Assembly (NCBI GenBank): GCA_944385935.1
Contig: CALWZC010000004.1
Span: 1-64,000, forward strand
Length of the DNA: 64,000 bases
Reading direction: 5' to 3'
Source: an uncultured Anaerofilum sp.
GTDB taxonomy: Bacteria > Bacillota > Clostridia > Oscillospirales > Ruminococcaceae
Of the stretch, positions 1 through 64,000 are shown piece by piece (position 1 is the first letter of the stretch; each line of letters opens with the position of its first letter). A model generated the notes under the pieces. The model was given only the letters and a program-made list of their open reading frames with translations, had not been told where the DNA came from and did not search any database. Made by a program: the position numbers and the translations under genes.

Positions 1-88
1 CAATCCACAGCATCCCTTACAGTGTAGCATAGCCCTTGGAGAGGGGCTTTAATAACTACTACTCTATAATACAAGGAAGTGATGCGCA

Positions 89-2467
89 TTGCATCCACAA
101 ACTATGCTTGTCACCTTTGGGTGTTTGCTTCATGATATAGGTAAGATGTCATACCGTGCCGGTACCCGTTGCAAACACAGCCAATCGGGATATGATGTTG
201 TACAACAGGTATTTGGGGAATCTGTTCCCCAACCCATACTGGATTGTGTTCGCTGGCACCATTCCGATGCCATCCGTGCTGACCGCCCGGAGTGTGATAA
301 TATCGCCTATATTGCTTGTATTGCAGACAATATTTCCTCTGCTGCCGACCGCCGAGAAGAAGGAGATGGAACCGGCTTTGACCGCACCCTTCCTCTTTCT
401 CCCATATTTTTGCATCTAAACGAAACCGGAACCAACCGCCTCCCTGTTTCCATGGAGGCAACTGCCCAAAGCGGCGAACTTCAACTACCATATTTAAAAA
501 ACGCACGCTTGGACAAGCACAACTATGAATCCTTGTTGTTCCAATTAAAAAAGGAACTGGGCAACTTGCAACCCACAGAGGAGTGGCTCAATTCTTTGCT
601 GGCAGTAATGGAAACTTTTACCGCAAATATCCCTGCCAGCACCTCCCGTGGAGAAAGCCCAGACATTTCACTTTTTGACCATCTAAAAACAACCGCTGCC
701 CTTGGTGCTTGTATTAGTGAGTATTTGAGAGATGCTCAACAAACCGATTACCACGCCGCTTTGTTTAAAAAACAGGGACAAGCTGCTTTTTGGGACACAG
801 AAGCATTTTTGTTGTACTCTGCGGATTTTTCCGGCATACAGAAATTTATCTATACCATTTCTTCCGAAAATGCTTTGCGAACCCTCCGCAGTCGCTCCTT
901 TTTTCTGGATTTTCTCATGGAACACTATGTAGATGAACTGTTGACGGTGTGCGGGGTAAGTCGTGCAAATCTGTTGTATAGCGGTGGTGGACATTGCTAT
1001 CTGCTTTTGCCCAATACTGCCCCTGTGCGCAAAGCTGCGGATGCGTGGAATACTCGTTTTAATGAATGGCTGTTTGATGAGTTTGGCACACAGCTTTTTC
1101 TTGCCCATGGCTACACTGCTTGTACTGCCAACCAACTGACCAACACCCCTGCAAAGGATACCCCCTATAAGCAAATGTTTCGGCGGGTGTCCGCTGCCAT
1201 TGCTCAGCACAAACTCCATCGGGTAACTGCCCAACAGCTTCGCAGGCTCAACCAACAACCCCTAGGTGACCAAGGCAGAGAGTGCAGAATTTGTGGCAGA
1301 ACAACTACCCTTATGAAAAACAGAGAGCGTTGCTACTGGTGTGGACGGTTTGAGGATATTTCCAATAAAATCCAAGACTGTTCTGTCTATGTGGTGAGCA
1401 ATCAGCCTTCCCCTTTGGCTAATTTTTCTTTGCCTGGTGCAACAAAAGATAAGGTTTATATTTGCATGACCAATCAGATAGAGGCTCGCAGTCTGATGGA
1501 ACAAGGGGACACCATTGCCCGTATCTATACAAAAAATACCTTTTGCACCGGTATGAAATACAGTGCCTGTTTGTATGTGGGGGATCATGCCTTTAGCAAT
1601 CTTATGGAGGAACTTGCAGATAAATCCACCGGTATTCGGCGTTTGGCAGTGTGTCGCATGGATGTGGACGACTTGGGTCATGCCTTTGTATCAGGGTTTG
1701 AACAGCTGGATAAGCTGGATGACAAGCAGTTTCACTATGTTACCATCTCTCGCACCTCCAGCTTTTCCCGCCAAATGTCGCTGTTCTTTAAGCGGTATAT
1801 CAATGGCATTTTATCCAAGGAGCGTGATGGCAACAGGCTAAAATTGAGCATTGTCTATTCCGGTGGGGATGATGTGTTTTTAGTGGGTGCTTGGAATGAT
1901 ATTATAGAAGCTGCTGTACGCATTCAACAGGCATTTGAAGAGTTCACTTGTGGCACCTTGCACATTAGCGCAGGTGTGGGAATTTTTAACTCCCATTTTC
2001 CCATTCGCTCGGCAGCCCTGCAAACTGCTGAATTGGAGGAGGTTGCCAAAGAGCACAGGGGCAAAAATGCCATTGCCCTGTTTGATTCCTACGAAAAACA
2101 GCATGTCTATTCTTGGAGTGATTTTACTGATGGGGTGCTTGGTGAAAAAGAAACCGTTCTAAAGGAATTTTTTGATAACAATGATGACCGTGGAAATTCT
2201 GTGCTGTATCGTATCAACGAATTGTTAAAAGGGGTAAAGAAGAAAGGGAGTATCAATTTAGCACGGTATGCCTATTTGTTGGCACGGTTGGAGCCATCCC
2301 CAAAAGATGCTCGCCACAGGCTTTATAAAAATTTTTGCGACAAAATGTACCAATGGGCGTTGGACAAAACACACCGTGGGCAGCTAATAACAGCGATTTT
2401 ATTGTATGTGTACCAAACCCGAAAGGAGAGTGAAAAAGATGGCATTTTACCAAAACAACAGGGATAA
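89..2467 (+). CDS. cas10: Cas10/Csm1, large subunit of type III-A CRISPR effector
   Basis: Signature subunit of the Csm interference complex. It is expected to cut ssDNA through its HD domain and to make cyclic oligoadenylate through its Palm domain once target RNA is bound. The 792-residue product has H15-D16 in an LLHDIGK motif, a zinc finger with C399/C402 and C415/C418, a first Palm near residues 290-310 (YSGGGH), and an intact GGDD at 592-595, so both activities look preserved. The start is a TTG at 89: it gives the usual distance to the HD motif, with AAGGA at 73-77. The next in-frame ATG is at 104. First visible gene of a tightly overlapping operon. The 88 bases upstream hold only a weak hairpin near 31-48 and a TATAAT at 64-69 that is too close to be the obvious promoter. 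Confidence 0.95.
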   Translation: MHPQTMLVTFGCLLHDIGKMSYRAGTRCKHSQSGYDVVQQVFGESVPQPILDCVRWHHSDAIRADRPECDNIAYIACIADNISSAADRREEGDGTGFDRTLPLSPIFLHLNETGTNRLPVSMEATAQSGELQLPYLKNARLDKHNYESLLFQLKKELGNLQPTEEWLNSLLAVMETFTANIPASTSRGESPDISLFDHLKTTAALGACISEYLRDAQQTDYHAALFKKQGQAAFWDTEAFLLYSADFSGIQKFIYTISSENALRTLRSRSFFLDFLMEHYVDELLTVCGVSRANLLYSGGGHCYLLLPNTAPVRKAADAWNTRFNEWLFDEFGTQLFLAHGYTACTANQLTNTPAKDTPYKQMFRRVSAAIAQHKLHRVTAQQLRRLNQQPLGDQGRECRICGRTTTLMKNRERCYWCGRFEDISNKIQDCSVYVVSNQPSPLANFSLPGATKDKVYICMTNQIEARSLMEQGDTIARIYTKNTFCTGMKYSACLYVGDHAFSNLMEELADKSTGIRRLAVCRMDVDDLGHAFVSGFEQLDKLDDKQFHYVTISRTSSFSRQMSLFFKRYINGILSKERDGNRLKLSIVYSGGDDVFLVGAWNDIIEAAVRIQQAFEEFTCGTLHISAGVGIFNSHFPIRSAALQTAELEEVAKEHRGKNAIALFDSYEKQHVYSWSDFTDGVLGEKETVLKEFFDNNDDRGNSVLYRINELLKGVKKKGSINLARYAYLLARLEPSPKDARHRLYKNFCDKMYQWALDKTHRGQLITAILLYVYQTRKESEKDGILPKQQG

Positions 2468-2930
2468 TAGAAACAATAGGAGCAATGACAGACGGAACCA
2501 AGGGCAGCAGTTCCACAACCGACAGTCCCAACAGTCACGCCCACAGCCGGAAAGTATCAATCCTCTCCTACTGCCAGAAGATTATGTAAAAGAGGCAGAG
2601 GATATTATTTTAAAAGAAGAATGGTTTCGCAGAATTACAACCTCTAAAATTCGTAGACTTTTTAGTCTGTTGATTGATAGCTACAACCTAGAAAGTATAT
2701 ATACAGACAAAACCTTGAAGCCGGAAACCGTTCGCCAACTGCATTTGGCACAGATTCGCATGTTGTATGAAGCGGGTAGGGATAAGAATGTAAAAGCCTT
2801 TTTGGAAAGTACAAAACTTGTCCATTACTTAAAGGCAATTAAAGATGACCATGATGCTTTTATCAACTATTTTCACTATATGGAAGCTCTTGTGGCATAT
2901 CACAAATATTTTGGTGGCAAGGAGGCTTAA
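2439..2930 (+). CDS. csm2: Csm2, small subunit of the Csm complex
   Basis: Small helical subunit that lines the inner filament of the type III-A complex and contacts the crRNA-target duplex. The 163-residue product opens with a disordered N-terminus rich in Asn, Gln and Arg (about residues 5-35). A helical region follows with the family's KIRRLFSL and IRMLYEAGR segments. The ATG at 2439 is chosen because an AAAGGAGA ribosome site precedes it. It overlaps the end of cas10 by 29 bases, which implies translational coupling. Identification rests on position and sequence character, since Csm2 proteins diverge strongly. Confidence 0.88.
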   Translation: MAFYQNNRDNRNNRSNDRRNQGQQFHNRQSQQSRPQPESINPLLLPEDYVKEAEDIILKEEWFRRITTSKIRRLFSLLIDSYNLESIYTDKTLKPETVRQLHLAQIRMLYEAGRDKNVKAFLESTKLVHYLKAIKDDHDAFINYFHYMEALVAYHKYFGGKEA

Positions 2931-2936
2931 TGCTAT

Positions 2937-3602
2937 ATGTATGGTAAACTTTTGATTCGCTGTAAACTGACGGTACTCACCGGTATGCACATTGGCGGCT
3001 CAGATACATATTCTGCCATTGGTGCGGTAGATGCGCCGGTTATACGTGACCCTCGTACCCATCTACCCATTGTGCCGGGCAGCAGCCTAAAAGGAAAGCT
3101 GCGCTCCCTGTTGGCAAAAAGCACCTGCTGTGATGTGGAGAATATGCCATCCATCAATGAGGATGCCCCCCAAATAAAACGCCTCTTTGGTAGCGCAAAC
3201 CCTGTGCAGCCGGCAAAATTGCAATTTGCCGATGCCTTTGTAAGCAATTTTGACGAGATGAAAGCCATTGGCTTAACCGAAGTGAAAAGCGAAAACGTCA
3301 TTGACCGCCAAACCTCAGCGGCAAAACCTCGCCAGATTGAACGTGTTGTTTCTGGTGTGACCTTTGATGTATGTATGACCTATCAGTTGACCGACGAAAA
3401 ACAAGCTATGGAAGATATGTCCCTATTGGTAAAAGGAATGCGGCTGTTACAAATGGATTATCTAGGCGGCCATGGCTCCCGTGGCAGCGGTCGGGTAAGC
3501 CTGCATGATTTCCGTCTGGAACAGTTTGGTTCCAATATGGACACCCAACCACTACTGGAACTCTTCCGCGAGGTGGAAAAGTATGAATTGTTTACTGTTT
3601 AA
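2937..3602 (+). CDS. csm3: Csm3, RAMP backbone subunit and target RNA nuclease
   Basis: Repeated backbone subunit that cuts bound target RNA at 6-nt intervals. The 221-residue product begins with the conserved RAMP strand followed by a GG-rich turn and IGAVDAPVIRDP. The catalytic aspartate falls at D32, the same position reported for characterised Csm3 proteins, so RNA cleavage should be intact. SSLKGKLRSLL is the usual RAMP helix. A glycine-rich GGHGSRGSGRV loop lies near residue 180. AAGGAGG at 2919-2925 supports the start. It sits 6 bases after csm2 and overlaps csm4. Confidence 0.95.
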   Translation: MYGKLLIRCKLTVLTGMHIGGSDTYSAIGAVDAPVIRDPRTHLPIVPGSSLKGKLRSLLAKSTCCDVENMPSINEDAPQIKRLFGSANPVQPAKLQFADAFVSNFDEMKAIGLTEVKSENVIDRQTSAAKPRQIERVVSGVTFDVCMTYQLTDEKQAMEDMSLLVKGMRLLQMDYLGGHGSRGSGRVSLHDFRLEQFGSNMDTQPLLELFREVEKYELFTV

Positions 3603-4551
3603 ACTCCATTTTGAAACACCAGTGCATTTTGGTTCCTCTGATTCGGCACTGTCCTTGTATACCTCTGAGGAAACCTTTTGTGCGGATACCCTGTTCTCTG
3701 CCTTGTGCCACACAGCTTTGTCATTCTATGGCCCTTCTGGGTTGGAAACCTTGTGCCAATGGGTAAAGGAAGGAAAACTTTTCCTGAGCGATGGAATGCC
3801 ATGGAAAAATAATGTTTTGTATTTGCCAAAACCCTGCATGGTGGCAGACAATGGAAACAAGGAAGTAGATGCAAATATCCGCAAATTGGTGAAAAAAACT
3901 CGTTGGATTCCGGTGGGCAGCTTTGGTGCTTTTGCGGACTCGCTGGCAGGTGGGGAACCATATATCCCAAAAAAATCTTCTTTAAGGTTTGGTCAGCATT
4001 TTGAAGTGACCCGTGCAGCGGTCTATGAGGACAAGGACACCATGCCATACGCAGTGGGGGCTTTTGCATTTGATGAGGGATGTGGCTTGTATCTCCTTGC
4101 AAAGTGTTCCCCCGATGTGCAGCAAGAATTGCGCTTTTTGCTGGAAGGTCTGGGGAAAAGCGGCATTGGCGGAAAAGTAAGCACTGGTTATGGTCGGTTT
4201 TCGGTAGAGTGCCAACCCTTGGATAAAGCTGCACAGGATGAACAATATCGCTGGTTATACCATGCCCTAAACCATCCGGCAAAGCGGTACCTTCTGCTTA
4301 CCACAAGTTTGCCGTCTGATGCTGAACTGGATGAAACACTACAAAAAGCAGGGTTTCAAATTGTGCGCCGTGGAGGATTTGTGCAGTCTAGCACCTATGC
4401 GAAAACCTCGCAAAAAAAGAGAACACAGTATTTTTTAGCCGCTGGTGCGGTACTGTGCCGCCCCTTTGCAGGGGATTTGTACCTTGTGGGAGAGGGTGCC
4501 CATCCAGTATACCGGTATAGTCGACCAATTCTATTGGGGGTGGATTTATGA
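3583..4551 (+). CDS. csm4: Csm4, RAMP subunit capping the crRNA 5' tag end
   Basis: RAMP protein that binds the 5' repeat tag of crRNA and joins Cas10 to the backbone. The 322-residue product has an N-terminal RRM-like strand (LLFKLHFETPVHFG), the FCADTLFSALCHTAL helix typical of Csm4, and a glycine-rich loop (GLGKSGIGGKVSTGYGRF) near residue 195. The ATG at 3583 is preceded by GAGGTGG and lies inside the last codons of csm3. In-frame codons further upstream lack a ribosome site. The stop overlaps the csm5 start by ATGA. Confidence 0.92.
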   Translation: MNCLLFKLHFETPVHFGSSDSALSLYTSEETFCADTLFSALCHTALSFYGPSGLETLCQWVKEGKLFLSDGMPWKNNVLYLPKPCMVADNGNKEVDANIRKLVKKTRWIPVGSFGAFADSLAGGEPYIPKKSSLRFGQHFEVTRAAVYEDKDTMPYAVGAFAFDEGCGLYLLAKCSPDVQQELRFLLEGLGKSGIGGKVSTGYGRFSVECQPLDKAAQDEQYRWLYHALNHPAKRYLLLTTSLPSDAELDETLQKAGFQIVRRGGFVQSSTYAKTSQKKRTQYFLAAGAVLCRPFAGDLYLVGEGAHPVYRYSRPILLGVDL

Positions 4552-5591
4552 TACAACTGGAACATCTGCAAGTTTATGATTTGACTCTTACTGTAAAAAC
4601 ACCCATATTTGTGGGCAGTGGTACATGCTATTGCAAACATGAGTATATGTATGATTCTTGGAACCAGAAAGTATACATTGTAAACCAAGATGCCCTTTTT
4701 ACTCTTTTGCTAGAAAGGGATTTAATTGATAGGTATGAAAATTTTATCCTGCGAAAAGACAAGAAGAATTTGCACAGTTTTCTAAAAACAGAATGTGGCT
4801 GTTCGGAGGATGATATTCACAGTTTGGTGCAGTATAGCTTATCTGCACAGGATGCCTTGAAAGCAAAGGAAAGTTTAAAAGAAATTCATGCTTTTCAACG
4901 CAATGCAGATGGTAGGGCTTATATTTCGGGTTCCAGTGTAAAGGGCGCATTGCGCACAGTGTACTTGCTACATTGTATTTTGGCGGACAAAGGGCGACAT
5001 GGTGAATTTTCGGAACCCAAGTACCTACACACACTGTCCTGTAAAGGGCAAAAAAAAGAAGATGCCTTGAATAGCATCTTTCGTGGAATTCAAATATCGG
5101 ATAGTATCCCCATTGGGGACGATTCTATGATTTTGGCTGGCAAATATGACATCAGCACAAAAGGAACTGAAAAAAAAGTCAATGTTTGCAGAGAATGTGT
5201 AAAGCCGGGGCATAGAATCCACATGAAACTTACCTTAGACCAGTCCATTTTAAAAGATAAAATCACAAAGGAAATTTTACTAGAAAGTATTGGAGAGTTT
5301 TCGGAATATTACCAAAAAACATATGTACCTCATTTTGAGGCACCTTCCACCCAAACCATGCAAAACTGTTTGATTCTGGGCGGTGGTGCAGGATTCTTTT
5401 CCAAAACGCTAACTTACCCCTATTATGGGGAACAAGAAGGGTTGAAAAGAGTAGCTGAAAATATGTGTCATTTTAGGAATCACCACCATGAACAGGACAA
5501 AATACTAGGTATTTCTCCTCACATGATGAAGTATACAAAATTTGGCGGTAAATTGTATCCTTTTGGTTTGTGCGAGGTGGATATAGAATGA
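4548..5591 (+). CDS. csm5: Csm5, RAMP subunit capping the crRNA 3' end
   Basis: Head RAMP subunit of the Csm complex. In characterised systems it also recruits host nucleases for crRNA 3' trimming. The 347-residue product has a RAMP N-terminus (LTVKTPIFVGSG), the ISGSSVKGALRTVYL motif near residue 127, and a C-terminal region ending in FGGKLYPFGLCEV. It is joined to csm4 and to cas6 by four-base ATGA overlaps, so it is probably translated by reinitiation. Confidence 0.9.
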   Translation: MIQLEHLQVYDLTLTVKTPIFVGSGTCYCKHEYMYDSWNQKVYIVNQDALFTLLLERDLIDRYENFILRKDKKNLHSFLKTECGCSEDDIHSLVQYSLSAQDALKAKESLKEIHAFQRNADGRAYISGSSVKGALRTVYLLHCILADKGRHGEFSEPKYLHTLSCKGQKKEDALNSIFRGIQISDSIPIGDDSMILAGKYDISTKGTEKKVNVCRECVKPGHRIHMKLTLDQSILKDKITKEILLESIGEFSEYYQKTYVPHFEAPSTQTMQNCLILGGGAGFFSKTLTYPYYGEQEGLKRVAENMCHFRNHHHEQDKILGISPHMMKYTKFGGKLYPFGLCEVDIE

Positions 5592-6343
5592 TACGGCAAT
5601 ATGTTTTTTTGGTGTCACAAGCTGATAAACAGCCTATCCCAAATTTCTGGGCTTACCGCTTATATGCGTGGATGTTGGAACAAGTGCCTCCCAGCTATGG
5701 AGAGCAACTGCACATAGAGGGAGAAACGCCTATTTCCCAATATCTTTATTTTAATCGAGATTTGCAGCAGAATCTATGGACGGTGAGCCTGCTCAATGAC
5801 CAGATGATTGAGATTTTTGGCCCAGTTTTAGACCAACTTCACATCATCCAGCTCCATGGGCTTTGTCTATCTGTTGTGTTACAACATGTACGAGAGGAAA
5901 CTATATCCGACCTTATAGGACGTGAGAAGGAAATCTCTAACAATCGTAGAATAAGATTGTATTTTGCTGCTCCCACTGCCTTTAAGAGCGATGGCCGCTA
6001 TGGGATTTTTCCCCAAGAACGATGGTTGTTGCAAAGCATGGTAAAAAAGTGGAATCAGGTTTGCCCAAATATGCCATTGGAGGATGCCGATGCTCTTATC
6101 TTGTTGGAAAAAGGACTGCATATTGTAGATTATTCTTTGCGCACAGTACGCTATTCCCTGAAAGGCACAAAGATACCTGCTTTTGTAGGAAACATTGTAA
6201 TGGAATCCCGTTTATCGGCACCTTTGCAGGAAATTTGGCAATTGCTTGTTGCCTTAGCACCATACAGCGGTATTGGAATTAAAACCACCTTAGGAATGGG
6301 TGGAGTGTTTAGCGAATCCACACAATCTGAAAAAATTATATAA
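5588..6343 (+). CDS. cas6: Cas6 pre-crRNA endoribonuclease
   Basis: Repeat-cutting RNase that matures crRNA for type III-A complexes. The 251-residue product has the tandem-ferredoxin RAMP pattern, ending in a glycine-rich loop GIGIKTTLGMGGV at about residues 229-241, which is the hallmark of Cas6. The ATG at 5588 overlaps the csm5 stop. It is the last gene of the operon, and a strong terminator follows at 6386. No Csm6 or other CARF nuclease and no adaptation genes follow. Confidence 0.85.
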   Translation: MIRQYVFLVSQADKQPIPNFWAYRLYAWMLEQVPPSYGEQLHIEGETPISQYLYFNRDLQQNLWTVSLLNDQMIEIFGPVLDQLHIIQLHGLCLSVVLQHVREETISDLIGREKEISNNRRIRLYFAAPTAFKSDGRYGIFPQERWLLQSMVKKWNQVCPNMPLEDADALILLEKGLHIVDYSLRTVRYSLKGTKIPAFVGNIVMESRLSAPLQEIWQLLVALAPYSGIGIKTTLGMGGVFSESTQSEKII

Positions 6344-6385
6344 TAGCAAGTTTTAAGGTTTATTTAAAACTACACAAAAATTTTT

Positions 6386-6445
6386 ATTCTCCCTTTTATG
6401 GGCAGTGGCTGTTTTTACTGTCCCATAGAAAAGGGAGAATTTTTG
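6386..6445 (+). terminator. Intrinsic terminator after the csm operon
   Basis: Arms ATTCTCCCTTTT (6386-6397) and AAAAGGGAGAAT pair, extended by inner ATGGG and TCCCAT arms, and are followed by TTTTT. It lies 43 bases after cas6 and closes the CRISPR operon. Confidence 0.85.
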
Positions 6446-6480
6446 CAAAATTTTTCATGTGATGTTTTTGTCCTCTATTT

Positions 6481-6510
6481 TTGGACTTTAGGTGCTTTAT
6501 GTGTTATAAT
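6481..6510 (+). promoter_or_regulatory. Promoter upstream of the 6645 gene
   Basis: TTGGAC (6481-6486), 18-base spacer and TATAAT (6505-6510). A roughly 130-base leader follows before the gene at 6645. I see no recognisable riboswitch in it. Confidence 0.55.
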
Positions 6511-6644
6511 AGAAAATAACCGTTGAAAATGGTAGAAAGCGAACTAAGACGGCAAAAGGTATCAAATTGGTGGAAGTATTTAAAATGTTTCAGTATAGCA
6601 TTCATATGGGTTGCTTTTGCTGAAAAGTGAGGAGAAGAATAAAT

Positions 6645-6971
6645 ATGGATTTGTTAAAAATATTTGAAGACTTTAAATCTCATTTGGAATTTAATATCTA
6701 CAAAGATATACAGGCTTTTTTGGATGAGAGGCAGGACATCAGAAATTGTAGTATTGAAATAGATGAGGAAGAAAAAATTCTAATCACAATTGCATTGTGC
6801 GATTTTTCAAAGGAAAAAGGGAAAGAATTATTTTCTGAGTTTTTGAATTTTATTGGATATGAAAACTACAATTTGTTTATTCATGAAACAAAAGACAATG
6901 CGGAAAGATATCTGTATCTAACAAAGGGTGATACTGTGCAGGGAGTAAAAATGGAAATGCTAATATATTAA
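6645..6971 (+). CDS. Small acidic protein of unknown function
   Basis: I do not recognise this 108-residue protein. It is acidic and predicted cytosolic, with no signal peptide or membrane segment, and alternates helix and strand (MDLLKIFEDFKSH, then IEIDEEEKILITIAL, later ERYLYLTKGDTV). The ATG at 6645 is preceded by GAGGAGAAG. An in-frame GTG at 6627 is less likely because it overlaps that ribosome site. It follows the CRISPR operon but has its own promoter, so it should not be assumed to be a Cas accessory protein. Confidence 0.65.
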   Translation: MDLLKIFEDFKSHLEFNIYKDIQAFLDERQDIRNCSIEIDEEEKILITIALCDFSKEKGKELFSEFLNFIGYENYNLFIHETKDNAERYLYLTKGDTVQGVKMEMLIY

Positions 6972-7110
6972 CAAAATAGAAAGTATTCCTATAAAAGTGC
7001 TATCCTGTCGATATTCACTATTAAGGTATGGCAAAGAAAAACTCCTTTTCCTATTTGGTAAAAAGTGCTATAATGGGAAGCAATAAATCCTAAAAGGAGA
7101 AGTTACCCCG

Positions 7111-7647
7111 ATGGAGAGTATATTTTGTAATTCTTGTGGCACACTGATTCCCAAAGGAGTTGGTGCCTGTCCCTTTTGTCATAGGGAGGTAGACTGGTCT
7201 ACTGGTGTTCAGCCTCCACGCTACATCTTTGAAACTTCTACACCATTATCCAAAGAAAAAGCATCCTTCCCTAGTTCTCTTTTTTCAGAACAACCAAATG
7301 CACAAAAAGCAACAGAATCAGGAAAAGAGCCATCTGCAAAAAAAGTGGAAACAATTTCTTTGCCGGATATGGACAATTTGTTGGAAGGGGCATACACTCT
7401 TGAGCCAGAACAAGACCCGTTGCATTTTGGAGAAATGTTGCTGTTGATTTTAGCAGCATTGTTCCCAGTGGTGGGGGCTATTATTTTGGCTATTGTGGCA
7501 TTTACTGGAGGAGATACAAAAGTCAATAGGCAAACCGCAGCAAAGGCATTGTTGGTGGCACATTTTATTTTAACTTTATTTGTAATTGCTTTGGGAATGT
7601 CTGTCCTAAATTATCTGACCATGTTGTTGGCATATCCTTTGTATTAA
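7111..7647 (+). CDS. Zinc-ribbon membrane protein, unknown role
   Basis: The 178-residue protein starts with a treble-clef type zinc ribbon (C6-x2-C9 and C20-x2-C23). A low-complexity Ser/Lys linker (about 35-100) follows, then two hydrophobic segments near 108-130 and 145-170. This plan is common in small Firmicutes membrane proteins of unknown function. AAAGGAGAA precedes the ATG, and a TATAAT at 7069-7074 suggests its own promoter. The ribbon probably faces the cytoplasm, but topology is inferred only from hydrophobicity. Confidence 0.7.
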   Translation: MESIFCNSCGTLIPKGVGACPFCHREVDWSTGVQPPRYIFETSTPLSKEKASFPSSLFSEQPNAQKATESGKEPSAKKVETISLPDMDNLLEGAYTLEPEQDPLHFGEMLLLILAALFPVVGAIILAIVAFTGGDTKVNRQTAAKALLVAHFILTLFVIALGMSVLNYLTMLLAYPLY

Positions 7648-7672
7648 AAAGGTTTTATATTCAAAACAGTAG

Positions 7673-8566
7673 TTACACTCCTGTCAAATCAAAGGCAGGG
7701 GTGTATTCCTCTTTTGCACTGCTTTTTTCCTGCATATATCCTTCACTCAATCCCAAGTCCAAAGCGGTTTGGATAACTTGCTTATATTCCCATGTAGAAA
7801 TTCTTCTAGATAGTTCTTTAAATTGACTTGCGTTATGAAAGGGAGTATATTGGCTCATAAAGCTGGGGATAAAACTACCCTGTGGCAAAGATGCCATCCA
7901 TTGCAAAACCGCTTTGCTATCGGCAAGATTGCCGGGCAATGCCAGATGTCGCAAAATAACACCATGGGTCAAAATTCCATCTTCATTGTATTTGCAATTA
8001 CCATTGTGAAATAGCATTCTTTCAATGGCTTTGGTGGCTACAGGAAAGTAATCTTCTGTAAAAGAATATTTTTGTGAGCATTCCGAAGAATGGTACTTGA
8101 TGTCTGCCAACCATACAGTTACATAGTTGGCCAAAAGGTCAATGGTTTCAATGGTCTCATAGGAAGATGTGTTGCAAACAATGGGAAGCTGTAAGCCTTT
8201 TTTGTGTGCCATTTCCAATGCTTCCACTATCCAAGGAGCCCAGTGCCCCGGTGTGACCAAGTTGATATTATGGGCACCTTGTGCTTGCAAATGTAAAAAA
8301 ATATCTGCCAACTGTGTGGTGGATATCTGTTTTCCGTACCCTTCCGCACTGATTGTATAGTTTTGGCAATAGCAGCACTGGAGGCTACAACCAGAAAAAA
8401 ACACCGTTCCACTGCCACGGGTTCCACTGATACAAGGTTCTTCCCAGTGGTGCAAAGCGGCACGAGCAATGGTAACAGTGCTGCCACCTCTGCACATTCC
8501 AATGCTTGTTGTGCGGTTGGCTTTACATTTTCGGGGGCATAGTGTGCAGGAAGTAGGAATTTCCAT
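7673..8566 (-). CDS. PflX-like radical SAM protein
   Basis: Predicted radical S-adenosylmethionine enzyme of the group related to pyruvate-formate-lyase activating enzymes (COG1313/PflX-like); the substrate is not known. The 297-residue product has the cluster motif C60-x3-C64-x2-C67 and an N-terminal cysteine set (C7, C10, C14, C25) that could bind metal. LVTPGHWAPWIVEAL and NTSSYE follow the usual barrel strands. The ATG at 8566 is preceded by GAAAGG; longer in-frame extensions have no ribosome site. It is divergent from the dehydrogenase gene at 8809, with no obvious partner protein beside it. Confidence 0.8.
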   Translation of the reverse strand: MEIPTSCTLCPRKCKANRTTSIGMCRGGSTVTIARAALHHWEEPCISGTRGSGTVFFSGCSLQCCYCQNYTISAEGYGKQISTTQLADIFLHLQAQGAHNINLVTPGHWAPWIVEALEMAHKKGLQLPIVCNTSSYETIETIDLLANYVTVWLADIKYHSSECSQKYSFTEDYFPVATKAIERMLFHNGNCKYNEDGILTHGVILRHLALPGNLADSKAVLQWMASLPQGSFIPSFMSQYTPFHNASQFKELSRRISTWEYKQVIQTALDLGLSEGYMQEKSSAKEEYTPAFDLTGV

Positions 8567-8714
8567 AAAAAACAACCTTTCTATGGGATAAAAATTTGAA
8601 ACGAAAAAGATAGAAGAATATTGCACTATTATACTGAAATTCTTGGCAATCAACAAGGGCTAATCCCATAAAATTTGTAGTGTGCCAGATATTGCCTTAT
8701 AGGTCGATAGAAAA

Positions 8715-8743
8715 TTGACAAACTTTTTTTAGATGGGTATAAT
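8715..8743 (+). promoter_or_regulatory. Consensus promoter of the dehydrogenase gene
   Basis: TTGACA (8715-8720), 17-base spacer and TATAAT (8738-8743), about 65 bases before the start codon at 8809. A near-perfect sigma-70 type promoter. Confidence 0.85.
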
Positions 8744-8808
8744 GGTTGTATTGTAGGCTTTATTCTAAATAAGGAACAAAAAAGTCAAAAGAGAGGGGTT
8801 CGGATAGT

Positions 8809-9966
8809 ATGATTGAAACAAAAGAAGCATTGCAGCGATTTGAAAAACTAATTGAAATGCAGCGTGCCCGTGTGCAGAAAATGCAAAGTCAAGGGGATTT
8901 CATTGACTATCCCGCTTTGGACAAAATTATCATTGGTGTATGCGGTGGCGATGGCATTGGCCCTGTGATTACCAGCGAGGCAGAGCGTGTACTGCGTTTC
9001 TTGCTGGCAAAGGAAGTGGAAAAGGGAAAAGTGGAATTTCGGCAGATTGATGGCTTGACCATTGAAAACCGTGTTGCTGCTATGAAAGCTATTCCCGATG
9101 ATATTTTAGCACAGCTAAAAGAATGCCATGTAATTTTAAAAGGCCCCACCACCACACCCCGTGCAGGTGACCCATGGCCCAACATTGAAAGCGCAAATGT
9201 AGCTATGCGTAAGGAATTGGATTTGTTTGCCAATGTGCGCCCTGTAAAAGTTCCCGACAAGGGCATTGATTGGACATTCTTCCGTGAGAATACCGAGGGT
9301 GCCTATACCATGGGAAGTTTGGGTTTTGAAGTGGAAGATGGTATCAGTTTGGATTTCACTGTTACCACCACAGAGGGTACATTGCGAATTGCTCGCATGG
9401 CGTATGAATATGCCCGCAAAAACAAGAAAAATCGGGTATCCATTGTAACAAAGGCAAATATCGTAAAAGCCACAGATGGTAAGTTCTTGCGTCTGTGCCA
9501 GCAGGTAGCGGAAGAATATCCCGAAATTACCACCGACGATTGGTATGTGGATATTATGACTGCAAAACTGGTGGATGAAAAGCGTCGCCGTGACTTCCGT
9601 GTATTTGTTCTGCCAAACCTATATGGTGACATTATTACCGACGAAGCCGCAGAATTTCAGGGTGGTGTTGGCACCGCAGGAAGTGCCAACTTGGGCAAAC
9701 GCTATGCCATGTTTGAAGCAATCCATGGTTCTGCTCCCCGTATGGTGGAGGAAGGTCGTGCAAAATATGCAGACCCTTGTAGTATGTTGCGAGCCTCTGT
9801 AATGCTGTTGAGCCATATTGGTTACCAAAAACAGGCAGACCAATTGGAGGCTGCACTGGACAAATGTATGTTTGAAGAAAAAGCCTTAGTGATTACTGGC
9901 CGTGATACTGGCTGTACCACTGAGGAGTTTGGAAATTATGTGATGAAAACTATAGAGTCACTGTAA
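8809..9966 (+). CDS. Isocitrate/isopropylmalate dehydrogenase family enzyme, likely isocitrate dehydrogenase
   Basis: Beta-decarboxylating dehydrogenase, predicted to oxidise isocitrate to 2-oxoglutarate. The 385-residue product shows GDGIGP near residue 48 and the substrate loop SANVAMRKELDLFANVRP, whose Ser-Asn-Arg-Arg spacing matches isocitrate rather than isopropylmalate enzymes. It also has the metal motif YGDIITDEAAEFQGG and a cofactor loop starting HGSAP. No leucine-pathway genes are nearby, which also favours isocitrate. An extra N-terminal helix of about 40 residues precedes the core. NAD versus NADP use cannot be decided by eye. GAGAGGGG precedes the ATG, and rex follows after 32 bases. 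Confidence 0.85.
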   Translation: MIETKEALQRFEKLIEMQRARVQKMQSQGDFIDYPALDKIIIGVCGGDGIGPVITSEAERVLRFLLAKEVEKGKVEFRQIDGLTIENRVAAMKAIPDDILAQLKECHVILKGPTTTPRAGDPWPNIESANVAMRKELDLFANVRPVKVPDKGIDWTFFRENTEGAYTMGSLGFEVEDGISLDFTVTTTEGTLRIARMAYEYARKNKKNRVSIVTKANIVKATDGKFLRLCQQVAEEYPEITTDDWYVDIMTAKLVDEKRRRDFRVFVLPNLYGDIITDEAAEFQGGVGTAGSANLGKRYAMFEAIHGSAPRMVEEGRAKYADPCSMLRASVMLLSHIGYQKQADQLEAALDKCMFEEKALVITGRDTGCTTEEFGNYVMKTIESL

Positions 9967-9998
9967 CAGGCGGCTCGTAAGCAAGGAGTTGGTCTTTT

Positions 9999-10634
9999 AT
10001 GCCTTCCCAAGGTAAGGTATCATTGCCGGTAATTAAGCGGCTGCCAAAATACTACCGTTATCTCTCAGAGATGAAGCAGAAAGGGGTCACAAAAGTGTCA
10101 TCCAGTGAGCTTGCACGGATGATGGGCACCACTGCTTCCCAAGTGCGGCAAGACTTCAACTGTTTTGGTGGATTTGGCCAGCAGGGCATTGGCTATGAAG
10201 TTAGCCGCCTCCATAACGAAATTGGCACATTGCTGTTTAAAGAGAACAGCCTCAGTACCATTCTGATTGGTACAGGTCGGTTGGGAACTGCCATTTCTAG
10301 CTATTTGAACAACGATGCAAGAGGCTACCGGCTATTGGCTGCCTTTGATGTGAAGGAAGAGGTCATTGGTACAGAGCTTTGTGGCATGACCATTCAACAC
10401 ATTGATAATCTTAGGGAATTTTGCAAAAGCAACAGCCCAGATGTGGCAGTTTTGTGTATTCCAAAGCTTAGCGCAAAACAACTGGCACCTACTTTGGTAG
10501 AGTTGGGTATCAAAGGGTTTTGGAACTTTAGCCACTATGATTTAACGGTGGAATACCCAGGGATGATAGTAGAAAATGTTCATCTGGGTGATAGCTTAAT
10601 GAGTTTGAGTTACCGTGTGAATAATCTGGAGTAG
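9999..10634 (+). CDS. rex: Redox-sensing transcriptional repressor Rex
   Basis: NADH/NAD-responsive repressor controlling fermentation and respiration genes. The 211-residue length is typical. An N-terminal winged helix (about 1-80, with SSSELARMMGTTASQVRQDFNCFG) is followed by a Rossmann domain with GTGRLGTA at 91-98 and a C-terminal domain-swap helix. AAGGAGTT precedes the ATG. It is probably co-transcribed with the dehydrogenase, since the gap is 32 bases, and a terminator follows at 10665. I saw no clear Rex operator (TTGTTAA-N4-TTAACAA type) at this promoter. Confidence 0.95.
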   Translation: MPSQGKVSLPVIKRLPKYYRYLSEMKQKGVTKVSSSELARMMGTTASQVRQDFNCFGGFGQQGIGYEVSRLHNEIGTLLFKENSLSTILIGTGRLGTAISSYLNNDARGYRLLAAFDVKEEVIGTELCGMTIQHIDNLREFCKSNSPDVAVLCIPKLSAKQLAPTLVELGIKGFWNFSHYDLTVEYPGMIVENVHLGDSLMSLSYRVNNLE

Positions 10635-10664
10635 GAATAAAACCAACTTTTTCACAACCTTTCG

Positions 10665-10693
10665 GCCGGGCAGATTCGTCTACCCGGCTTTTT
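10665..10693 (+). terminator. Terminator after rex
   Basis: GCCGGG (10665-10670) pairs with CCCGGC (10683-10688), followed by TTTTTA. It separates rex from the thymidine kinase gene. Confidence 0.85.
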
Positions 10694-10737
10694 ATGCTCT
10701 ATTTTCTAGTGGCCTAATAAAAAGGAGATTTATAAAT

Positions 10738-11364
10738 ATGGCAAAATTGTATTTTCGATATGGTGCGATGAACAGTGGAAAGTCTACCGCATTGATGCAG
10801 GTGGCACATAATTATGAAGAACGTGGTATGCGTGTATTATTGCTAAAACCTTCTATTGATACAAAGGGCGGTGACCAGTTGGTTTCTCGGCTAGGGGTAA
10901 AACGAAAGGTGGATATTTCGGTTACAGAGGGCATGAACCTGTTTCAGACTATTTGTGATTTCTGTGCAAATTCCTTTACTCCGGAGTGCATTCTTACAGA
11001 TGAAAGCCAATTTTTTACCCCAGAACAATCGGAGCAACTATTTATGATTGCAGTAGAGTTGGATATTCCGGTTATTGCCTATGGATTGCGTACAGATTTT
11101 TCTCTGCGAGGGTTTCCGGGTTCCACTCGTTTGCTGGAACTTGCCCATGAGATTGAAGAAATGCGCACCATTTGCACCTGTGGCAGAAAAGCGGTCTGCA
11201 ATGGAAGAATGGTAAACGGGGAATTTGTATTTGAGGGAAATCAAGTTGCCATTGACCAAGAGAACAATGTAGAATATCAAAGCCTTTGCGCCCAATGTTA
11301 TTTTGAAAAAAAGCGGCAACAAAAGGAAAAAGTGGATAAAATAAAAGAAGAATCCAAAGCATAA
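10738..11364 (+). CDS. tdk: Thymidine kinase (type II)
   Basis: Phosphorylates thymidine to dTMP in the salvage pathway. The 208-residue product has the P-loop GAMNSGKST (9-17), the Walker-B-like DESQF, the YGLRTDF lasso entry and a C-terminal zinc site. TICTCGRKA and CAQC supply the cysteines, the first pair spaced as in E. coli Tdk. The C-terminus is a charged lysine-rich tail. The start is supported by AAAGGAGA. It ends at a bidirectional terminator shared with the MATE gene. Confidence 0.93.
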   Translation: MAKLYFRYGAMNSGKSTALMQVAHNYEERGMRVLLLKPSIDTKGGDQLVSRLGVKRKVDISVTEGMNLFQTICDFCANSFTPECILTDESQFFTPEQSEQLFMIAVELDIPVIAYGLRTDFSLRGFPGSTRLLELAHEIEEMRTICTCGRKAVCNGRMVNGEFVFEGNQVAIDQENNVEYQSLCAQCYFEKKRQQKEKVDKIKEESKA

Positions 11365-11366
11365 AT

Positions 11367-11419
11367 AAAAACATCCTTGTGGTATAGGGAAAAGCCCATC
11401 TGCCACAAGGATGTTTTTG
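11367..11419. terminator. Bidirectional terminator between tdk and the MATE gene
   Basis: ACATCCTTGTGG (11371-11382) pairs with CCACAAGGATGT (11403-11414), flanked by A- and T-runs on both sides. It can stop transcription from either convergent gene. Confidence 0.9.
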
Positions 11420-12787
11420 TTATTGAAGGTCAGAAGAGGTCTGTGCAAAATAGAGATGCTTGCGTGTATTCCAATACAGGAGAACAGCAACAATGGCAGC
11501 CAACAATTCCGCAATGGGAAATGCTGCCCAAATGCCGTTTATGTCCATCCATTGGCTGAGAAACCATGCCACGGGAGGGATGACAATCAGTTGACGAATG
11601 ATAGAGATAATTAAGGAACGTCCACCTTTCCCCAAAGCCTCCAATGCACCAGCCAAAACTACACCAATGGTGGAAAATAGAAAGCCGGAAGAAATAATCC
11701 GAAGGGAAGTGATTCCCAAAGATAGCATTTCGCCCTTTGCCTGAAACAAAAACATAATCTGTTCAGGGAGTAGAGAAAATAATGCCCATCCAAATGCTAA
11801 AATGCCGCCACTGATAACCAAACTATACAGTAAAGTTTTGTCCATCCGTTGGGGCTTGCCTGCACCATAATTGAAGCTGATAAGGGGGCGCATTCCCTGT
11901 ACAAGCCCAGAAACTGGAAGATAGATAAAGGTTTGTAGTTTGAAATAAATTCCAAATACTGCCACAGCAGTTTGAGAGAAAGAGGAAAGCAAAATATTTA
12001 AAATGCTCACCAGTACGGAAGGCAAGGCTATAATCATACCAGAGGGAATACCAATGGAATACAACTGCCCGACAAGCCCAGAGCGAAAACGGAAGTCTTT
12101 CAAACAGATAGACACAGGGCCCTTACTTCTGAAAAAGTAGAAAAATGCAAGGCCACAAGCCGAAAATTGACCAATCAAGGTGGCTAATGCTGCGCCTACC
12201 ACCCCCATTTTGGGCAATCCCAAAAGGCCAAAGATAAAAATGGGGTCTAAAATAATGTTTATCAGTGCCCCAACCCCCTGCAATACCATGGGAATTACCA
12301 TGTTTCCACTTGCTTGGAAAATCTTTTCAATCAAAATGTGAAATAAACTACCAAAAGAAAAACAAATTACCAAATAACTATATTGGCATGCCATCTCAAA
12401 AATCTCAGCATTTTGGGTAAACATCCTCAAAAAAGGCTGTGTTAAAAATAATCCCACAAAAACAAATAATATAGAATGAATCCCTGTAAGCAAAAAGCCA
12501 TGCATGGCAACTTGATTGGCTGCTTTTATGTCTTGTGCTCCGAGGTTTCGTGCAATAATGGCGTTAATTGCCACACCAAGCCCTACAGCTACAGACAACA
12601 CAATATTTTGCAAAGGAAATGCCAAAGAAACTGCGGTCAAAGCGTTTTCACTTAGCTGTGCTACAAAAATGCTATCCACAATGTTATAAAGGGATTGAAT
12701 GAGCATCGAAACAATAGGGGGCAGCGACATGGAAATCAGCAAAGGCAAAATGGGTTTTGTTCCCATAGGGTGTTGTTGTGCGTTCAT
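11420..12787 (-). CDS. MATE family efflux pump (MepA type)
   Basis: Twelve-helix cation-coupled multidrug or toxin exporter. The 455-residue product has the MATE N-terminus (PMGTKPILPLLISMSLPPIVSM, split here into PMGTKPILPLL and ISMSLPPIVSM) and two pseudo-symmetric six-helix halves. The ATG at 12787 follows AGGAGG. The gene sits behind a leader with a mutually exclusive hairpin and terminator, which together with the MepA type points to guanidine control. The true substrate might be guanidinium or related cations, but this is inference. Confidence 0.9.
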   Translation of the reverse strand: MNAQQHPMGTKPILPLLISMSLPPIVSMLIQSLYNIVDSIFVAQLSENALTAVSLAFPLQNIVLSVAVGLGVAINAIIARNLGAQDIKAANQVAMHGFLLTGIHSILFVFVGLFLTQPFLRMFTQNAEIFEMACQYSYLVICFSFGSLFHILIEKIFQASGNMVIPMVLQGVGALINIILDPIFIFGLLGLPKMGVVGAALATLIGQFSACGLAFFYFFRSKGPVSICLKDFRFRSGLVGQLYSIGIPSGMIIALPSVLVSILNILLSSFSQTAVAVFGIYFKLQTFIYLPVSGLVQGMRPLISFNYGAGKPQRMDKTLLYSLVISGGILAFGWALFSLLPEQIMFLFQAKGEMLSLGITSLRIISSGFLFSTIGVVLAGALEALGKGGRSLIISIIRQLIVIPPVAWFLSQWMDINGIWAAFPIAELLAAIVAVLLYWNTRKHLYFAQTSSDLQ

Positions 12788-12800
12788 AAAACCTCCTGTG

Positions 12801-12906
12801 TAAAAAAGCCGCAAAAAAGGCGGCTATAAATTTTTACTGTTTAAAGTCAGAAACAGAAAAATCTATAGCCACCTCGGGCAACTAATAAAAATATGAAATT
12901 CGTCCG
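12801..12906 (-). promoter_or_regulatory. Candidate guanidine-IV (mepA) riboswitch with transcription attenuator
   Basis: The leader of the MATE gene, read on the minus strand, starts with CTCCCCCGGACGAATTTC (12912-12895). It then forms a long hairpin between GGTGGCTATA (12873-12864) and TATAGCCGCC (12828-12819). The 3' arm of that hairpin is also the 5' arm of a terminator, AGCCGC/GCGGCT followed by TTTTTT (12825-12801), so the two folds exclude each other. MATE genes of Clostridia are the known hosts of guanidine-IV (mepA motif) riboswitches. The sequence match to the published consensus is from memory and unverified. Confidence 0.6.
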
Positions 12907-12912
12907 GGGGAG

Positions 12913-12942
12913 ATTATAGCACTAACAAAATGAATTTGTCAA
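12913..12942 (-). promoter_or_regulatory. Promoter of the MATE leader
   Basis: On the minus strand, TTGACA (12942-12937), 18-base spacer and TATAAT (12918-12913). It sits immediately upstream of the attenuator leader. Confidence 0.8.
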
Positions 12943-12950
12943 GAAAAAAT

Positions 12951-14261
12951 TTATCCCATCTGTAAAAACTCTGCACTAATATTGTTCTCAAATACCGATT
13001 TTGCATAGTCATAGCTGAATTGGGGAGAGTATTTTTTTACACCGTGGTTGGCTGCCATTTCTGGGGTATAATCGGAGAAGAAATAACAGGTAATATTGGA
13101 ATGACCCCATCCATAATGGTTGACAATAGGCCATGCCTTTGCTTCAGAAACGCTGGTTTCTGTGGTACCATCGGGATACTTTGTAAGAGAAAGGTCAAAG
13201 GTTAGTATCATCCCCAGCATATTATCTCCGGCAGACTGCCCGGAAACAAAGTTGCCTAGAGAATACGCCACCAACACTTGGCGACCATCGGCAGAAGTTT
13301 TCCATTCCAAATCCTGTACCACATGGGGATGTGTGCCAATAATGACATCTGCGCCCCAATCGGCAATACTTTGGGCTAGGTTCCGTTGGTCATCTCGGAT
13401 TCCGTGGCTGTCCTCATTGCCCCAATGCAGACCAACCACCACAAAGTCTGCCACAGTGCGAGCATACTCCACCTGTTGCTGAATCAGGTCAGTTTGTGAA
13501 GTAAGGGTCACATGCTCTGTAGCAGAGGAGGGCTTAGGAATGCCATTGGTATGCTCGGTGTAGGACACATAGGCAATTTTAACACCCTTTACGGTTTGCA
13601 CTACAACAGCATTTTCGGGAGAATCATCGCTAGATAGCCCCACGGTCAAACAATCCTCTGGCATAGAGTTCCAAAATTCTCGTGTGGCAGTAATACCCCC
13701 AGCACCTTTGTCGTAGGTGTGGTTGTTAGAGAGGCTGAACACCCGAAAACCAATGTCATACATGTGTTTTCCCAAAGCTCCGGGAGTGGAAAAAGCGGGG
13801 TAGTTGGAAGGCTCATAGACATCATTGACCAAAGTTTCTTGGTTGAGCCAGTTGACATCATAGTTTTGATAAAAAGGTGCAATGTTCTCGTACAATGCGG
13901 TAAAATCGTAGCCATTTCCTCCGGCCCGCCGTGCCGCTTGCTTGTATAAAACATCGTGGATTAGATTATCTCCAGTGGCAGAAAAATGGATGGTTGTGGT
14001 TTCTGGTTCTGGCACTGGGGTAGCAGTGGGTACAGGAGAGGGAGAGGGGGAAGGAGAGGCCACCGGTGCCGAAACAGGAAGGGGAATCTTGTTCCAAAGG
14101 GCAGCGGCTGCAAACAAAATAACACTAAATAACAGAAGCATGGCAAAGACTGCCCTATTTTTTCTCCTTCTTCTTTTTTTAGCACTGCTCCCCTTTTTGG
14201 CAGAGGGTGCTTTTTGTATAGATGTATTTTTGGGGTGAGGTGAGTTTGTTTGATGGTTCAT
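12951..14261 (-). CDS. CapA/PgsA-like metallophosphatase-fold protein, membrane anchored
   Basis: Family linked to poly-gamma-glutamate capsule synthesis, but isolated copies have unclear roles. The 436-residue protein has a very basic cytoplasmic N-terminus, one membrane anchor (about 37-56) and a Pro/Ser/Thr linker (69-88). An extracellular CapA domain follows with TGDNLIHD (D98), SNNHTYDKG, GLHWGNED and THPHVVQ, which form the metal site. No pgsB or pgsC lies nearby. The start overlaps the dapB stop by four bases, so it appears to ride in the lysine-pathway transcription unit. Confidence 0.82.
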   Translation of the reverse strand: MNHQTNSPHPKNTSIQKAPSAKKGSSAKKRRRRKNRAVFAMLLLFSVILFAAAALWNKIPLPVSAPVASPSPSPSPVPTATPVPEPETTTIHFSATGDNLIHDVLYKQAARRAGGNGYDFTALYENIAPFYQNYDVNWLNQETLVNDVYEPSNYPAFSTPGALGKHMYDIGFRVFSLSNNHTYDKGAGGITATREFWNSMPEDCLTVGLSSDDSPENAVVVQTVKGVKIAYVSYTEHTNGIPKPSSATEHVTLTSQTDLIQQQVEYARTVADFVVVGLHWGNEDSHGIRDDQRNLAQSIADWGADVIIGTHPHVVQDLEWKTSADGRQVLVAYSLGNFVSGQSAGDNMLGMILTFDLSLTKYPDGTTETSVSEAKAWPIVNHYGWGHSNITCYFFSDYTPEMAANHGVKKYSPQFSYDYAKSVFENNISAEFLQMG

Positions 14262-15013
14262 TTTTGAATCAAATCCTTCATACTATACATGCCGGCAGGT
14301 TTTCCTGCTAAAAATACAGCGGCATTTACTGCGCCGTTGGCGAATACTTCACGGGAAGCGGCACTATGCCCAAGGGTAATGACTTCATCGGGACCACAGA
14401 ATAATACTTCATGGTCGCCCACAATGCTGCCTCCACGCACTGCGTGCAATCCCATTTCCAAGGGTTGCCGTGGTTGACGAACCTGGCTGCGGTCGTATAC
14501 ATAGTGGTAGCGATTGTCGACAGCGTCATTGATTTCATTGGCAATCATCAAAGCGGTGCCACTGGGGGCATCAACTTTGTTGTGGTGGTGCTTTTCAATA
14601 ATTTCAATGTCATAATCTAGACCCAACATCTCTACCGCTGTGCGAGCTAACTCAATAAGTAGGTTGATGCCCATAGACATATTGGCACTTTTAAAGACAG
14701 CAGTATGTTTGGACAACTCTTGTATTGCTCTTTCTGTAGTTTCATCCAGTCCAGTGGTACATACTACACAGGGCAGATGGTGTTCTGCACAGTAGCCAAC
14801 AGCCTTGGCAGTAGCCGCAGGGCTGGAAAAATCAATCAGAACATCTGGTTTTTCTTTCATTTCTGCAAGGCTGCTATATACTGGAGGGGTTGCCTGTGGG
14901 TTACCGTTTAGGTCAATGCCTGCAACCACTTGGCAATCTGTTCTAGCTGCAATTAGTCGGCAAAGGGCTTGGCCCATTCTTCCGCCAATGCCTTGGATGG
15001 CGATTTTTACCAT
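14258..15013 (-). CDS. dapB: 4-Hydroxy-tetrahydrodipicolinate reductase
   Basis: Reduces hydroxytetrahydrodipicolinate with NAD(P)H in lysine and diaminopimelate synthesis. The 251-residue product has the nucleotide loop GIGGRMG (8-14), the catalytic EKHHHNKVDAPSGTA segment and a C-terminal MYSMKDLI. The ATG at 15013 is spaced properly from AAAGGA. The ATG at 15022 lies inside that site. It follows dapA across a terminator and has a possible TATAAT at 15049-15044 on the minus strand, so it may be only partly under lysine riboswitch control. Confidence 0.95.
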   Translation of the reverse strand: MVKIAIQGIGGRMGQALCRLIAARTDCQVVAGIDLNGNPQATPPVYSSLAEMKEKPDVLIDFSSPAATAKAVGYCAEHHLPCVVCTTGLDETTERAIQELSKHTAVFKSANMSMGINLLIELARTAVEMLGLDYDIEIIEKHHHNKVDAPSGTALMIANEINDAVDNRYHYVYDRSQVRQPRQPLEMGLHAVRGGSIVGDHEVLFCGPDEVITLGHSAASREVFANGAVNAAVFLAGKPAGMYSMKDLIQK

Positions 15014-15084
15014 TGTTATCATCCTTTTTCCGTTTTTCTTTTTATTATAATACAAATTTCGTCTTTTGAAAATTGCAAAAGAAC

Positions 15085-15122
15085 AAAAAACCGCAAAGGA
15101 AAAACAAATCCCTCTGCGGTTT
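15085..15122 (-). terminator. Terminator between dapA and dapB
   Basis: Minus-strand AACCGCAGAGG pairs with CCTTTGCGGTT, followed by TTTT. Positioned between the dapA stop and the dapB start, it probably limits read-through into dapB and the CapA-like gene. Confidence 0.75.
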
Positions 15123-15137
15123 AAAATCAGCAATTTA

Positions 15138-16025
15138 TTACAGCAGACCACACTGCTCCATAGACTTTTTCAGAATCTCTGTGTGGGCTTGGTCTAGGTC
15201 AATCAGAGGCAACCGACAGGAGCCAGCCTGATAGCCTAACAAGTTCATAGCGGCCTTTACAGGGATAGGGTTGACATCACAGAACAATGCTTTGCATAGG
15301 TCAATGTACTTCATTTGCAATGCAAGGCTTTTAGCATGGTCGCCTTCAAACCAATACTGACACATATCGTGGGTATCCTTGGGAGCCACATTAGAGAGTA
15401 CCGAAACTACACCTTTGCCCCCCAAAGAAAGCACAGGGACAATCTGGTCATCACAGCCAGAGTAAATAGCTAGGTCATCCCCACAAAGAGCATGAATCTC
15501 TGCCACTTGGCTGATGTTTCCGCTTGCTTCTTTTACCGCCACAATATTGGGATGTGCAGAAAGCTGTTTGCAGGTAGCAGGAGTAATATTCACCCCTGTA
15601 CGACTGGGAACATTATACAGCATTACTGGAACAGAAACAGCATCTGCAACAGCAGTGAAATGGCGGATTAAGCCCGCCTGACTGGTTTTGTTGTAGTAAG
15701 GTGTTACCTGCAAAATGGCATCCACACCCAAAGCGGCAGCTTTTTGGGAAAGCTCAATGGCATGGCGAGTGTCGTTGGAGCCAGTTCCTGCAACCACAGG
15801 GATTCTACCAGCAACCTTTTTTACTGCATAACCAATACATTCTAGATGTTCTTCATCAGGCATGGTAGAGGCTTCCCCTGTGGTGCCACAAATAATAATA
15901 GCATCGGTTCCGCCGGCAATCTGGTCTTCAATTATCCGCCCTAATTCGGGGTAGTTGATGGAACTGTCGGCATTCATTGGGGTGACAATGGCTACCCCTG
16001 CACCAGTAAATACTGTCTTTTTCAT
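15138..16025 (-). CDS. dapA: 4-Hydroxy-tetrahydrodipicolinate synthase
   Basis: Condenses pyruvate with aspartate semialdehyde, the first committed step of lysine synthesis. The 295-residue TIM barrel has the GTTGE motif (48-52), Y137 in MLYNVPSRTG, and the Schiff-base lysine K165 in AVKEASGN. The start at 16025 is preceded by GAGAGGAGC; the frame runs further upstream without start support. It lies 35 bases after asd, in one transcription unit downstream of the lysine riboswitch. Confidence 0.96.
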   Translation of the reverse strand: MKKTVFTGAGVAIVTPMNADSSINYPELGRIIEDQIAGGTDAIIICGTTGEASTMPDEEHLECIGYAVKKVAGRIPVVAGTGSNDTRHAIELSQKAAALGVDAILQVTPYYNKTSQAGLIRHFTAVADAVSVPVMLYNVPSRTGVNITPATCKQLSAHPNIVAVKEASGNISQVAEIHALCGDDLAIYSGCDDQIVPVLSLGGKGVVSVLSNVAPKDTHDMCQYWFEGDHAKSLALQMKYIDLCKALFCDVNPIPVKAAMNLLGYQAGSCRLPLIDLDQAHTEILKKSMEQCGLL

Positions 16026-16060
16026 AAAAGAGATGCTCCTCTCAAAACTTTGGAAATCTC

Positions 16061-17140
16061 TCACTCCAAATAGCCCTTTGCGGCTAACAACTCTGCCAGC
16101 AACACAGCACCGCCAGCAGCACCACGGAGGGTATTGTGTGAAAGACATACAAATTTGTAATCGTACTGGGTATCTTCTCGCAGGCGGCCAATGGAAATGG
16201 CCATGCCATTTTCCAGATTGCGGTCAAGTTTTGCCTGTGGACGATTTTCTTCCTCAAAGTAATGCAAAAACTGCTTGGGCGCACTGGGAAGCTGCAATGC
16301 TTGTGCCTCTCCAGAAAAGTTTGCCCATTTTTCCAGAATCTGCTCTTTGGTAGGTTTTTTATCAAAGCTGACAAACACCGCTGCGGTGTGTCCATCGGAT
16401 ACAGGCACACGCAAGCATTGGGCAGTGATGGCAGGGCTTTGGGCAGAAACAATTTTGCCGTTTTCAATGTGTCCCCATAGCTTCAGGGGCTCTTGTTCGC
16501 TTTTTTCTTCCTCTCCACCAATAAAGGGAATGCAGTTGTCTACCATTTCGGGCCATGTTTCAAAGGTTTTGCCAGCACCAGAAATGGCCTGATATGTACA
16601 TACCAAACATTTGGATACCCCAAAATCCTCCATCAAGGGGTGAAGGGCAGGTACATAGCTTTGCAAAGAACAGTTGGACTTTACAGCAACAAATCCACGC
16701 TTTGTGCCCAACCGTTTGCGTTGGCTTGCAATTACCTCAATGTGTTGGGGGTTGATTTCCGGCACCACCATGGGAACATCCTCGGTGAAACGATGGGCAC
16801 TGTTGTTGGATACCACAGGGCATTCTGCTTTTGCATAGGCGTCCTCTAGGGCTTTAATCTCCTCTTTTTTCATGTCCACTGCACAAAAAACAAAGTCCAC
16901 CTGTTGTGCAACAGCCTGCACGTCCGATGCATTTAACACAACCATGTCGGCGGCAGCCTTTGGCATGGGAGTGGGCATAGCCCAGCGGTCGCCAATGGCC
17001 TCACGGTAGGTTTTCCCCGCAGAACGGGGAGAAGCAGCCACCACTGTTAGACGAAACCAAGGGTGGTTTTCCAACAGGGAAACAAACCGCTGACCAACCA
17101 TTCCAGTGGCTCCCACAACACCAACTTTATATTCTCTCAT
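16061..17140 (-). CDS. asd: Aspartate-semialdehyde dehydrogenase
   Basis: Reduces aspartyl phosphate to aspartate semialdehyde. The 359-residue product starts with GATGMVGQRF (10-19) and has the catalytic cysteine C157 in KSNCSLQ. The length and the HRFTEDVPMVVPEIN region fit the archaeal/fungal-type subgroup rather than the enterobacterial one. The ATG at 17140 has AAAGGA nine bases upstream. The ATG at 17149 is too close to that site. First gene after the lysine riboswitch. Confidence 0.94.
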   Translation of the reverse strand: MREYKVGVVGATGMVGQRFVSLLENHPWFRLTVVAASPRSAGKTYREAIGDRWAMPTPMPKAAADMVVLNASDVQAVAQQVDFVFCAVDMKKEEIKALEDAYAKAECPVVSNNSAHRFTEDVPMVVPEINPQHIEVIASQRKRLGTKRGFVAVKSNCSLQSYVPALHPLMEDFGVSKCLVCTYQAISGAGKTFETWPEMVDNCIPFIGGEEEKSEQEPLKLWGHIENGKIVSAQSPAITAQCLRVPVSDGHTAAVFVSFDKKPTKEQILEKWANFSGEAQALQLPSAPKQFLHYFEEENRPQAKLDRNLENGMAISIGRLREDTQYDYKFVCLSHNTLRGAAGGAVLLAELLAAKGYLE

Positions 17141-17188
17141 TTCACTCATTCCTTTCCCAAATCCCTCTAAAGATAAAGCCGGAAGATG

Positions 17189-17428
17189 AAAAAAACCGGC
17201 TTGAAAACCGGCAAAATATGCAATATAATATAGTAGATTGCATATCGCACAGCGCACCATACAGGCATGGCTGCCCACATGACAGTCACAGACCTTTCGG
17301 CGGATGTGACCAAGCCTGCCCTTTTGCCGATAGGGCAAACTTTCGGCGGAGCTGCCCTTTTTCCACCACGCAAAAAACAATCTCGGCGGCCCTCGTGGGG
17401 ATACTCATGCATTCCGCAACCTCTGTGC
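17189..17428 (-). promoter_or_regulatory. Lysine riboswitch (L box) with terminator
   Basis: The minus-strand leader upstream of asd carries the L-box core. AGAGGTTGCGG with GAGTAT lies at 17425-17402, GGGCAGCTCCGCCGAAAG at 17357-17340, CTATCGG at 17333-17327 and TGACTGTCA at 17287-17279, in the order and spacing seen in Bacillus lysC. It ends in a terminator, GCCGG/CCGGC followed by TTTTTTT, at 17212-17189. High lysine should end transcription before asd and dapA. Confidence 0.92.
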
Positions 17429-17434
17429 TTTTTT

Positions 17435-17464
17435 ACTATACCATTTTGCCGCCGTCCATGTCAA
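17435..17464 (-). promoter_or_regulatory. Promoter of the asd-dapA unit
   Basis: Minus-strand TTGACA (17464-17459), 18-base spacer and TATAGT (17440-17435). The -35 lies only 22 bases from the divergent queA start codon, so the two regulatory regions overlap. Confidence 0.8.
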
Positions 17465-17485
17465 TGGAAGAAAGGGAAAACATTC

Positions 17486-18517
17486 ATGTTGAAAAATGAA
17501 TTTTGGTACGACCTGCCCAAAGAACTCATTGCACAAGAACCATGCAGCCCCCGGGATGCTGCAAGGCTATTATGTATGAACCGAACCACCGGCCAGCTAG
17601 AGCATAGAATCTTCCATGAACTGCCTGATTTATTGTATGCAGGAGATTTGCTGGTTGTGAATAATTCTAAAGTTTTGCCAGCTAGATTGATTGGACACAA
17701 GGCACCCACAGGGGCAGTGTGTGAATTGCTGCTTTTGCGGGAGAAGAAAAAAGACCAGTGGGAATGTCTTGCAAAGCCGGGAAAAAAGCTAAAGCCGGGA
17801 ACAACCTTGGTTTTTGGAGATGAAACCCTAACAGCCGAAATTTTGGAAACCTATGAAGATGGCAACAAGTTGGTGCAATTCCATTACAACACCGAAACCC
17901 TCTATGAGAAATTGGATGCTTTCGGAAAAATGCCTTTGCCCCCGTATATTACCAGTCAGTTGGAGGATTCTTCTCAGTATCAAACTGTATACGCCAAAGA
18001 GTTAGGCAGTGCAGCCGCCCCCACAGCGGGGCTGCATTTTACCCCAGAATTGATGGAACGACTGCGAGAAAAAGGGGTACAGATTGTAGAAGTAACCCTA
18101 CATGTGGGGTTGGGAACCTTCCGCCCCGTAAAAGAGGAGCAGGTAGAAAACCACAAAATGCATAGCGAATGGTATAGCATTAGCCCTGAAACAGCAGAGG
18201 CAATCCGCCAAACCAAGGAAAAAGGTGGTCGTGTCATTGCTGTGGGCACCACCAGTTGCCGCACACTGGAATCCGCTGCAAAGGCAAATGAGGGAAAAAT
18301 TTGTGCTACCAGTGGGGATACAGATATTTTTATCTATCCGGGGTATACATTCCAGTGCATTGATGGACTTATCACCAATTTCCACCTACCAGAAAGTACA
18401 TTGGTCATGCTGGTTTCTGCCTTCTGTGGGTATGAGAATACAATGAATGCCTACAGAGTAGCAGTAGAGGAAAAATATCGTTTCTTCAGCTTTGGAGATG
18501 CTATGCTGATTGTATAA
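17486..18517 (+). CDS. queA: S-adenosylmethionine:tRNA ribosyltransferase-isomerase
   Basis: Transfers the ribosyl moiety of SAM to preQ1 at tRNA position 34 in queuosine synthesis. The 343-residue product has the family's start ([24 protein letters not shown]), split as [12 protein letters not shown] then [12 protein letters not shown], and also [23 protein letters not shown] and [12 protein letters not shown]. The ATG at 17486 follows AAAGGG; the upstream in-frame stretch lies in the asd riboswitch and is not coding. Paired with tgt. Confidence 0.95.
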
Positions 18518-18539
18518 CAAAGAAAGGATTTATACAAAT

Positions 18540-19688
18540 ATGCCTTACAAATTTATGCCTTACAAATTGATAAAAAAGGAAAATGCTGCCCGTCGTGGAG
18601 AATTTCAGACAGTGCATGGCACTGTGCAAACTCCTGCATTTATGAATGTTGCCACGGCCGCTGCCATCAAAGGTGGTCTGTCTGCCTTTGACCTAAAAGA
18701 AATTGGCTGTCAGGTAATGCTTTGCAACACCTATCACCTCCATCTGCGTCCGGGGGATAAGTTGGTGGCGGAATTGGGTGGGCTGCATAAGTTTACCCGT
18801 TGGGATGGCCCTATCCTTACCGATAGTGGCGGATTCCAAGTGTTTAGTCTGGCACAGCTGCGAAAAATTCACGAAGAGGGTGTGATGTTCCATTCCCATC
18901 TGGATGGCAGAAAAATTTTTATGGGCCCAGAGGAAAGTATGCAAATTCAAGCAAACCTCGGTTCTACCATTGCTATGGCTTTTGATGAGTGTATCAAAAA
19001 TCCCGCTGAGCATGACTATGCAAAGGATTCCTGTGCTCGTACTGTTCGGTGGTTGAAGCGGTGCAAAACAGAACTGAACCGCCTAAAAGAGGAAGGCAAA
19101 GCGGTGAACCCTCACCAAATGTTGTTTGGTATCAATCAGGGCTGTTGCTTTGATGACTTGCGCACCGAACACATGAAGGAAATTGCAGAATTGGATTTAG
19201 ATGGGTACGCCTTGGGCGGTCTGGCAGTGGGAGAACCTGCCGAGGAAATGTATCGTGTTATCAGTGTGGTAGAGCCGCATATGCCAAAGGACAAAATTCG
19301 CTATTTGATGGGAGTAGGTACCCCCGGCAATATCATCGAGGCGGTGTATCGTGGAGTGGATTTGTTTGATTGCGTTATGCCCAGTCGCAACGCTCGCCAT
19401 GGCCATCTGAACACATGGGATGGTGTGCTGAATATTAAAAACCTAAAGTACGAAAAGGACGAAAACCCCATTGACACCCAGTGTGATTGTCCTGTCTGCC
19501 GCAACTTTTCCCGTGCATATATCCGCCACCTATTCAAAGCCGATGAAATGCTAGGAATGCGCTTGGCTGTTATGCACAATTTGTATTTCTACAACAACCT
19601 CATGAAGCGCATTCGTGAGGAATTGGACGCTGGAACCTTCCAGCAATTCCACGACCGATATGTAACCCTTTTGGACAGTCGTATTTAA
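18540..19688 (+). CDS. tgt: tRNA-guanine transglycosylase
   Basis: Exchanges guanine for preQ1 at the wobble position of GUN anticodon tRNAs. The 382-residue product has TDSGGFQVFSL with the catalytic first aspartate region, DLFDCVMPSRNARHG, and the zinc motif CDCPVC with a later histidine. The start at 18540 is spaced from AAAGGA. The first five codons are tandemly duplicated (MPYKF then MPYKL), so the ATG at 18555 is an alternative start. It follows queA by 22 bases. Confidence 0.95.
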   Translation: MPYKFMPYKLIKKENAARRGEFQTVHGTVQTPAFMNVATAAAIKGGLSAFDLKEIGCQVMLCNTYHLHLRPGDKLVAELGGLHKFTRWDGPILTDSGGFQVFSLAQLRKIHEEGVMFHSHLDGRKIFMGPEESMQIQANLGSTIAMAFDECIKNPAEHDYAKDSCARTVRWLKRCKTELNRLKEEGKAVNPHQMLFGINQGCCFDDLRTEHMKEIAELDLDGYALGGLAVGEPAEEMYRVISVVEPHMPKDKIRYLMGVGTPGNIIEAVYRGVDLFDCVMPSRNARHGHLNTWDGVLNIKNLKYEKDENPIDTQCDCPVCRNFSRAYIRHLFKADEMLGMRLAVMHNLYFYNNLMKRIREELDAGTFQQFHDRYVTLLDSRI

Positions 19689-19702
19689 AGCACTATTAAA
19701 AG

Positions 19703-19740
19703 AAAAAGGACTTCCGAGTGTAAAACGGAAGTCCTTTTTA
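19703..19740. terminator. Bidirectional terminator between tgt and the TetR gene
   Basis: AAAAAGGACTTCCG pairs with CGGAAGTCCTTTTT around a short loop. It abuts the TetR stop at 19741. Confidence 0.9.
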
Positions 19741-20316
19741 TCAGTCAGATGTTGGACGGATATTGTTGTATAGTGTCCTACGCACCAATTCCAAAACCAC
19801 TGTGGGGTCATCATCTCCCCGCAACAATACGGACAACAAAAGGGAAAATAAAAGGTCTGCAAATTTTTCTCTGGTAAATTGCTCATCAAATGCATAAGGG
19901 CTAATATTGGGGTCTTTATACAATACACTGCACAAACTTTGCTGGATATGTGTCCATGTTTGCTGCATTTTTTCTCTGCCTGTGGCGGTGTCCTGCTGCA
20001 AAAAGCCCATAGAATGCAATGTGAAAAAACCGGGATATTGGTCTTTGCCGTATTTTATCCGCTGATAGAGCCATTGAATGCACTCTTGTGTATTTTGAAA
20101 TACCTCTTGAGGAGAGTGAAAAATATCGCACCAGACACTTTCCACTGTAGCTGTAACCAGTTGCGATTTGGACTCAAAATAATTATAAATGGAGCCAACA
20201 GAAACGCCACAGGCAGAAGCCACCGAGCGAATATTCACAGCTGACCAACCCTGTTGTTGCACCAGTTGTCTGCTGATTTTTAAAATTTCTTCTTTGGATG
20301 TAACGGAAATATTCAT
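19741..20316 (-). CDS. TetR/AcrR family transcriptional regulator
   Basis: Ligand-responsive repressor, ligand unknown. The 191-residue product has an N-terminal HTH (about 10-55: ILKISRQLVQQQGW, then VASACGVSVGSIYNYFESKSQL) and an unassigned helical ligand domain. AAAGGAGG precedes the ATG at 20316. It is transcribed away from the ECF S-component gene, and the shared 190-base intergenic region is the natural place to look for its operator. Confidence 0.85.
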   Translation of the reverse strand: MNISVTSKEEILKISRQLVQQQGWSAVNIRSVASACGVSVGSIYNYFESKSQLVTATVESVWCDIFHSPQEVFQNTQECIQWLYQRIKYGKDQYPGFFTLHSMGFLQQDTATGREKMQQTWTHIQQSLCSVLYKDPNISPYAFDEQFTREKFADLLFSLLLSVLLRGDDDPTVVLELVRRTLYNNIRPTSD

Positions 20317-20342
20317 GGCATTTCCTCCTTTGAGCAAACCTT

Positions 20343-20372
20343 ATTATACCGACGAAAAAGGATATATGTCAA
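20343..20372 (-). promoter_or_regulatory. Promoter of the TetR gene
   Basis: Minus-strand TTGACA (20372-20367), 18-base spacer and TATAAT (20348-20343). Confidence 0.8.
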
Positions 20373-20413
20373 GAATCACAACAAAGGGATGATAGAAAAA
20401 TAGAAATTCCTAC

Positions 20414-20441
20414 TTGATAAAAATTACAGATTTAGTATACT
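20414..20441 (+). promoter_or_regulatory. Promoter of the ECF S-component gene
   Basis: TTGATA (20414-20419), 16-base spacer and TATACT (20436-20441). The leader holds a CCGAAAA/TTTTTCGG hairpin (about 20451-20483) just before the ribosome site. No known riboswitch is recognised. Confidence 0.65.
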
Positions 20442-20509
20442 AAAAAAGTGCCGAAAATAGACAGCGCAAGGTTTGTTTTTCGGAGGTTAATGAGAAAGGG
20501 GTTTTAAAA

Positions 20510-21037
20510 TTGACAAAGACCAAAACAACTGTTACCCAAAATTTGGTACTTGCCAGCATGTGTGTGGCTCTCAGTGTTATTATGCCCAGTGTGTTCCACT
20601 TGGCAGGGCCACAGGGAGGAAAAATGTTTTTGCCACTGTTTTGGGGCGTAGCAGTAGCCGCTTTTTTGGTTCCGCCCAAATATGTGGTACTGGTATCTGT
20701 GCTTGCACCCATTATCAGCCATTTTGTATCCGCAATGCCACCTATCCCAATGTTGTATTTTATGCTTATTGAGTTAGTTGTATATGGCTTGGCTTTGGGC
20801 TTTTTCAGCAAAAAAACAAAGCCTGTCATTGCTGTGGCTTTGGGGTTGGCGGTTTCTCGTGTTGCATATTTTCTCTGTGTGCTGGCGGCTGCCTATGTGT
20901 TCCATCTGCCTGCACCATTTACAGGTTTTGTAGCATTGGTAAGCAGCATTGCTCTTTCTTTGCCGGGAATTGTGCTGCAAATGGTTGTAGTGCCCATTAT
21001 CTACCATACATATCAGAAGGTGTCAAACCATGAATAA
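20510..21037 (+). CDS. ECF transporter S component, substrate unknown
   Basis: Predicted substrate-binding membrane subunit of an energy-coupling factor transporter. It would use a shared AT module encoded elsewhere. The 175-residue protein has about six hydrophobic segments. It opens with TQNLVLASMCVALSVIMP, whose small-residue pattern is the usual S-component first helix for contact with EcfT. The start is TTG at 20510 with AAAGGGG nine bases before. The substrate could be a vitamin or nucleobase-like compound. Its overlap with the DUF1893 gene is the best clue. Confidence 0.75.
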   Translation: MTKTKTTVTQNLVLASMCVALSVIMPSVFHLAGPQGGKMFLPLFWGVAVAAFLVPPKYVVLVSVLAPIISHFVSAMPPIPMLYFMLIELVVYGLALGFFSKKTKPVIAVALGLAVSRVAYFLCVLAAAYVFHLPAPFTGFVALVSSIALSLPGIVLQMVVVPIIYHTYQKVSNHE

Positions 21038-21455
21038 ACAAATAATAGAGCTGGTACAACAACATGAATATAGTTGTGTGGCAGCAAGAGAAACTATATT
21101 TTATCAGGGTACTGGATTGGGAGTAAAGCCCCTTATCACACCTATGAGAGAAAATCGACAGTTCTTTCAAGGGGCAGAGGTGGCAGACAAAATTGTGGGC
21201 AAGGCAGCCGCTTTTTTGTTGGTTCTTTCTGGTGCAAAGGCGGTCTATGGGGACATCATGAGCAAAGGGGCCGTAGAGGTACTGGAGCAACATGGTATTG
21301 ACTATTGCTATGGCACTTTGGTGGAGTTTATCGAAAACCGCACAGGCACCGGAATGTGCCCCTTGGAACAATCTGTAAAAGAGGAAACAAGCCCAGAAAA
21401 AGCATGGGATAAAATTGAAAACACCATAGCAGAATTGATGAAACAGTCAAAATAA
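21030..21455 (+). CDS. DUF1893 family protein (deaminase-like fold)
   Basis: The 141-residue product matches the DUF1893 pattern: an N-terminal SCVAARETIFYQGTGLGVKPL segment (SCVAARE then IFYQGTGLGVKPL), the VADKIVGKAAAFLLVLSGAKAVYGDIMSKGA stretch (VADKIVGKAAA, then AKAVYGDIMSKGA), and ENRTGTGMCPLE. The family is assigned a cytidine-deaminase-like fold, but I know of no proven reaction. It overlaps the S-component gene by eight bases, so the two are translationally coupled and probably share a substrate. Confidence 0.8.
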   Translation: MNKQIIELVQQHEYSCVAARETIFYQGTGLGVKPLITPMRENRQFFQGAEVADKIVGKAAAFLLVLSGAKAVYGDIMSKGAVEVLEQHGIDYCYGTLVEFIENRTGTGMCPLEQSVKEETSPEKAWDKIENTIAELMKQSK

Positions 21456-21461
21456 CAGCAT

Positions 21462-21504
21462 AAAAAAAGAAGGCAAGAATCCGAAGATTTTTGCCTTCTT
21501 TTTG
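21462..21504. terminator. Bidirectional terminator between DUF1893 and DUF2828 genes
   Basis: AAAAAAAGAAGGCAA pairs with TTGCCTTCTTTTTG around a 15-base loop. It lies between convergent stops at 21455 and 21508. Confidence 0.88.
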
Positions 21505-21507
21505 TTA

Positions 21508-22980
21508 TCATGCCACAATCTGTGCATATCGTGGAGAACCAATCACATCCATCATATAGGCGTAAGGAGAAAGTGTATCAGATTGCAGCATAGAGAAGAT
21601 TCTAGGAGAGCAACCAGATACCAAAGCAACCCCCACATCATTTATCTCTACAGGTTGTTGCTGGTTTCTGCTGTCAACATTCCAAAAGATAACATCTGGC
21701 AGTTGGTAGCCAAACTGTGCAAAGGATTTTTGTGCATATTGGAAATTGGTCAAAGACCCATCTTCCACACAATAGTCAAACTCCATATCTGAGATAATAT
21801 AGAGCCGTTTGGGCATTTCTTCTTGTGGAATCTTGTATTTGATTGCTGTCTGAAGAATCAAGTCAAATACTTTTCTCAAGTTGGTGTTTGCCACCTCGTT
21901 GTATTGCATACAATATTGCAATTTATCATAAATGGTAGTTCCTTTAATTTTTACCAAACGAGGTTTTTCCGAAAAGGTAATAAAATGATTGTGAAACTTA
22001 CCAGTGTTTCGTTCTGCAAAATAGATGCCCAAGGACAACGCCACTGAAGCGGGGAAAATGCCTGAACCACCATACATGGTGCCATACATAGAACCAGAGC
22101 CATCCACTACTACAAGAGCATTTTCGTCACCAGCAAAATTCTCTTGTGCGTTCCATGTAACATCAATGGCTTTCTTTTCCTCTTCGGAAAGGGGGATTGT
22201 TGTTATGATAGGTTGCACAATTTCATAGGGAGCAAGGGTGCCGGTGTGAATGGTTTCCTTTCCTTCCTTCACACGATTCATAAATTGGTTATATCGTTCT
22301 GTATCATTGCGCAAAAATGCCTTGCGATACTTGAACATGGCTTTGGAAGGTTGTTTCGAGTAGTCAAAGGTATATTCTTTTAGGCGGAGATAATTTTCCA
22401 AAATGGCGATTTTCTCACGCAAAGCAGATAGTTTTTTTCGGTATGCAGAATCTTTCAGACCGAGAAACCGAGCAACCCGCTTTGCCTTTGCAATGGTGGC
22501 GGGGCTGGATGCATTGACAGAGGGAAGCCACTTTGCTAAAAGAGAAACAGACTGTCCTTGTTCCAATGCGGTGCAGTCTTGTTCAAACTGCGTTTTTATC
22601 TGCTCCATGGCTGCCCCTTCACAAGGAGTATCCAACAATACAAGAAGGTCATCATATCGACCATATTCAGCGATGTATGGGATGTTCTTTTCCACCGATT
22701 GAGGATGGTGAGCTGCCAGCCATTGCAAAAGAATCTGGAATACTCGCCGTTCTCCAAGACCGCCCCGAACATCCCGACCAAAAAACAAAATTTTCATGGC
22801 AAGGTCTGGATTTTCGGTATAGGCCACCAAAAAACGTTGCATAATTTCCCATTGTTCTGCATTGCGCAGGGCACCAATGGTGGCAAACAAATCCAAGCAA
22901 TGAGAACCGGTAGAAGAATATGTAATGGCTCCATTTTCGGTATAGGTTTTGTTTGCTTCTTGTTTCAACTGTTCCAGCAT
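21508..22980 (-). CDS. DUF2828 protein with vWA domain, Ro60-like in plan
   Basis: The 490-residue product has an N-terminal helical-repeat region: TENGAITYSSTGSHCLDLF, then FGRDVRGGLGERR at 68-79 and EYGRYDDLLVLL at 105-116. A C-terminal von Willebrand A domain follows, with an intact metal site D293-G-S-G-S297 and a second acidic strand IISDMEFD. This pattern is DUF2828. Helical repeats plus a MIDAS-bearing vWA is also the layout of TROVE/Ro60 proteins, which bind Y RNAs. The ATG at 22980 follows AAAGGGG. Immediately upstream on the same strand are two tRNA-mimic RNAs, with divergent WYL regulators beyond. RNA binding is inferred from this context, not seen. Confidence 0.85.
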   Translation of the reverse strand: MLEQLKQEANKTYTENGAITYSSTGSHCLDLFATIGALRNAEQWEIMQRFLVAYTENPDLAMKILFFGRDVRGGLGERRVFQILLQWLAAHHPQSVEKNIPYIAEYGRYDDLLVLLDTPCEGAAMEQIKTQFEQDCTALEQGQSVSLLAKWLPSVNASSPATIAKAKRVARFLGLKDSAYRKKLSALREKIAILENYLRLKEYTFDYSKQPSKAMFKYRKAFLRNDTERYNQFMNRVKEGKETIHTGTLAPYEIVQPIITTIPLSEEEKKAIDVTWNAQENFAGDENALVVVDGSGSMYGTMYGGSGIFPASVALSLGIYFAERNTGKFHNHFITFSEKPRLVKIKGTTIYDKLQYCMQYNEVANTNLRKVFDLILQTAIKYKIPQEEMPKRLYIISDMEFDYCVEDGSLTNFQYAQKSFAQFGYQLPDVIFWNVDSRNQQQPVEINDVGVALVSGCSPRIFSMLQSDTLSPYAYMMDVIGSPRYAQIVA

Positions 22981-22999
22981 AAAAATCACCCCTTTATCA

Positions 23000-23016
23000 T
23001 TGTATGGTTCATACAA
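23000..23016 (-). repeat. Hairpin between small RNA 2 and the DUF2828 gene
   Basis: TTGTATG and CATACAA flank a 3-base loop, directly abutting the 3' end of small RNA 2. It could be an RNA processing or stability element, or an operator. Confidence 0.55.
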
Positions 23017-23085
23017 GGCACAAAAAGATAAAACGGGATTTGAACCCGAGCTTGGAAGCCTCCACCAAAAGTTGCTGTATGTGCC
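23017..23085 (-). ncRNA. Small RNA 2: short RNA ending in a tRNA T-arm mimic
   Basis: A 69-nt element closed by GGCACA (23085-23080) with TGTGCC (23022-23017). Inside, in RNA order, are the box ACAGCAAC (23078-23071), a hairpin TTTGG/CCAAG (23069-23051) and a T-arm copy CGGG-TTCAAAT-CCCG (23048-23034). The T loop is canonical, but the acceptor, D-arm and anticodon arm of a tRNA are absent, so this is not a decoding tRNA. It shares the closing stem, the box and the flanking GAAA with small RNA 1, so the two are paralogous. It lies 36 bases before the DUF2828 start. Confidence 0.72.
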
Positions 23086-23171
23086 TTTCATTTTTCAAGA
23101 TGCGTTTGTTTCTTTTACTCAATCGCGAATAAAGAAAATTTGCTGTTAGCATCTTATTGAACCATATCCAA

Positions 23172-23276
23172 GGCACCATTTTTTTGAAGTGGGATTCGAA
23201 CCCACGTTAGAGGCAATGTTCTTGCCCCTCGCTATAACCACTAAGCAATTCAACCCTTGTAGTTGCTGTTGGTGCC
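23172..23276 (-). ncRNA. Small RNA 1: tRNA-mimic cloverleaf inside a closing stem (Y RNA-like)
   Basis: A 105-nt element closed by GGCACCA (23276-23270) with TGGTGCC (23178-23172). Just inside is the box ACAGCAAC (23269-23262). A cloverleaf then follows with tRNA-like connectivity. It has a 5-bp acceptor-like stem TTGAA/TTCAA (23253-23249 with 23188-23184), a 2-nt link, a D-arm with loop TAGTGGTTAT (23246-23231), and a 1-nt link. A 7-bp anticodon-position arm with loop AGAACAT (23229-23209), a 3-nt variable loop, and a T-arm GTGGG-TTCGAAT-CCCAC (23205-23189) complete it. The overlong anticodon stem, the lack of U33, the 5-bp acceptor and the missing CCA rule out an ordinary tRNA. Confidence 0.78.
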
Positions 23277-23374
23277 TTTCTTGGTACTAGAATACACCCG
23301 GAAAGCAGGAAAATCACGGAAAAAAAGTTGCGAACATAGCAGTAGACCAACAAAAGGGGGATACAATTCTTTTC

Positions 23375-23397
23375 TTGTAAATAGCTGTGTGTTACAA
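23375..23397 (+). promoter_or_regulatory. Inverted repeat over the WYL gene -10, candidate operator
   Basis: TTGTAA (23375-23380) and TTACAA (23392-23397) are separated by 11 bases and overlap a TACAAT -10 at 23393-23398. Placement suggests autoregulation of the WYL operon, or control of both divergent units. The opposite-strand promoter for the small RNAs is weak by eye (TATTCT shortly before 23276). Confidence 0.5.
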
Positions 23398-23422
23398 TAA
23401 AACCTAGAAAGGGGAGCAAAGG

Positions 23423-24670
23423 ATGGCATACAGTGAACTGATAAAAGACTTTGAAAGTATTCGTGCCTATATGCGGGATTTTTATGTGTATGGATTTAAG
23501 AGCCGCAATGAATATGACAAAAAAAGTGCCCGCAGTTATGACAACGAGCGACGGAGAATTGAAAGCTGGTTAGGGGAGTATATGTCTTTCCATTACACAG
23601 GCAACAGTAAAAATGTATTTTTGTCTGTGGATAGTCGTACCATTTCCGCAAACCCTCTTTACAAAGCATTCAAAGCCAAAAGTTTTACCAACAAAGATAT
23701 TACACTTCATTTTTACATTTTGGATATGTTGGAAGAAGGACGAGCCTTGACTGTTGGGGAGATGATAGAGGAAATCAACAGGAAGTATCTTCACTATTTT
23801 GACAAGCCCATTTCCTTTGATGAATCTACTGTCCGAAAAAAGCTAAAAGAGTATGTTTCCATAGGGCTTCTTTGTGTAGAGAAAAAGGGTAGAGAGGTAC
23901 GATACAAACGAACCGACCTTCCCACCGTTTCCCTTACTTCTTGGAAAGATGCCCTTGCTTTTTACAGTGAGGAAAGCCCTTTAGGGATAATAGGTTCCTT
24001 TTTGTTGGATAGGTTGCAAGGCGTTCCCGACTTTTTTCGGTTTAAGCATCATTATATGGTGCATACCTTGGATAGTGATATCTTGTGCCAGCTTTTGGAG
24101 GCAATCTATACACAACAACGAGTAAAGTTGACCATTACAAACCTGAGAAATGCACTGGAATACCAAAGAAGTTTGTGCCCTCTAAAAATCTATGTCAGTA
24201 CCCAATCTGGCCGGCAATATCTCCTAGGGTATCATTATGGTAGCAACCGAATAGCTTTTTTTCGGTTGGACGCCATCAAAAAAGTGGAAATCGGTTGCAA
24301 AGAGGAGTGTTTTTCTCGCTATTTGCAATTACAACAAAAATTTGACCAGCACCTTTGGGGAGTGTCCAGAGGAAATACACAAGCCCTAGAACATATTGAA
24401 ATGACAATCCATGTGGAGAATGATGAACAATTTATTGTCCAGCGACTGAAAAGAGAAAAGCGGCATGGTACAGTAGAAATGATAGACGAGCACACCTATC
24501 GATTTGTTGCAGATGTTTATGATGCTACTGAGATGTTGCCATGGTTGCGAACATTTATTGGAAGAATTGTAGACCTTCAATGCACAAATCCTGTGGTAGA
24601 AAAGGGGTTTTTTGAGGATTTACAAACAATGGAAACACTATATGGAGATGACAAACATGCTGTTTCATGA
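23423..24670 (+). CDS. WYL-domain transcriptional regulator 1
   Basis: The 415-residue protein has an N-terminal winged HTH (about 80-165, FDESTVRKKLKEYVSIGLL recognition region), a central WYL domain (about 230-300, with LKIYVSTQSGRQYLLGYHYG and FFRLDAIKKVEIG) and a C-terminal WCX-type extension. WYL domains sense nucleic acid or nucleotide ligands in several defence and RNA-repair settings. GGGGAG precedes the ATG. Divergent from the small RNA-DUF2828 unit and overlapping WYL regulator 2, it is the likely controller of the locus. Confidence 0.85.
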   Translation: MAYSELIKDFESIRAYMRDFYVYGFKSRNEYDKKSARSYDNERRRIESWLGEYMSFHYTGNSKNVFLSVDSRTISANPLYKAFKAKSFTNKDITLHFYILDMLEEGRALTVGEMIEEINRKYLHYFDKPISFDESTVRKKLKEYVSIGLLCVEKKGREVRYKRTDLPTVSLTSWKDALAFYSEESPLGIIGSFLLDRLQGVPDFFRFKHHYMVHTLDSDILCQLLEAIYTQQRVKLTITNLRNALEYQRSLCPLKIYVSTQSGRQYLLGYHYGSNRIAFFRLDAIKKVEIGCKEECFSRYLQLQQKFDQHLWGVSRGNTQALEHIEMTIHVENDEQFIVQRLKREKRHGTVEMIDEHTYRFVADVYDATEMLPWLRTFIGRIVDLQCTNPVVEKGFFEDLQTMETLYGDDKHAVS

Positions 24671-33022: not shown

Positions 33023-34576
33023 ATGAGACACTTTTCAAAACGAATGGCAGCTTTTGCTATGGCAACAACCATGACAGCCGGATTATTGGCCGGTTGTGGC
33101 GGTGGCAGTGGAAGCAGCAAAAACAATTCTTCCAGTGGTGGTGATAACAAGGATATTACAACCCTCACTTGGTATATGTCCATCAACCCTGTGGCAGCTG
33201 ATACAGACAAGGTTATCCAAAAGCTAAATGAGTACACAAGGGAAAGGATTGGGGTAGAGATTGATTATAAGGTGATTGCAAACCCCGACTACAAAGAAAA
33301 AATGCCCAACCTTATCAATGCTGGAGAGTATTTTGACATCTGCTTTACTTCCAACTGGACTACCGACTATCTGCAATTTGTGGGCAAAGATGCTTTTATG
33401 GATATCACAGAGTTGCTGCCCCAATATGCAAAAGAAACCTATGATTTTATCCCAGGAGCTTTGTGGGATGCAGTTAAGGTAAATGGTTCTATCTATGGCG
33501 TACCCTCCTATAAAGAGATGGGATACCAAGGAGGCATTATCTACAACAGCGATATGGCAGAGGCCTATGGTCTTGACATGAGCACTGTAAAAACCTTTGA
33601 GGATTATACCAAAATATTGGAAACAGTAGCAGAAAAATCCAAAGCGGAGGGCAAAAATGTAATAGGCGTTTCGGGCTTAACCGGTGCATGGTCTATGGCA
33701 GTTCCTTATGAATCCATTACAGGCAATCCCAAACTACCTGCCGCCGCTGCTGTACCCGAATTCAATAACTTCAAAGATGTTGCTTCCCAAGGTGTATTTA
33801 ACCAGTATGCCAGCGAGGAATACATGAACTATTGCCAAACTATACGCCAGTGGAACAAAGCTGGTTATTTAGGTGGCGACCCTGTCAACTATGATAGTGA
33901 TACAGCAAACCGTGACAATGATTTCAACAATGGTGCATTGTTCTCCTATTTCATTCAATATGCTCCTGGTACAGCAGAATCTATGACCGCTTCCAGTGGC
34001 CATGGTGTAGAATTCATTCCTCTGATGAATCCTCTCTTTGAGACCCGCAGCGCAATGGGCGGCTTGTTGGCAATTTCTTCTGCCAGTGAACATCCTGATA
34101 AGGCTCTGGAGTTTATCAACCTGTTGAATACCGACAAATATGTTGGCACATTGATTCGTCATGGTATCGAAGGTCAACACCACAGTGCAGTGGGCGAGAA
34201 CCAAGTAGACAAAACTATGGGCGGAACCTTGACCGATAATGGATACGATTATACCTATGGTTGGCAGTTTGGTACTCCCTTCAACCAAAAATGGGATATT
34301 AGCTACCCTGAAAACATTGAAGAGCTTTTCAAAGAGTACAATGAATCTGCTGTAATTTCTCCCAACAACGGCTTCACCTTTGACGCAGTTCCTGTAGAAA
34401 CACAGGTTGCAGCTTTGACAAACGTTATTTCTGAGTATGCTCCCTCTTTGGAAACTGGTTCTGTTGAACCCAGCGAGTATATTCCCAAATTCTTGGATGC
34501 ACTGAAGGCAAACGGAGCAGAAGCCTTGTTGCAAGAGGCCAACAAGCAGTTGACAGAATTTAAAGCAGGCAACTAA
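33023..34576 (+). CDS. Extracellular solute-binding lipoprotein (LplA type)
   Basis: Substrate-binding protein of the importer, anchored to the outer face of the membrane. The 517-residue product has a lipoprotein signal with LLAGC and lipidated C25. A Gly/Ser linker follows, then a large type-1 SBP fold typical of oligosaccharide binders (LplA/YtcQ group). AAGGAGG precedes the ATG at 33023. Context with fucosidase and fucose genes suggests fucosylated oligosaccharide as ligand. Confidence 0.9.
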   Translation: MRHFSKRMAAFAMATTMTAGLLAGCGGGSGSSKNNSSSGGDNKDITTLTWYMSINPVAADTDKVIQKLNEYTRERIGVEIDYKVIANPDYKEKMPNLINAGEYFDICFTSNWTTDYLQFVGKDAFMDITELLPQYAKETYDFIPGALWDAVKVNGSIYGVPSYKEMGYQGGIIYNSDMAEAYGLDMSTVKTFEDYTKILETVAEKSKAEGKNVIGVSGLTGAWSMAVPYESITGNPKLPAAAAVPEFNNFKDVASQGVFNQYASEEYMNYCQTIRQWNKAGYLGGDPVNYDSDTANRDNDFNNGALFSYFIQYAPGTAESMTASSGHGVEFIPLMNPLFETRSAMGGLLAISSASEHPDKALEFINLLNTDKYVGTLIRHGIEGQHHSAVGENQVDKTMGGTLTDNGYDYTYGWQFGTPFNQKWDISYPENIEELFKEYNESAVISPNNGFTFDAVPVETQVAALTNVISEYAPSLETGSVEPSEYIPKFLDALKANGAEALLQEANKQLTEFKAGN

Positions 34577-34633
34577 AGTTTAAAAAATAAAACTGGTAGG
34601 GAAGCGGCCGTGCCAGTAGATGACAGAAACAGT

Positions 34634-34668
34634 CCGGCAGCATTCCAAAAGGGGTGTTGCCGGTTTTT
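34634..34668 (+). terminator. Partial terminator between the SBP and sulfatase genes
   Basis: CCGGCAGCATTCC and GGGGTGTTGCCGG pair across AAAA, followed by TTTTT. Its position inside the operon suggests attenuation, giving more importer than catabolic enzymes. Confidence 0.65.
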
Positions 34669-34684
34669 GAAATGAGGCAAAAAC

Positions 34685-36142
34685 ATGAGCAAACGACCCA
34701 ATATACTATTTATTTTAACAGATGACCAAGGGGCATGGGCAATGCACTGTTCTGGAAACAGCGATATTCATACCCCTAACCTCGACCGTTTGGCAAAGCA
34801 GGGCACTCGCTTTGAAAATTTTTTCTGTGCTTCTCCTGTGTGCAGCCCTGCCCGTGCTTCCATTCTTACTGGATGTATTCCCTCTCAGCATGGTGTCCAT
34901 GACTGGATTTATAGTGGTAGCTTGGATAAAAAAGCACTGGGAGAAAAAACCTCCCATCCTTATTTTGCTATGGAAGATGTGCCTATCCAATATTTACAAG
35001 ATTTTGTAACATACCCTGACCTTTTGGCAGAAAAGGGCTATACCTGTGCATTATCGGGAAAGTGGCATTTAGGGGATAGTATGCAACCCCAACATGGGTT
35101 TTCCCATTGGTACACCATTGGTAGAGGTGGCTGCTTGTACAATCAGGCAGATGTCATTGAAAACGGAGAACTCCATTTTGAAAATAGATATATCACAGAC
35201 CTAATTACCGAACATGCACTAGACTATTTGGATTCATTTGCAAAACAGGAAAATCCTTTTTACATTAGTGTGCACTATACCGCCCCCCATGACCCATGGG
35301 ACGAAGACCAACACCCAAAGGAATACATTGACCTCTATCGAGAGTGTGAGTTTACCGCAACCCCAGATGAGCCATTGCACCCCAATCTAATTCCTTCTGC
35401 CCCCAGTGGCACAGGGGAGGAGAGAAAGCGACTGTTGCGTGGATATTATGCCGCCATTACGGCTATGGATGCAGGCGTAGGAAAACTATTGGATAAATTG
35501 GAGCAACTGGGCATTGCAAAAGATACACTCGTTATCTTTACCGCAGACAATGGCATGAATATGGGGCATCATGGCATTTGGGGAAAAGGAAACGGAACAT
35601 TTCCATTCAACCTGTTTGATACGTCTGTAAAGGTTCCTTTTATTGCTTGCTGGCCGGGGCACATTCTGCCCAATCGGGTAACCTCAAGTATGTGCAGCCA
35701 TTATGACATCATCCAGACTATCAATGATATTTTGGAATTGGATGCAAAGTTGCCAGACAACTTGCCCGGAAAGAGTTTTGCCTCGGTTTTGCTGGAAGGA
35801 AAAGATGTGGATAACCATGTGGTTATTTTGGATGAATATGGAAACAGCCGAATGATTCGCAACCAAGAGTGGAAATATATCCACCGCTATCCCTATGGCC
35901 CCCATGAGTTGTATCACCTCACCCAAGACCCAGAAGAAAAAAACAATCTGGTAGAAGTAGAAGAATACCAACCCATTCGCCAAACCCTGTTGGACACACT
36001 ACAAAAATGGTATCACACCTATGCAGACCCCGCAGTGGATGGAACCAGAGAGGCTGTAACAGGATTTGGACAGCTTCGCCGTGTGGGAGTGTATTCTGAG
36101 GGAAAAGAAGTGTATTGGCAACTTCCAAAACATAAAAAATAA
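34685..36142 (+). CDS. Sulfatase (formylglycine-dependent), cytoplasmic
   Basis: Type I sulfatase removing sulfate esters from carbohydrates. The 485-residue product starts RPNILFILTDDQG (metal-binding Asp pair) and has the C53-S-P-A-R signature that is converted to formylglycine. GKWHLGD and TADNGMNMGHHG follow. Without a signal peptide it should act in the cytoplasm on imported sulfated sugar. It would need an anaerobic sulfatase-maturating radical SAM enzyme, which is not seen here. GAGG precedes the ATG. Confidence 0.92.
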   Translation: MSKRPNILFILTDDQGAWAMHCSGNSDIHTPNLDRLAKQGTRFENFFCASPVCSPARASILTGCIPSQHGVHDWIYSGSLDKKALGEKTSHPYFAMEDVPIQYLQDFVTYPDLLAEKGYTCALSGKWHLGDSMQPQHGFSHWYTIGRGGCLYNQADVIENGELHFENRYITDLITEHALDYLDSFAKQENPFYISVHYTAPHDPWDEDQHPKEYIDLYRECEFTATPDEPLHPNLIPSAPSGTGEERKRLLRGYYAAITAMDAGVGKLLDKLEQLGIAKDTLVIFTADNGMNMGHHGIWGKGNGTFPFNLFDTSVKVPFIACWPGHILPNRVTSSMCSHYDIIQTINDILELDAKLPDNLPGKSFASVLLEGKDVDNHVVILDEYGNSRMIRNQEWKYIHRYPYGPHELYHLTQDPEEKNNLVEVEEYQPIRQTLLDTLQKWYHTYADPAVDGTREAVTGFGQLRRVGVYSEGKEVYWQLPKHKK

Positions 36143-36161
36143 AAGGAAAGAGGGAACCAAA

Positions 36162-36851
36162 ATGGAAATACAGATGCTAAAAGAACAAATTTGTGATGTA
36201 TGCCACAAAATGTGGCAACTGGGCTGGGTAGCTGCCAACGATGGCAATGTATCGGCAAAACTGGAGGATGGCACCTTTCTTTGCACCCCCACCGGCATGA
36301 GCAAAAGTTTTATCACACCGGAAAAGCTCATCCGCATTGACGGGCAAGGCAATATCTTGGAAGGTTTGGAGGGGCTGCGGCCTTCCAGTGAAATCAAAAT
36401 GCACCTGCGTTGTTACCAAAAACGCCCCGACGTTTTCAGTGTCATTCATGCCCATCCCCCCGGAGCCACCGGTTTTGCCGTTGCTCACAAGGCAATGGAT
36501 ATGTACAACATGATTGAGGATGTAGCTGTTATTGGAAGTGTGCCCCTAACGCCCTATGGAACCCCCAGCACCACCGAGGTACCCGATGCCATTGAACCAT
36601 ATTTAGAAGAACATGATGTTATGTTATTGGAGAACCATGGAGCCTTGGCAGTGGGCAGCGATGTAATTACCGCCTTTTACCGGATGGAAAGCCTAGAACT
36701 ATGGGCAAAAATTACCATCAATGCGGTAATTTTGGGAGGCAGCAAGGACATCAGCCGAGAAAACATCCAAAAGCTCATTGACCTGCGAGGCTATTATCAA
36801 GTAACCGGCAGACACCCGGGCTACAAAAAATTTGATAATGGGTTACGTTAA
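36162..36851 (+). CDS. fucA: Class II aldolase, likely L-fuculose-1-phosphate aldolase
   Basis: Cleaves fuculose-1-phosphate to dihydroxyacetone phosphate and L-lactaldehyde. The 229-residue product has the zinc ligands H96-x-H98 in IHAHPP and a later His in LLENHGALAVG, with the catalytic glutamate E77 in SSEIKMH. GAAAGAGG precedes the ATG at 36162. It sits between the sulfatase and the kinase. No lactaldehyde reductase gene is in this window. Confidence 0.9.
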   Translation: MEIQMLKEQICDVCHKMWQLGWVAANDGNVSAKLEDGTFLCTPTGMSKSFITPEKLIRIDGQGNILEGLEGLRPSSEIKMHLRCYQKRPDVFSVIHAHPPGATGFAVAHKAMDMYNMIEDVAVIGSVPLTPYGTPSTTEVPDAIEPYLEEHDVMLLENHGALAVGSDVITAFYRMESLELWAKITINAVILGGSKDISRENIQKLIDLRGYYQVTGRHPGYKKFDNGLR

Positions 36852-36868
36852 CAAAAAGGAGAACAGCC

Positions 36869-38314
36869 ATGAAACAAGTATTGGCATTCGACTTTGGGGC
36901 ATCCAGCGGACGAGCAATTTTAGCTTGTTACCAAGATGGAAGCCTTACATACAAAGAAGTCCATCGTTTTGAAAATCTTCCCAGAGAAAAGGACGGATAT
37001 TTTCGGTGGGATTTTGCAGACCTAATGGACAATGTGCATATTGGCATGGAAAAAGCAGGTTCCTTTGATAGTGTTGCATTTGACACATGGGGGGTAGATT
37101 TTGGCTTGCTGGATGAAGGGGGGAAGTTGTTGGCAGACCCTATTCATTATCGTGACCCCCATACCACAGGCATGGTAGAACAAGCCTTGCAAAGCATTTC
37201 GGATATACAGTTGTATCAAGGCACTGGAAACCAGATAATGGCCATCAATACGCTATTTCAGCTACTGGCAATCCAAAAAAAGCAACCAACCCTTTGGCAA
37301 AAAGCAAAGCGATTGTTGTTTATGCCCGATTTGTTTGCTTATTTTTTGTGTGGCAATGAAGTGTGCGAAAATACCATTGCCTCCACCAGCCAAATGTGGA
37401 ACCCGCAAACCAAACAGTGGAATGATACTATATTAGAAGCCTTTTCTATTTCAAAAAAGCTGTTTGCTCCTCTGGTGGACAGTGGCAGTATTGTGGGAGA
37501 GTATCAAGGGGCAAAGGTGATTGCCGTTGCTGGGCATGATACCCAGTGTGCAGTAGCTGCAATGCCCTCTTTAAAGGAAGATGTTGCTTTCCTGTCCTGT
37601 GGTACATGGAGCCTATTGGGATGTGAACTAGACCAGCCAATTTTGACACAGCAAAGCAAAGAGCTTGCTTTGTCCAATGAGCAGGGAGCCAACAGCAAAA
37701 TAAATTACCTAAAAAACATCATTGGATTGTGGCTAATTCAAGAAAGCCGCCGCCAGTGGAAACGAGAGGGCAAGGACTATTCTTATGCAGAGCTGGAACA
37801 GCTTGCATTGCAGGCAGAACCATTGTGCAGTTTTATTGACCCTGATGCACCAGAGTTTGCTGTACAAGGGGATATTCCCAGCCGTGTGCAAGATTTTTGC
37901 AACAGGACAGAGCAGCCCATTCCCACAACGGTGGGGGAGATTATGCGCTGTATTTATCAAAGTTTGGCATTAAAATACCGCTTTGCACTGGAACAACTGC
38001 AACAATCCACCGGCAAGGAATTTTCTGCATTGCATATTCTAGGTGGTGGCACAAAGGATGGCTTGCTGTGTCAAATGACCGCTAATGCCATGGGTATTCC
38101 TGTCATTGCTGGTCCTGTGGAGGCCACTGCATTAGGGAATATTTTGATTCAGTTGGTAGCATTGGGCGAATTGCCCAGCATTGCAGAGGGGCGGAAGCTC
38201 CTTGCCAATACAGAACATCTAAAACAATTTGTGCCACAAGAAACCCAACCATGGAACCAAGCCTACGAAACATATAAAACAATTTTAAACAAAACAACAA
38301 AGGAGGAACAATAA
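36869..38314 (+). CDS. FGGY sugar kinase (rhamnulokinase type), likely fuculokinase
   Basis: Phosphorylates L-fuculose in this context. The 481-residue FGGY kinase has the phosphate loop [10 protein letters not shown] near residue 8, [11 protein letters not shown], the [10 protein letters not shown] segment and SCGTWSLLG. By sequence it looks closer to rhamnulokinases than to classical FucK, but its neighbours are fucA and fucI. It ends one base into fucI. Confidence 0.88.
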
Positions 38315-40098
38315 TGTTATATCCCAAAATTGGCATTCGTCCTACCATTGACGGCCGCTGGGGCGGTGTTCGTGAAAGTTTGGAAGAGCAGACCATGACC
38401 ATGGCAAAAAATGCAAAGGCATTGATAGAGGAAAATTTACGTTATCCTGATGGGACTCCTGTACAGTGTGTCATTGCAGATTCTACCATCGGTGGGGGAG
38501 CAGAGGCGGCCGCTTGTGCGGATAAATTCACTACCCAAAATGTAGTGGCAACCCTTACTGTTACCCCTTGCTGGTGCTATGGAAGCGAAACCTTTGACAT
38601 GAATCCCCAAACCATCAAAGCGGTATGGGGCTTTAATGGAACCGAGAGGCCCGGTGCTGTGTATCTTGCAGCAGTATTGGCTGCCCATGCACAAAGAGGA
38701 CTGCCCGCCTTTTCCATCTATGGGGAAAATGTACAGGATGCCACAGATACCACTGTACCAGAAGATGTAGCAGAAAAAATTCTCCGCTTTGCCCGTTGCG
38801 CTGTTGCAGTGGGATGGATGAAAAATAAATCTTATGTAAATCTGGGCGGGGTAGCCATGGGTATTGCTGGTAGCTATTGTGATGCAGCAGTATTCCAAAA
38901 ATACTTTGGTATTCGTCCAGAATGGGTGGATATGACCGAAATTATCCGCCGCATTACATTGGAAATTTATGACCATGAGGAATATGAAAAAGCTCTTGCA
39001 TGGGTAAAGGAAAACTGCAAAGAAGGCTTTGACTGCAACGCAACAAAGGAATTGCCAGAGGTTATCACAAAATCCAAGGTAGTTCCTGCCAACAAGGATT
39101 GGGACTTTGTTACCAAAATGACCCTTGTTATCCGTGATATTCTCTATGGAAATCCCAAATTGGCAGAAATGGGGTGGCATGAGGAAGCACTGGGCAAAAA
39201 TGCTGTAGCAGGAGGATTCCAAGGGCAACGGAGCTGGACAGATTGGCTGCCCAATGGAGATTTTACCGAGGCGATTCTAGCTTCTACCTTTGATTGGAAT
39301 GGTGCCAAAATGCCCACGCCCTTTGCTACCGAAAACGATACCCTAAACGGGGTGGCCATGATGCTGGGCACATTGGTTTCCAATACGGCACCATGTTTCC
39401 ATGATGTTCGCACCTATTGGAGCCCAGAAGCCTGCGAGCGAGTAACTGGACACAAGCCGGAAGGTGTGGCAAAGGATGGATTTATCCATCTTATCAATTC
39501 TGGTGCAACGGCATTGGATGGTACTGGGGCAGCAACCAACGAAAAGGGAGAACACCTGATGAAACCCTTCTGGCAGATGAGCCAACAGGATATACAGGCT
39601 TGTTTGTCTGCAACTGACTGGTGTAGAGCCAACTATGAATATTTCCGTGGCGGTGGATTTTCCAGCCATTTCCGTTGTTTAGCAGAAATGCCTGTTACCC
39701 TCCTACGGGTGAACATCGTGGAGGGAATTGGCCCTGTTTTGCAGTTGGCAGAGGGGTGGACAGCCAACCTGCCGGATTCCGTACATACTCCCATTGACCA
39801 ACGAACCGACCGAACATGGCCTACCACTTGGTTTGTACCTCGTCTAACAGGTGAGGGTGCCTTCCGAGATGTATACAGTGTTATGGCAAACTGGGGAGCA
39901 AACCATGGTGTTACTGTCTATGGCCATGTGGGAGCCGACTTGGTAACCTTGGCTTCCATGTTGCGGATTCCTGTATCCCTGCACAACCTTCCAGAGGATA
40001 AGCTATATCGCCCCCATGCTTGGGCAGCATTTGGCACACAAAATGCAGAAGCTGCCGATTTTGCAGCCTGCAAACAGTATGGCCCCTTGTATGGTTAA
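38314..40098 (+). CDS. fucI: L-fucose isomerase
   Basis: Converts L-fucose to L-fuculose in the cytoplasm. The 594-residue length is standard. Visible blocks include [20 protein letters not shown] (split [10 protein letters not shown] and [10 protein letters not shown]), the middle DMTEIIRR, and C-terminal [25 protein letters not shown] precedes the ATG at 38314. Last gene of the importer-catabolic operon; a terminator follows at 40131. Confidence 0.95.
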
Positions 40099-40130
40099 TA
40101 AATAGCATTATACAAAAAATGAAAAATAAA

Positions 40131-40174
40131 AACAGCACCAAACCGCTTTTTTGTGGGCTTGGTGCTGTTTTTTT
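40131..40174. terminator. Bidirectional terminator between fucI and rtcB
   Basis: AACAGCACCAA pairs with TTGGTGCTGTT, followed by a T-run on the plus strand and an A-run on the other side. It serves both convergent units. Confidence 0.88.
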
Positions 40175-40185
40175 GATACAAAGAA

Positions 40186-41394
40186 TTACTCTTCATCCCC
40201 AGCTTTAAAGTTATAGATGGGGCGAAGGATTTTAACGACATCTGCTGTTGGGGTAATATTGTCCAAAATATCTTGCATTCCCTTGTATGCCATGGGGCAT
40301 TCATCCAGAGTGCTTTTGCTTACAGAGGTAGTGTAGACATCTGCCATCTGTTTTTTGAATTCCGAAACGGTAAAAGATTGCTTTGCTTGAGCACGGCTCA
40401 TTAGGCGACCAGCCCCATGGGGAGCAGAAAAGTTCCAATCAGGATTGCCTTTTCCCACACATAGCAGACTACCATCCCGCATATTGATGGGGATGAGAAT
40501 TTGCTCACCAGCTTGTGCCGAAACGGCACCTTTCCGAAGAATCATGTTTTTGGTATCAATGTAGTTGTGAATGGTGGTAAATTGTTCCTCAATATGAAGT
40601 TTCATTCCCTTTATCATTTCATCCATAATGGCTTGGCGGTTTAGTGCAGCAAAGTGCTGTACAATCTGCATATCATGGATATAATCTTCAAACAATTTAT
40701 CCGACACATAAGCCAAATGCTTGGGAATGTTGGTTTGCTTTAGATTTTTTATCCGCTTGATTTCCTTTTGAATTTCCTTCTGTTTGCCTTGTTTTTTCAT
40801 TTCGGCAATTAGCTTTGCGATGGAACGTTCATCTGTTCCGTTCAAAGCCTTATATCCTTCCTCTTGGTAATACTTAGCAACTTCCAATCCTAAATGGCGG
40901 CTACCAGAGTGAACCACCAGATAGATATTACCATCGTCGTCTTTGTCCACCTCAATAAAGTGGTTTCCACCTCCCAATGTACCAATGCTTTTTTCTGCTC
41001 GCAAAATGTTTACATGGTCTCCACAGCGTAGCTGTAATAGGTCAACTTCCCTCAAATAGGGATGTGGCTTTTGACGGATGGCAAAGCCAGAAGGGATTTT
41101 TTGGTATATTAACTTATCCAGCTTTTGTAGTTCAATGTGTTTTTCTCGGATGCGGACGGTTTCCATGCCACAACCAATATCTACCCCAACCAAATTGGGG
41201 ACAATCTTGTCTGTAATGGTCATGGTGGTGCCAATGGTACAGCCTGCCCCAGCGTGGACATCGGGCATAAGGCGAATTTGACTGTTACCAGCGAACTCCT
41301 GATTGCATAATTCAACGATTTGTGCAATGGAGGTGCTGTCTACTACATCGGTAAAAACCTTTGCAGTATTGTATTTTCCTTGAATTTCAATCAT
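40186..41394 (-). CDS. rtcB: RNA-splicing ligase RtcB
   Basis: Joins RNA ends carrying 2',3'-cyclic phosphate or 3'-phosphate to 5'-OH, using GTP and manganese. The 402-residue product has the metal and active-site motifs intact: D45 and H47 in DVHAGAG, D72 and C75 in GVDIGCGM, H145 in GGGNHF, H162 in VHSGSR, and the guanylated H326 in HGAGR. AAGGAG precedes the ATG. It follows the DnaI-like gene by 40 bases on the same strand. No archease or RtcA lies beside it. With the tRNA-mimic locus 15 kb away it suggests RNA repair, but the two are separate units. Confidence 0.95.
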   Translation of the reverse strand: MIEIQGKYNTAKVFTDVVDSTSIAQIVELCNQEFAGNSQIRLMPDVHAGAGCTIGTTMTITDKIVPNLVGVDIGCGMETVRIREKHIELQKLDKLIYQKIPSGFAIRQKPHPYLREVDLLQLRCGDHVNILRAEKSIGTLGGGNHFIEVDKDDDGNIYLVVHSGSRHLGLEVAKYYQEEGYKALNGTDERSIAKLIAEMKKQGKQKEIQKEIKRIKNLKQTNIPKHLAYVSDKLFEDYIHDMQIVQHFAALNRQAIMDEMIKGMKLHIEEQFTTIHNYIDTKNMILRKGAVSAQAGEQILIPINMRDGSLLCVGKGNPDWNFSAPHGAGRLMSRAQAKQSFTVSEFKKQMADVYTTSVSKSTLDECPMAYKGMQDILDNITPTADVVKILRPIYNFKAGDEE

Positions 41395-41434
41395 ACAAGT
41401 TCTCCTTATATTTTTAATGTTATGGTTTGTATTC

Positions 41435-42400
41435 TTAGTGTTCCATCAATCGAATATCTTCACCAAAAAATGTGAGCAACTCACAGCTTCCCAGCAAGCG
41501 GCTGGCAGTTTTTTCGGTGTATCGAGCCCTGAGCATATCCTCCTTTAAAATGTTTGTGGTGTAGATGGTGGGGAGCCTTCGCAACATACGGCTGTTTACA
41601 ATGTCATAAAGGAAGCTAACACCATATTGTGTAAGAAATTCGGTGCCTAGGTCATCCAGAATCAAAAGCTCCGCTTCCATGACCATTTTTCGCAAATCGC
41701 TGGTAGGAGAGAATTTCTCCAGCTCCATTTGGTCAAAGAGATTGCGAGAGCTAATATAAATCACATCTGCCCCTCGCTGTATGGCAGTATTGGCAATGGC
41801 CAAAGCCAGATGGGTTTTTCCTAGTCCGGCTGTCCCTGTCATCAAAAGGTTGGGGTTTTTGGTGGTAAAATGCTCGGCATACTTTTTACAATAGGAAAAA
41901 ATTTCTGCCATATGCTTGCGAGGATTGCATTCAAATTCTGGCATATAACGGTTTGGATAATGCTCCAAAGAAAAGGAATCAAAGGTAGAGAGCTCTAAGG
42001 CAGAAATAGAACTAATCTCCTTGCGCCGCAGTTGTCGAACCAAAAGATGAACACAACGGCAGGTCTTGCCTTGATATTCTCCTTTATCCTGACAAAGGTT
42101 GCACTGGAATTGTGGTTGAAAGGACTGAGCAGACCAGCCCTTTTCCTGCAAAAGGGCAGAAAGGTCTTGGTCTAGCTGTTGGAGTTTTTGCTGTAATTCT
42201 TCTCTTTGCTGGGGAGTGCCAAAAATCATACTGCGAGAAAGCTGAGCTCTGCAAGACTGCATTTGTGCCATAAGGGAGGAGAGCTGGGGAACCTCTTGAC
42301 AGGCCTGTTCATACCGCTGTTTGGACAAAACTAACGCTTTTTGTCTGCTACTTTGCACCTGCCGAAATGCAGATTTATAAAGCTCTTCTCTAGTTTGCAT
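41435..42400 (-). CDS. DnaI/DnaC-like helicase loader ATPase
   Basis: AAA+ ATPase that loads the replicative helicase. The 321-residue product has an N-terminal coiled region, a zinc-binding segment (CNLCQDKGEYQGKTCRC, about 97-113), Walker A GTAGLGKTH, Walker B LLILDDLG and the ARYTEKTASRLLG sensor region. GAGGAGG precedes the ATG. It lies three bases after the DnaD-domain gene, the usual primosome pair in Firmicutes. Confidence 0.9.
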   Translation of the reverse strand: MQTREELYKSAFRQVQSSRQKALVLSKQRYEQACQEVPQLSSLMAQMQSCRAQLSRSMIFGTPQQREELQQKLQQLDQDLSALLQEKGWSAQSFQPQFQCNLCQDKGEYQGKTCRCVHLLVRQLRRKEISSISALELSTFDSFSLEHYPNRYMPEFECNPRKHMAEIFSYCKKYAEHFTTKNPNLLMTGTAGLGKTHLALAIANTAIQRGADVIYISSRNLFDQMELEKFSPTSDLRKMVMEAELLILDDLGTEFLTQYGVSFLYDIVNSRMLRRLPTIYTTNILKEDMLRARYTEKTASRLLGSCELLTFFGEDIRLMEH

Positions 42401-42403
42401 GGG

Positions 42404-43321
42404 TTATTCCTCCTCTACCAAAAATTCAAGGGGTTTTTTGCGGCGAGACATTCTATCTGGGCCAGCAGGAAGGGCAGGTGCAGAAGGTTGAATATTGGCT
42501 CCTGTAAGAGCATTGGCTGCTTGTACATCTTTGGGAGTACGCCAACCCTTTGCATACCATTTCTTAAGAATTCCGTTGATATATCGCACATCATTTTTTC
42601 CCTCTGCATAGAGAGTAGCCTCCTGTATCATGGAAATATCATAGTGATATTCCTCGAACCAGCTGGCAATGATAGTTCTTTCGGAGAGAGTAAAAGCCTT
42701 TTTGGGACAGCCTAAAACCTCGGACACCTGTTGCTGAGTTTTCTTTCTCTGTTCCAAAAGGTGTAGGTATCGTTCAGCATCCTCACCAGTAACAATGCCA
42801 GATTCTTTCCAGCGCAACAAAATTCGCTCCACATAACGAATGCTTCGGTGCCCCTCATCCAAAGCGTGAGTAATTCCATATAAAATGGTATCCACAGGTA
42901 TTTTGTCGTTGTGATACAAGCTGATAAGAATATTGGTATCGTTTTGATTGATGACCATACCCAGCAACTTTTGGCACTCATTTACCAAAACGGCCACTTG
43001 AGGGTCAGTGCAACTAATGGCAGCAACCTCGGCACTGGTTAACCTTGGGGGACGAACAGGTGCCTCTGGTTGTGGGCCAGCGGCAGACTGGTCTTTACGC
43101 TCTAAAAGCCCTGCTCCATACCAAAAATCCAGTGCCCGCTGGGCGGAAGCGGTGCTTTTTAGGCGCAGTGCCCGTGTAATTTCTACTGGGTCGGTACTTC
43201 GGGTGGAAAGAATATACAATGCCACACGGGTGAGGTTTTCTTCACCACGGGCAAGCTGATTGAAAACTACTTGTGGAACTGAGATACTCTCTCCACTCCA
43301 CGGAGCAAGTTGATAGGTCAT
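42404..43321 (-). CDS. DnaD-domain primosome protein (DnaB/DnaD-like)
   Basis: Replication initiation or restart protein. The 305-residue product has an N-terminal winged-helix part (about 1-75) and two DnaD/DnaB C-terminal-type domains: KLLGMVINQNDTNILISLYH, and FTLSERTIIASWFEEYHYD followed by YINGILKKW. The ATG at 43321 follows GAGGAA. Together with the adjacent loader it is probably a DnaB-type protein of Firmicutes, not the DnaB helicase. Confidence 0.85.
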   Translation of the reverse strand: MTYQLAPWSGESISVPQVVFNQLARGEENLTRVALYILSTRSTDPVEITRALRLKSTASAQRALDFWYGAGLLERKDQSAAGPQPEAPVRPPRLTSAEVAAISCTDPQVAVLVNECQKLLGMVINQNDTNILISLYHNDKIPVDTILYGITHALDEGHRSIRYVERILLRWKESGIVTGEDAERYLHLLEQRKKTQQQVSEVLGCPKKAFTLSERTIIASWFEEYHYDISMIQEATLYAEGKNDVRYINGILKKWYAKGWRTPKDVQAANALTGANIQPSAPALPAGPDRMSRRKKPLEFLVEEE

Positions 43322-43380
43322 AGAAACATTCCTCAATTTATTCTCAAGTGTGTGGGTATTATACCACAATCCAGCCAAAG

Positions 43381-43421
43381 AAAAAAGACTATTTGGTGCT
43401 GATTGCCAAACAGTCTTTTTT
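43381..43421. terminator. Terminator after the dCMP deaminase gene
   Basis: AAAAAAGACT-A-TTTGG pairs with CCAAA-C-AGTCTTTTTT around a 9-base loop. It lies 17 bases beyond the deaminase stop. Confidence 0.82.
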
Positions 43422-43437
43422 AGGGAAATAATAGGAT

Positions 43438-43926
43438 TTAATAGCCTAATACACCTTCGAGGGATTCATCTTCCTCTACCCATTGATTTACAGAAACTAC
43501 CCGATATTCATCCTTAGTATCTCGAATGTACACATGCTCGATTCCAGCATTGATAATCATTCTCTTGCACATAGAACAACTATTTGCATTTTTGATGTAA
43601 GAGCCATCGGAAACTTCAATGCCCACCAGATAAAGGCTGCTGCCAATCATTTTGTCACGGGGAGCACTGATAATGGCGTTTGCCTCTGCATGAACGCTGC
43701 GGCACAGCTCATACCGTTGCCCCCGTGGAATATTCAATTTTTGACGGATACAAACCTTTAGGTCACTGCAATTTTTTCGGCCACGTGGAGCACCTACATA
43801 GCCAGTGGCGATTACTTCATCGTTTTTTACAATTACTGCACCATACAGCCGGCGCAGGCAAGTTCCTCGCTGAGAAACCATCTCTGCAAGGTCTAAATAG
43901 TAGTTTTGTTTGTCCCGTCGTTCCAT
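43438..43926 (-). CDS. dCMP deaminase/ComEB-like zinc deaminase
   Basis: Likely converts dCMP to dUMP for dTMP supply. The 162-residue product has the zinc site H79-A-E81 in HAEANAI and C117-x2-C120 in CSMCKRMI, plus GAPRGRKNC, which fits the dCMP deaminase family. The C-terminus carries an extra acidic tail. AAAGGAA precedes the ATG at 43926. It lies downstream of galT on the same strand, with a 54-base gap. Confidence 0.85.
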   Translation of the reverse strand: MERRDKQNYYLDLAEMVSQRGTCLRRLYGAVIVKNDEVIATGYVGAPRGRKNCSDLKVCIRQKLNIPRGQRYELCRSVHAEANAIISAPRDKMIGSSLYLVGIEVSDGSYIKNANSCSMCKRMIINAGIEHVYIRDTKDEYRVVSVNQWVEEDESLEGVLGY

Positions 43927-43980
43927 AAGTTGGGTTCCTTTCTGGTGAATCAAAGCCAAAAATATAGCTGGGGTTAGTGC

Positions 43981-45519
43981 TTATGCTTTTTCGCAGCCCA
44001 TGGCAGTGAGGAAGCGATGGAAAGCATTCAAGCCCTCTTCATTCATCTTAAACACGCCAGCGCACTCCAGCACCTTTGCAAACTTCAAGCCAATTTCCTT
44101 GCGAACACAATCCTGTGCCTGTTGTGCAGTAAGATTTGTGCCATAGGTGTTGCACAGATAATCAATCCATTCTGCATGAACAGCCAAGGGGCTTTCGGGC
44201 TGTTTGGCAGTGTCGGCAGCAAGCTCTCCAGTGAGAATGCGGCAGATTTCAGCAGTTTGGTCTTTCAAACGAGCAGGCAAAATGGCCAAGCCCATTACCT
44301 CAATCAGACCGATATTTTCTTTCTTGATATGGTGCAATTCTTTGTGGGGATGGAAAATGCCATCGGGGTATTGCTCATTTGTGCGGTTGTTGCGGGGAGC
44401 AATATCCAAAATGTAACCCTCTTGCTGGTCATAGTGTAGAATGGGGGTGATGGTATTGTGAGGAGTGTCGCCAGTGTGAGAAAGGATATCCACACTTTCA
44501 TCATCCCAGTTTTGCCATGTGTTCATAATACGAACACCAGCCTCCAACACTTGTGCTGCATTTTTACCCTGACAACGTACAGTGGACACAGGCCAATTCA
44601 AAATGGACAAAGAAACTTCTGGCAGGTCAGCAATGCGATACTGTGCAACAGAAGAAGCCTTTTGCATGGGGAACACATAGTTGCCACCTTGGAAATGGCT
44701 GTGGCTCAAAATAGAACCGCCAACAATGGGCAGGTTAGCATTGGAACCACAGGTATAATGGGGGAACTGTGTTACAAAATCAAAAATCAACTCTAAGGTA
44801 TGGCGGTCCATTTCCATGGGTTTGTGTTCGCCACAGAAGATGATACAATGCTCGTTGTAGTATACATAGGGGCTATACTGCAAATACCATTCCTCATTGC
44901 ACAGATTTAAGGGAACAATGCGATGGTTTTGGCGAGCAGGGAAATTGATTCGACCAGCATAACCAATGTTGTCGGTGCACAACATACATTTGGGATAACC
45001 TGCTTGAGGCTGCAATTTTTCCAAAGCGATGGTTTTGGGGTCTTTTTCGGGTTTGGTCAGGTTGATGGTGATTTCAATATCGCCATAGCTGGTAGGAACA
45101 TCCCATTTAATGTTTTTTGCAATTTGTGCAGTACGAATATAGTTAGTATCAATACACAATTTGTAGAAATAATCTGTGGCTGCCTGAATACCTTTGGTTT
45201 CTTTGAGCTTTTCAAAGGTAGCTGCTACCTCACTGGCGCGGGGCATCAGTGCACCCATGATACGAGCCTCAAAATTGACACGGAAGGTATTTACTTCGTT
45301 GTCAAAGAGATTTTGCTCTGCGGCAATATCCAGTAGGTTTTCCAGCAGTTCGGTGGGATAAGTAAGCTCCTCATCAGGAACAGTGCCCTCAAAAGGAGCA
45401 TCCAGATGGAATAAGTCCAACAGTTGATTGCGGGCAACAATGACATCCAAGTCCTTGATAAGTCCCTTTTTTTGCCCAAAAAGCAACAACCGTTCAATTT
45501 CATAACCAGCATTTAACAT
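43981..45519 (-). CDS. galT: Class II UDP-glucose--hexose-1-phosphate uridylyltransferase
   Basis: Exchanges UMP between UDP-glucose and galactose-1-phosphate in the Leloir pathway. The 512-residue length marks the class II Firmicutes/bifidobacterial form rather than the short class I enzyme. Motifs include PKCMLCTDNIGYAGR, FPARQNHRIVPL and GGSILSHSHFQGG with the active-site histidines. GGAGG precedes the ATG at 45519. galK is not nearby. The gene could use galactose released from mucin cores by GH101. Confidence 0.93.
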   Translation of the reverse strand: MLNAGYEIERLLLFGQKKGLIKDLDVIVARNQLLDLFHLDAPFEGTVPDEELTYPTELLENLLDIAAEQNLFDNEVNTFRVNFEARIMGALMPRASEVAATFEKLKETKGIQAATDYFYKLCIDTNYIRTAQIAKNIKWDVPTSYGDIEITINLTKPEKDPKTIALEKLQPQAGYPKCMLCTDNIGYAGRINFPARQNHRIVPLNLCNEEWYLQYSPYVYYNEHCIIFCGEHKPMEMDRHTLELIFDFVTQFPHYTCGSNANLPIVGGSILSHSHFQGGNYVFPMQKASSVAQYRIADLPEVSLSILNWPVSTVRCQGKNAAQVLEAGVRIMNTWQNWDDESVDILSHTGDTPHNTITPILHYDQQEGYILDIAPRNNRTNEQYPDGIFHPHKELHHIKKENIGLIEVMGLAILPARLKDQTAEICRILTGELAADTAKQPESPLAVHAEWIDYLCNTYGTNLTAQQAQDCVRKEIGLKFAKVLECAGVFKMNEEGLNAFHRFLTAMGCEKA

Positions 45520-45553
45520 CTGAGATTCCTCCAATACAGTTGCAGTGATATTG

Positions 45554-45571
45554 AAATGCCAAATGGCATTT
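45554..45571 (-). repeat. Palindrome upstream of galT, candidate operator
   Basis: AAATGCCA and TGGCATTT form an 8-bp inverted repeat with a 2-base centre, 35 bases before the galT start. Its size and place suit a repressor site; the regulator is unknown. Confidence 0.5.
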
Positions 45572-45586
45572 TTACAAAAGATACAA

Positions 45587-46546
45587 TTAAAATAGCGTTA
45601 GAGGCCCAAGCAACGCTTCTTCCAGATGGGGACCAAAGAAGGGAGCAAGCAACAGGCTAAGAACCACAAGAATCCCCAAATATACCAGAATGCCAACCCA
45701 ACTAGGTGCAGATTTTTTTTGCAGCAATCTTTGATATTCCTCAGCAGAGGAGGCTTGCTGACGGAAACGACGAATTTTTCTGGCTCCATCCCATCGAATG
45801 ATATAGAAAGAATACAACATTAGAGCCACTTGCAACAAAATGCTTAGGATGGAACAAATTTGCTGGGCTGCCAACAAAAATTCTGCCGGTTGCGCAGAGG
45901 GGTTGTTCGATGCAAGAATCATCATAAGCAACGTGGGAACCGAACACAGTGCGGAAATTGCAGCACTGGCAGCACCCACTATCCAAACCTTTCGATAGAG
46001 CAAAAACAAAGGCCCAAAGAAAAAGCCGCACAAGGAAGGAAATATCTTTCGGCGGGTTTGCTCCATTCGATGAAAAATGATGGTGTAATATGGTGCACTT
46101 CGCCCCAGATAGGTCGCCCAATCTCTCACCGGAATGCCATCAATTTCTTGGTCGGGGGTAATACCTGCCATGGAAAACATTTCTGATTGCTCTTGTGTCA
46201 TTGGATTTTGCTGATTAGGAAAATGCGGGGTAGCTTCTATGCCATGCAAAGGAGCTCCACAGCTTTCGCAAAAAATGTTATTTGCAGGATTTTTTGCACC
46301 GCAACCGGGGCATACCTGCTCCTGAGAAGTGTGTATTTCAGGAGATTCATCCAGTGATTGTGGGCCTTCGTCAGGATGGCGAAATTCAAAGCCTGTTCCA
46401 TGGCAGTGCGCGAACACACAGCCGCCATGCTCTTTCCAGCAGTCTCGGTGATATGGTGTTCCGCAGTCGGGGCATACTACAATGTCATCTTGTTCTGTAA
46501 ATTCTTTTTGACAAATGGGGCATTTGCACCCTTGGTATTTGGTCAT
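45587..46546 (-). CDS. RING/zinc-ribbon membrane protein, unknown role
   Basis: The 319-residue protein has an N-terminal prokaryotic RING-like finger (CPICQKEF, then CPDCGTPYHRDCWKEH, about residues 8-45). A zinc ribbon follows (CPGCGAK then CESCG, about 80-100), and a DUF2628-like membrane part with about four hydrophobic segments (FFFGPLFLLYRK). Such fusions occur widely in Firmicutes with no proven function. GGAGGTTTT precedes the ATG at 46546. It lies upstream of galT on the same strand. Confidence 0.78.
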   Translation of the reverse strand: MTKYQGCKCPICQKEFTEQDDIVVCPDCGTPYHRDCWKEHGGCVFAHCHGTGFEFRHPDEGPQSLDESPEIHTSQEQVCPGCGAKNPANNIFCESCGAPLHGIEATPHFPNQQNPMTQEQSEMFSMAGITPDQEIDGIPVRDWATYLGRSAPYYTIIFHRMEQTRRKIFPSLCGFFFGPLFLLYRKVWIVGAASAAISALCSVPTLLMMILASNNPSAQPAEFLLAAQQICSILSILLQVALMLYSFYIIRWDGARKIRRFRQQASSAEEYQRLLQKKSAPSWVGILVYLGILVVLSLLLAPFFGPHLEEALLGPLTLF

Positions 46547-46699
46547 GAAAACCTCCATTATAGGGGAATGGAATCCCCAAAGTAGCAATATCTGCTTTTA
46601 TTGTAGCGCAAAACAATAAAAAAATCAAAACATTTGAAACAAAAAACATCAAAGACACATAAAAACATCATCCTGTGCAACAAAAAGTATAGGTTGCTA

Positions 46700-46729
46700 T
46701 TTACAAATGAAGGGGTAGTGTTCTATAAT
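46700..46729 (+). promoter_or_regulatory. Promoter of prfB
   Basis: TTTACA (46700-46705), 18-base spacer and TATAAT (46724-46729), 40 bases before the start codon. Confidence 0.7.
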
Positions 46730-46768
46730 AAACAATGGTAAATTGTGATTTTGAAAGGGAAATGAATT

Positions 46769-47890
46769 ATGGTCATTCTTGATGAAGTAAAGCGCAAACT
46801 GAACGACCTTGTGCCAGAGGCAAAGGATTTGGGAGAAGCTCTTGCCATTGAACCAAGTCAAAAACGACTGGAAGAATTGGAGCACCAAAGCAGCCAGCCC
46901 GGCTTTTATGACGACCAAGAAAAAAGCCAAAAGGTATTTGCAGAGATGAGCTCTCTGCGTGACCGTTTGGAGCGGTACCACAAATTGCAGGAACAAATTG
47001 ATGACGCTGAAACTCTGATTGAAATGTGTGAAGAAGCAGAGGATCAAGAGTTGGCAGAAGAAGCAGAACAAGCAGTAGAGGCTGCTGCTGCCTCTGTGGA
47101 AGAGCTGCGGATGATTACCCTGCTTTCTGGAGAATATGACAAAAACAATGCCATTATTACCTTCCATGCAGGTGCCGGCGGAACCGAGGCCCAGGACTGG
47201 GCAGAAATGCTGTTCCGTATGTACAACCGTTGGGGTACTGCTCATGGATTTAAGGTGCAGACATTGGACTATCTGGATGGAGATGAAGCAGGTCTAAAAA
47301 GTGCCAGCATTTTGGTGGAAGGTGCCAACGCATATGGTTTGTTGCGCAGTGAAAACGGTGTGCACCGTTTGGTGCGTGTTTCGCCCTTTGATGCCTCCGG
47401 CCGCCGTCAGACTAGTTTTGCCTCTTTGGAGGTTATGCCAGAAATGGACGACAGCATTCAAGTGGACATTCGCCCCGAAGATGTGGAAATGCAGGTGTTC
47501 CGTTCCTCTGGTGCAGGTGGACAGCACATCAACAAAACTTCCTCTGCGGTTCGTTTGATTCACAAACCCACGGGAATTGTGGTATCTTGCCAAACAGAAC
47601 GAAGCCAATTCCAAAACCGTGACACCGCTATGAAAATGCTTGCTTCTAAATTGTATCAGATTAAAGAACAAGAGCATTTGGACAAAATCAGCGATATCAA
47701 AGGCATTCAGAAGGAAATTGCATGGGGCCATCAGATTCGCAGCTATGTATTTATGCCTTACACCATGGTAAAAGACCACCGCACAGGATACGAGAGTGGT
47801 AATGTACAAGCTGTTATGGATGGAGATTTAGACGGGTTTATCAATGCCTACCTAAAAGCTGCCAGCCGTAATGAGCTACAAGAAGTGTAA
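46769..47890 (+). CDS. prfB: Peptide chain release factor 2
   Basis: Recognises UGA and UAA stops and triggers peptide release. The 373-residue product has the SPF tripeptide in VSPFDASGRR and the GGQ loop in SGAGGQHINKTSSAV. The N-terminus aligns in one continuous frame with full-length RF2, so the autoregulatory +1 frameshift found in many bacteria is absent. AAAGGG precedes the ATG. Its own promoter and terminator make it monocistronic. Confidence 0.96.
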   Translation: MVILDEVKRKLNDLVPEAKDLGEALAIEPSQKRLEELEHQSSQPGFYDDQEKSQKVFAEMSSLRDRLERYHKLQEQIDDAETLIEMCEEAEDQELAEEAEQAVEAAAASVEELRMITLLSGEYDKNNAIITFHAGAGGTEAQDWAEMLFRMYNRWGTAHGFKVQTLDYLDGDEAGLKSASILVEGANAYGLLRSENGVHRLVRVSPFDASGRRQTSFASLEVMPEMDDSIQVDIRPEDVEMQVFRSSGAGGQHINKTSSAVRLIHKPTGIVVSCQTERSQFQNRDTAMKMLASKLYQIKEQEHLDKISDIKGIQKEIAWGHQIRSYVFMPYTMVKDHRTGYESGNVQAVMDGDLDGFINAYLKAASRNELQEV

Positions 47891-47904
47891 TTAAAAATAA
47901 TGGA

Positions 47905-47947
47905 TAAGGAGCATTTTGGTTATTGGAAAAATGCTCCTTATTTTTTG
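47905..47947 (+). terminator. Terminator after prfB
   Basis: AAGGAGCATTTT pairs with AAAATGCTCCTT, followed by ATTTTTT. Confidence 0.88.
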
Positions 47948-47955
47948 TTAGAGTA

Positions 47956-47984
47956 TTGACAAATAGCCAAAGTTATAGTAAACT
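47956..47984 (+). promoter_or_regulatory. Promoter P1 with overlapping operator
   Basis: TTGACA (47956-47961), 17-base spacer and TAAACT (47979-47984). The -10 is part of TAAACTAAC, which pairs with GTTAGTTTA at 47995-48003, so a repressor here would block P1. The transcript would run into the terminator at 48114 without an evident gene. Confidence 0.65.
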
Positions 47985-47994
47985 AACATTAGTG

Positions 47995-48010
47995 GTTAGT
48001 TTAAACTAAC
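47995..48010. promoter_or_regulatory. 16-bp perfect palindrome, candidate metal-repressor operator
   Basis: GTTAGTTTAAACTAAC is fully self-complementary and adjoins a third half-site, TAAACTAAC, at 47979. The style resembles DtxR/MntR-family operators (TTAGGTTAACCTAA type), which is inference. A 13-of-16 copy lies at 48194. Confidence 0.6.
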
Positions 48011-48113
48011 TAAATGCAATAAAATATTGCAAACACATATTCCTTTATTCCCTATACCATTAACCTAAAATAGAACACACCTTACACGCTTCTTTTCTCT
48101 TGGGCTTTGCCCC

Positions 48114-48156
48114 AAAAATCCCCCACGATGAGCTTTTTTCATTGTGGGGGATTTTT
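48114..48156. terminator. Symmetrical terminator before promoter P2
   Basis: AAAAATCCCCCAC pairs with GTGGGGGATTTTT; inner ATGA/TTCAT also pair. It works on either strand and isolates P1 from P2. Confidence 0.85.
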
Positions 48157-48166
48157 GTTGGCATAG

Positions 48167-48195
48167 TTGACAAACATCTATAAACGAAGTATGGT
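48167..48195 (+). promoter_or_regulatory. Promoter P2 of the cobalamin adenosyltransferase gene
   Basis: TTGACA (48167-48172), 17-base spacer and TATGGT (48190-48195). It overlaps a 13-of-16 copy (48194-48209) of the palindrome at P1, so both promoters may answer to one repressor. Confidence 0.65.
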
Positions 48196-48252
48196 TAGTC
48201 TAAAGGAACCACTGTGACTAGATAAGTTTTAACATAAGAAAGGAAGTTTTTT

Positions 48253-48765
48253 ATGCAACAACCGATGGTTCATTTATACACTGGTGAAGGAAAAGGCAAA
48301 ACTACGGCAGCTATGGGCCTTGCTTTGCGGGCTTTGGGCAATGAAAAAAAGGTTGTAATAGTGCAATTTTTAAAGGGAATGCCTACAGGAGAAGTAGTAT
48401 TGCTGGAAAAAATGGGAGCAACTGTTTTGCGAGAAGATAGCATCCAAAAATTTGTGTTTCAAATGAATCCACAGGAAAAGCAGGCTGCAAAGCAAGCATA
48501 CAATGCTTTGCTACAACAAGCATTGGAATTTTCTTGTGATGTGTTAATACTGGACGAAATATGTGCTGCGTGCACCTTGAATATGATAGATGAAAATTTT
48601 TTAAAAGTGAAATTGGAGCAATGCAAACATCATACAGAAATTGTTATGACTGGCAGAGACCCACAACCATGGATGATAGATTGGGCAGATTATTACACCG
48701 AAATGGTCAACCACAAACACCCTTATGAAAAAGGGATTTCTGCTCGAAAGGGAATTGAATTTTAA
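48253..48765 (+). CDS. Cob(I)alamin adenosyltransferase (CobO/BtuR type)
   Basis: Transfers the adenosyl group of ATP to reduced cobalamin or cobinamide. The 170-residue product has the P-loop GEGKGKTTAAMGLALRALG (about 12-30), the VQFLKGMPTGE strand and LILDEICAA, and ends in HPYEKGISARKGIEF. No cobalamin riboswitch is visible in the leader. AAAGGAAG precedes the ATG. The zinc operon starts 82 bases downstream from its own promoter. Confidence 0.92.
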   Translation: MQQPMVHLYTGEGKGKTTAAMGLALRALGNEKKVVIVQFLKGMPTGEVVLLEKMGATVLREDSIQKFVFQMNPQEKQAAKQAYNALLQQALEFSCDVLILDEICAACTLNMIDENFLKVKLEQCKHHTEIVMTGRDPQPWMIDWADYYTEMVNHKHPYEKGISARKGIEF

Positions 48766-48782
48766 GTGGAAGATTCCCCCTG

Positions 48783-48811
48783 TTGCAAAAGTATAGAAGC
48801 TATGCTATAAT
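48783..48811 (+). promoter_or_regulatory. Promoter of the zur-znu operon
   Basis: TTGCAA (48783-48788), 17-base spacer and TATAAT (48806-48811), immediately followed by a Fur-type box. Confidence 0.8.
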
Positions 48812-48829
48812 TTGAGAATCATTTTCAAA
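48811..48829. promoter_or_regulatory. Fur/Zur box
   Basis: TTTGAGAATCATTTTCAAA is a 9-1-9 inverted repeat with one mismatch, close to the classical TGATAATNATTATCA core. It abuts the -10, so the regulator encoded just downstream probably represses its own operon. Confidence 0.82.
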
Positions 48830-48847
48830 TTGTAGGAGATACTTTGC

Positions 48848-49255
48848 ATGGCTCAGCCTTTACGATACCACACAAAACACCGCCAACAGATTTTGGAATA
48901 TGCAAAGAAAAATCAAGGCAAGCATATAACAGCAGCACAAATGTGTGAATATTTTCGGCAACAGGGGAAATCCATAGGTCTTGCTACTATCTATCGGCAA
49001 TTGGAGCATTTGGTAGAGGAAGGACTGTTGCACAAATACATCACCGATTCGACCTCTTCTGCCTGTTTTGAGTATAGAGAACAGTGCAATTCAGCGCATT
49101 GTATCCACTGCAAGTGCATTCGTTGTGGTGCATTCATCCATGTAGAATGCAGCCATTTGGAAGATTGGAATTTACATTTGCAGCAAAACCATCGGTTTCA
49201 GTTGGATTTTGGTCGAACAATGTTATATGGTGTATGCGAAAATTGTGCATTGTGA
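48848..49255 (+). CDS. zur: Fur-family metal repressor, likely Zur
   Basis: Zinc-responsive repressor by context, since it heads a znuABC operon. The 135-residue product has a winged HTH (about 10-70, TIYRQLEHLVEEGLLHKY) and a dimer domain. The structural zinc cysteines are C90/C93 (KCIRCG) and C130/C133 (CENC), and a metal-site CIHCKC/HVEC region is present. GTAGGAGA precedes the ATG. A Fur box covers its promoter. Confidence 0.9.
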   Translation: MAQPLRYHTKHRQQILEYAKKNQGKHITAAQMCEYFRQQGKSIGLATIYRQLEHLVEEGLLHKYITDSTSSACFEYREQCNSAHCIHCKCIRCGAFIHVECSHLEDWNLHLQQNHRFQLDFGRTMLYGVCENCAL

Positions 49256-49282
49256 TGAAAGCAAAAGCAGGGGAAGGGTAAA

Positions 49283-49579
49283 ATGTGGTTAGTTAAAACA
49301 AACCTTTTTAAAAATAAGAGAAACAAAATACGCCTGTGGGTTTGGTTGTTGGTAGTGTTTTTGTTGTTTGTATTGAGTGCAGCAGCCTTTCATGGTTGTA
49401 TTCACCACAATTCTCAATGTGTACTTTGCGCTTGTACAATGCAAGTTTTATGGGTGCAAAAAGCTGTGCTGGTATTTGGCATAGAAATGGTGAAAAGGAG
49501 AGATTTTCTTCTCTTTTGTATGACATGTGCTTTTGGAATTGGTACACTAATTCAAAGAAAAACACGGATGAATCCTTAA
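49283..49579 (+). CDS. Small membrane protein in the zinc operon
   Basis: The 98-residue product has a basic start, a strong membrane segment (about 17-38), a short loop with His and Cys residues (HGCIHHNSQCVLCAC), and a second hydrophobic part (about 75-92). I do not recognise the family. Its place between zur and znuA and its His/Cys loop suggest a metal-related role, which is inference. GGGGAAGGG precedes the ATG. Confidence 0.6.
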   Translation: MWLVKTNLFKNKRNKIRLWVWLLVVFLLFVLSAAAFHGCIHHNSQCVLCACTMQVLWVQKAVLVFGIEMVKRRDFLLFCMTCAFGIGTLIQRKTRMNP

Positions 49580-49631
49580 AGTGCGTTATTACTAAAAAGA
49601 AAGGAATAAGGAAAAGAAAGAAGGATTCATT

Positions 49632-50642
49632 ATGAATTGGAAAAGAATTGCTGCACCAATGGCGGCAATCGCATTACTTTGTGGGTTTTCTGCCTGTGGA
49701 CAAACTGCCACAGCACAAGAATCGCAACAGCTTAAAGTGGTCACTACTATTTTTCCTGCCTATGATTGGGTACGCGAGCTTGCACAGGGAGAACAGCCAC
49801 AACTAAGGCTTTTGCTGGATGATGGAGTAGACCTGCATAGTTACCAGCCTACTGCACAGGATATGGTGGACATTGCAAATTGTGACCTGTTTATTTATGT
49901 GGGTGGCCAGTCGGAACATTGGGTAGATGACGTTTTAGAGCAAACGCATAACCCCGACCGTGTGGTTGTAAATTTGATGGAAGTGCTGGGAGATAGGGTG
50001 AAGGAGGAAGAGTATGTACAAGGAATGGAACATACTCATGACCATGAGGAAGAGCACGACCATGAACAGGAACAAGGACATGAGGAGGAACACGAGCACG
50101 AGGACGACGAGCATATTTGGCTTTCTTTGCAAAATGCAGAAATTTTGTGCAAGGAGATTTCCTCTCAGCTTCAGAAACTAGACAAAGACAACCAGCAACA
50201 GTATCAACAAAATACTGATGCTTATTTGGAGAAATTGAACCAATTAGACGAACAATACCGGCAAGTGGTGCAAAATGCCACAGGCAATACCCTTATTTTT
50301 GCAGACCGCTTCCCTTTCCGTTATTTAGTAGATGATTATGGTTTAGACTATTATGCAGCTTTCAGTGGATGTTCTGCCGAAACAGAGGCTAGTTTTGAGA
50401 CCGTTTCTTTCTTGGCGTCAAAAGTGCAAGAGTTACAGGTTCCTGCTGTATTAACCATTGAAGGCAGCAACCAAAAGATTGCAAAAACCGTAGTAGAAAA
50501 CGCCAAAAGTGAAGGGGAAGAAATTTTGACAATGGATTCTTTGCAGTCCATTGGAAACAAAAAAATACAAGAGGGTGTCACCTATCTTTCTGTAATGGAA
50601 CAAAATCTAACAGTGCTGGAACAAGCATTGCAAGGAGCATAA
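49632..50642 (+). CDS. znuA: Zinc ABC transporter substrate-binding lipoprotein ZnuA
   Basis: Captures Zn2+ outside the membrane. The 336-residue product has a lipoprotein signal with C22 and the cluster A-I fold beginning KVVTTIFPAYDW. H75 in DLHSYQPTAQD is a metal ligand, and a 28-residue His/Glu/Asp loop lies at about 134-161. The FADRFPFRYLVDDYGL and TIEGSNQK segments are also typical. The acidic His loop marks zinc rather than manganese. AAGGA precedes the ATG. Confidence 0.94.
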   Translation: MNWKRIAAPMAAIALLCGFSACGQTATAQESQQLKVVTTIFPAYDWVRELAQGEQPQLRLLLDDGVDLHSYQPTAQDMVDIANCDLFIYVGGQSEHWVDDVLEQTHNPDRVVVNLMEVLGDRVKEEEYVQGMEHTHDHEEEHDHEQEQGHEEEHEHEDDEHIWLSLQNAEILCKEISSQLQKLDKDNQQQYQQNTDAYLEKLNQLDEQYRQVVQNATGNTLIFADRFPFRYLVDDYGLDYYAAFSGCSAETEASFETVSFLASKVQELQVPAVLTIEGSNQKIAKTVVENAKSEGEEILTMDSLQSIGNKKIQEGVTYLSVMEQNLTVLEQALQGA

Positions 50643-50644
50643 CA

Positions 50645-51355
50645 ATGATACAGTTTGTTTGTCAAAATCTCACTATTGGATATGAGGGAAAACCACTGCT
50701 GGAACATCTTTCTTTTTCTGTAAATAAGGGAGATTATTTGTGCATTGTAGGGGAGAATGGTGCCGGAAAAACTACATTTTTAAAGACATTACTGGGTTTG
50801 TTGCCTCCTTTAAAAGGAAATATCCAGTGGACACAGTCCTCACAACAACAAAAAATTGGCTATCTCCCACAACAAACAGAAGTGCAACGGGATTTTCCTG
50901 CTTCGGTGTGGGAAATTGTCTTGTCTGGTTGCCAGCGTTCCCACTGGTGGCAGCCCTTTTATTCAGCACAAGACAAAGAAAAAGCGGAGCAGGCCATCAA
51001 ACAAATGAACATTGTACCACTAAAACACCGTTGTTATAGAGAATTGTCCGGTGGTCAACAGCAAAGGGTTTTGTTGGCAAGGGCTTTGTGTTCTGCCAGC
51101 GACTTGCTGATTTTAGATGAACCTGTAAGTGGATTGGACCCCAAAGCAACAGGGGAAATGTACGAGATGATTCGTCAGCTCAATCAGCAAGGTATCACCA
51201 TTGTTATGATTTCTCATGACATGGGTGCAGTAATAGAAGATGCCACTATGGTGCTGCATTTGGGAAAAAATATATTTTTTGGTAGCAAAGAGGAATACCT
51301 GAAAACAGATATTGCCCGATATTTTGCTTTGCGACAGGAGGAGAAGGAAAGATGA
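50645..51355 (+). CDS. znuC: Zinc ABC transporter ATPase ZnuC
   Basis: ATPase of the zinc importer. The 236-residue product has Walker A GENGAGKTT (36-44), the signature LSGGQQQRVLLARAL, Walker B LLILDEPVSGLDP and the switch His in MISHDM. It starts two bases after znuA and overlaps znuB by ATGA. Confidence 0.95.
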   Translation: MIQFVCQNLTIGYEGKPLLEHLSFSVNKGDYLCIVGENGAGKTTFLKTLLGLLPPLKGNIQWTQSSQQQKIGYLPQQTEVQRDFPASVWEIVLSGCQRSHWWQPFYSAQDKEKAEQAIKQMNIVPLKHRCYRELSGGQQQRVLLARALCSASDLLILDEPVSGLDPKATGEMYEMIRQLNQQGITIVMISHDMGAVIEDATMVLHLGKNIFFGSKEEYLKTDIARYFALRQEEKER

Positions 51356-52203
51356 TGGCTTTAATGGAAAAAATTTCTTTGTATCTCTCCTATCCTTTTG
51401 TGCGCTATGCCTTGATAGTAGGAGTTTTGGTTGCTTTGTGTTCCTCCTTATTGGGAGTAACCCTAGTGCTGAAGCGATTTTCCTTTATTGGAGATGGTCT
51501 ATCACATACTGCTTTTGGTGCTATGGCAGTTGCTGCTGTGCTGAATCTTACCAATGAGATTCTATTTGTCCTTCCAGCAACTGTGCTATGTGCAATTTTG
51601 TTGCTTCGTATGGGCCAAAATACCAAAATTAAAGGAGATGCCGCAGTGGCAATGTTGTCGGTAAGCTCTCTTGCTTTGGGATATTTGCTGATGAATCTAT
51701 TCTCCAAGTCTGCCAATATTTCAGGAGATGTGTGCAGCACCTTGTTTGGTTCTACCTCCATTCTCACACTATCCTTGCCAGAAGTTTGGTTGTGCGTGAT
51801 ACTTTCCGTGTTAGTGGTAGCCATTTTTGTTTTGTTTTATAACAAGCTATTTGCAGTGACGTTTGACGAGAACTTTGCAAAAGCAACAGGAACAAATACA
51901 GATGCTTACAATTTGCTAATTGCTGTTGTAGTGGCTGTAATTATTGTTTTGGCAATGAATCTGGTAGGCTCTTTGCTGGTGTCTGCTTTGATTATCTTTC
52001 CAGCATTATCTGCTATGCGAGTGTTTAAGAGCTTTCGAGGGGTAACCATTTGTTCGGCTGTTGTGTCGGTAACTGCTGCATTTTTTGGTATGATGATTTC
52101 CATTGTGGCAGGCACTCCAGTGGGAGCAACCATTGTGGCGGTGGATTTGGTGGTATTTGGTTTGTTTACTGTGGCAGGAAAAGGAATAGGAGTAAAAGGA
52201 TGA
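51352..52203 (+). CDS. znuB: Zinc ABC transporter permease ZnuB
   Basis: Membrane subunit of the zinc importer. The 283-residue product has about eight hydrophobic helices and the ABC-3 family pattern: KRFSFIGDGLSHTAFGAMAV early, FDENFAKATGTNTDAYNLL mid, and ALIIFPALSAMRVFKSFRG near 215. It overlaps both neighbours by four bases. Confidence 0.94.
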   Translation: MMALMEKISLYLSYPFVRYALIVGVLVALCSSLLGVTLVLKRFSFIGDGLSHTAFGAMAVAAVLNLTNEILFVLPATVLCAILLLRMGQNTKIKGDAAVAMLSVSSLALGYLLMNLFSKSANISGDVCSTLFGSTSILTLSLPEVWLCVILSVLVVAIFVLFYNKLFAVTFDENFAKATGTNTDAYNLLIAVVVAVIIVLAMNLVGSLLVSALIIFPALSAMRVFKSFRGVTICSAVVSVTAAFFGMMISIVAGTPVGATIVAVDLVVFGLFTVAGKGIGVKG

Positions 52204-52715
52204 AGTGTAAAAAATCTCTTTTCGCTGTGTTGTCTATTAGTATGATATTGTTTTTGTATGGTTGTTCAGAAAAGCCCAACGAAGCTACTACATCACAACA
52301 ACCGGTGCAGTCAACAGTGCAAGCTGTATCTTCCGAAGAAGATTCAGAGCAGTCTGGTGTGGAAGATGATGTGGATGTGGATTTGACACAACTAAGTAGC
52401 ATTATGTGCTATTCCGAAGTTTATACAATGATTACCTACCCAGAACAATATATAGGCAAAACAGTTCGCATGAAGGGAACAATGGCACATTATTCCAGTG
52501 GTGCAGAATCTGGGCAAAACTATTTTGCTGTGCTTATTGCAGATGCGTTGGCTTGCTGCCAACAAGGTATAGAATTTGTGTTAGAGGGGGGCTCTCGTGA
52601 TGTAAAAGATTATCCACTTATGAACACAGAAGTGACAGTTGTAGGGGAATTTGCCACTTATGAAGAAAATGGCATGACCTATTGCAATTTGATTCATGCA
52701 CGAGTAGAAGAATAA
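52200..52715 (+). CDS. Lipoprotein with OB-like domain, last gene of the zinc operon
   Basis: The 171-residue product has a lipoprotein signal with YGC and C22, an acidic Ser/Glu/Asp linker (about 25-65), and a compact beta-rich domain. That domain runs from YPEQYIGKTVRMKGTMAHY to EVTVVGEFATYEENGMTYC, which looks like an OB fold. It contains a Cys pair (ACCQQG). The ATG at 52200 overlaps znuB by four bases. It may be a membrane-anchored zinc accessory; I cannot name a characterised homologue. Confidence 0.7.
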   Translation: MKCKKSLFAVLSISMILFLYGCSEKPNEATTSQQPVQSTVQAVSSEEDSEQSGVEDDVDVDLTQLSSIMCYSEVYTMITYPEQYIGKTVRMKGTMAHYSSGAESGQNYFAVLIADALACCQQGIEFVLEGGSRDVKDYPLMNTEVTVVGEFATYEENGMTYCNLIHARVEE

Positions 52716-52724
52716 ATATATCAG

Positions 52725-52765
52725 AAAAGGGCAAGGAAATCCTTTGGTTTCTTTGCCCTTTTTTC
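52725..52765 (+). terminator. Terminator of the zinc operon
   Basis: AAAAGGGCAAGGAAA pairs with TTTCTTTGCCCTTTT, followed by TT and a T-rich tail. Confidence 0.82.
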
Positions 52766-52926
52766 TTTCGCACTTTTGGAAGGGCTAAAAATGACACTAT
52801 TGTGGTTTTGCACAACAAAAAAAGAAAAAAATATCAAATAACACAAATTTGAAAATTTTTGGAAATAATTGTGCAAAAAATGTGGAAGTTGATGAAAAAA
52901 TTGTTCTAGAAGTACACAGAATAAGC

Positions 52927-52935
52927 TGGTATAAT
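52927..52935 (+). promoter_or_regulatory. Extended -10 promoter candidate for the GH101 gene
   Basis: TGGTATAAT is a TGnTATAAT extended -10 with no good -35. It predicts a leader of about 165 bases. The region 52766-52926 is AT-rich with no gene visible. Confidence 0.5.
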
Positions 52936-53033
52936 TAGAATTGTTCCGAGTATGTTGGCGGTTTGTATAAAATTGCTGACAAAAAGCGATTTATTTAATA
53001 CTTTTCTGACACTTAGTGTGTAGGAGGTAGAAA

Positions 53034-53060
53034 ATGTTTCGTGTAGGTTCTGTAAGGTGA
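53034..53060 (+). CDS. Eight-residue leader peptide upstream of the GH101 gene
   Basis: TAGGAGGTAG (53021-53030) is a near-perfect ribosome site, and an ATG at 53034 follows it and opens MFRVGSVR then TGA. The GH101 start, a weaker GTG, lies 46 bases downstream. A short strongly initiated frame before a large secreted-enzyme gene suggests translational regulation. It might also be chance. Confidence 0.45.
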   Translation: MFRVGSVR

Positions 53061-53106
53061 ACATACAGTGTTTACCAGTGAAGGAAAAATTGGGAGGAGA
53101 AAAACT

Positions 53107-56100
53107 GTGAGATTCAAACTGGCTCAAAAGTTGTTGTGCTTTATCTGTGCCGTTGGTATGATGACATCGGTAGCACAACCCGCATTTGCTGCAGTGTACG
53201 CAGCAAACAATGTACCCCAAGTAACAGTAACCCCAGACGAGGAAACCCCTGAGGCAACTGAAACTCCTGAAGCAACAGAGGTTCCCGAAGCAACCGAGAC
53301 CCCTGAAGCAACAGAAGTTCCTGAAGCAACCGAGACCCCTGAAGCAACAGAAGTTCCTGAAGCAACCGAGACCCCTGAAGCAACAGAGGTTCCTGAGGCA
53401 ACTGAAACCCCTGAAGCAACAGAGGTTCCCGAGGCAACCGATACCCCTGAAGCAACAGAAGTTCCTGAGGCAACCGAGACCCCTGAAGCAACAGAGGTTC
53501 CTGAGGCAACTGAGACCCCTGAAGAATTCGAAGAAAGTGCAGGTGTGGCTGCACTTCTCAGTGAGAACAGCAAGACATGGTTTGTACTAAACAACAATGG
53601 TGCTGGCGGTCATAACTATGGTACTAATGGCCCTGTAACTGCATTGTACCAAGGTGCTCCTGCAAAGGAAGAAAATAAGCTTAGCATGGAGTTTATGCCC
53701 ACCACCGATACCATTAACTTTGGTATTTTCTACTATTATCTGGATGACAACAACTGGCTGTATGTTGGTAATGACTCTGCCAGTGGTTGGTATTGTCAGT
53801 ATAAAGTAAACGGAAATGGTTCCTACCCCAAAATTACTGGACTGCCTTCTCCTGCAAAGGGCGAAGTAATGAACATCAGCATTTCTCTGGGTCGTGAAAC
53901 CTTGATAGTTGATGTAAATGGTGTGGAGAAAAAGCTCACCAATCAGGATTTCTTTGCATTGAGTGAAAAAATCAATGCAAATGAGAATTCTAAGTTTGGT
54001 GTAATGACCAAAGCAAAAAGTAGTGTTGAGTTTGCTAACCCAATGTTGGGCAGTGAAAAACTGACCGGAGAGTGGAAACTGTTGGTGGATACCAATGGTA
54101 CTCTTACCACCAGAGAGTCCGCCTTAGTGAATGTAACCGGTAAGGTTCTGGATGCTGCAAATGACAACAAGCCCATGGTAGGAGCTACTGTTCGTGCAGG
54201 TTTGGCAAGTGCTGTTACCAATGAAAACGGCGAGTTTACTTTGTCTGGCATGGAGACTGGCACTTACAGCTTGGCTGTTACTAAACCTGGTTATCAGGCT
54301 GTAACACAAGAGTTCCAGATTACAGATGTTGACGTAAATCTGGGCGAAATTGTAATTTCTCCCAAGAGTGCTATTGATTTGACTCAGTATGACTATATCC
54401 AAAGCGATAGCATGCGGGTATATGTAGGTAAAGAGTTCCCTGTAGTAGCACAGTACCAACTGAATTACACCAGCGGAAATCCCCAAGTGTTTGAAGGTCA
54501 GGTACAAGCTATCAATCAGGTAGCCATCAATGGTGTGAATATCACTCCTGAAATTGTAAATGTAGCAGAGGGAAATGGTTCTGCTTCCAAAACTTATGAT
54601 TTGGTTTTGAAGAATGCAGAAGCAAGCATTGACCTCACTTTGGGAGTGAAAATCAGTGTAGATGGACAGGACTTGACTTGGGAAGTAACCAAGGTAGACA
54701 AAGCAGAGGGTTGTGCACCTGTGGACACCATCGAAGTTCCTAACCTCAACCTGTTGACCATCACCGATTTGGATGCTGAAAAGGCTCCTGAGCAGAACAA
54801 ACCCTATGTAGGCTTTGCAGGTGCAAAAGCTTCTACTGTTACCACCGAGAGCGGTGATGTTTACATCAACTTTGGCGAAAATGGCGGCTTTGTTCCCAGT
54901 GAGAGCGACAACTATCTGTATGGTTTCTTGACAAATGGTACTTTGAGTGCTGGTTTGTGGAGCAACTCTGAGGCAGAAGGGGACAAGCGTGTACAACGTA
55001 ACAACGGAGCTGATAGCATTAGCTTGACCAGTTCTGCTTGGTACTATGAGCGTGGCGATAAGAACGCACAGAAATATGCAACCAATAATCCTGGTACTAC
55101 TTACCCCACCAGCGAGCTGCCTTGCATGAAAGTTGCTCTGGCTTCGGATATGAATGATGATAATATCATTGACTGGAATGATGGTGCAGTGGCATTCCGC
55201 CGCATTGTAAACATTCCCATGGGTTCCGAAGACATCAAAGATATGGTAAACTACCGTATCGTAATGAACTTTGCAAGTATGGCACCCAACCCCTACTTGG
55301 AAACTGCTGATAATATCAAAAAGGTATTCTTGGCAACCGATGGTCTGCCCCAGTCTGTTATGTTGAAAGGCTACGGAAATGAGGGCCATGACTCTGCTAA
55401 CTCTGAATATGCAGACATTGCTGTTCGTGAGGGTGGTGTAGAGGACTTCCAAGACCTGATTAAGATTGCTCACGATTACAATACTGAAATTGGTATCCAT
55501 GTAAACGCACAAGAGGCTTACCCCGAGTCTAAATCTTTCAGCAATGAGATGATTGGATTCCCCAGTGTAGGCAATGGCTGGGGCTGGCTTGACCAATCCC
55601 ATGTCATCGACAAATTGTGGGATTTGGCTACCCAAAACCGTTGGAAGCGTTTTGTACAGTTGTACGACCGCATCAACAACACCAACTTCTTAACTGCACA
55701 ATGGCCTGCTGTTGCTGGAAGTGGTACAGTAAATGCTACCATGCAGCAGATTGCAGCAGACGCCGCAACTCGTCCTGACAACATGGACTTCATCTATCTG
55801 GATGTATGGTATCAGGATGCATGGGAAACCCGTCGCATTGCTGACGAAATTAACTCTTTGGGTTGGCGTTTCTCCACCGAGTTCAGCGCACAAGGCGAGT
55901 ATGACTCCACTTGGCAGCACTGGTCTACCGACGCTGTATACGGTGGCGCAAGCATGAAGGGTTACAACAGTGATATCATTCGCTTTATCCGCAATGACCA
56001 GCGTGACTCTCAGGTTCTGAACTATCCCGAGTTTGGCGGCACCGCAGATAATCCTCTGTTGGGTGGTTTCCGTCTGGCTGGATTTGAGGGCTGGAATCGG

Positions 56101-59100
56101 GCTGATGAATTCCCCAGCTACATTAACCGTACCTTCAGCGAGAACCTGCCCACTCGTTTCTTGCAGCATTATCAGGTAATCAAGTGGGAGAACTACACTG
56201 GTGTAGGTGATGATGTATCTCCTGTAGGTAACCATGAGAAGCAAATCACTCTGCGTGACGAGAACAATAACACTGTTGTTGTTACCCGTAACGAAGAGCA
56301 GCGTCAAGATGATATCATCGAGCGTACAATTACTTTGAATGGTAAAGTAGTGTTGAATGATGGTACTTATCTGTTGCCATGGAATGACAATCAGGACAAC
56401 AGCTTGAAGTTGTATCACTGGAATCAGGATGGTGGCAAAACCACATGGCAATTGCCTGATGAGATGGCTGGTGCAGCGTCTTTGGTAATGTATGAGCTGT
56501 CCGACCAGGGACGTATCAATCCTAAGACTGTATATGTAAATGGCGGTCAGGTAGAGCTGGATGCAAAGGCACAAACTGCATATGTTTTGGTTTCTACTCC
56601 CGGCGTAAAGACCTTGAAGGCCGATTATGGTGAAAAGGATTATGTGGTAGACCCCGGTTTCAACGGCTATGCAGATGGCGCATCTTTGGATGAGTCCGAA
56701 TGGACTGGCGATGTTACCGAAAACAGTGTAATGGTTCGTGTACCTTCTGATGGTGACCAAGAGCTGGTATTCGGCGAGAATGCAAAAGCTGTTTCCGTTT
56801 CCACCGAACTCCACGGGTTGACCGTTGGCGAAAGCTATGTAGCTGAAATTTATGTAAATAATAACAGCGATAGCAAAGCCACCGTTTCGGTAAATAATGG
56901 AAGTGAAACTGTTTCTAATTACACCTATCGTTCTATTGCTTCTAACTATGTAAAGTGCGATGAAGAGCGTGGAACTAACTCTCAGTGGATTCAGGTTTAC
57001 TTTGTAGCACAGAGCGACACCGCAACCTTTACCTTGTCCCGTGAGGCTGGTGCAGGTGAGGTTATCTGGGATGATATCCGTGTAGTTCCCATCGAGTTGA
57101 ATAACTATCAAGAGGATGGCACCTTTACACAGGACTTTGAGAGTGTTGTACAAGGATTGTATCCCTTCGTACTGGGTCCTGCTCAGGGCATTACTGACCC
57201 TGTTACCCACCTTTCTCAGTTGCATGCACCTTACACCCAGTCTGGCTGGCATACTAAGATTTTGGATGATGTAATTGAAGGCGAGTGGTCTTTGAAACAT
57301 CACGGAAATAATACCGGAATTATCTATCAGACCATTCCTCAGAACTTCCGTTTTGAGCCTGGCAAGGTATATGAAGTAAGCTTTGACTATCAGTCTGGCC
57401 CCAGTGGTGCATATGCTATGGTGGTAGGCGATGGAGCAAACAACTATACAATGCCTTCTGCTGAGGACTACTTCCAAAGCACTGCAGCAGCTACTACCGG
57501 CGAGAAGTCCACTACTAAGACCCATACCATGACAGTGGTTGGTGCTGCTAGCGGACAAACTTGGATTGGCTTGTACAGCAACGGTCGAGCTGGCAACAAT
57601 GCAATGGGCGGAAAAGACTTCGTTCTGGACAACTTGGTTATCCGTGAAGTATCGGAGGCAGATGCTGGTGTTACTCTGACTGTAGCTGACAGCAATCTGT
57701 TTAAAGGTGAAACCACCACTGTTGCAGGAACCAATCTGGAAGGTGCAACCTTCACAAATAGCAACCCTGAAGTAGCTGTTTTGGATGAGGCTACTATGAC
57801 CATCAAAGCATTGGGCGCAGGAACAACTACCATTACCGCAACCAATGGCAAGGCAGCTACCACTGCATCTGTTACCATCACTGTTGCAGACCGTGAGTCC
57901 TACGATATGCGTGGAGAGGATACACAGATTGTAGCAGAGAAGAATACACAAGCTGGTGTTGGTGCAGAAAATATTCTTGATGGAAAAACTGGAACCAACT
58001 GGGATGGAACTTGGGATAAAGTTACAAAAGACAATCCTGCTGTAGCTGTGATTGACATGGGTAAAGAGGTAAATCTGTCTGGTTTCCGCTTTATGCAACG
58101 TAACGCTTATAACGTTAATGGTATGATTCAAGGATACCGTTATGTAATTGGCAATGAGTTCGACCCTGAAACTGGTACCATTACTGATGGTGTTGCAAGT
58201 GAATGGATGACAGTAGACAATCCTAAGGAGAATACTTGGGTAGACCAACGTCTGAACAAGGATGGTAAAGCAGTTTCTGTACGTTACATTCAAATTGAGG
58301 TATATGGTAGCGGAAACAATTCTACCATGGCTGAGTTTGTACCCTATCTGGATAAGATGGTAGCAACTGAAGCAACTGTTGCAGATACCACTGTATATGT
58401 TGGTCAAAGCAAGGCATTGGAGGCTACTGCCCCCGAAGGAACTCTGTTGAAGGGCCTTGTTTGGAGCACTGATGACAAAGATATCATTGCTGTTACCGAG
58501 GATGGCGTTTTGACTGGTCTGAAGGAAGGCACCGCAACTGTAACTGTTACAAATGCCGCAGGCTTGAAAGCACAAGGCAAGGTAACTGTTGAAGCTGCTC
58601 CTGAAAAGCCTCTGCCCGAAACTGCTGAGCTTGCAGCAGAAATCAACACCTCTGCCGCTATTGATTTGGATAAATACCAGGATGGCCCAGAGAAGGACGC
58701 TTTTGTAAAAGCTTTGGCCAAAGCAAAAGAGGTTCAAAACAACATTGCAAATTATACACAAAATGAAGTGGATACTGCTCTGGTTGAACTGACCGCTGCT
58801 CGTTTGGCTCTGAAGGAGAAACCTCCTGTAAATCTGCCCAACAGCGCAGCATTGGAGGAAGAAATCCGTGTTGCAGAGGCAGTTGACCTGTCTAAATATC
58901 AAGATGGTGCTGAAAAGGATGCTTTTGCATACGCTTTGAAGACCGCAAAAGATATTTTGGCAAACATTGCAAATTACAGTCAGGATACTGTGGATAAGGT
59001 AACAGCAGACTTGCGTACAGCCCGCTTGGCTCTGAAGCCTGTGGATTCTACCAATCCTCCTGTAAATCCCACTCCTGCTCCTACCCCAGCTCCCGAGGCC

Positions 59101-59253
59101 ACAACTCCTCCTGCAAGCAGCAATGGAGGACAAGGCACATCTGCTCCTGCTACCGGAGATAGCTTCAATGGTGTTGCATGGATGGGTATGCTCGCTTTGA
59201 GTGCAGGTGCTGTGACAGCTGTAATTTCTATGAAAAAATCTCGCAAAGAATAA
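53107..59253 (+). CDS. GH101 endo-alpha-N-acetylgalactosaminidase, cell-wall anchored
   Basis: Releases Gal-beta-1,3-GalNAc from Ser/Thr of mucin-type glycoproteins. The 2048-residue protein has, in order: a signal peptide (1-28, ending PAFA); an acidic Pro/Thr/Glu repeat (46-135); a lectin-like beta region; a CarboxypepD_reg-like domain (about 335-420); and the GH101 catalytic region. That region has KGYGNEGHDSANSEYADI, nucleophile D899 in FIYLDVWYQD, and E925 in RFSTEF as probable acid/base. Then come a carbohydrate-binding-like region, a bacterial Ig-like domain (about 1520-1595), an F5/8-type domain (about 1615-1755), a second Ig-like domain, two FIVAR repeats, and a sortase-like signal PATGD (2014-2018) with a membrane helix and KKSRKE tail. 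The start is GTG after GGGAGGAG. Confidence 0.93.
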   Translation: MRFKLAQKLLCFICAVGMMTSVAQPAFAAVYAANNVPQVTVTPDEETPEATETPEATEVPEATETPEATEVPEATETPEATEVPEATETPEATEVPEATETPEATEVPEATDTPEATEVPEATETPEATEVPEATETPEEFEESAGVAALLSENSKTWFVLNNNGAGGHNYGTNGPVTALYQGAPAKEENKLSMEFMPTTDTINFGIFYYYLDDNNWLYVGNDSASGWYCQYKVNGNGSYPKITGLPSPAKGEVMNISISLGRETLIVDVNGVEKKLTNQDFFALSEKINANENSKFGVMTKAKSSVEFANPMLGSEKLTGEWKLLVDTNGTLTTRESALVNVTGKVLDAANDNKPMVGATVRAGLASAVTNENGEFTLSGMETGTYSLAVTKPGYQAVTQEFQITDVDVNLGEIVISPKSAIDLTQYDYIQSDSMRVYVGKEFPVVAQYQLNYTSGNPQVFEGQVQAINQVAINGVNITPEIVNVAEGNGSASKTYDLVLKNAEASIDLTLGVKISVDGQDLTWEVTKVDKAEGCAPVDTIEVPNLNLLTITDLDAEKAPEQNKPYVGFAGAKASTVTTESGDVYINFGENGGFVPSESDNYLYGFLTNGTLSAGLWSNSEAEGDKRVQRNNGADSISLTSSAWYYERGDKNAQKYATNNPGTTYPTSELPCMKVALASDMNDDNIIDWNDGAVAFRRIVNIPMGSEDIKDMVNYRIVMNFASMAPNPYLETADNIKKVFLATDGLPQSVMLKGYGNEGHDSANSEYADIAVREGGVEDFQDLIKIAHDYNTEIGIHVNAQEAYPESKSFSNEMIGFPSVGNGWGWLDQSHVIDKLWDLATQNRWKRFVQLYDRINNTNFLTAQWPAVAGSGTVNATMQQIAADAATRPDNMDFIYLDVWYQDAWETRRIADEINSLGWRFSTEFSAQGEYDSTWQHWSTDAVYGGASMKGYNSDIIRFIRNDQRDSQVLNYPEFGGTADNPLLGGFRLAGFEGWNRADEFPSYINRTFSENLPTRFLQHYQVIKWENYTGVGDDVSPVGNHEKQITLRDENNNTVVVTRNEEQRQDDIIERTITLNGKVVLNDGTYLLPWNDNQDNSLKLYHWNQDGGKTTWQLPDEMAGAASLVMYELSDQGRINPKTVYVNGGQVELDAKAQTAYVLVSTPGVKTLKADYGEKDYVVDPGFNGYADGASLDESEWTGDVTENSVMVRVPSDGDQELVFGENAKAVSVSTELHGLTVGESYVAEIYVNNNSDSKATVSVNNGSETVSNYTYRSIASNYVKCDEERGTNSQWIQVYFVAQSDTATFTLSREAGAGEVIWDDIRVVPIELNNYQEDGTFTQDFESVVQGLYPFVLGPAQGITDPVTHLSQLHAPYTQSGWHTKILDDVIEGEWSLKHHGNNTGIIYQTIPQNFRFEPGKVYEVSFDYQSGPSGAYAMVVGDGANNYTMPSAEDYFQSTAAATTGEKSTTKTHTMTVVGAASGQTWIGLYSNGRAGNNAMGGKDFVLDNLVIREVSEADAGVTLTVADSNLFKGETTTVAGTNLEGATFTNSNPEVAVLDEATMTIKALGAGTTTITATNGKAATTASVTITVADRESYDMRGEDTQIVAEKNTQAGVGAENILDGKTGTNWDGTWDKVTKDNPAVAVIDMGKEVNLSGFRFMQRNAYNVNGMIQGYRYVIGNEFDPETGTITDGVASEWMTVDNPKENTWVDQRLNKDGKAVSVRYIQIEVYGSGNNSTMAEFVPYLDKMVATEATVADTTVYVGQSKALEATAPEGTLLKGLVWSTDDKDIIAVTEDGVLTGLKEGTATVTVTNAAGLKAQGKVTVEAAPEKPLPETAELAAEINTSAAIDLDKYQDGPEKDAFVKALAKAKEVQNNIANYTQNEVDTALVELTAARLALKEKPPVNLPNSAALEEEIRVAEAVDLSKYQDGAEKDAFAYALKTAKDILANIANYSQDTVDKVTADLRTARLALKPVDSTNPPVNPTPAPTPAPEATTPPASSNGGQGTSAPATGDSFNGVAWMGMLALSAGAVTAVISMKKSRKE
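53242..53511 (+). repeat. 18-bp tandem repeat encoding PEAT units
   Basis: Fifteen in-frame units of 18 bases encode E-[T/V]-PEAT, alternating T and V so the DNA period is mostly 36. A degenerate sixteenth follows. It forms an acidic, proline-rich stalk after the signal peptide. Unit number could change by slippage without a frameshift. Confidence 0.92.
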
Positions 59254-59290
59254 AAATGCATATTTCTTTGCATAATAGAAACTGATTTTC

Positions 59291-59322
59291 CCGCCCCCAA
59301 CAGATTTGGGGGCGGTTTTTTT
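59291..59322 (+). terminator. Terminator after the GH101 gene
   Basis: CCGCCCCCAA pairs with TTTGGGGGCGG, followed by TTTTTTT. Confidence 0.9.
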
Positions 59323-59332
59323 CAAAAAATAG

Positions 59333-59361
59333 TTGCAAATAGATTTTTATATTGGTATACT
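59333..59361 (+). promoter_or_regulatory. Promoter of the yerC-like gene
   Basis: TTGCAA (59333-59338), 17-base spacer and TATACT (59356-59361). A leader of about 135 bases follows. Confidence 0.7.
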
Positions 59362-59397
59362 AATAACAAAAGTGTATTTCTAAAAAAGACAAAGCAT

Positions 59398-59444
59398 GGC
59401 ATCTGAAACCACTGGCTTTTAAACCAGAGTTATTCACAGATGCC
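59398..59444 (+). promoter_or_regulatory. Structured leader element before the yerC-like gene
   Basis: GGCATCTG (59398-59405) pairs perfectly with CAGATGCC (59437-59444), and inside it CTGG (59412-59415) pairs with CCAG (59424-59427). The nested stems have unequal internal loops and no U-run, so it is not a terminator. It does not match a riboswitch I recognise. Confidence 0.5.
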
Positions 59445-59505
59445 AATCTTTTGCGGAAAATCTTCTTTCAAAGTAAAGCGTTAAAGTAGTAAAGGTGGAA
59501 ACTAT

Positions 59506-59817
59506 ATGTTAGATAAAACCAAAAATCGACAAGAAACCATGAAGCTATTTCGAGCCATTTTAGCATTGGAAACAGAGGAAGAATGTGTAAACTTTTTTGC
59601 TGACCTTTGCACAATTAAGGAATTGGGGGATATGGCACAAAGATTAAAAGCAGCAGAAATGCTTTTAGAGGGAAAAACCTACGAGCAGATTGTTAAAACT
59701 GTAAAAATTAGTACAGCTACCATCAGTCGCATTAACCAATGTATTCAGTATGGTGAGGGTGGATACCGTACTGTAATTGAACGCCTAAAGAATCAACAAT
59801 TCAAAGAGGAGCAATAA
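59506..59817 (+). CDS. TrpR-like YerC/YecD family DNA-binding protein
   Basis: The 103-residue protein is all-helical with a TrpR-type HTH (RLKAAEMLLEGKTYEQIVKTV then ISTATISRINQCIQYGEGG). It is the Firmicutes YerC family, a relative of the tryptophan repressor whose ligand and targets are poorly known. GGTGG precedes the ATG. It lies between GH101 and the liv operon. No trp genes are nearby. Confidence 0.88.
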   Translation: MLDKTKNRQETMKLFRAILALETEEECVNFFADLCTIKELGDMAQRLKAAEMLLEGKTYEQIVKTVKISTATISRINQCIQYGEGGYRTVIERLKNQQFKEEQ

Positions 59818-59940
59818 ATTTTTATGGTAGTAGAGGTATAGATTTTCAAAAAATGTTCATAGCAGGCACACATTCATATATTTTGAAAAAAATGTGAATA
59901 AAACCTTTCTAAAAAACAAAATTATTGTAAATTTATACCA

Positions 59941-59969
59941 TTGAAACTGCTGGAAATAATGTTTATAAT
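59941..59969 (+). promoter_or_regulatory. Promoter of livJ
   Basis: TTGAAA (59941-59946), 17-base spacer and TATAAT (59964-59969), 49 bases before the livJ start. Confidence 0.75.
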
Positions 59970-60017
59970 GTATGAAAAGTTGCTGATTTTTAGCAATAGA
60001 AGGTAGGAGGAGAGTAT

Positions 60018-64000: not shown

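What the first reader, a model, noticed from the sequence alone, without database searches (positions are those of the whole stretch)
23172..23276. Full cloverleaf with tRNA linker lengths, but not a decoding tRNA
Small RNA 1 keeps tRNA connectivity exactly (2-nt, 1-nt and 3-nt links, zero between T-arm and acceptor) and a perfect T-arm GTGGG-TTCGAAT-CCCAC with a GG-bearing D-loop. Yet its acceptor stem is 5 bp, the anticodon-position stem is 7 bp, U33 is absent, there is no CCA, and the whole is enclosed by a 7-bp GGCACCA/TGGTGCC stem. This looks like a tRNA captured as an RNA module.
Basis: seen in the sequence. Interest (0 to 1): 0.8.

Follow-up and report, generated by a model that had tools for sequence, protein, structure and literature searches.

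The report
tRNA-mimicking Y RNA array beside Ro60-like gene
The tRNA-shaped RNA is the first of three small "Y RNAs" beside a gene for a bacterial relative of the Ro60 autoantigen; relatives in many bacteria and phages carry arrays of such RNAs that copy different pieces of tRNA, including exact anticodon loops, which suggests baits for enzymes that attack or process tRNA.

Summary
On the minus strand, 23278-23169, a tRNA-ordered cloverleaf (23253-23184, 5-bp acceptor) is closed by a 9-bp stem; 0 of 100,000 shuffles give it. It is not a decoding tRNA.

It is the first of three RNAs with one scaffold, AAGRYRC-NN-ACAGCAA...CUUG, upstream of a DUF2828/DUF7788 gene. That protein's AlphaFold model matches Ro60 over its whole length (Z 24.1), so the RNAs are best read as bacterial Y RNAs. 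I found 101 such RNAs upstream of 34 of 37 relatives, and more beside 61 of 80 viral homologues (115 sense, 2 antisense). RNA1's cloverleaf recurs with compensatory changes in six other genomes. In several relatives rtcB lies between array and Ro-like gene.

Other arrays hold permuted tRNA modules (YrlA-like) and hairpins with exact anticodon loops (Lys-UUU, Phe-GAA, others): 11/100 bacterial and 18/97 viral RNAs, against 1 and 1 on the opposite strand.

Y RNAs that mimic tRNA are known. The DUF2828 arrays, their motif, the acceptor-attached cloverleaf and the anticodon loops appear undescribed in the papers I could read. Best mechanism (inferred): Ro-bound baits or decoys for tRNA-acting enzymes, possibly anticodon nucleases.

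The parts
23169..23278 (-). Y RNA 1 (the finding): 9-bp closing stem, ACAGCAA motif, tRNA-ordered cloverleaf, trailing CUUG
23263..23269 (-). ACAGCAA motif next to the closing stem; presumed Ro-binding determinant
   Evidence: near-invariant in 100 bacterial elements; role inferred
23184..23253 (-). tRNA-like module of Y RNA 1: acceptor 23253-23249/23188-23184, D-arm 23246-23231, anticodon-position arm 23229-23209, T-arm 23205-23189
   Evidence: Rfam tRNA 31.8 bits; covariation over 7 genomes
23096..23155 (-). Y RNA 2: same stem and ACAGCAA motif, short insert without tRNA likeness
23014..23087 (-). Y RNA 3: same stem and motif, insert with UGGU and a T-arm (CGGG-UUCAAAU-CCCG) only
23314..23334 (-). 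conserved promoter/operator element TTCGCAACTTTTTTTCCGTGA upstream of the array
   Evidence: same element at similar spacing before most arrays; function inferred
23289..23294 (-). probable -10 box TATTCT; places the transcription start at or just before Y RNA 1
   Evidence: position relative to the first Y RNA, conserved in relatives
21508..22980 (-). Ro60-like protein (DUF2828 + DUF7788), start codon at the conserved position 22980
   Evidence: Pfam, alignment of 38 homologues, AlphaFold model against Ro60
23423..24670 (+). WYL-domain regulator, divergent from the array
   Evidence: Pfam WYL 29.8 bits, cut-off 21.8
24612..25583 (+). second WYL/WCX-type regulator; similar proteins sit before the arrays of relatives
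   Evidence: weak WCX match; relatives
40186..41394 (-). RtcB RNA ligase of this genome, 17 kb from the array (adjacent to it in relatives)
   Evidence: Pfam RtcB, ORF

Best explanation
RNA1 is a Y RNA. Shown: it shares one scaffold (closing stem, ACAGCAA, CUUG) with its two neighbours and with some 200 RNAs elsewhere, all beside genes for Ro60-fold proteins of the DUF2828 family; its insert is a conserved tRNA-ordered cloverleaf attached through a shortened acceptor stem. Inferred: the DUF2828 protein holds the closing stem and ACAGCAA motif, and the insert is displayed to an enzyme that normally acts on tRNA. The most likely use is bait or decoy: the RNP presents tRNA parts (elbow, cloverleaf, in relatives whole anticodon hairpins) that occupy or capture tRNA-acting enzymes, such as anticodon nucleases of toxins or phage-defence systems, alongside RtcB repair and under WYL control. 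Likelihoods: Y RNA of a Ro-like RNP about 0.9; that the module engages tRNA-acting enzymes about 0.65; that nuclease decoy is the main use about 0.35-0.4.
For: Scaffold linked to DUF2828: 101 elements upstream of 34/37 genes, shuffles near 0; 61/80 viral loci, 115 sense to 2 antisense; none of 20 motif hits elsewhere in the genomes has the stem and tail. Ro fold: pLDDT 89.9; the 13 best Foldseek hits are Ro60/TROVE; Z 24.1 over 413 residues to 1yvp, first non-Ro hit 11.3. Cloverleaf: 8 pairs with double changes, 96.6% of cells paired, slid controls 36-54%. Hairpin loops identical to real tRNA anticodon loops: 11/100 and 18/97 RNAs against 1 and 1 on the reverse complement, 12/110 against 0.16 by shuffles. 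rtcB between array and Ro gene in G132, G226, G228, G445 and probably G507. The PARIS nuclease AriB cuts tRNA-Lys(UUU), Thr(UGU) and Asn(GUU) (PMC12409363); Lys(UUU) is the loop displayed most often and Asn(GUU) also occurs. For Salmonella YrlA, Hughes et al. propose competitive inhibition of an anticodon nuclease as one possibility (PMC7790460).
Against: No RNA or binding data for this locus. RNA1's own middle arm has an 8-bp stem and a 5-nt loop without U33, so it is a poor mimic of an anticodon-nuclease substrate. Most array members show no tRNA part that I could recognise. Salmonella YrlA was not cut by the anticodon nuclease there (PMC7790460). In the best-studied case Y RNA tethers Ro to PNPase for RNA decay, which would explain an elbow mimic without decoys. 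RtcB is 17 kb away in this genome.
Confidence: 0.6

Rival explanations
1. RYPER-like scaffold: the Y RNA's tRNA-like module tethers the Ro-like ring to PNPase or another nuclease and steers decay of structured or damaged RNA; the tRNA likeness serves docking, not decoy.
For: This is the role reported for Deinococcus Rsr-Y RNA-PNPase (reviewed in PMC8394870; PMC7790460). Elbow-only modules such as RNA3 fit docking.
Against: It does not predict exact anticodon loops, different loops at like positions in related arrays, or RNAs whose insert is only an anticodon hairpin.
Confidence: 0.35
2. Sensor: tRNA-damaging enzymes cut the displayed modules; cut Y RNAs alter the RNP or feed the WYL regulators and switch on repair.
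For: WYL-type genes and a conserved operator-like element; rtcB in the operon of relatives; Salmonella's operon is induced by tRNA fragments (PMC7790460).
Against: No ligand is known for these WYL proteins, and I did not see WYL genes beside the annotated phage homologues examined.
Confidence: 0.15
3. A decayed tRNA gene or chance cloverleaf without function.
For: Marginal Rfam score (31.8 bits, cut-off 29) and short acceptor.
Against: Compensatory changes over seven genomes, invariant scaffold, promoter and synteny; 0/100,000 shuffles.
Confidence: 0.02
4. A working or processed tRNA: the module is excised and used in translation.
For: Elbow and links are tRNA-like; some relatives have a 7-nt loop with U33.
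Against: 5-bp acceptor, no CCA, no U33, no 7-nt anticodon loop in RNA1; ARAGORN finds nothing; the acceptor runs on toward the closing stem.
Confidence: 0.02

Closest known systems
YrlA-type bacterial Y RNA (Rfam RF02553; PDB 6CU1)
   Same: Ends paired in a closing stem, tRNA-like module, gene next to a Ro-like gene; some relatives (L009, L005) have the circularly permuted module and weak RF02553 matches.
   Different: RNA1 is in normal tRNA order and attached through the acceptor, with all four arms; YrlA is circularly permuted against tRNA (PMC11472068) and mimics D, T and acceptor arms (PMC8394870). No RF02553 match for RNA1. TROVE-linked Y RNAs of the same phylum carry GGUUACUUCG-like sequence, not ACAGCAA.
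Salmonella rsr-yrlBA-rtcBA RNA repair operon
   Same: Ro-like protein, Y RNAs and RtcB together in several relatives.
   Different: WYL-type genes instead of RtcR; DUF2828 instead of TROVE; larger Y RNA arrays; rtcB not adjacent in the window.
Ro60 / Rsr (TROVE domain, PF05731)
   Same: Full-length fold match, helical-repeat part plus vWA.
   Different: No TROVE Pfam match, about 12% identity, no TROVE protein in this genome.
'Ro-like RNA binding protein' of mycobacteriophages (e.g. LeBron gp53) and DUF2828 proteins of Listeria phages
   Same: Homologues, 37-39% identical; in Listeria phage A511 three ACAGCAA elements precede the gene. A paper on the related phage CKA15 already suggested Rsr and Y RNAs (PMC12282133).
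   Different: That paper did not define the elements or their tRNA parts; my detector found no element at LeBron.
Phage T5 tRNAs that overcome the PARIS defence
   Same: Supplying RNA for anticodon-nuclease targets Lys(UUU) and Asn(GUU) (PMC12409363).
   Different: Those are whole tRNAs; these are Ro-linked partial mimics.

Membership tests
Bacterial Y RNA (broad class) | 5' and 3' ends pair in a closing stem around a variable module | tested here: met
   9-bp stem
Bacterial Y RNA (broad class) | encoded next to a Ro60 homologue | tested here: met
   adjacent DUF2828 protein with Ro60 fold
Bacterial Y RNA (broad class) | bound by the Ro protein | not testable with these tools
   needs pull-down or CLIP
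YrlA (RF02553) | reaches the family's gathering score | tested here: not met
   no match for RNA1; relatives L009 40.2 and L005 30.1 bits, cut-off 69
YrlA (RF02553) | circularly permuted tRNA-like module | tested here: not met
   RNA1 is in normal order; permuted modules occur in relatives
tRNA (RF00005) | gathering score | tested here: met
   31.8 bits against 29; genomic tRNAs 46-72
tRNA (RF00005) | 7-bp acceptor, 7-nt anticodon loop with U33, CCA or free 3' end | tested here: not met
   5-bp acceptor, 5-nt loop, no CCA; ARAGORN none
Ro60/TROVE protein | TROVE profile match (PF05731) | tested here: not met
   Pfam gives DUF2828 and DUF7788 only; genome search none
Ro60/TROVE protein | Ro60 fold: helical-repeat part plus vWA | tested here: met
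   Z 24.1, 413 residues, rmsd 4.0 to 1yvp
RNA repair operon (Ro, Y RNA, RtcB) | RtcB in the operon with Ro and Y RNAs | tested here: inconclusive
   met in relatives; in the window rtcB is 17 kb away

The most novel reading that the evidence does not exclude
DUF2828 Ro-like RNPs carry evolvable arrays of Y RNAs that display pieces of specific tRNAs, including exact anticodon loops, as decoys against anticodon nucleases; both bacteria and phages use them in the conflict over tRNA cleavage.
Probability: 0.35. Interest if true: 0.92.

Novelty: new variant of a known kind. Interest (0 to 1): 0.78.

Why it matters
It ties a large uncharacterised protein family (682 of 50,697 phage records, and many bacteria) to Ro60 and to a recognisable RNA partner, gives a simple sequence signature for finding such RNAs, and shows that Y RNAs mimic tRNA in several ways: acceptor-attached cloverleaf, permuted module, elbow, and single anticodon hairpins. 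It makes the open question of what bacterial Y RNAs are for directly testable, because the displayed loops predict which tRNA-acting enzymes are involved.

Tried and rejected
Decoding tRNA: rejected. Chance or pseudogene: rejected. YrlA membership of RNA1: no match. TROVE Ro in this genome: none. The first AlphaFold run without relatives was poor (pLDDT 41) and not used. A sequence search of PDB with the protein profile found no Ro; only fold comparison did. The genome-contig scan found nothing. An extra copy of the 16-mer AAGGCACCAACAGCAA at G000:C1:36948 is not called as a Y RNA by the detector. My first anticodon-loop library included ARAGORN calls inside arrays (L045, L046), so I rebuilt it from the window genome's own tRNAs only. 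Chen 2014, Wang 2018, Sim 2020 and Burroughs 2016 were not held, so novelty against them is untested. No element was detected at LeBron or KVP40, and only a low-scoring one at EC6, with antisense hits as well; such homologues may use other RNAs. A loop of Gln (L055 -394) rests on a weak A/U-rich 4-bp stem and may be chance.

Full report
1. What is there. The feature is on the minus strand. Reading 5' to 3' from 23278: AAGGCACCA (stem), ACAGCAA, a short spacer, then UUGAA-UU-GCUUAGUGGUUAUAGC-G-AGGGGCAAGAACAUUGCCUCU-AAC-GUGGGUUCGAAUCCCAC-UUCAA, then a short A-rich spacer, UGGUGCCUU and G. That is a tRNA-ordered cloverleaf with tRNA link lengths, a 5-bp acceptor and an elongated middle arm. Rfam gives tRNA 31.8 bits; real tRNAs of this genome score 46-72 and ARAGORN calls none here. 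A strict parser finds it in 0 of 100,000 dinucleotide shuffles. The MFE alone does not draw the D-arm or acceptor, so those rest on comparison.

2. It is one of three. Two further RNAs follow, 23155-23096 and 23087-23014, with the same 5' stem pattern, ACAGCAA and final CUUG. RNA3 has a T-arm; RNA2 has no tRNA likeness that I can see. Directly downstream on the same strand is a 490-residue protein, DUF2828 plus DUF7788.

3. The protein is a Ro60 relative by fold. With 38 sequences in the alignment the AlphaFold model has pLDDT 89.9. The 13 best Foldseek matches are Ro60/TROVE structures; VIA-align gives Z 24.1, rmsd 4.0 over 413 residues to 1yvp, and the first non-Ro hit, a vWA domain, is at 11.3. 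It has no TROVE profile match, and no TROVE gene was found in this genome.

4. The scaffold goes with the protein. In relatives from the same family, order and phylum, 34 of 37 loci have 1-8 elements upstream, 101 in all; shuffles give almost none and antisense strands few, none in most loci. In 148 family genomes the 16-base pattern also occurs away from DUF2828, but of 20 such places none has the paired stem and CUUG tail. Three divergent DUF2828 genes (L064, L065, L067) have no array.

5. Promoter and operon. A conserved element, TTCGCARCTTTTTTTCCGTGA or close to it, lies some tens of bases before the first Y RNA in most arrays, followed by a -10-like box; in the window this makes RNA1 the first in the transcript. 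In G132, G226, G228 and G445 WYL-type genes precede the array, and rtcB lies between array and Ro-like gene; G507 has the same array and spacing as G132, but I did not list its ORFs. The window's own rtcB is at 40186-41394.

6. Conservation of RNA1. Seven RNAs of the same type from seven genera align. The cloverleaf plus closing stem has 96.6% of cells paired and eight pairs with changes on both sides; sliding the partner by 1-3 columns gives 36-54% and 0-1 such pairs. In G459 and G315 the middle arm is a standard 5-bp, 7-nt anticodon arm with U33 and CAU; in RNA1 it has changed.

7. Other modules. Two elements (L009, L005) hold circularly permuted tRNA modules, T-arm, acceptor hairpin, D-arm, with sub-threshold YrlA matches. 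Others hold anticodon hairpins, for example GGGGA-CUGAAAA-UCCCC (Phe GAA) and CAUGA-CUUUUAA-UCAUG (Lys UUU). Using the anticodon loops of this genome's own tRNAs: 12 of 110 RNAs against 0.16 in shuffles. With the reverse complement as control, which keeps hairpins: 11 of 100 against 1 in bacteria and 18 of 97 against 1 in viral loci. In the first RNA of like arrays the loop reads Asn (GUU) in G459 and G315, though with a shifted stem, but Lys (UUU) in G498.

8. Phages. The protein has homologues in 682 of 50,697 phage records, some already named Ro-like. Of 80 viral contigs, 61 have the same RNA elements, 115 sense and 2 antisense. Listeria phage A511 has three before gp57. In the related phage CKA15 the authors found very abundant non-coding RNAs upstream of the homologue and suggested Y RNAs and Rsr (PMC12282133); I have not shown that those transcripts are these elements.

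9. Control from TROVE. Y RNAs next to TROVE genes in the same phylum carry permuted tRNA modules but GGUUACUUCG-like sequence instead of ACAGCAA. So the two Ro branches appear to use different RNA signatures while both display tRNA-like parts.

10. Mechanism. Shown: scaffold, synteny, fold, covariation, anticodon-loop identity. Inferred: binding by the Ro-like protein; display to tRNA-acting enzymes; decoy use. The decoy idea is supported by exact loops, loop exchange, rtcB and phage carriage, and by the fact that AriB of PARIS targets Lys(UUU), Thr(UGU) and Asn(GUU) tRNAs (PMC12409363). It is weakened by RNA1's own non-canonical loop and by YrlA not being cut in Salmonella (PMC7790460). A PNPase scaffold remains a serious rival.

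11. Novelty. That Y RNAs mimic tRNA, and that YrlA is a permuted tRNA, is known (PMC8394870; PMC11472068). Searches of the held library found no paper on DUF2828 with Y RNAs or on anticodon-loop Y RNAs, but the key primary papers were not held, so this is a provisional statement.

Noticed in passing
window 17242-17433 (-): Lysine riboswitch (85.3 bits) upstream of an aspartate-semialdehyde dehydrogenase-like ORF.
   Followed up: no
L045 874-949 (+), L046 3505-3579 (-): Between two Y RNAs lies a tRNA-like cloverleaf with an acceptor helix extended to about 12 bp and anticodons AAU or AAA, without ACAGCAA.
   Followed up: partly
L064, L065, L067: Divergent DUF2828 genes (39-41% identity to the window's) with no Y RNA array upstream.
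   Followed up: no
L051 3070 (+): A second copy of the TTCGCARNTTTTTTTCCGTGA element lies downstream of the Ro-like gene.
   Followed up: no
L080-L087: TROVE-linked Y RNAs in the same phylum: permuted tRNA modules with GGUUACUUCG-like sequence, a different signature from ACAGCAA.
   Followed up: partly
L188 3190-3454 (Listeria phage A511): Three ACAGCAA elements before gp57; the homologue in CKA15 was found in purified virions (PMC12282133).
   Followed up: partly
window 22981-23091 (-): The longest ORF reading of the Ro-like gene starts upstream of Y RNA 3 and runs through it; homologues support the start at 22980.
   Followed up: yes
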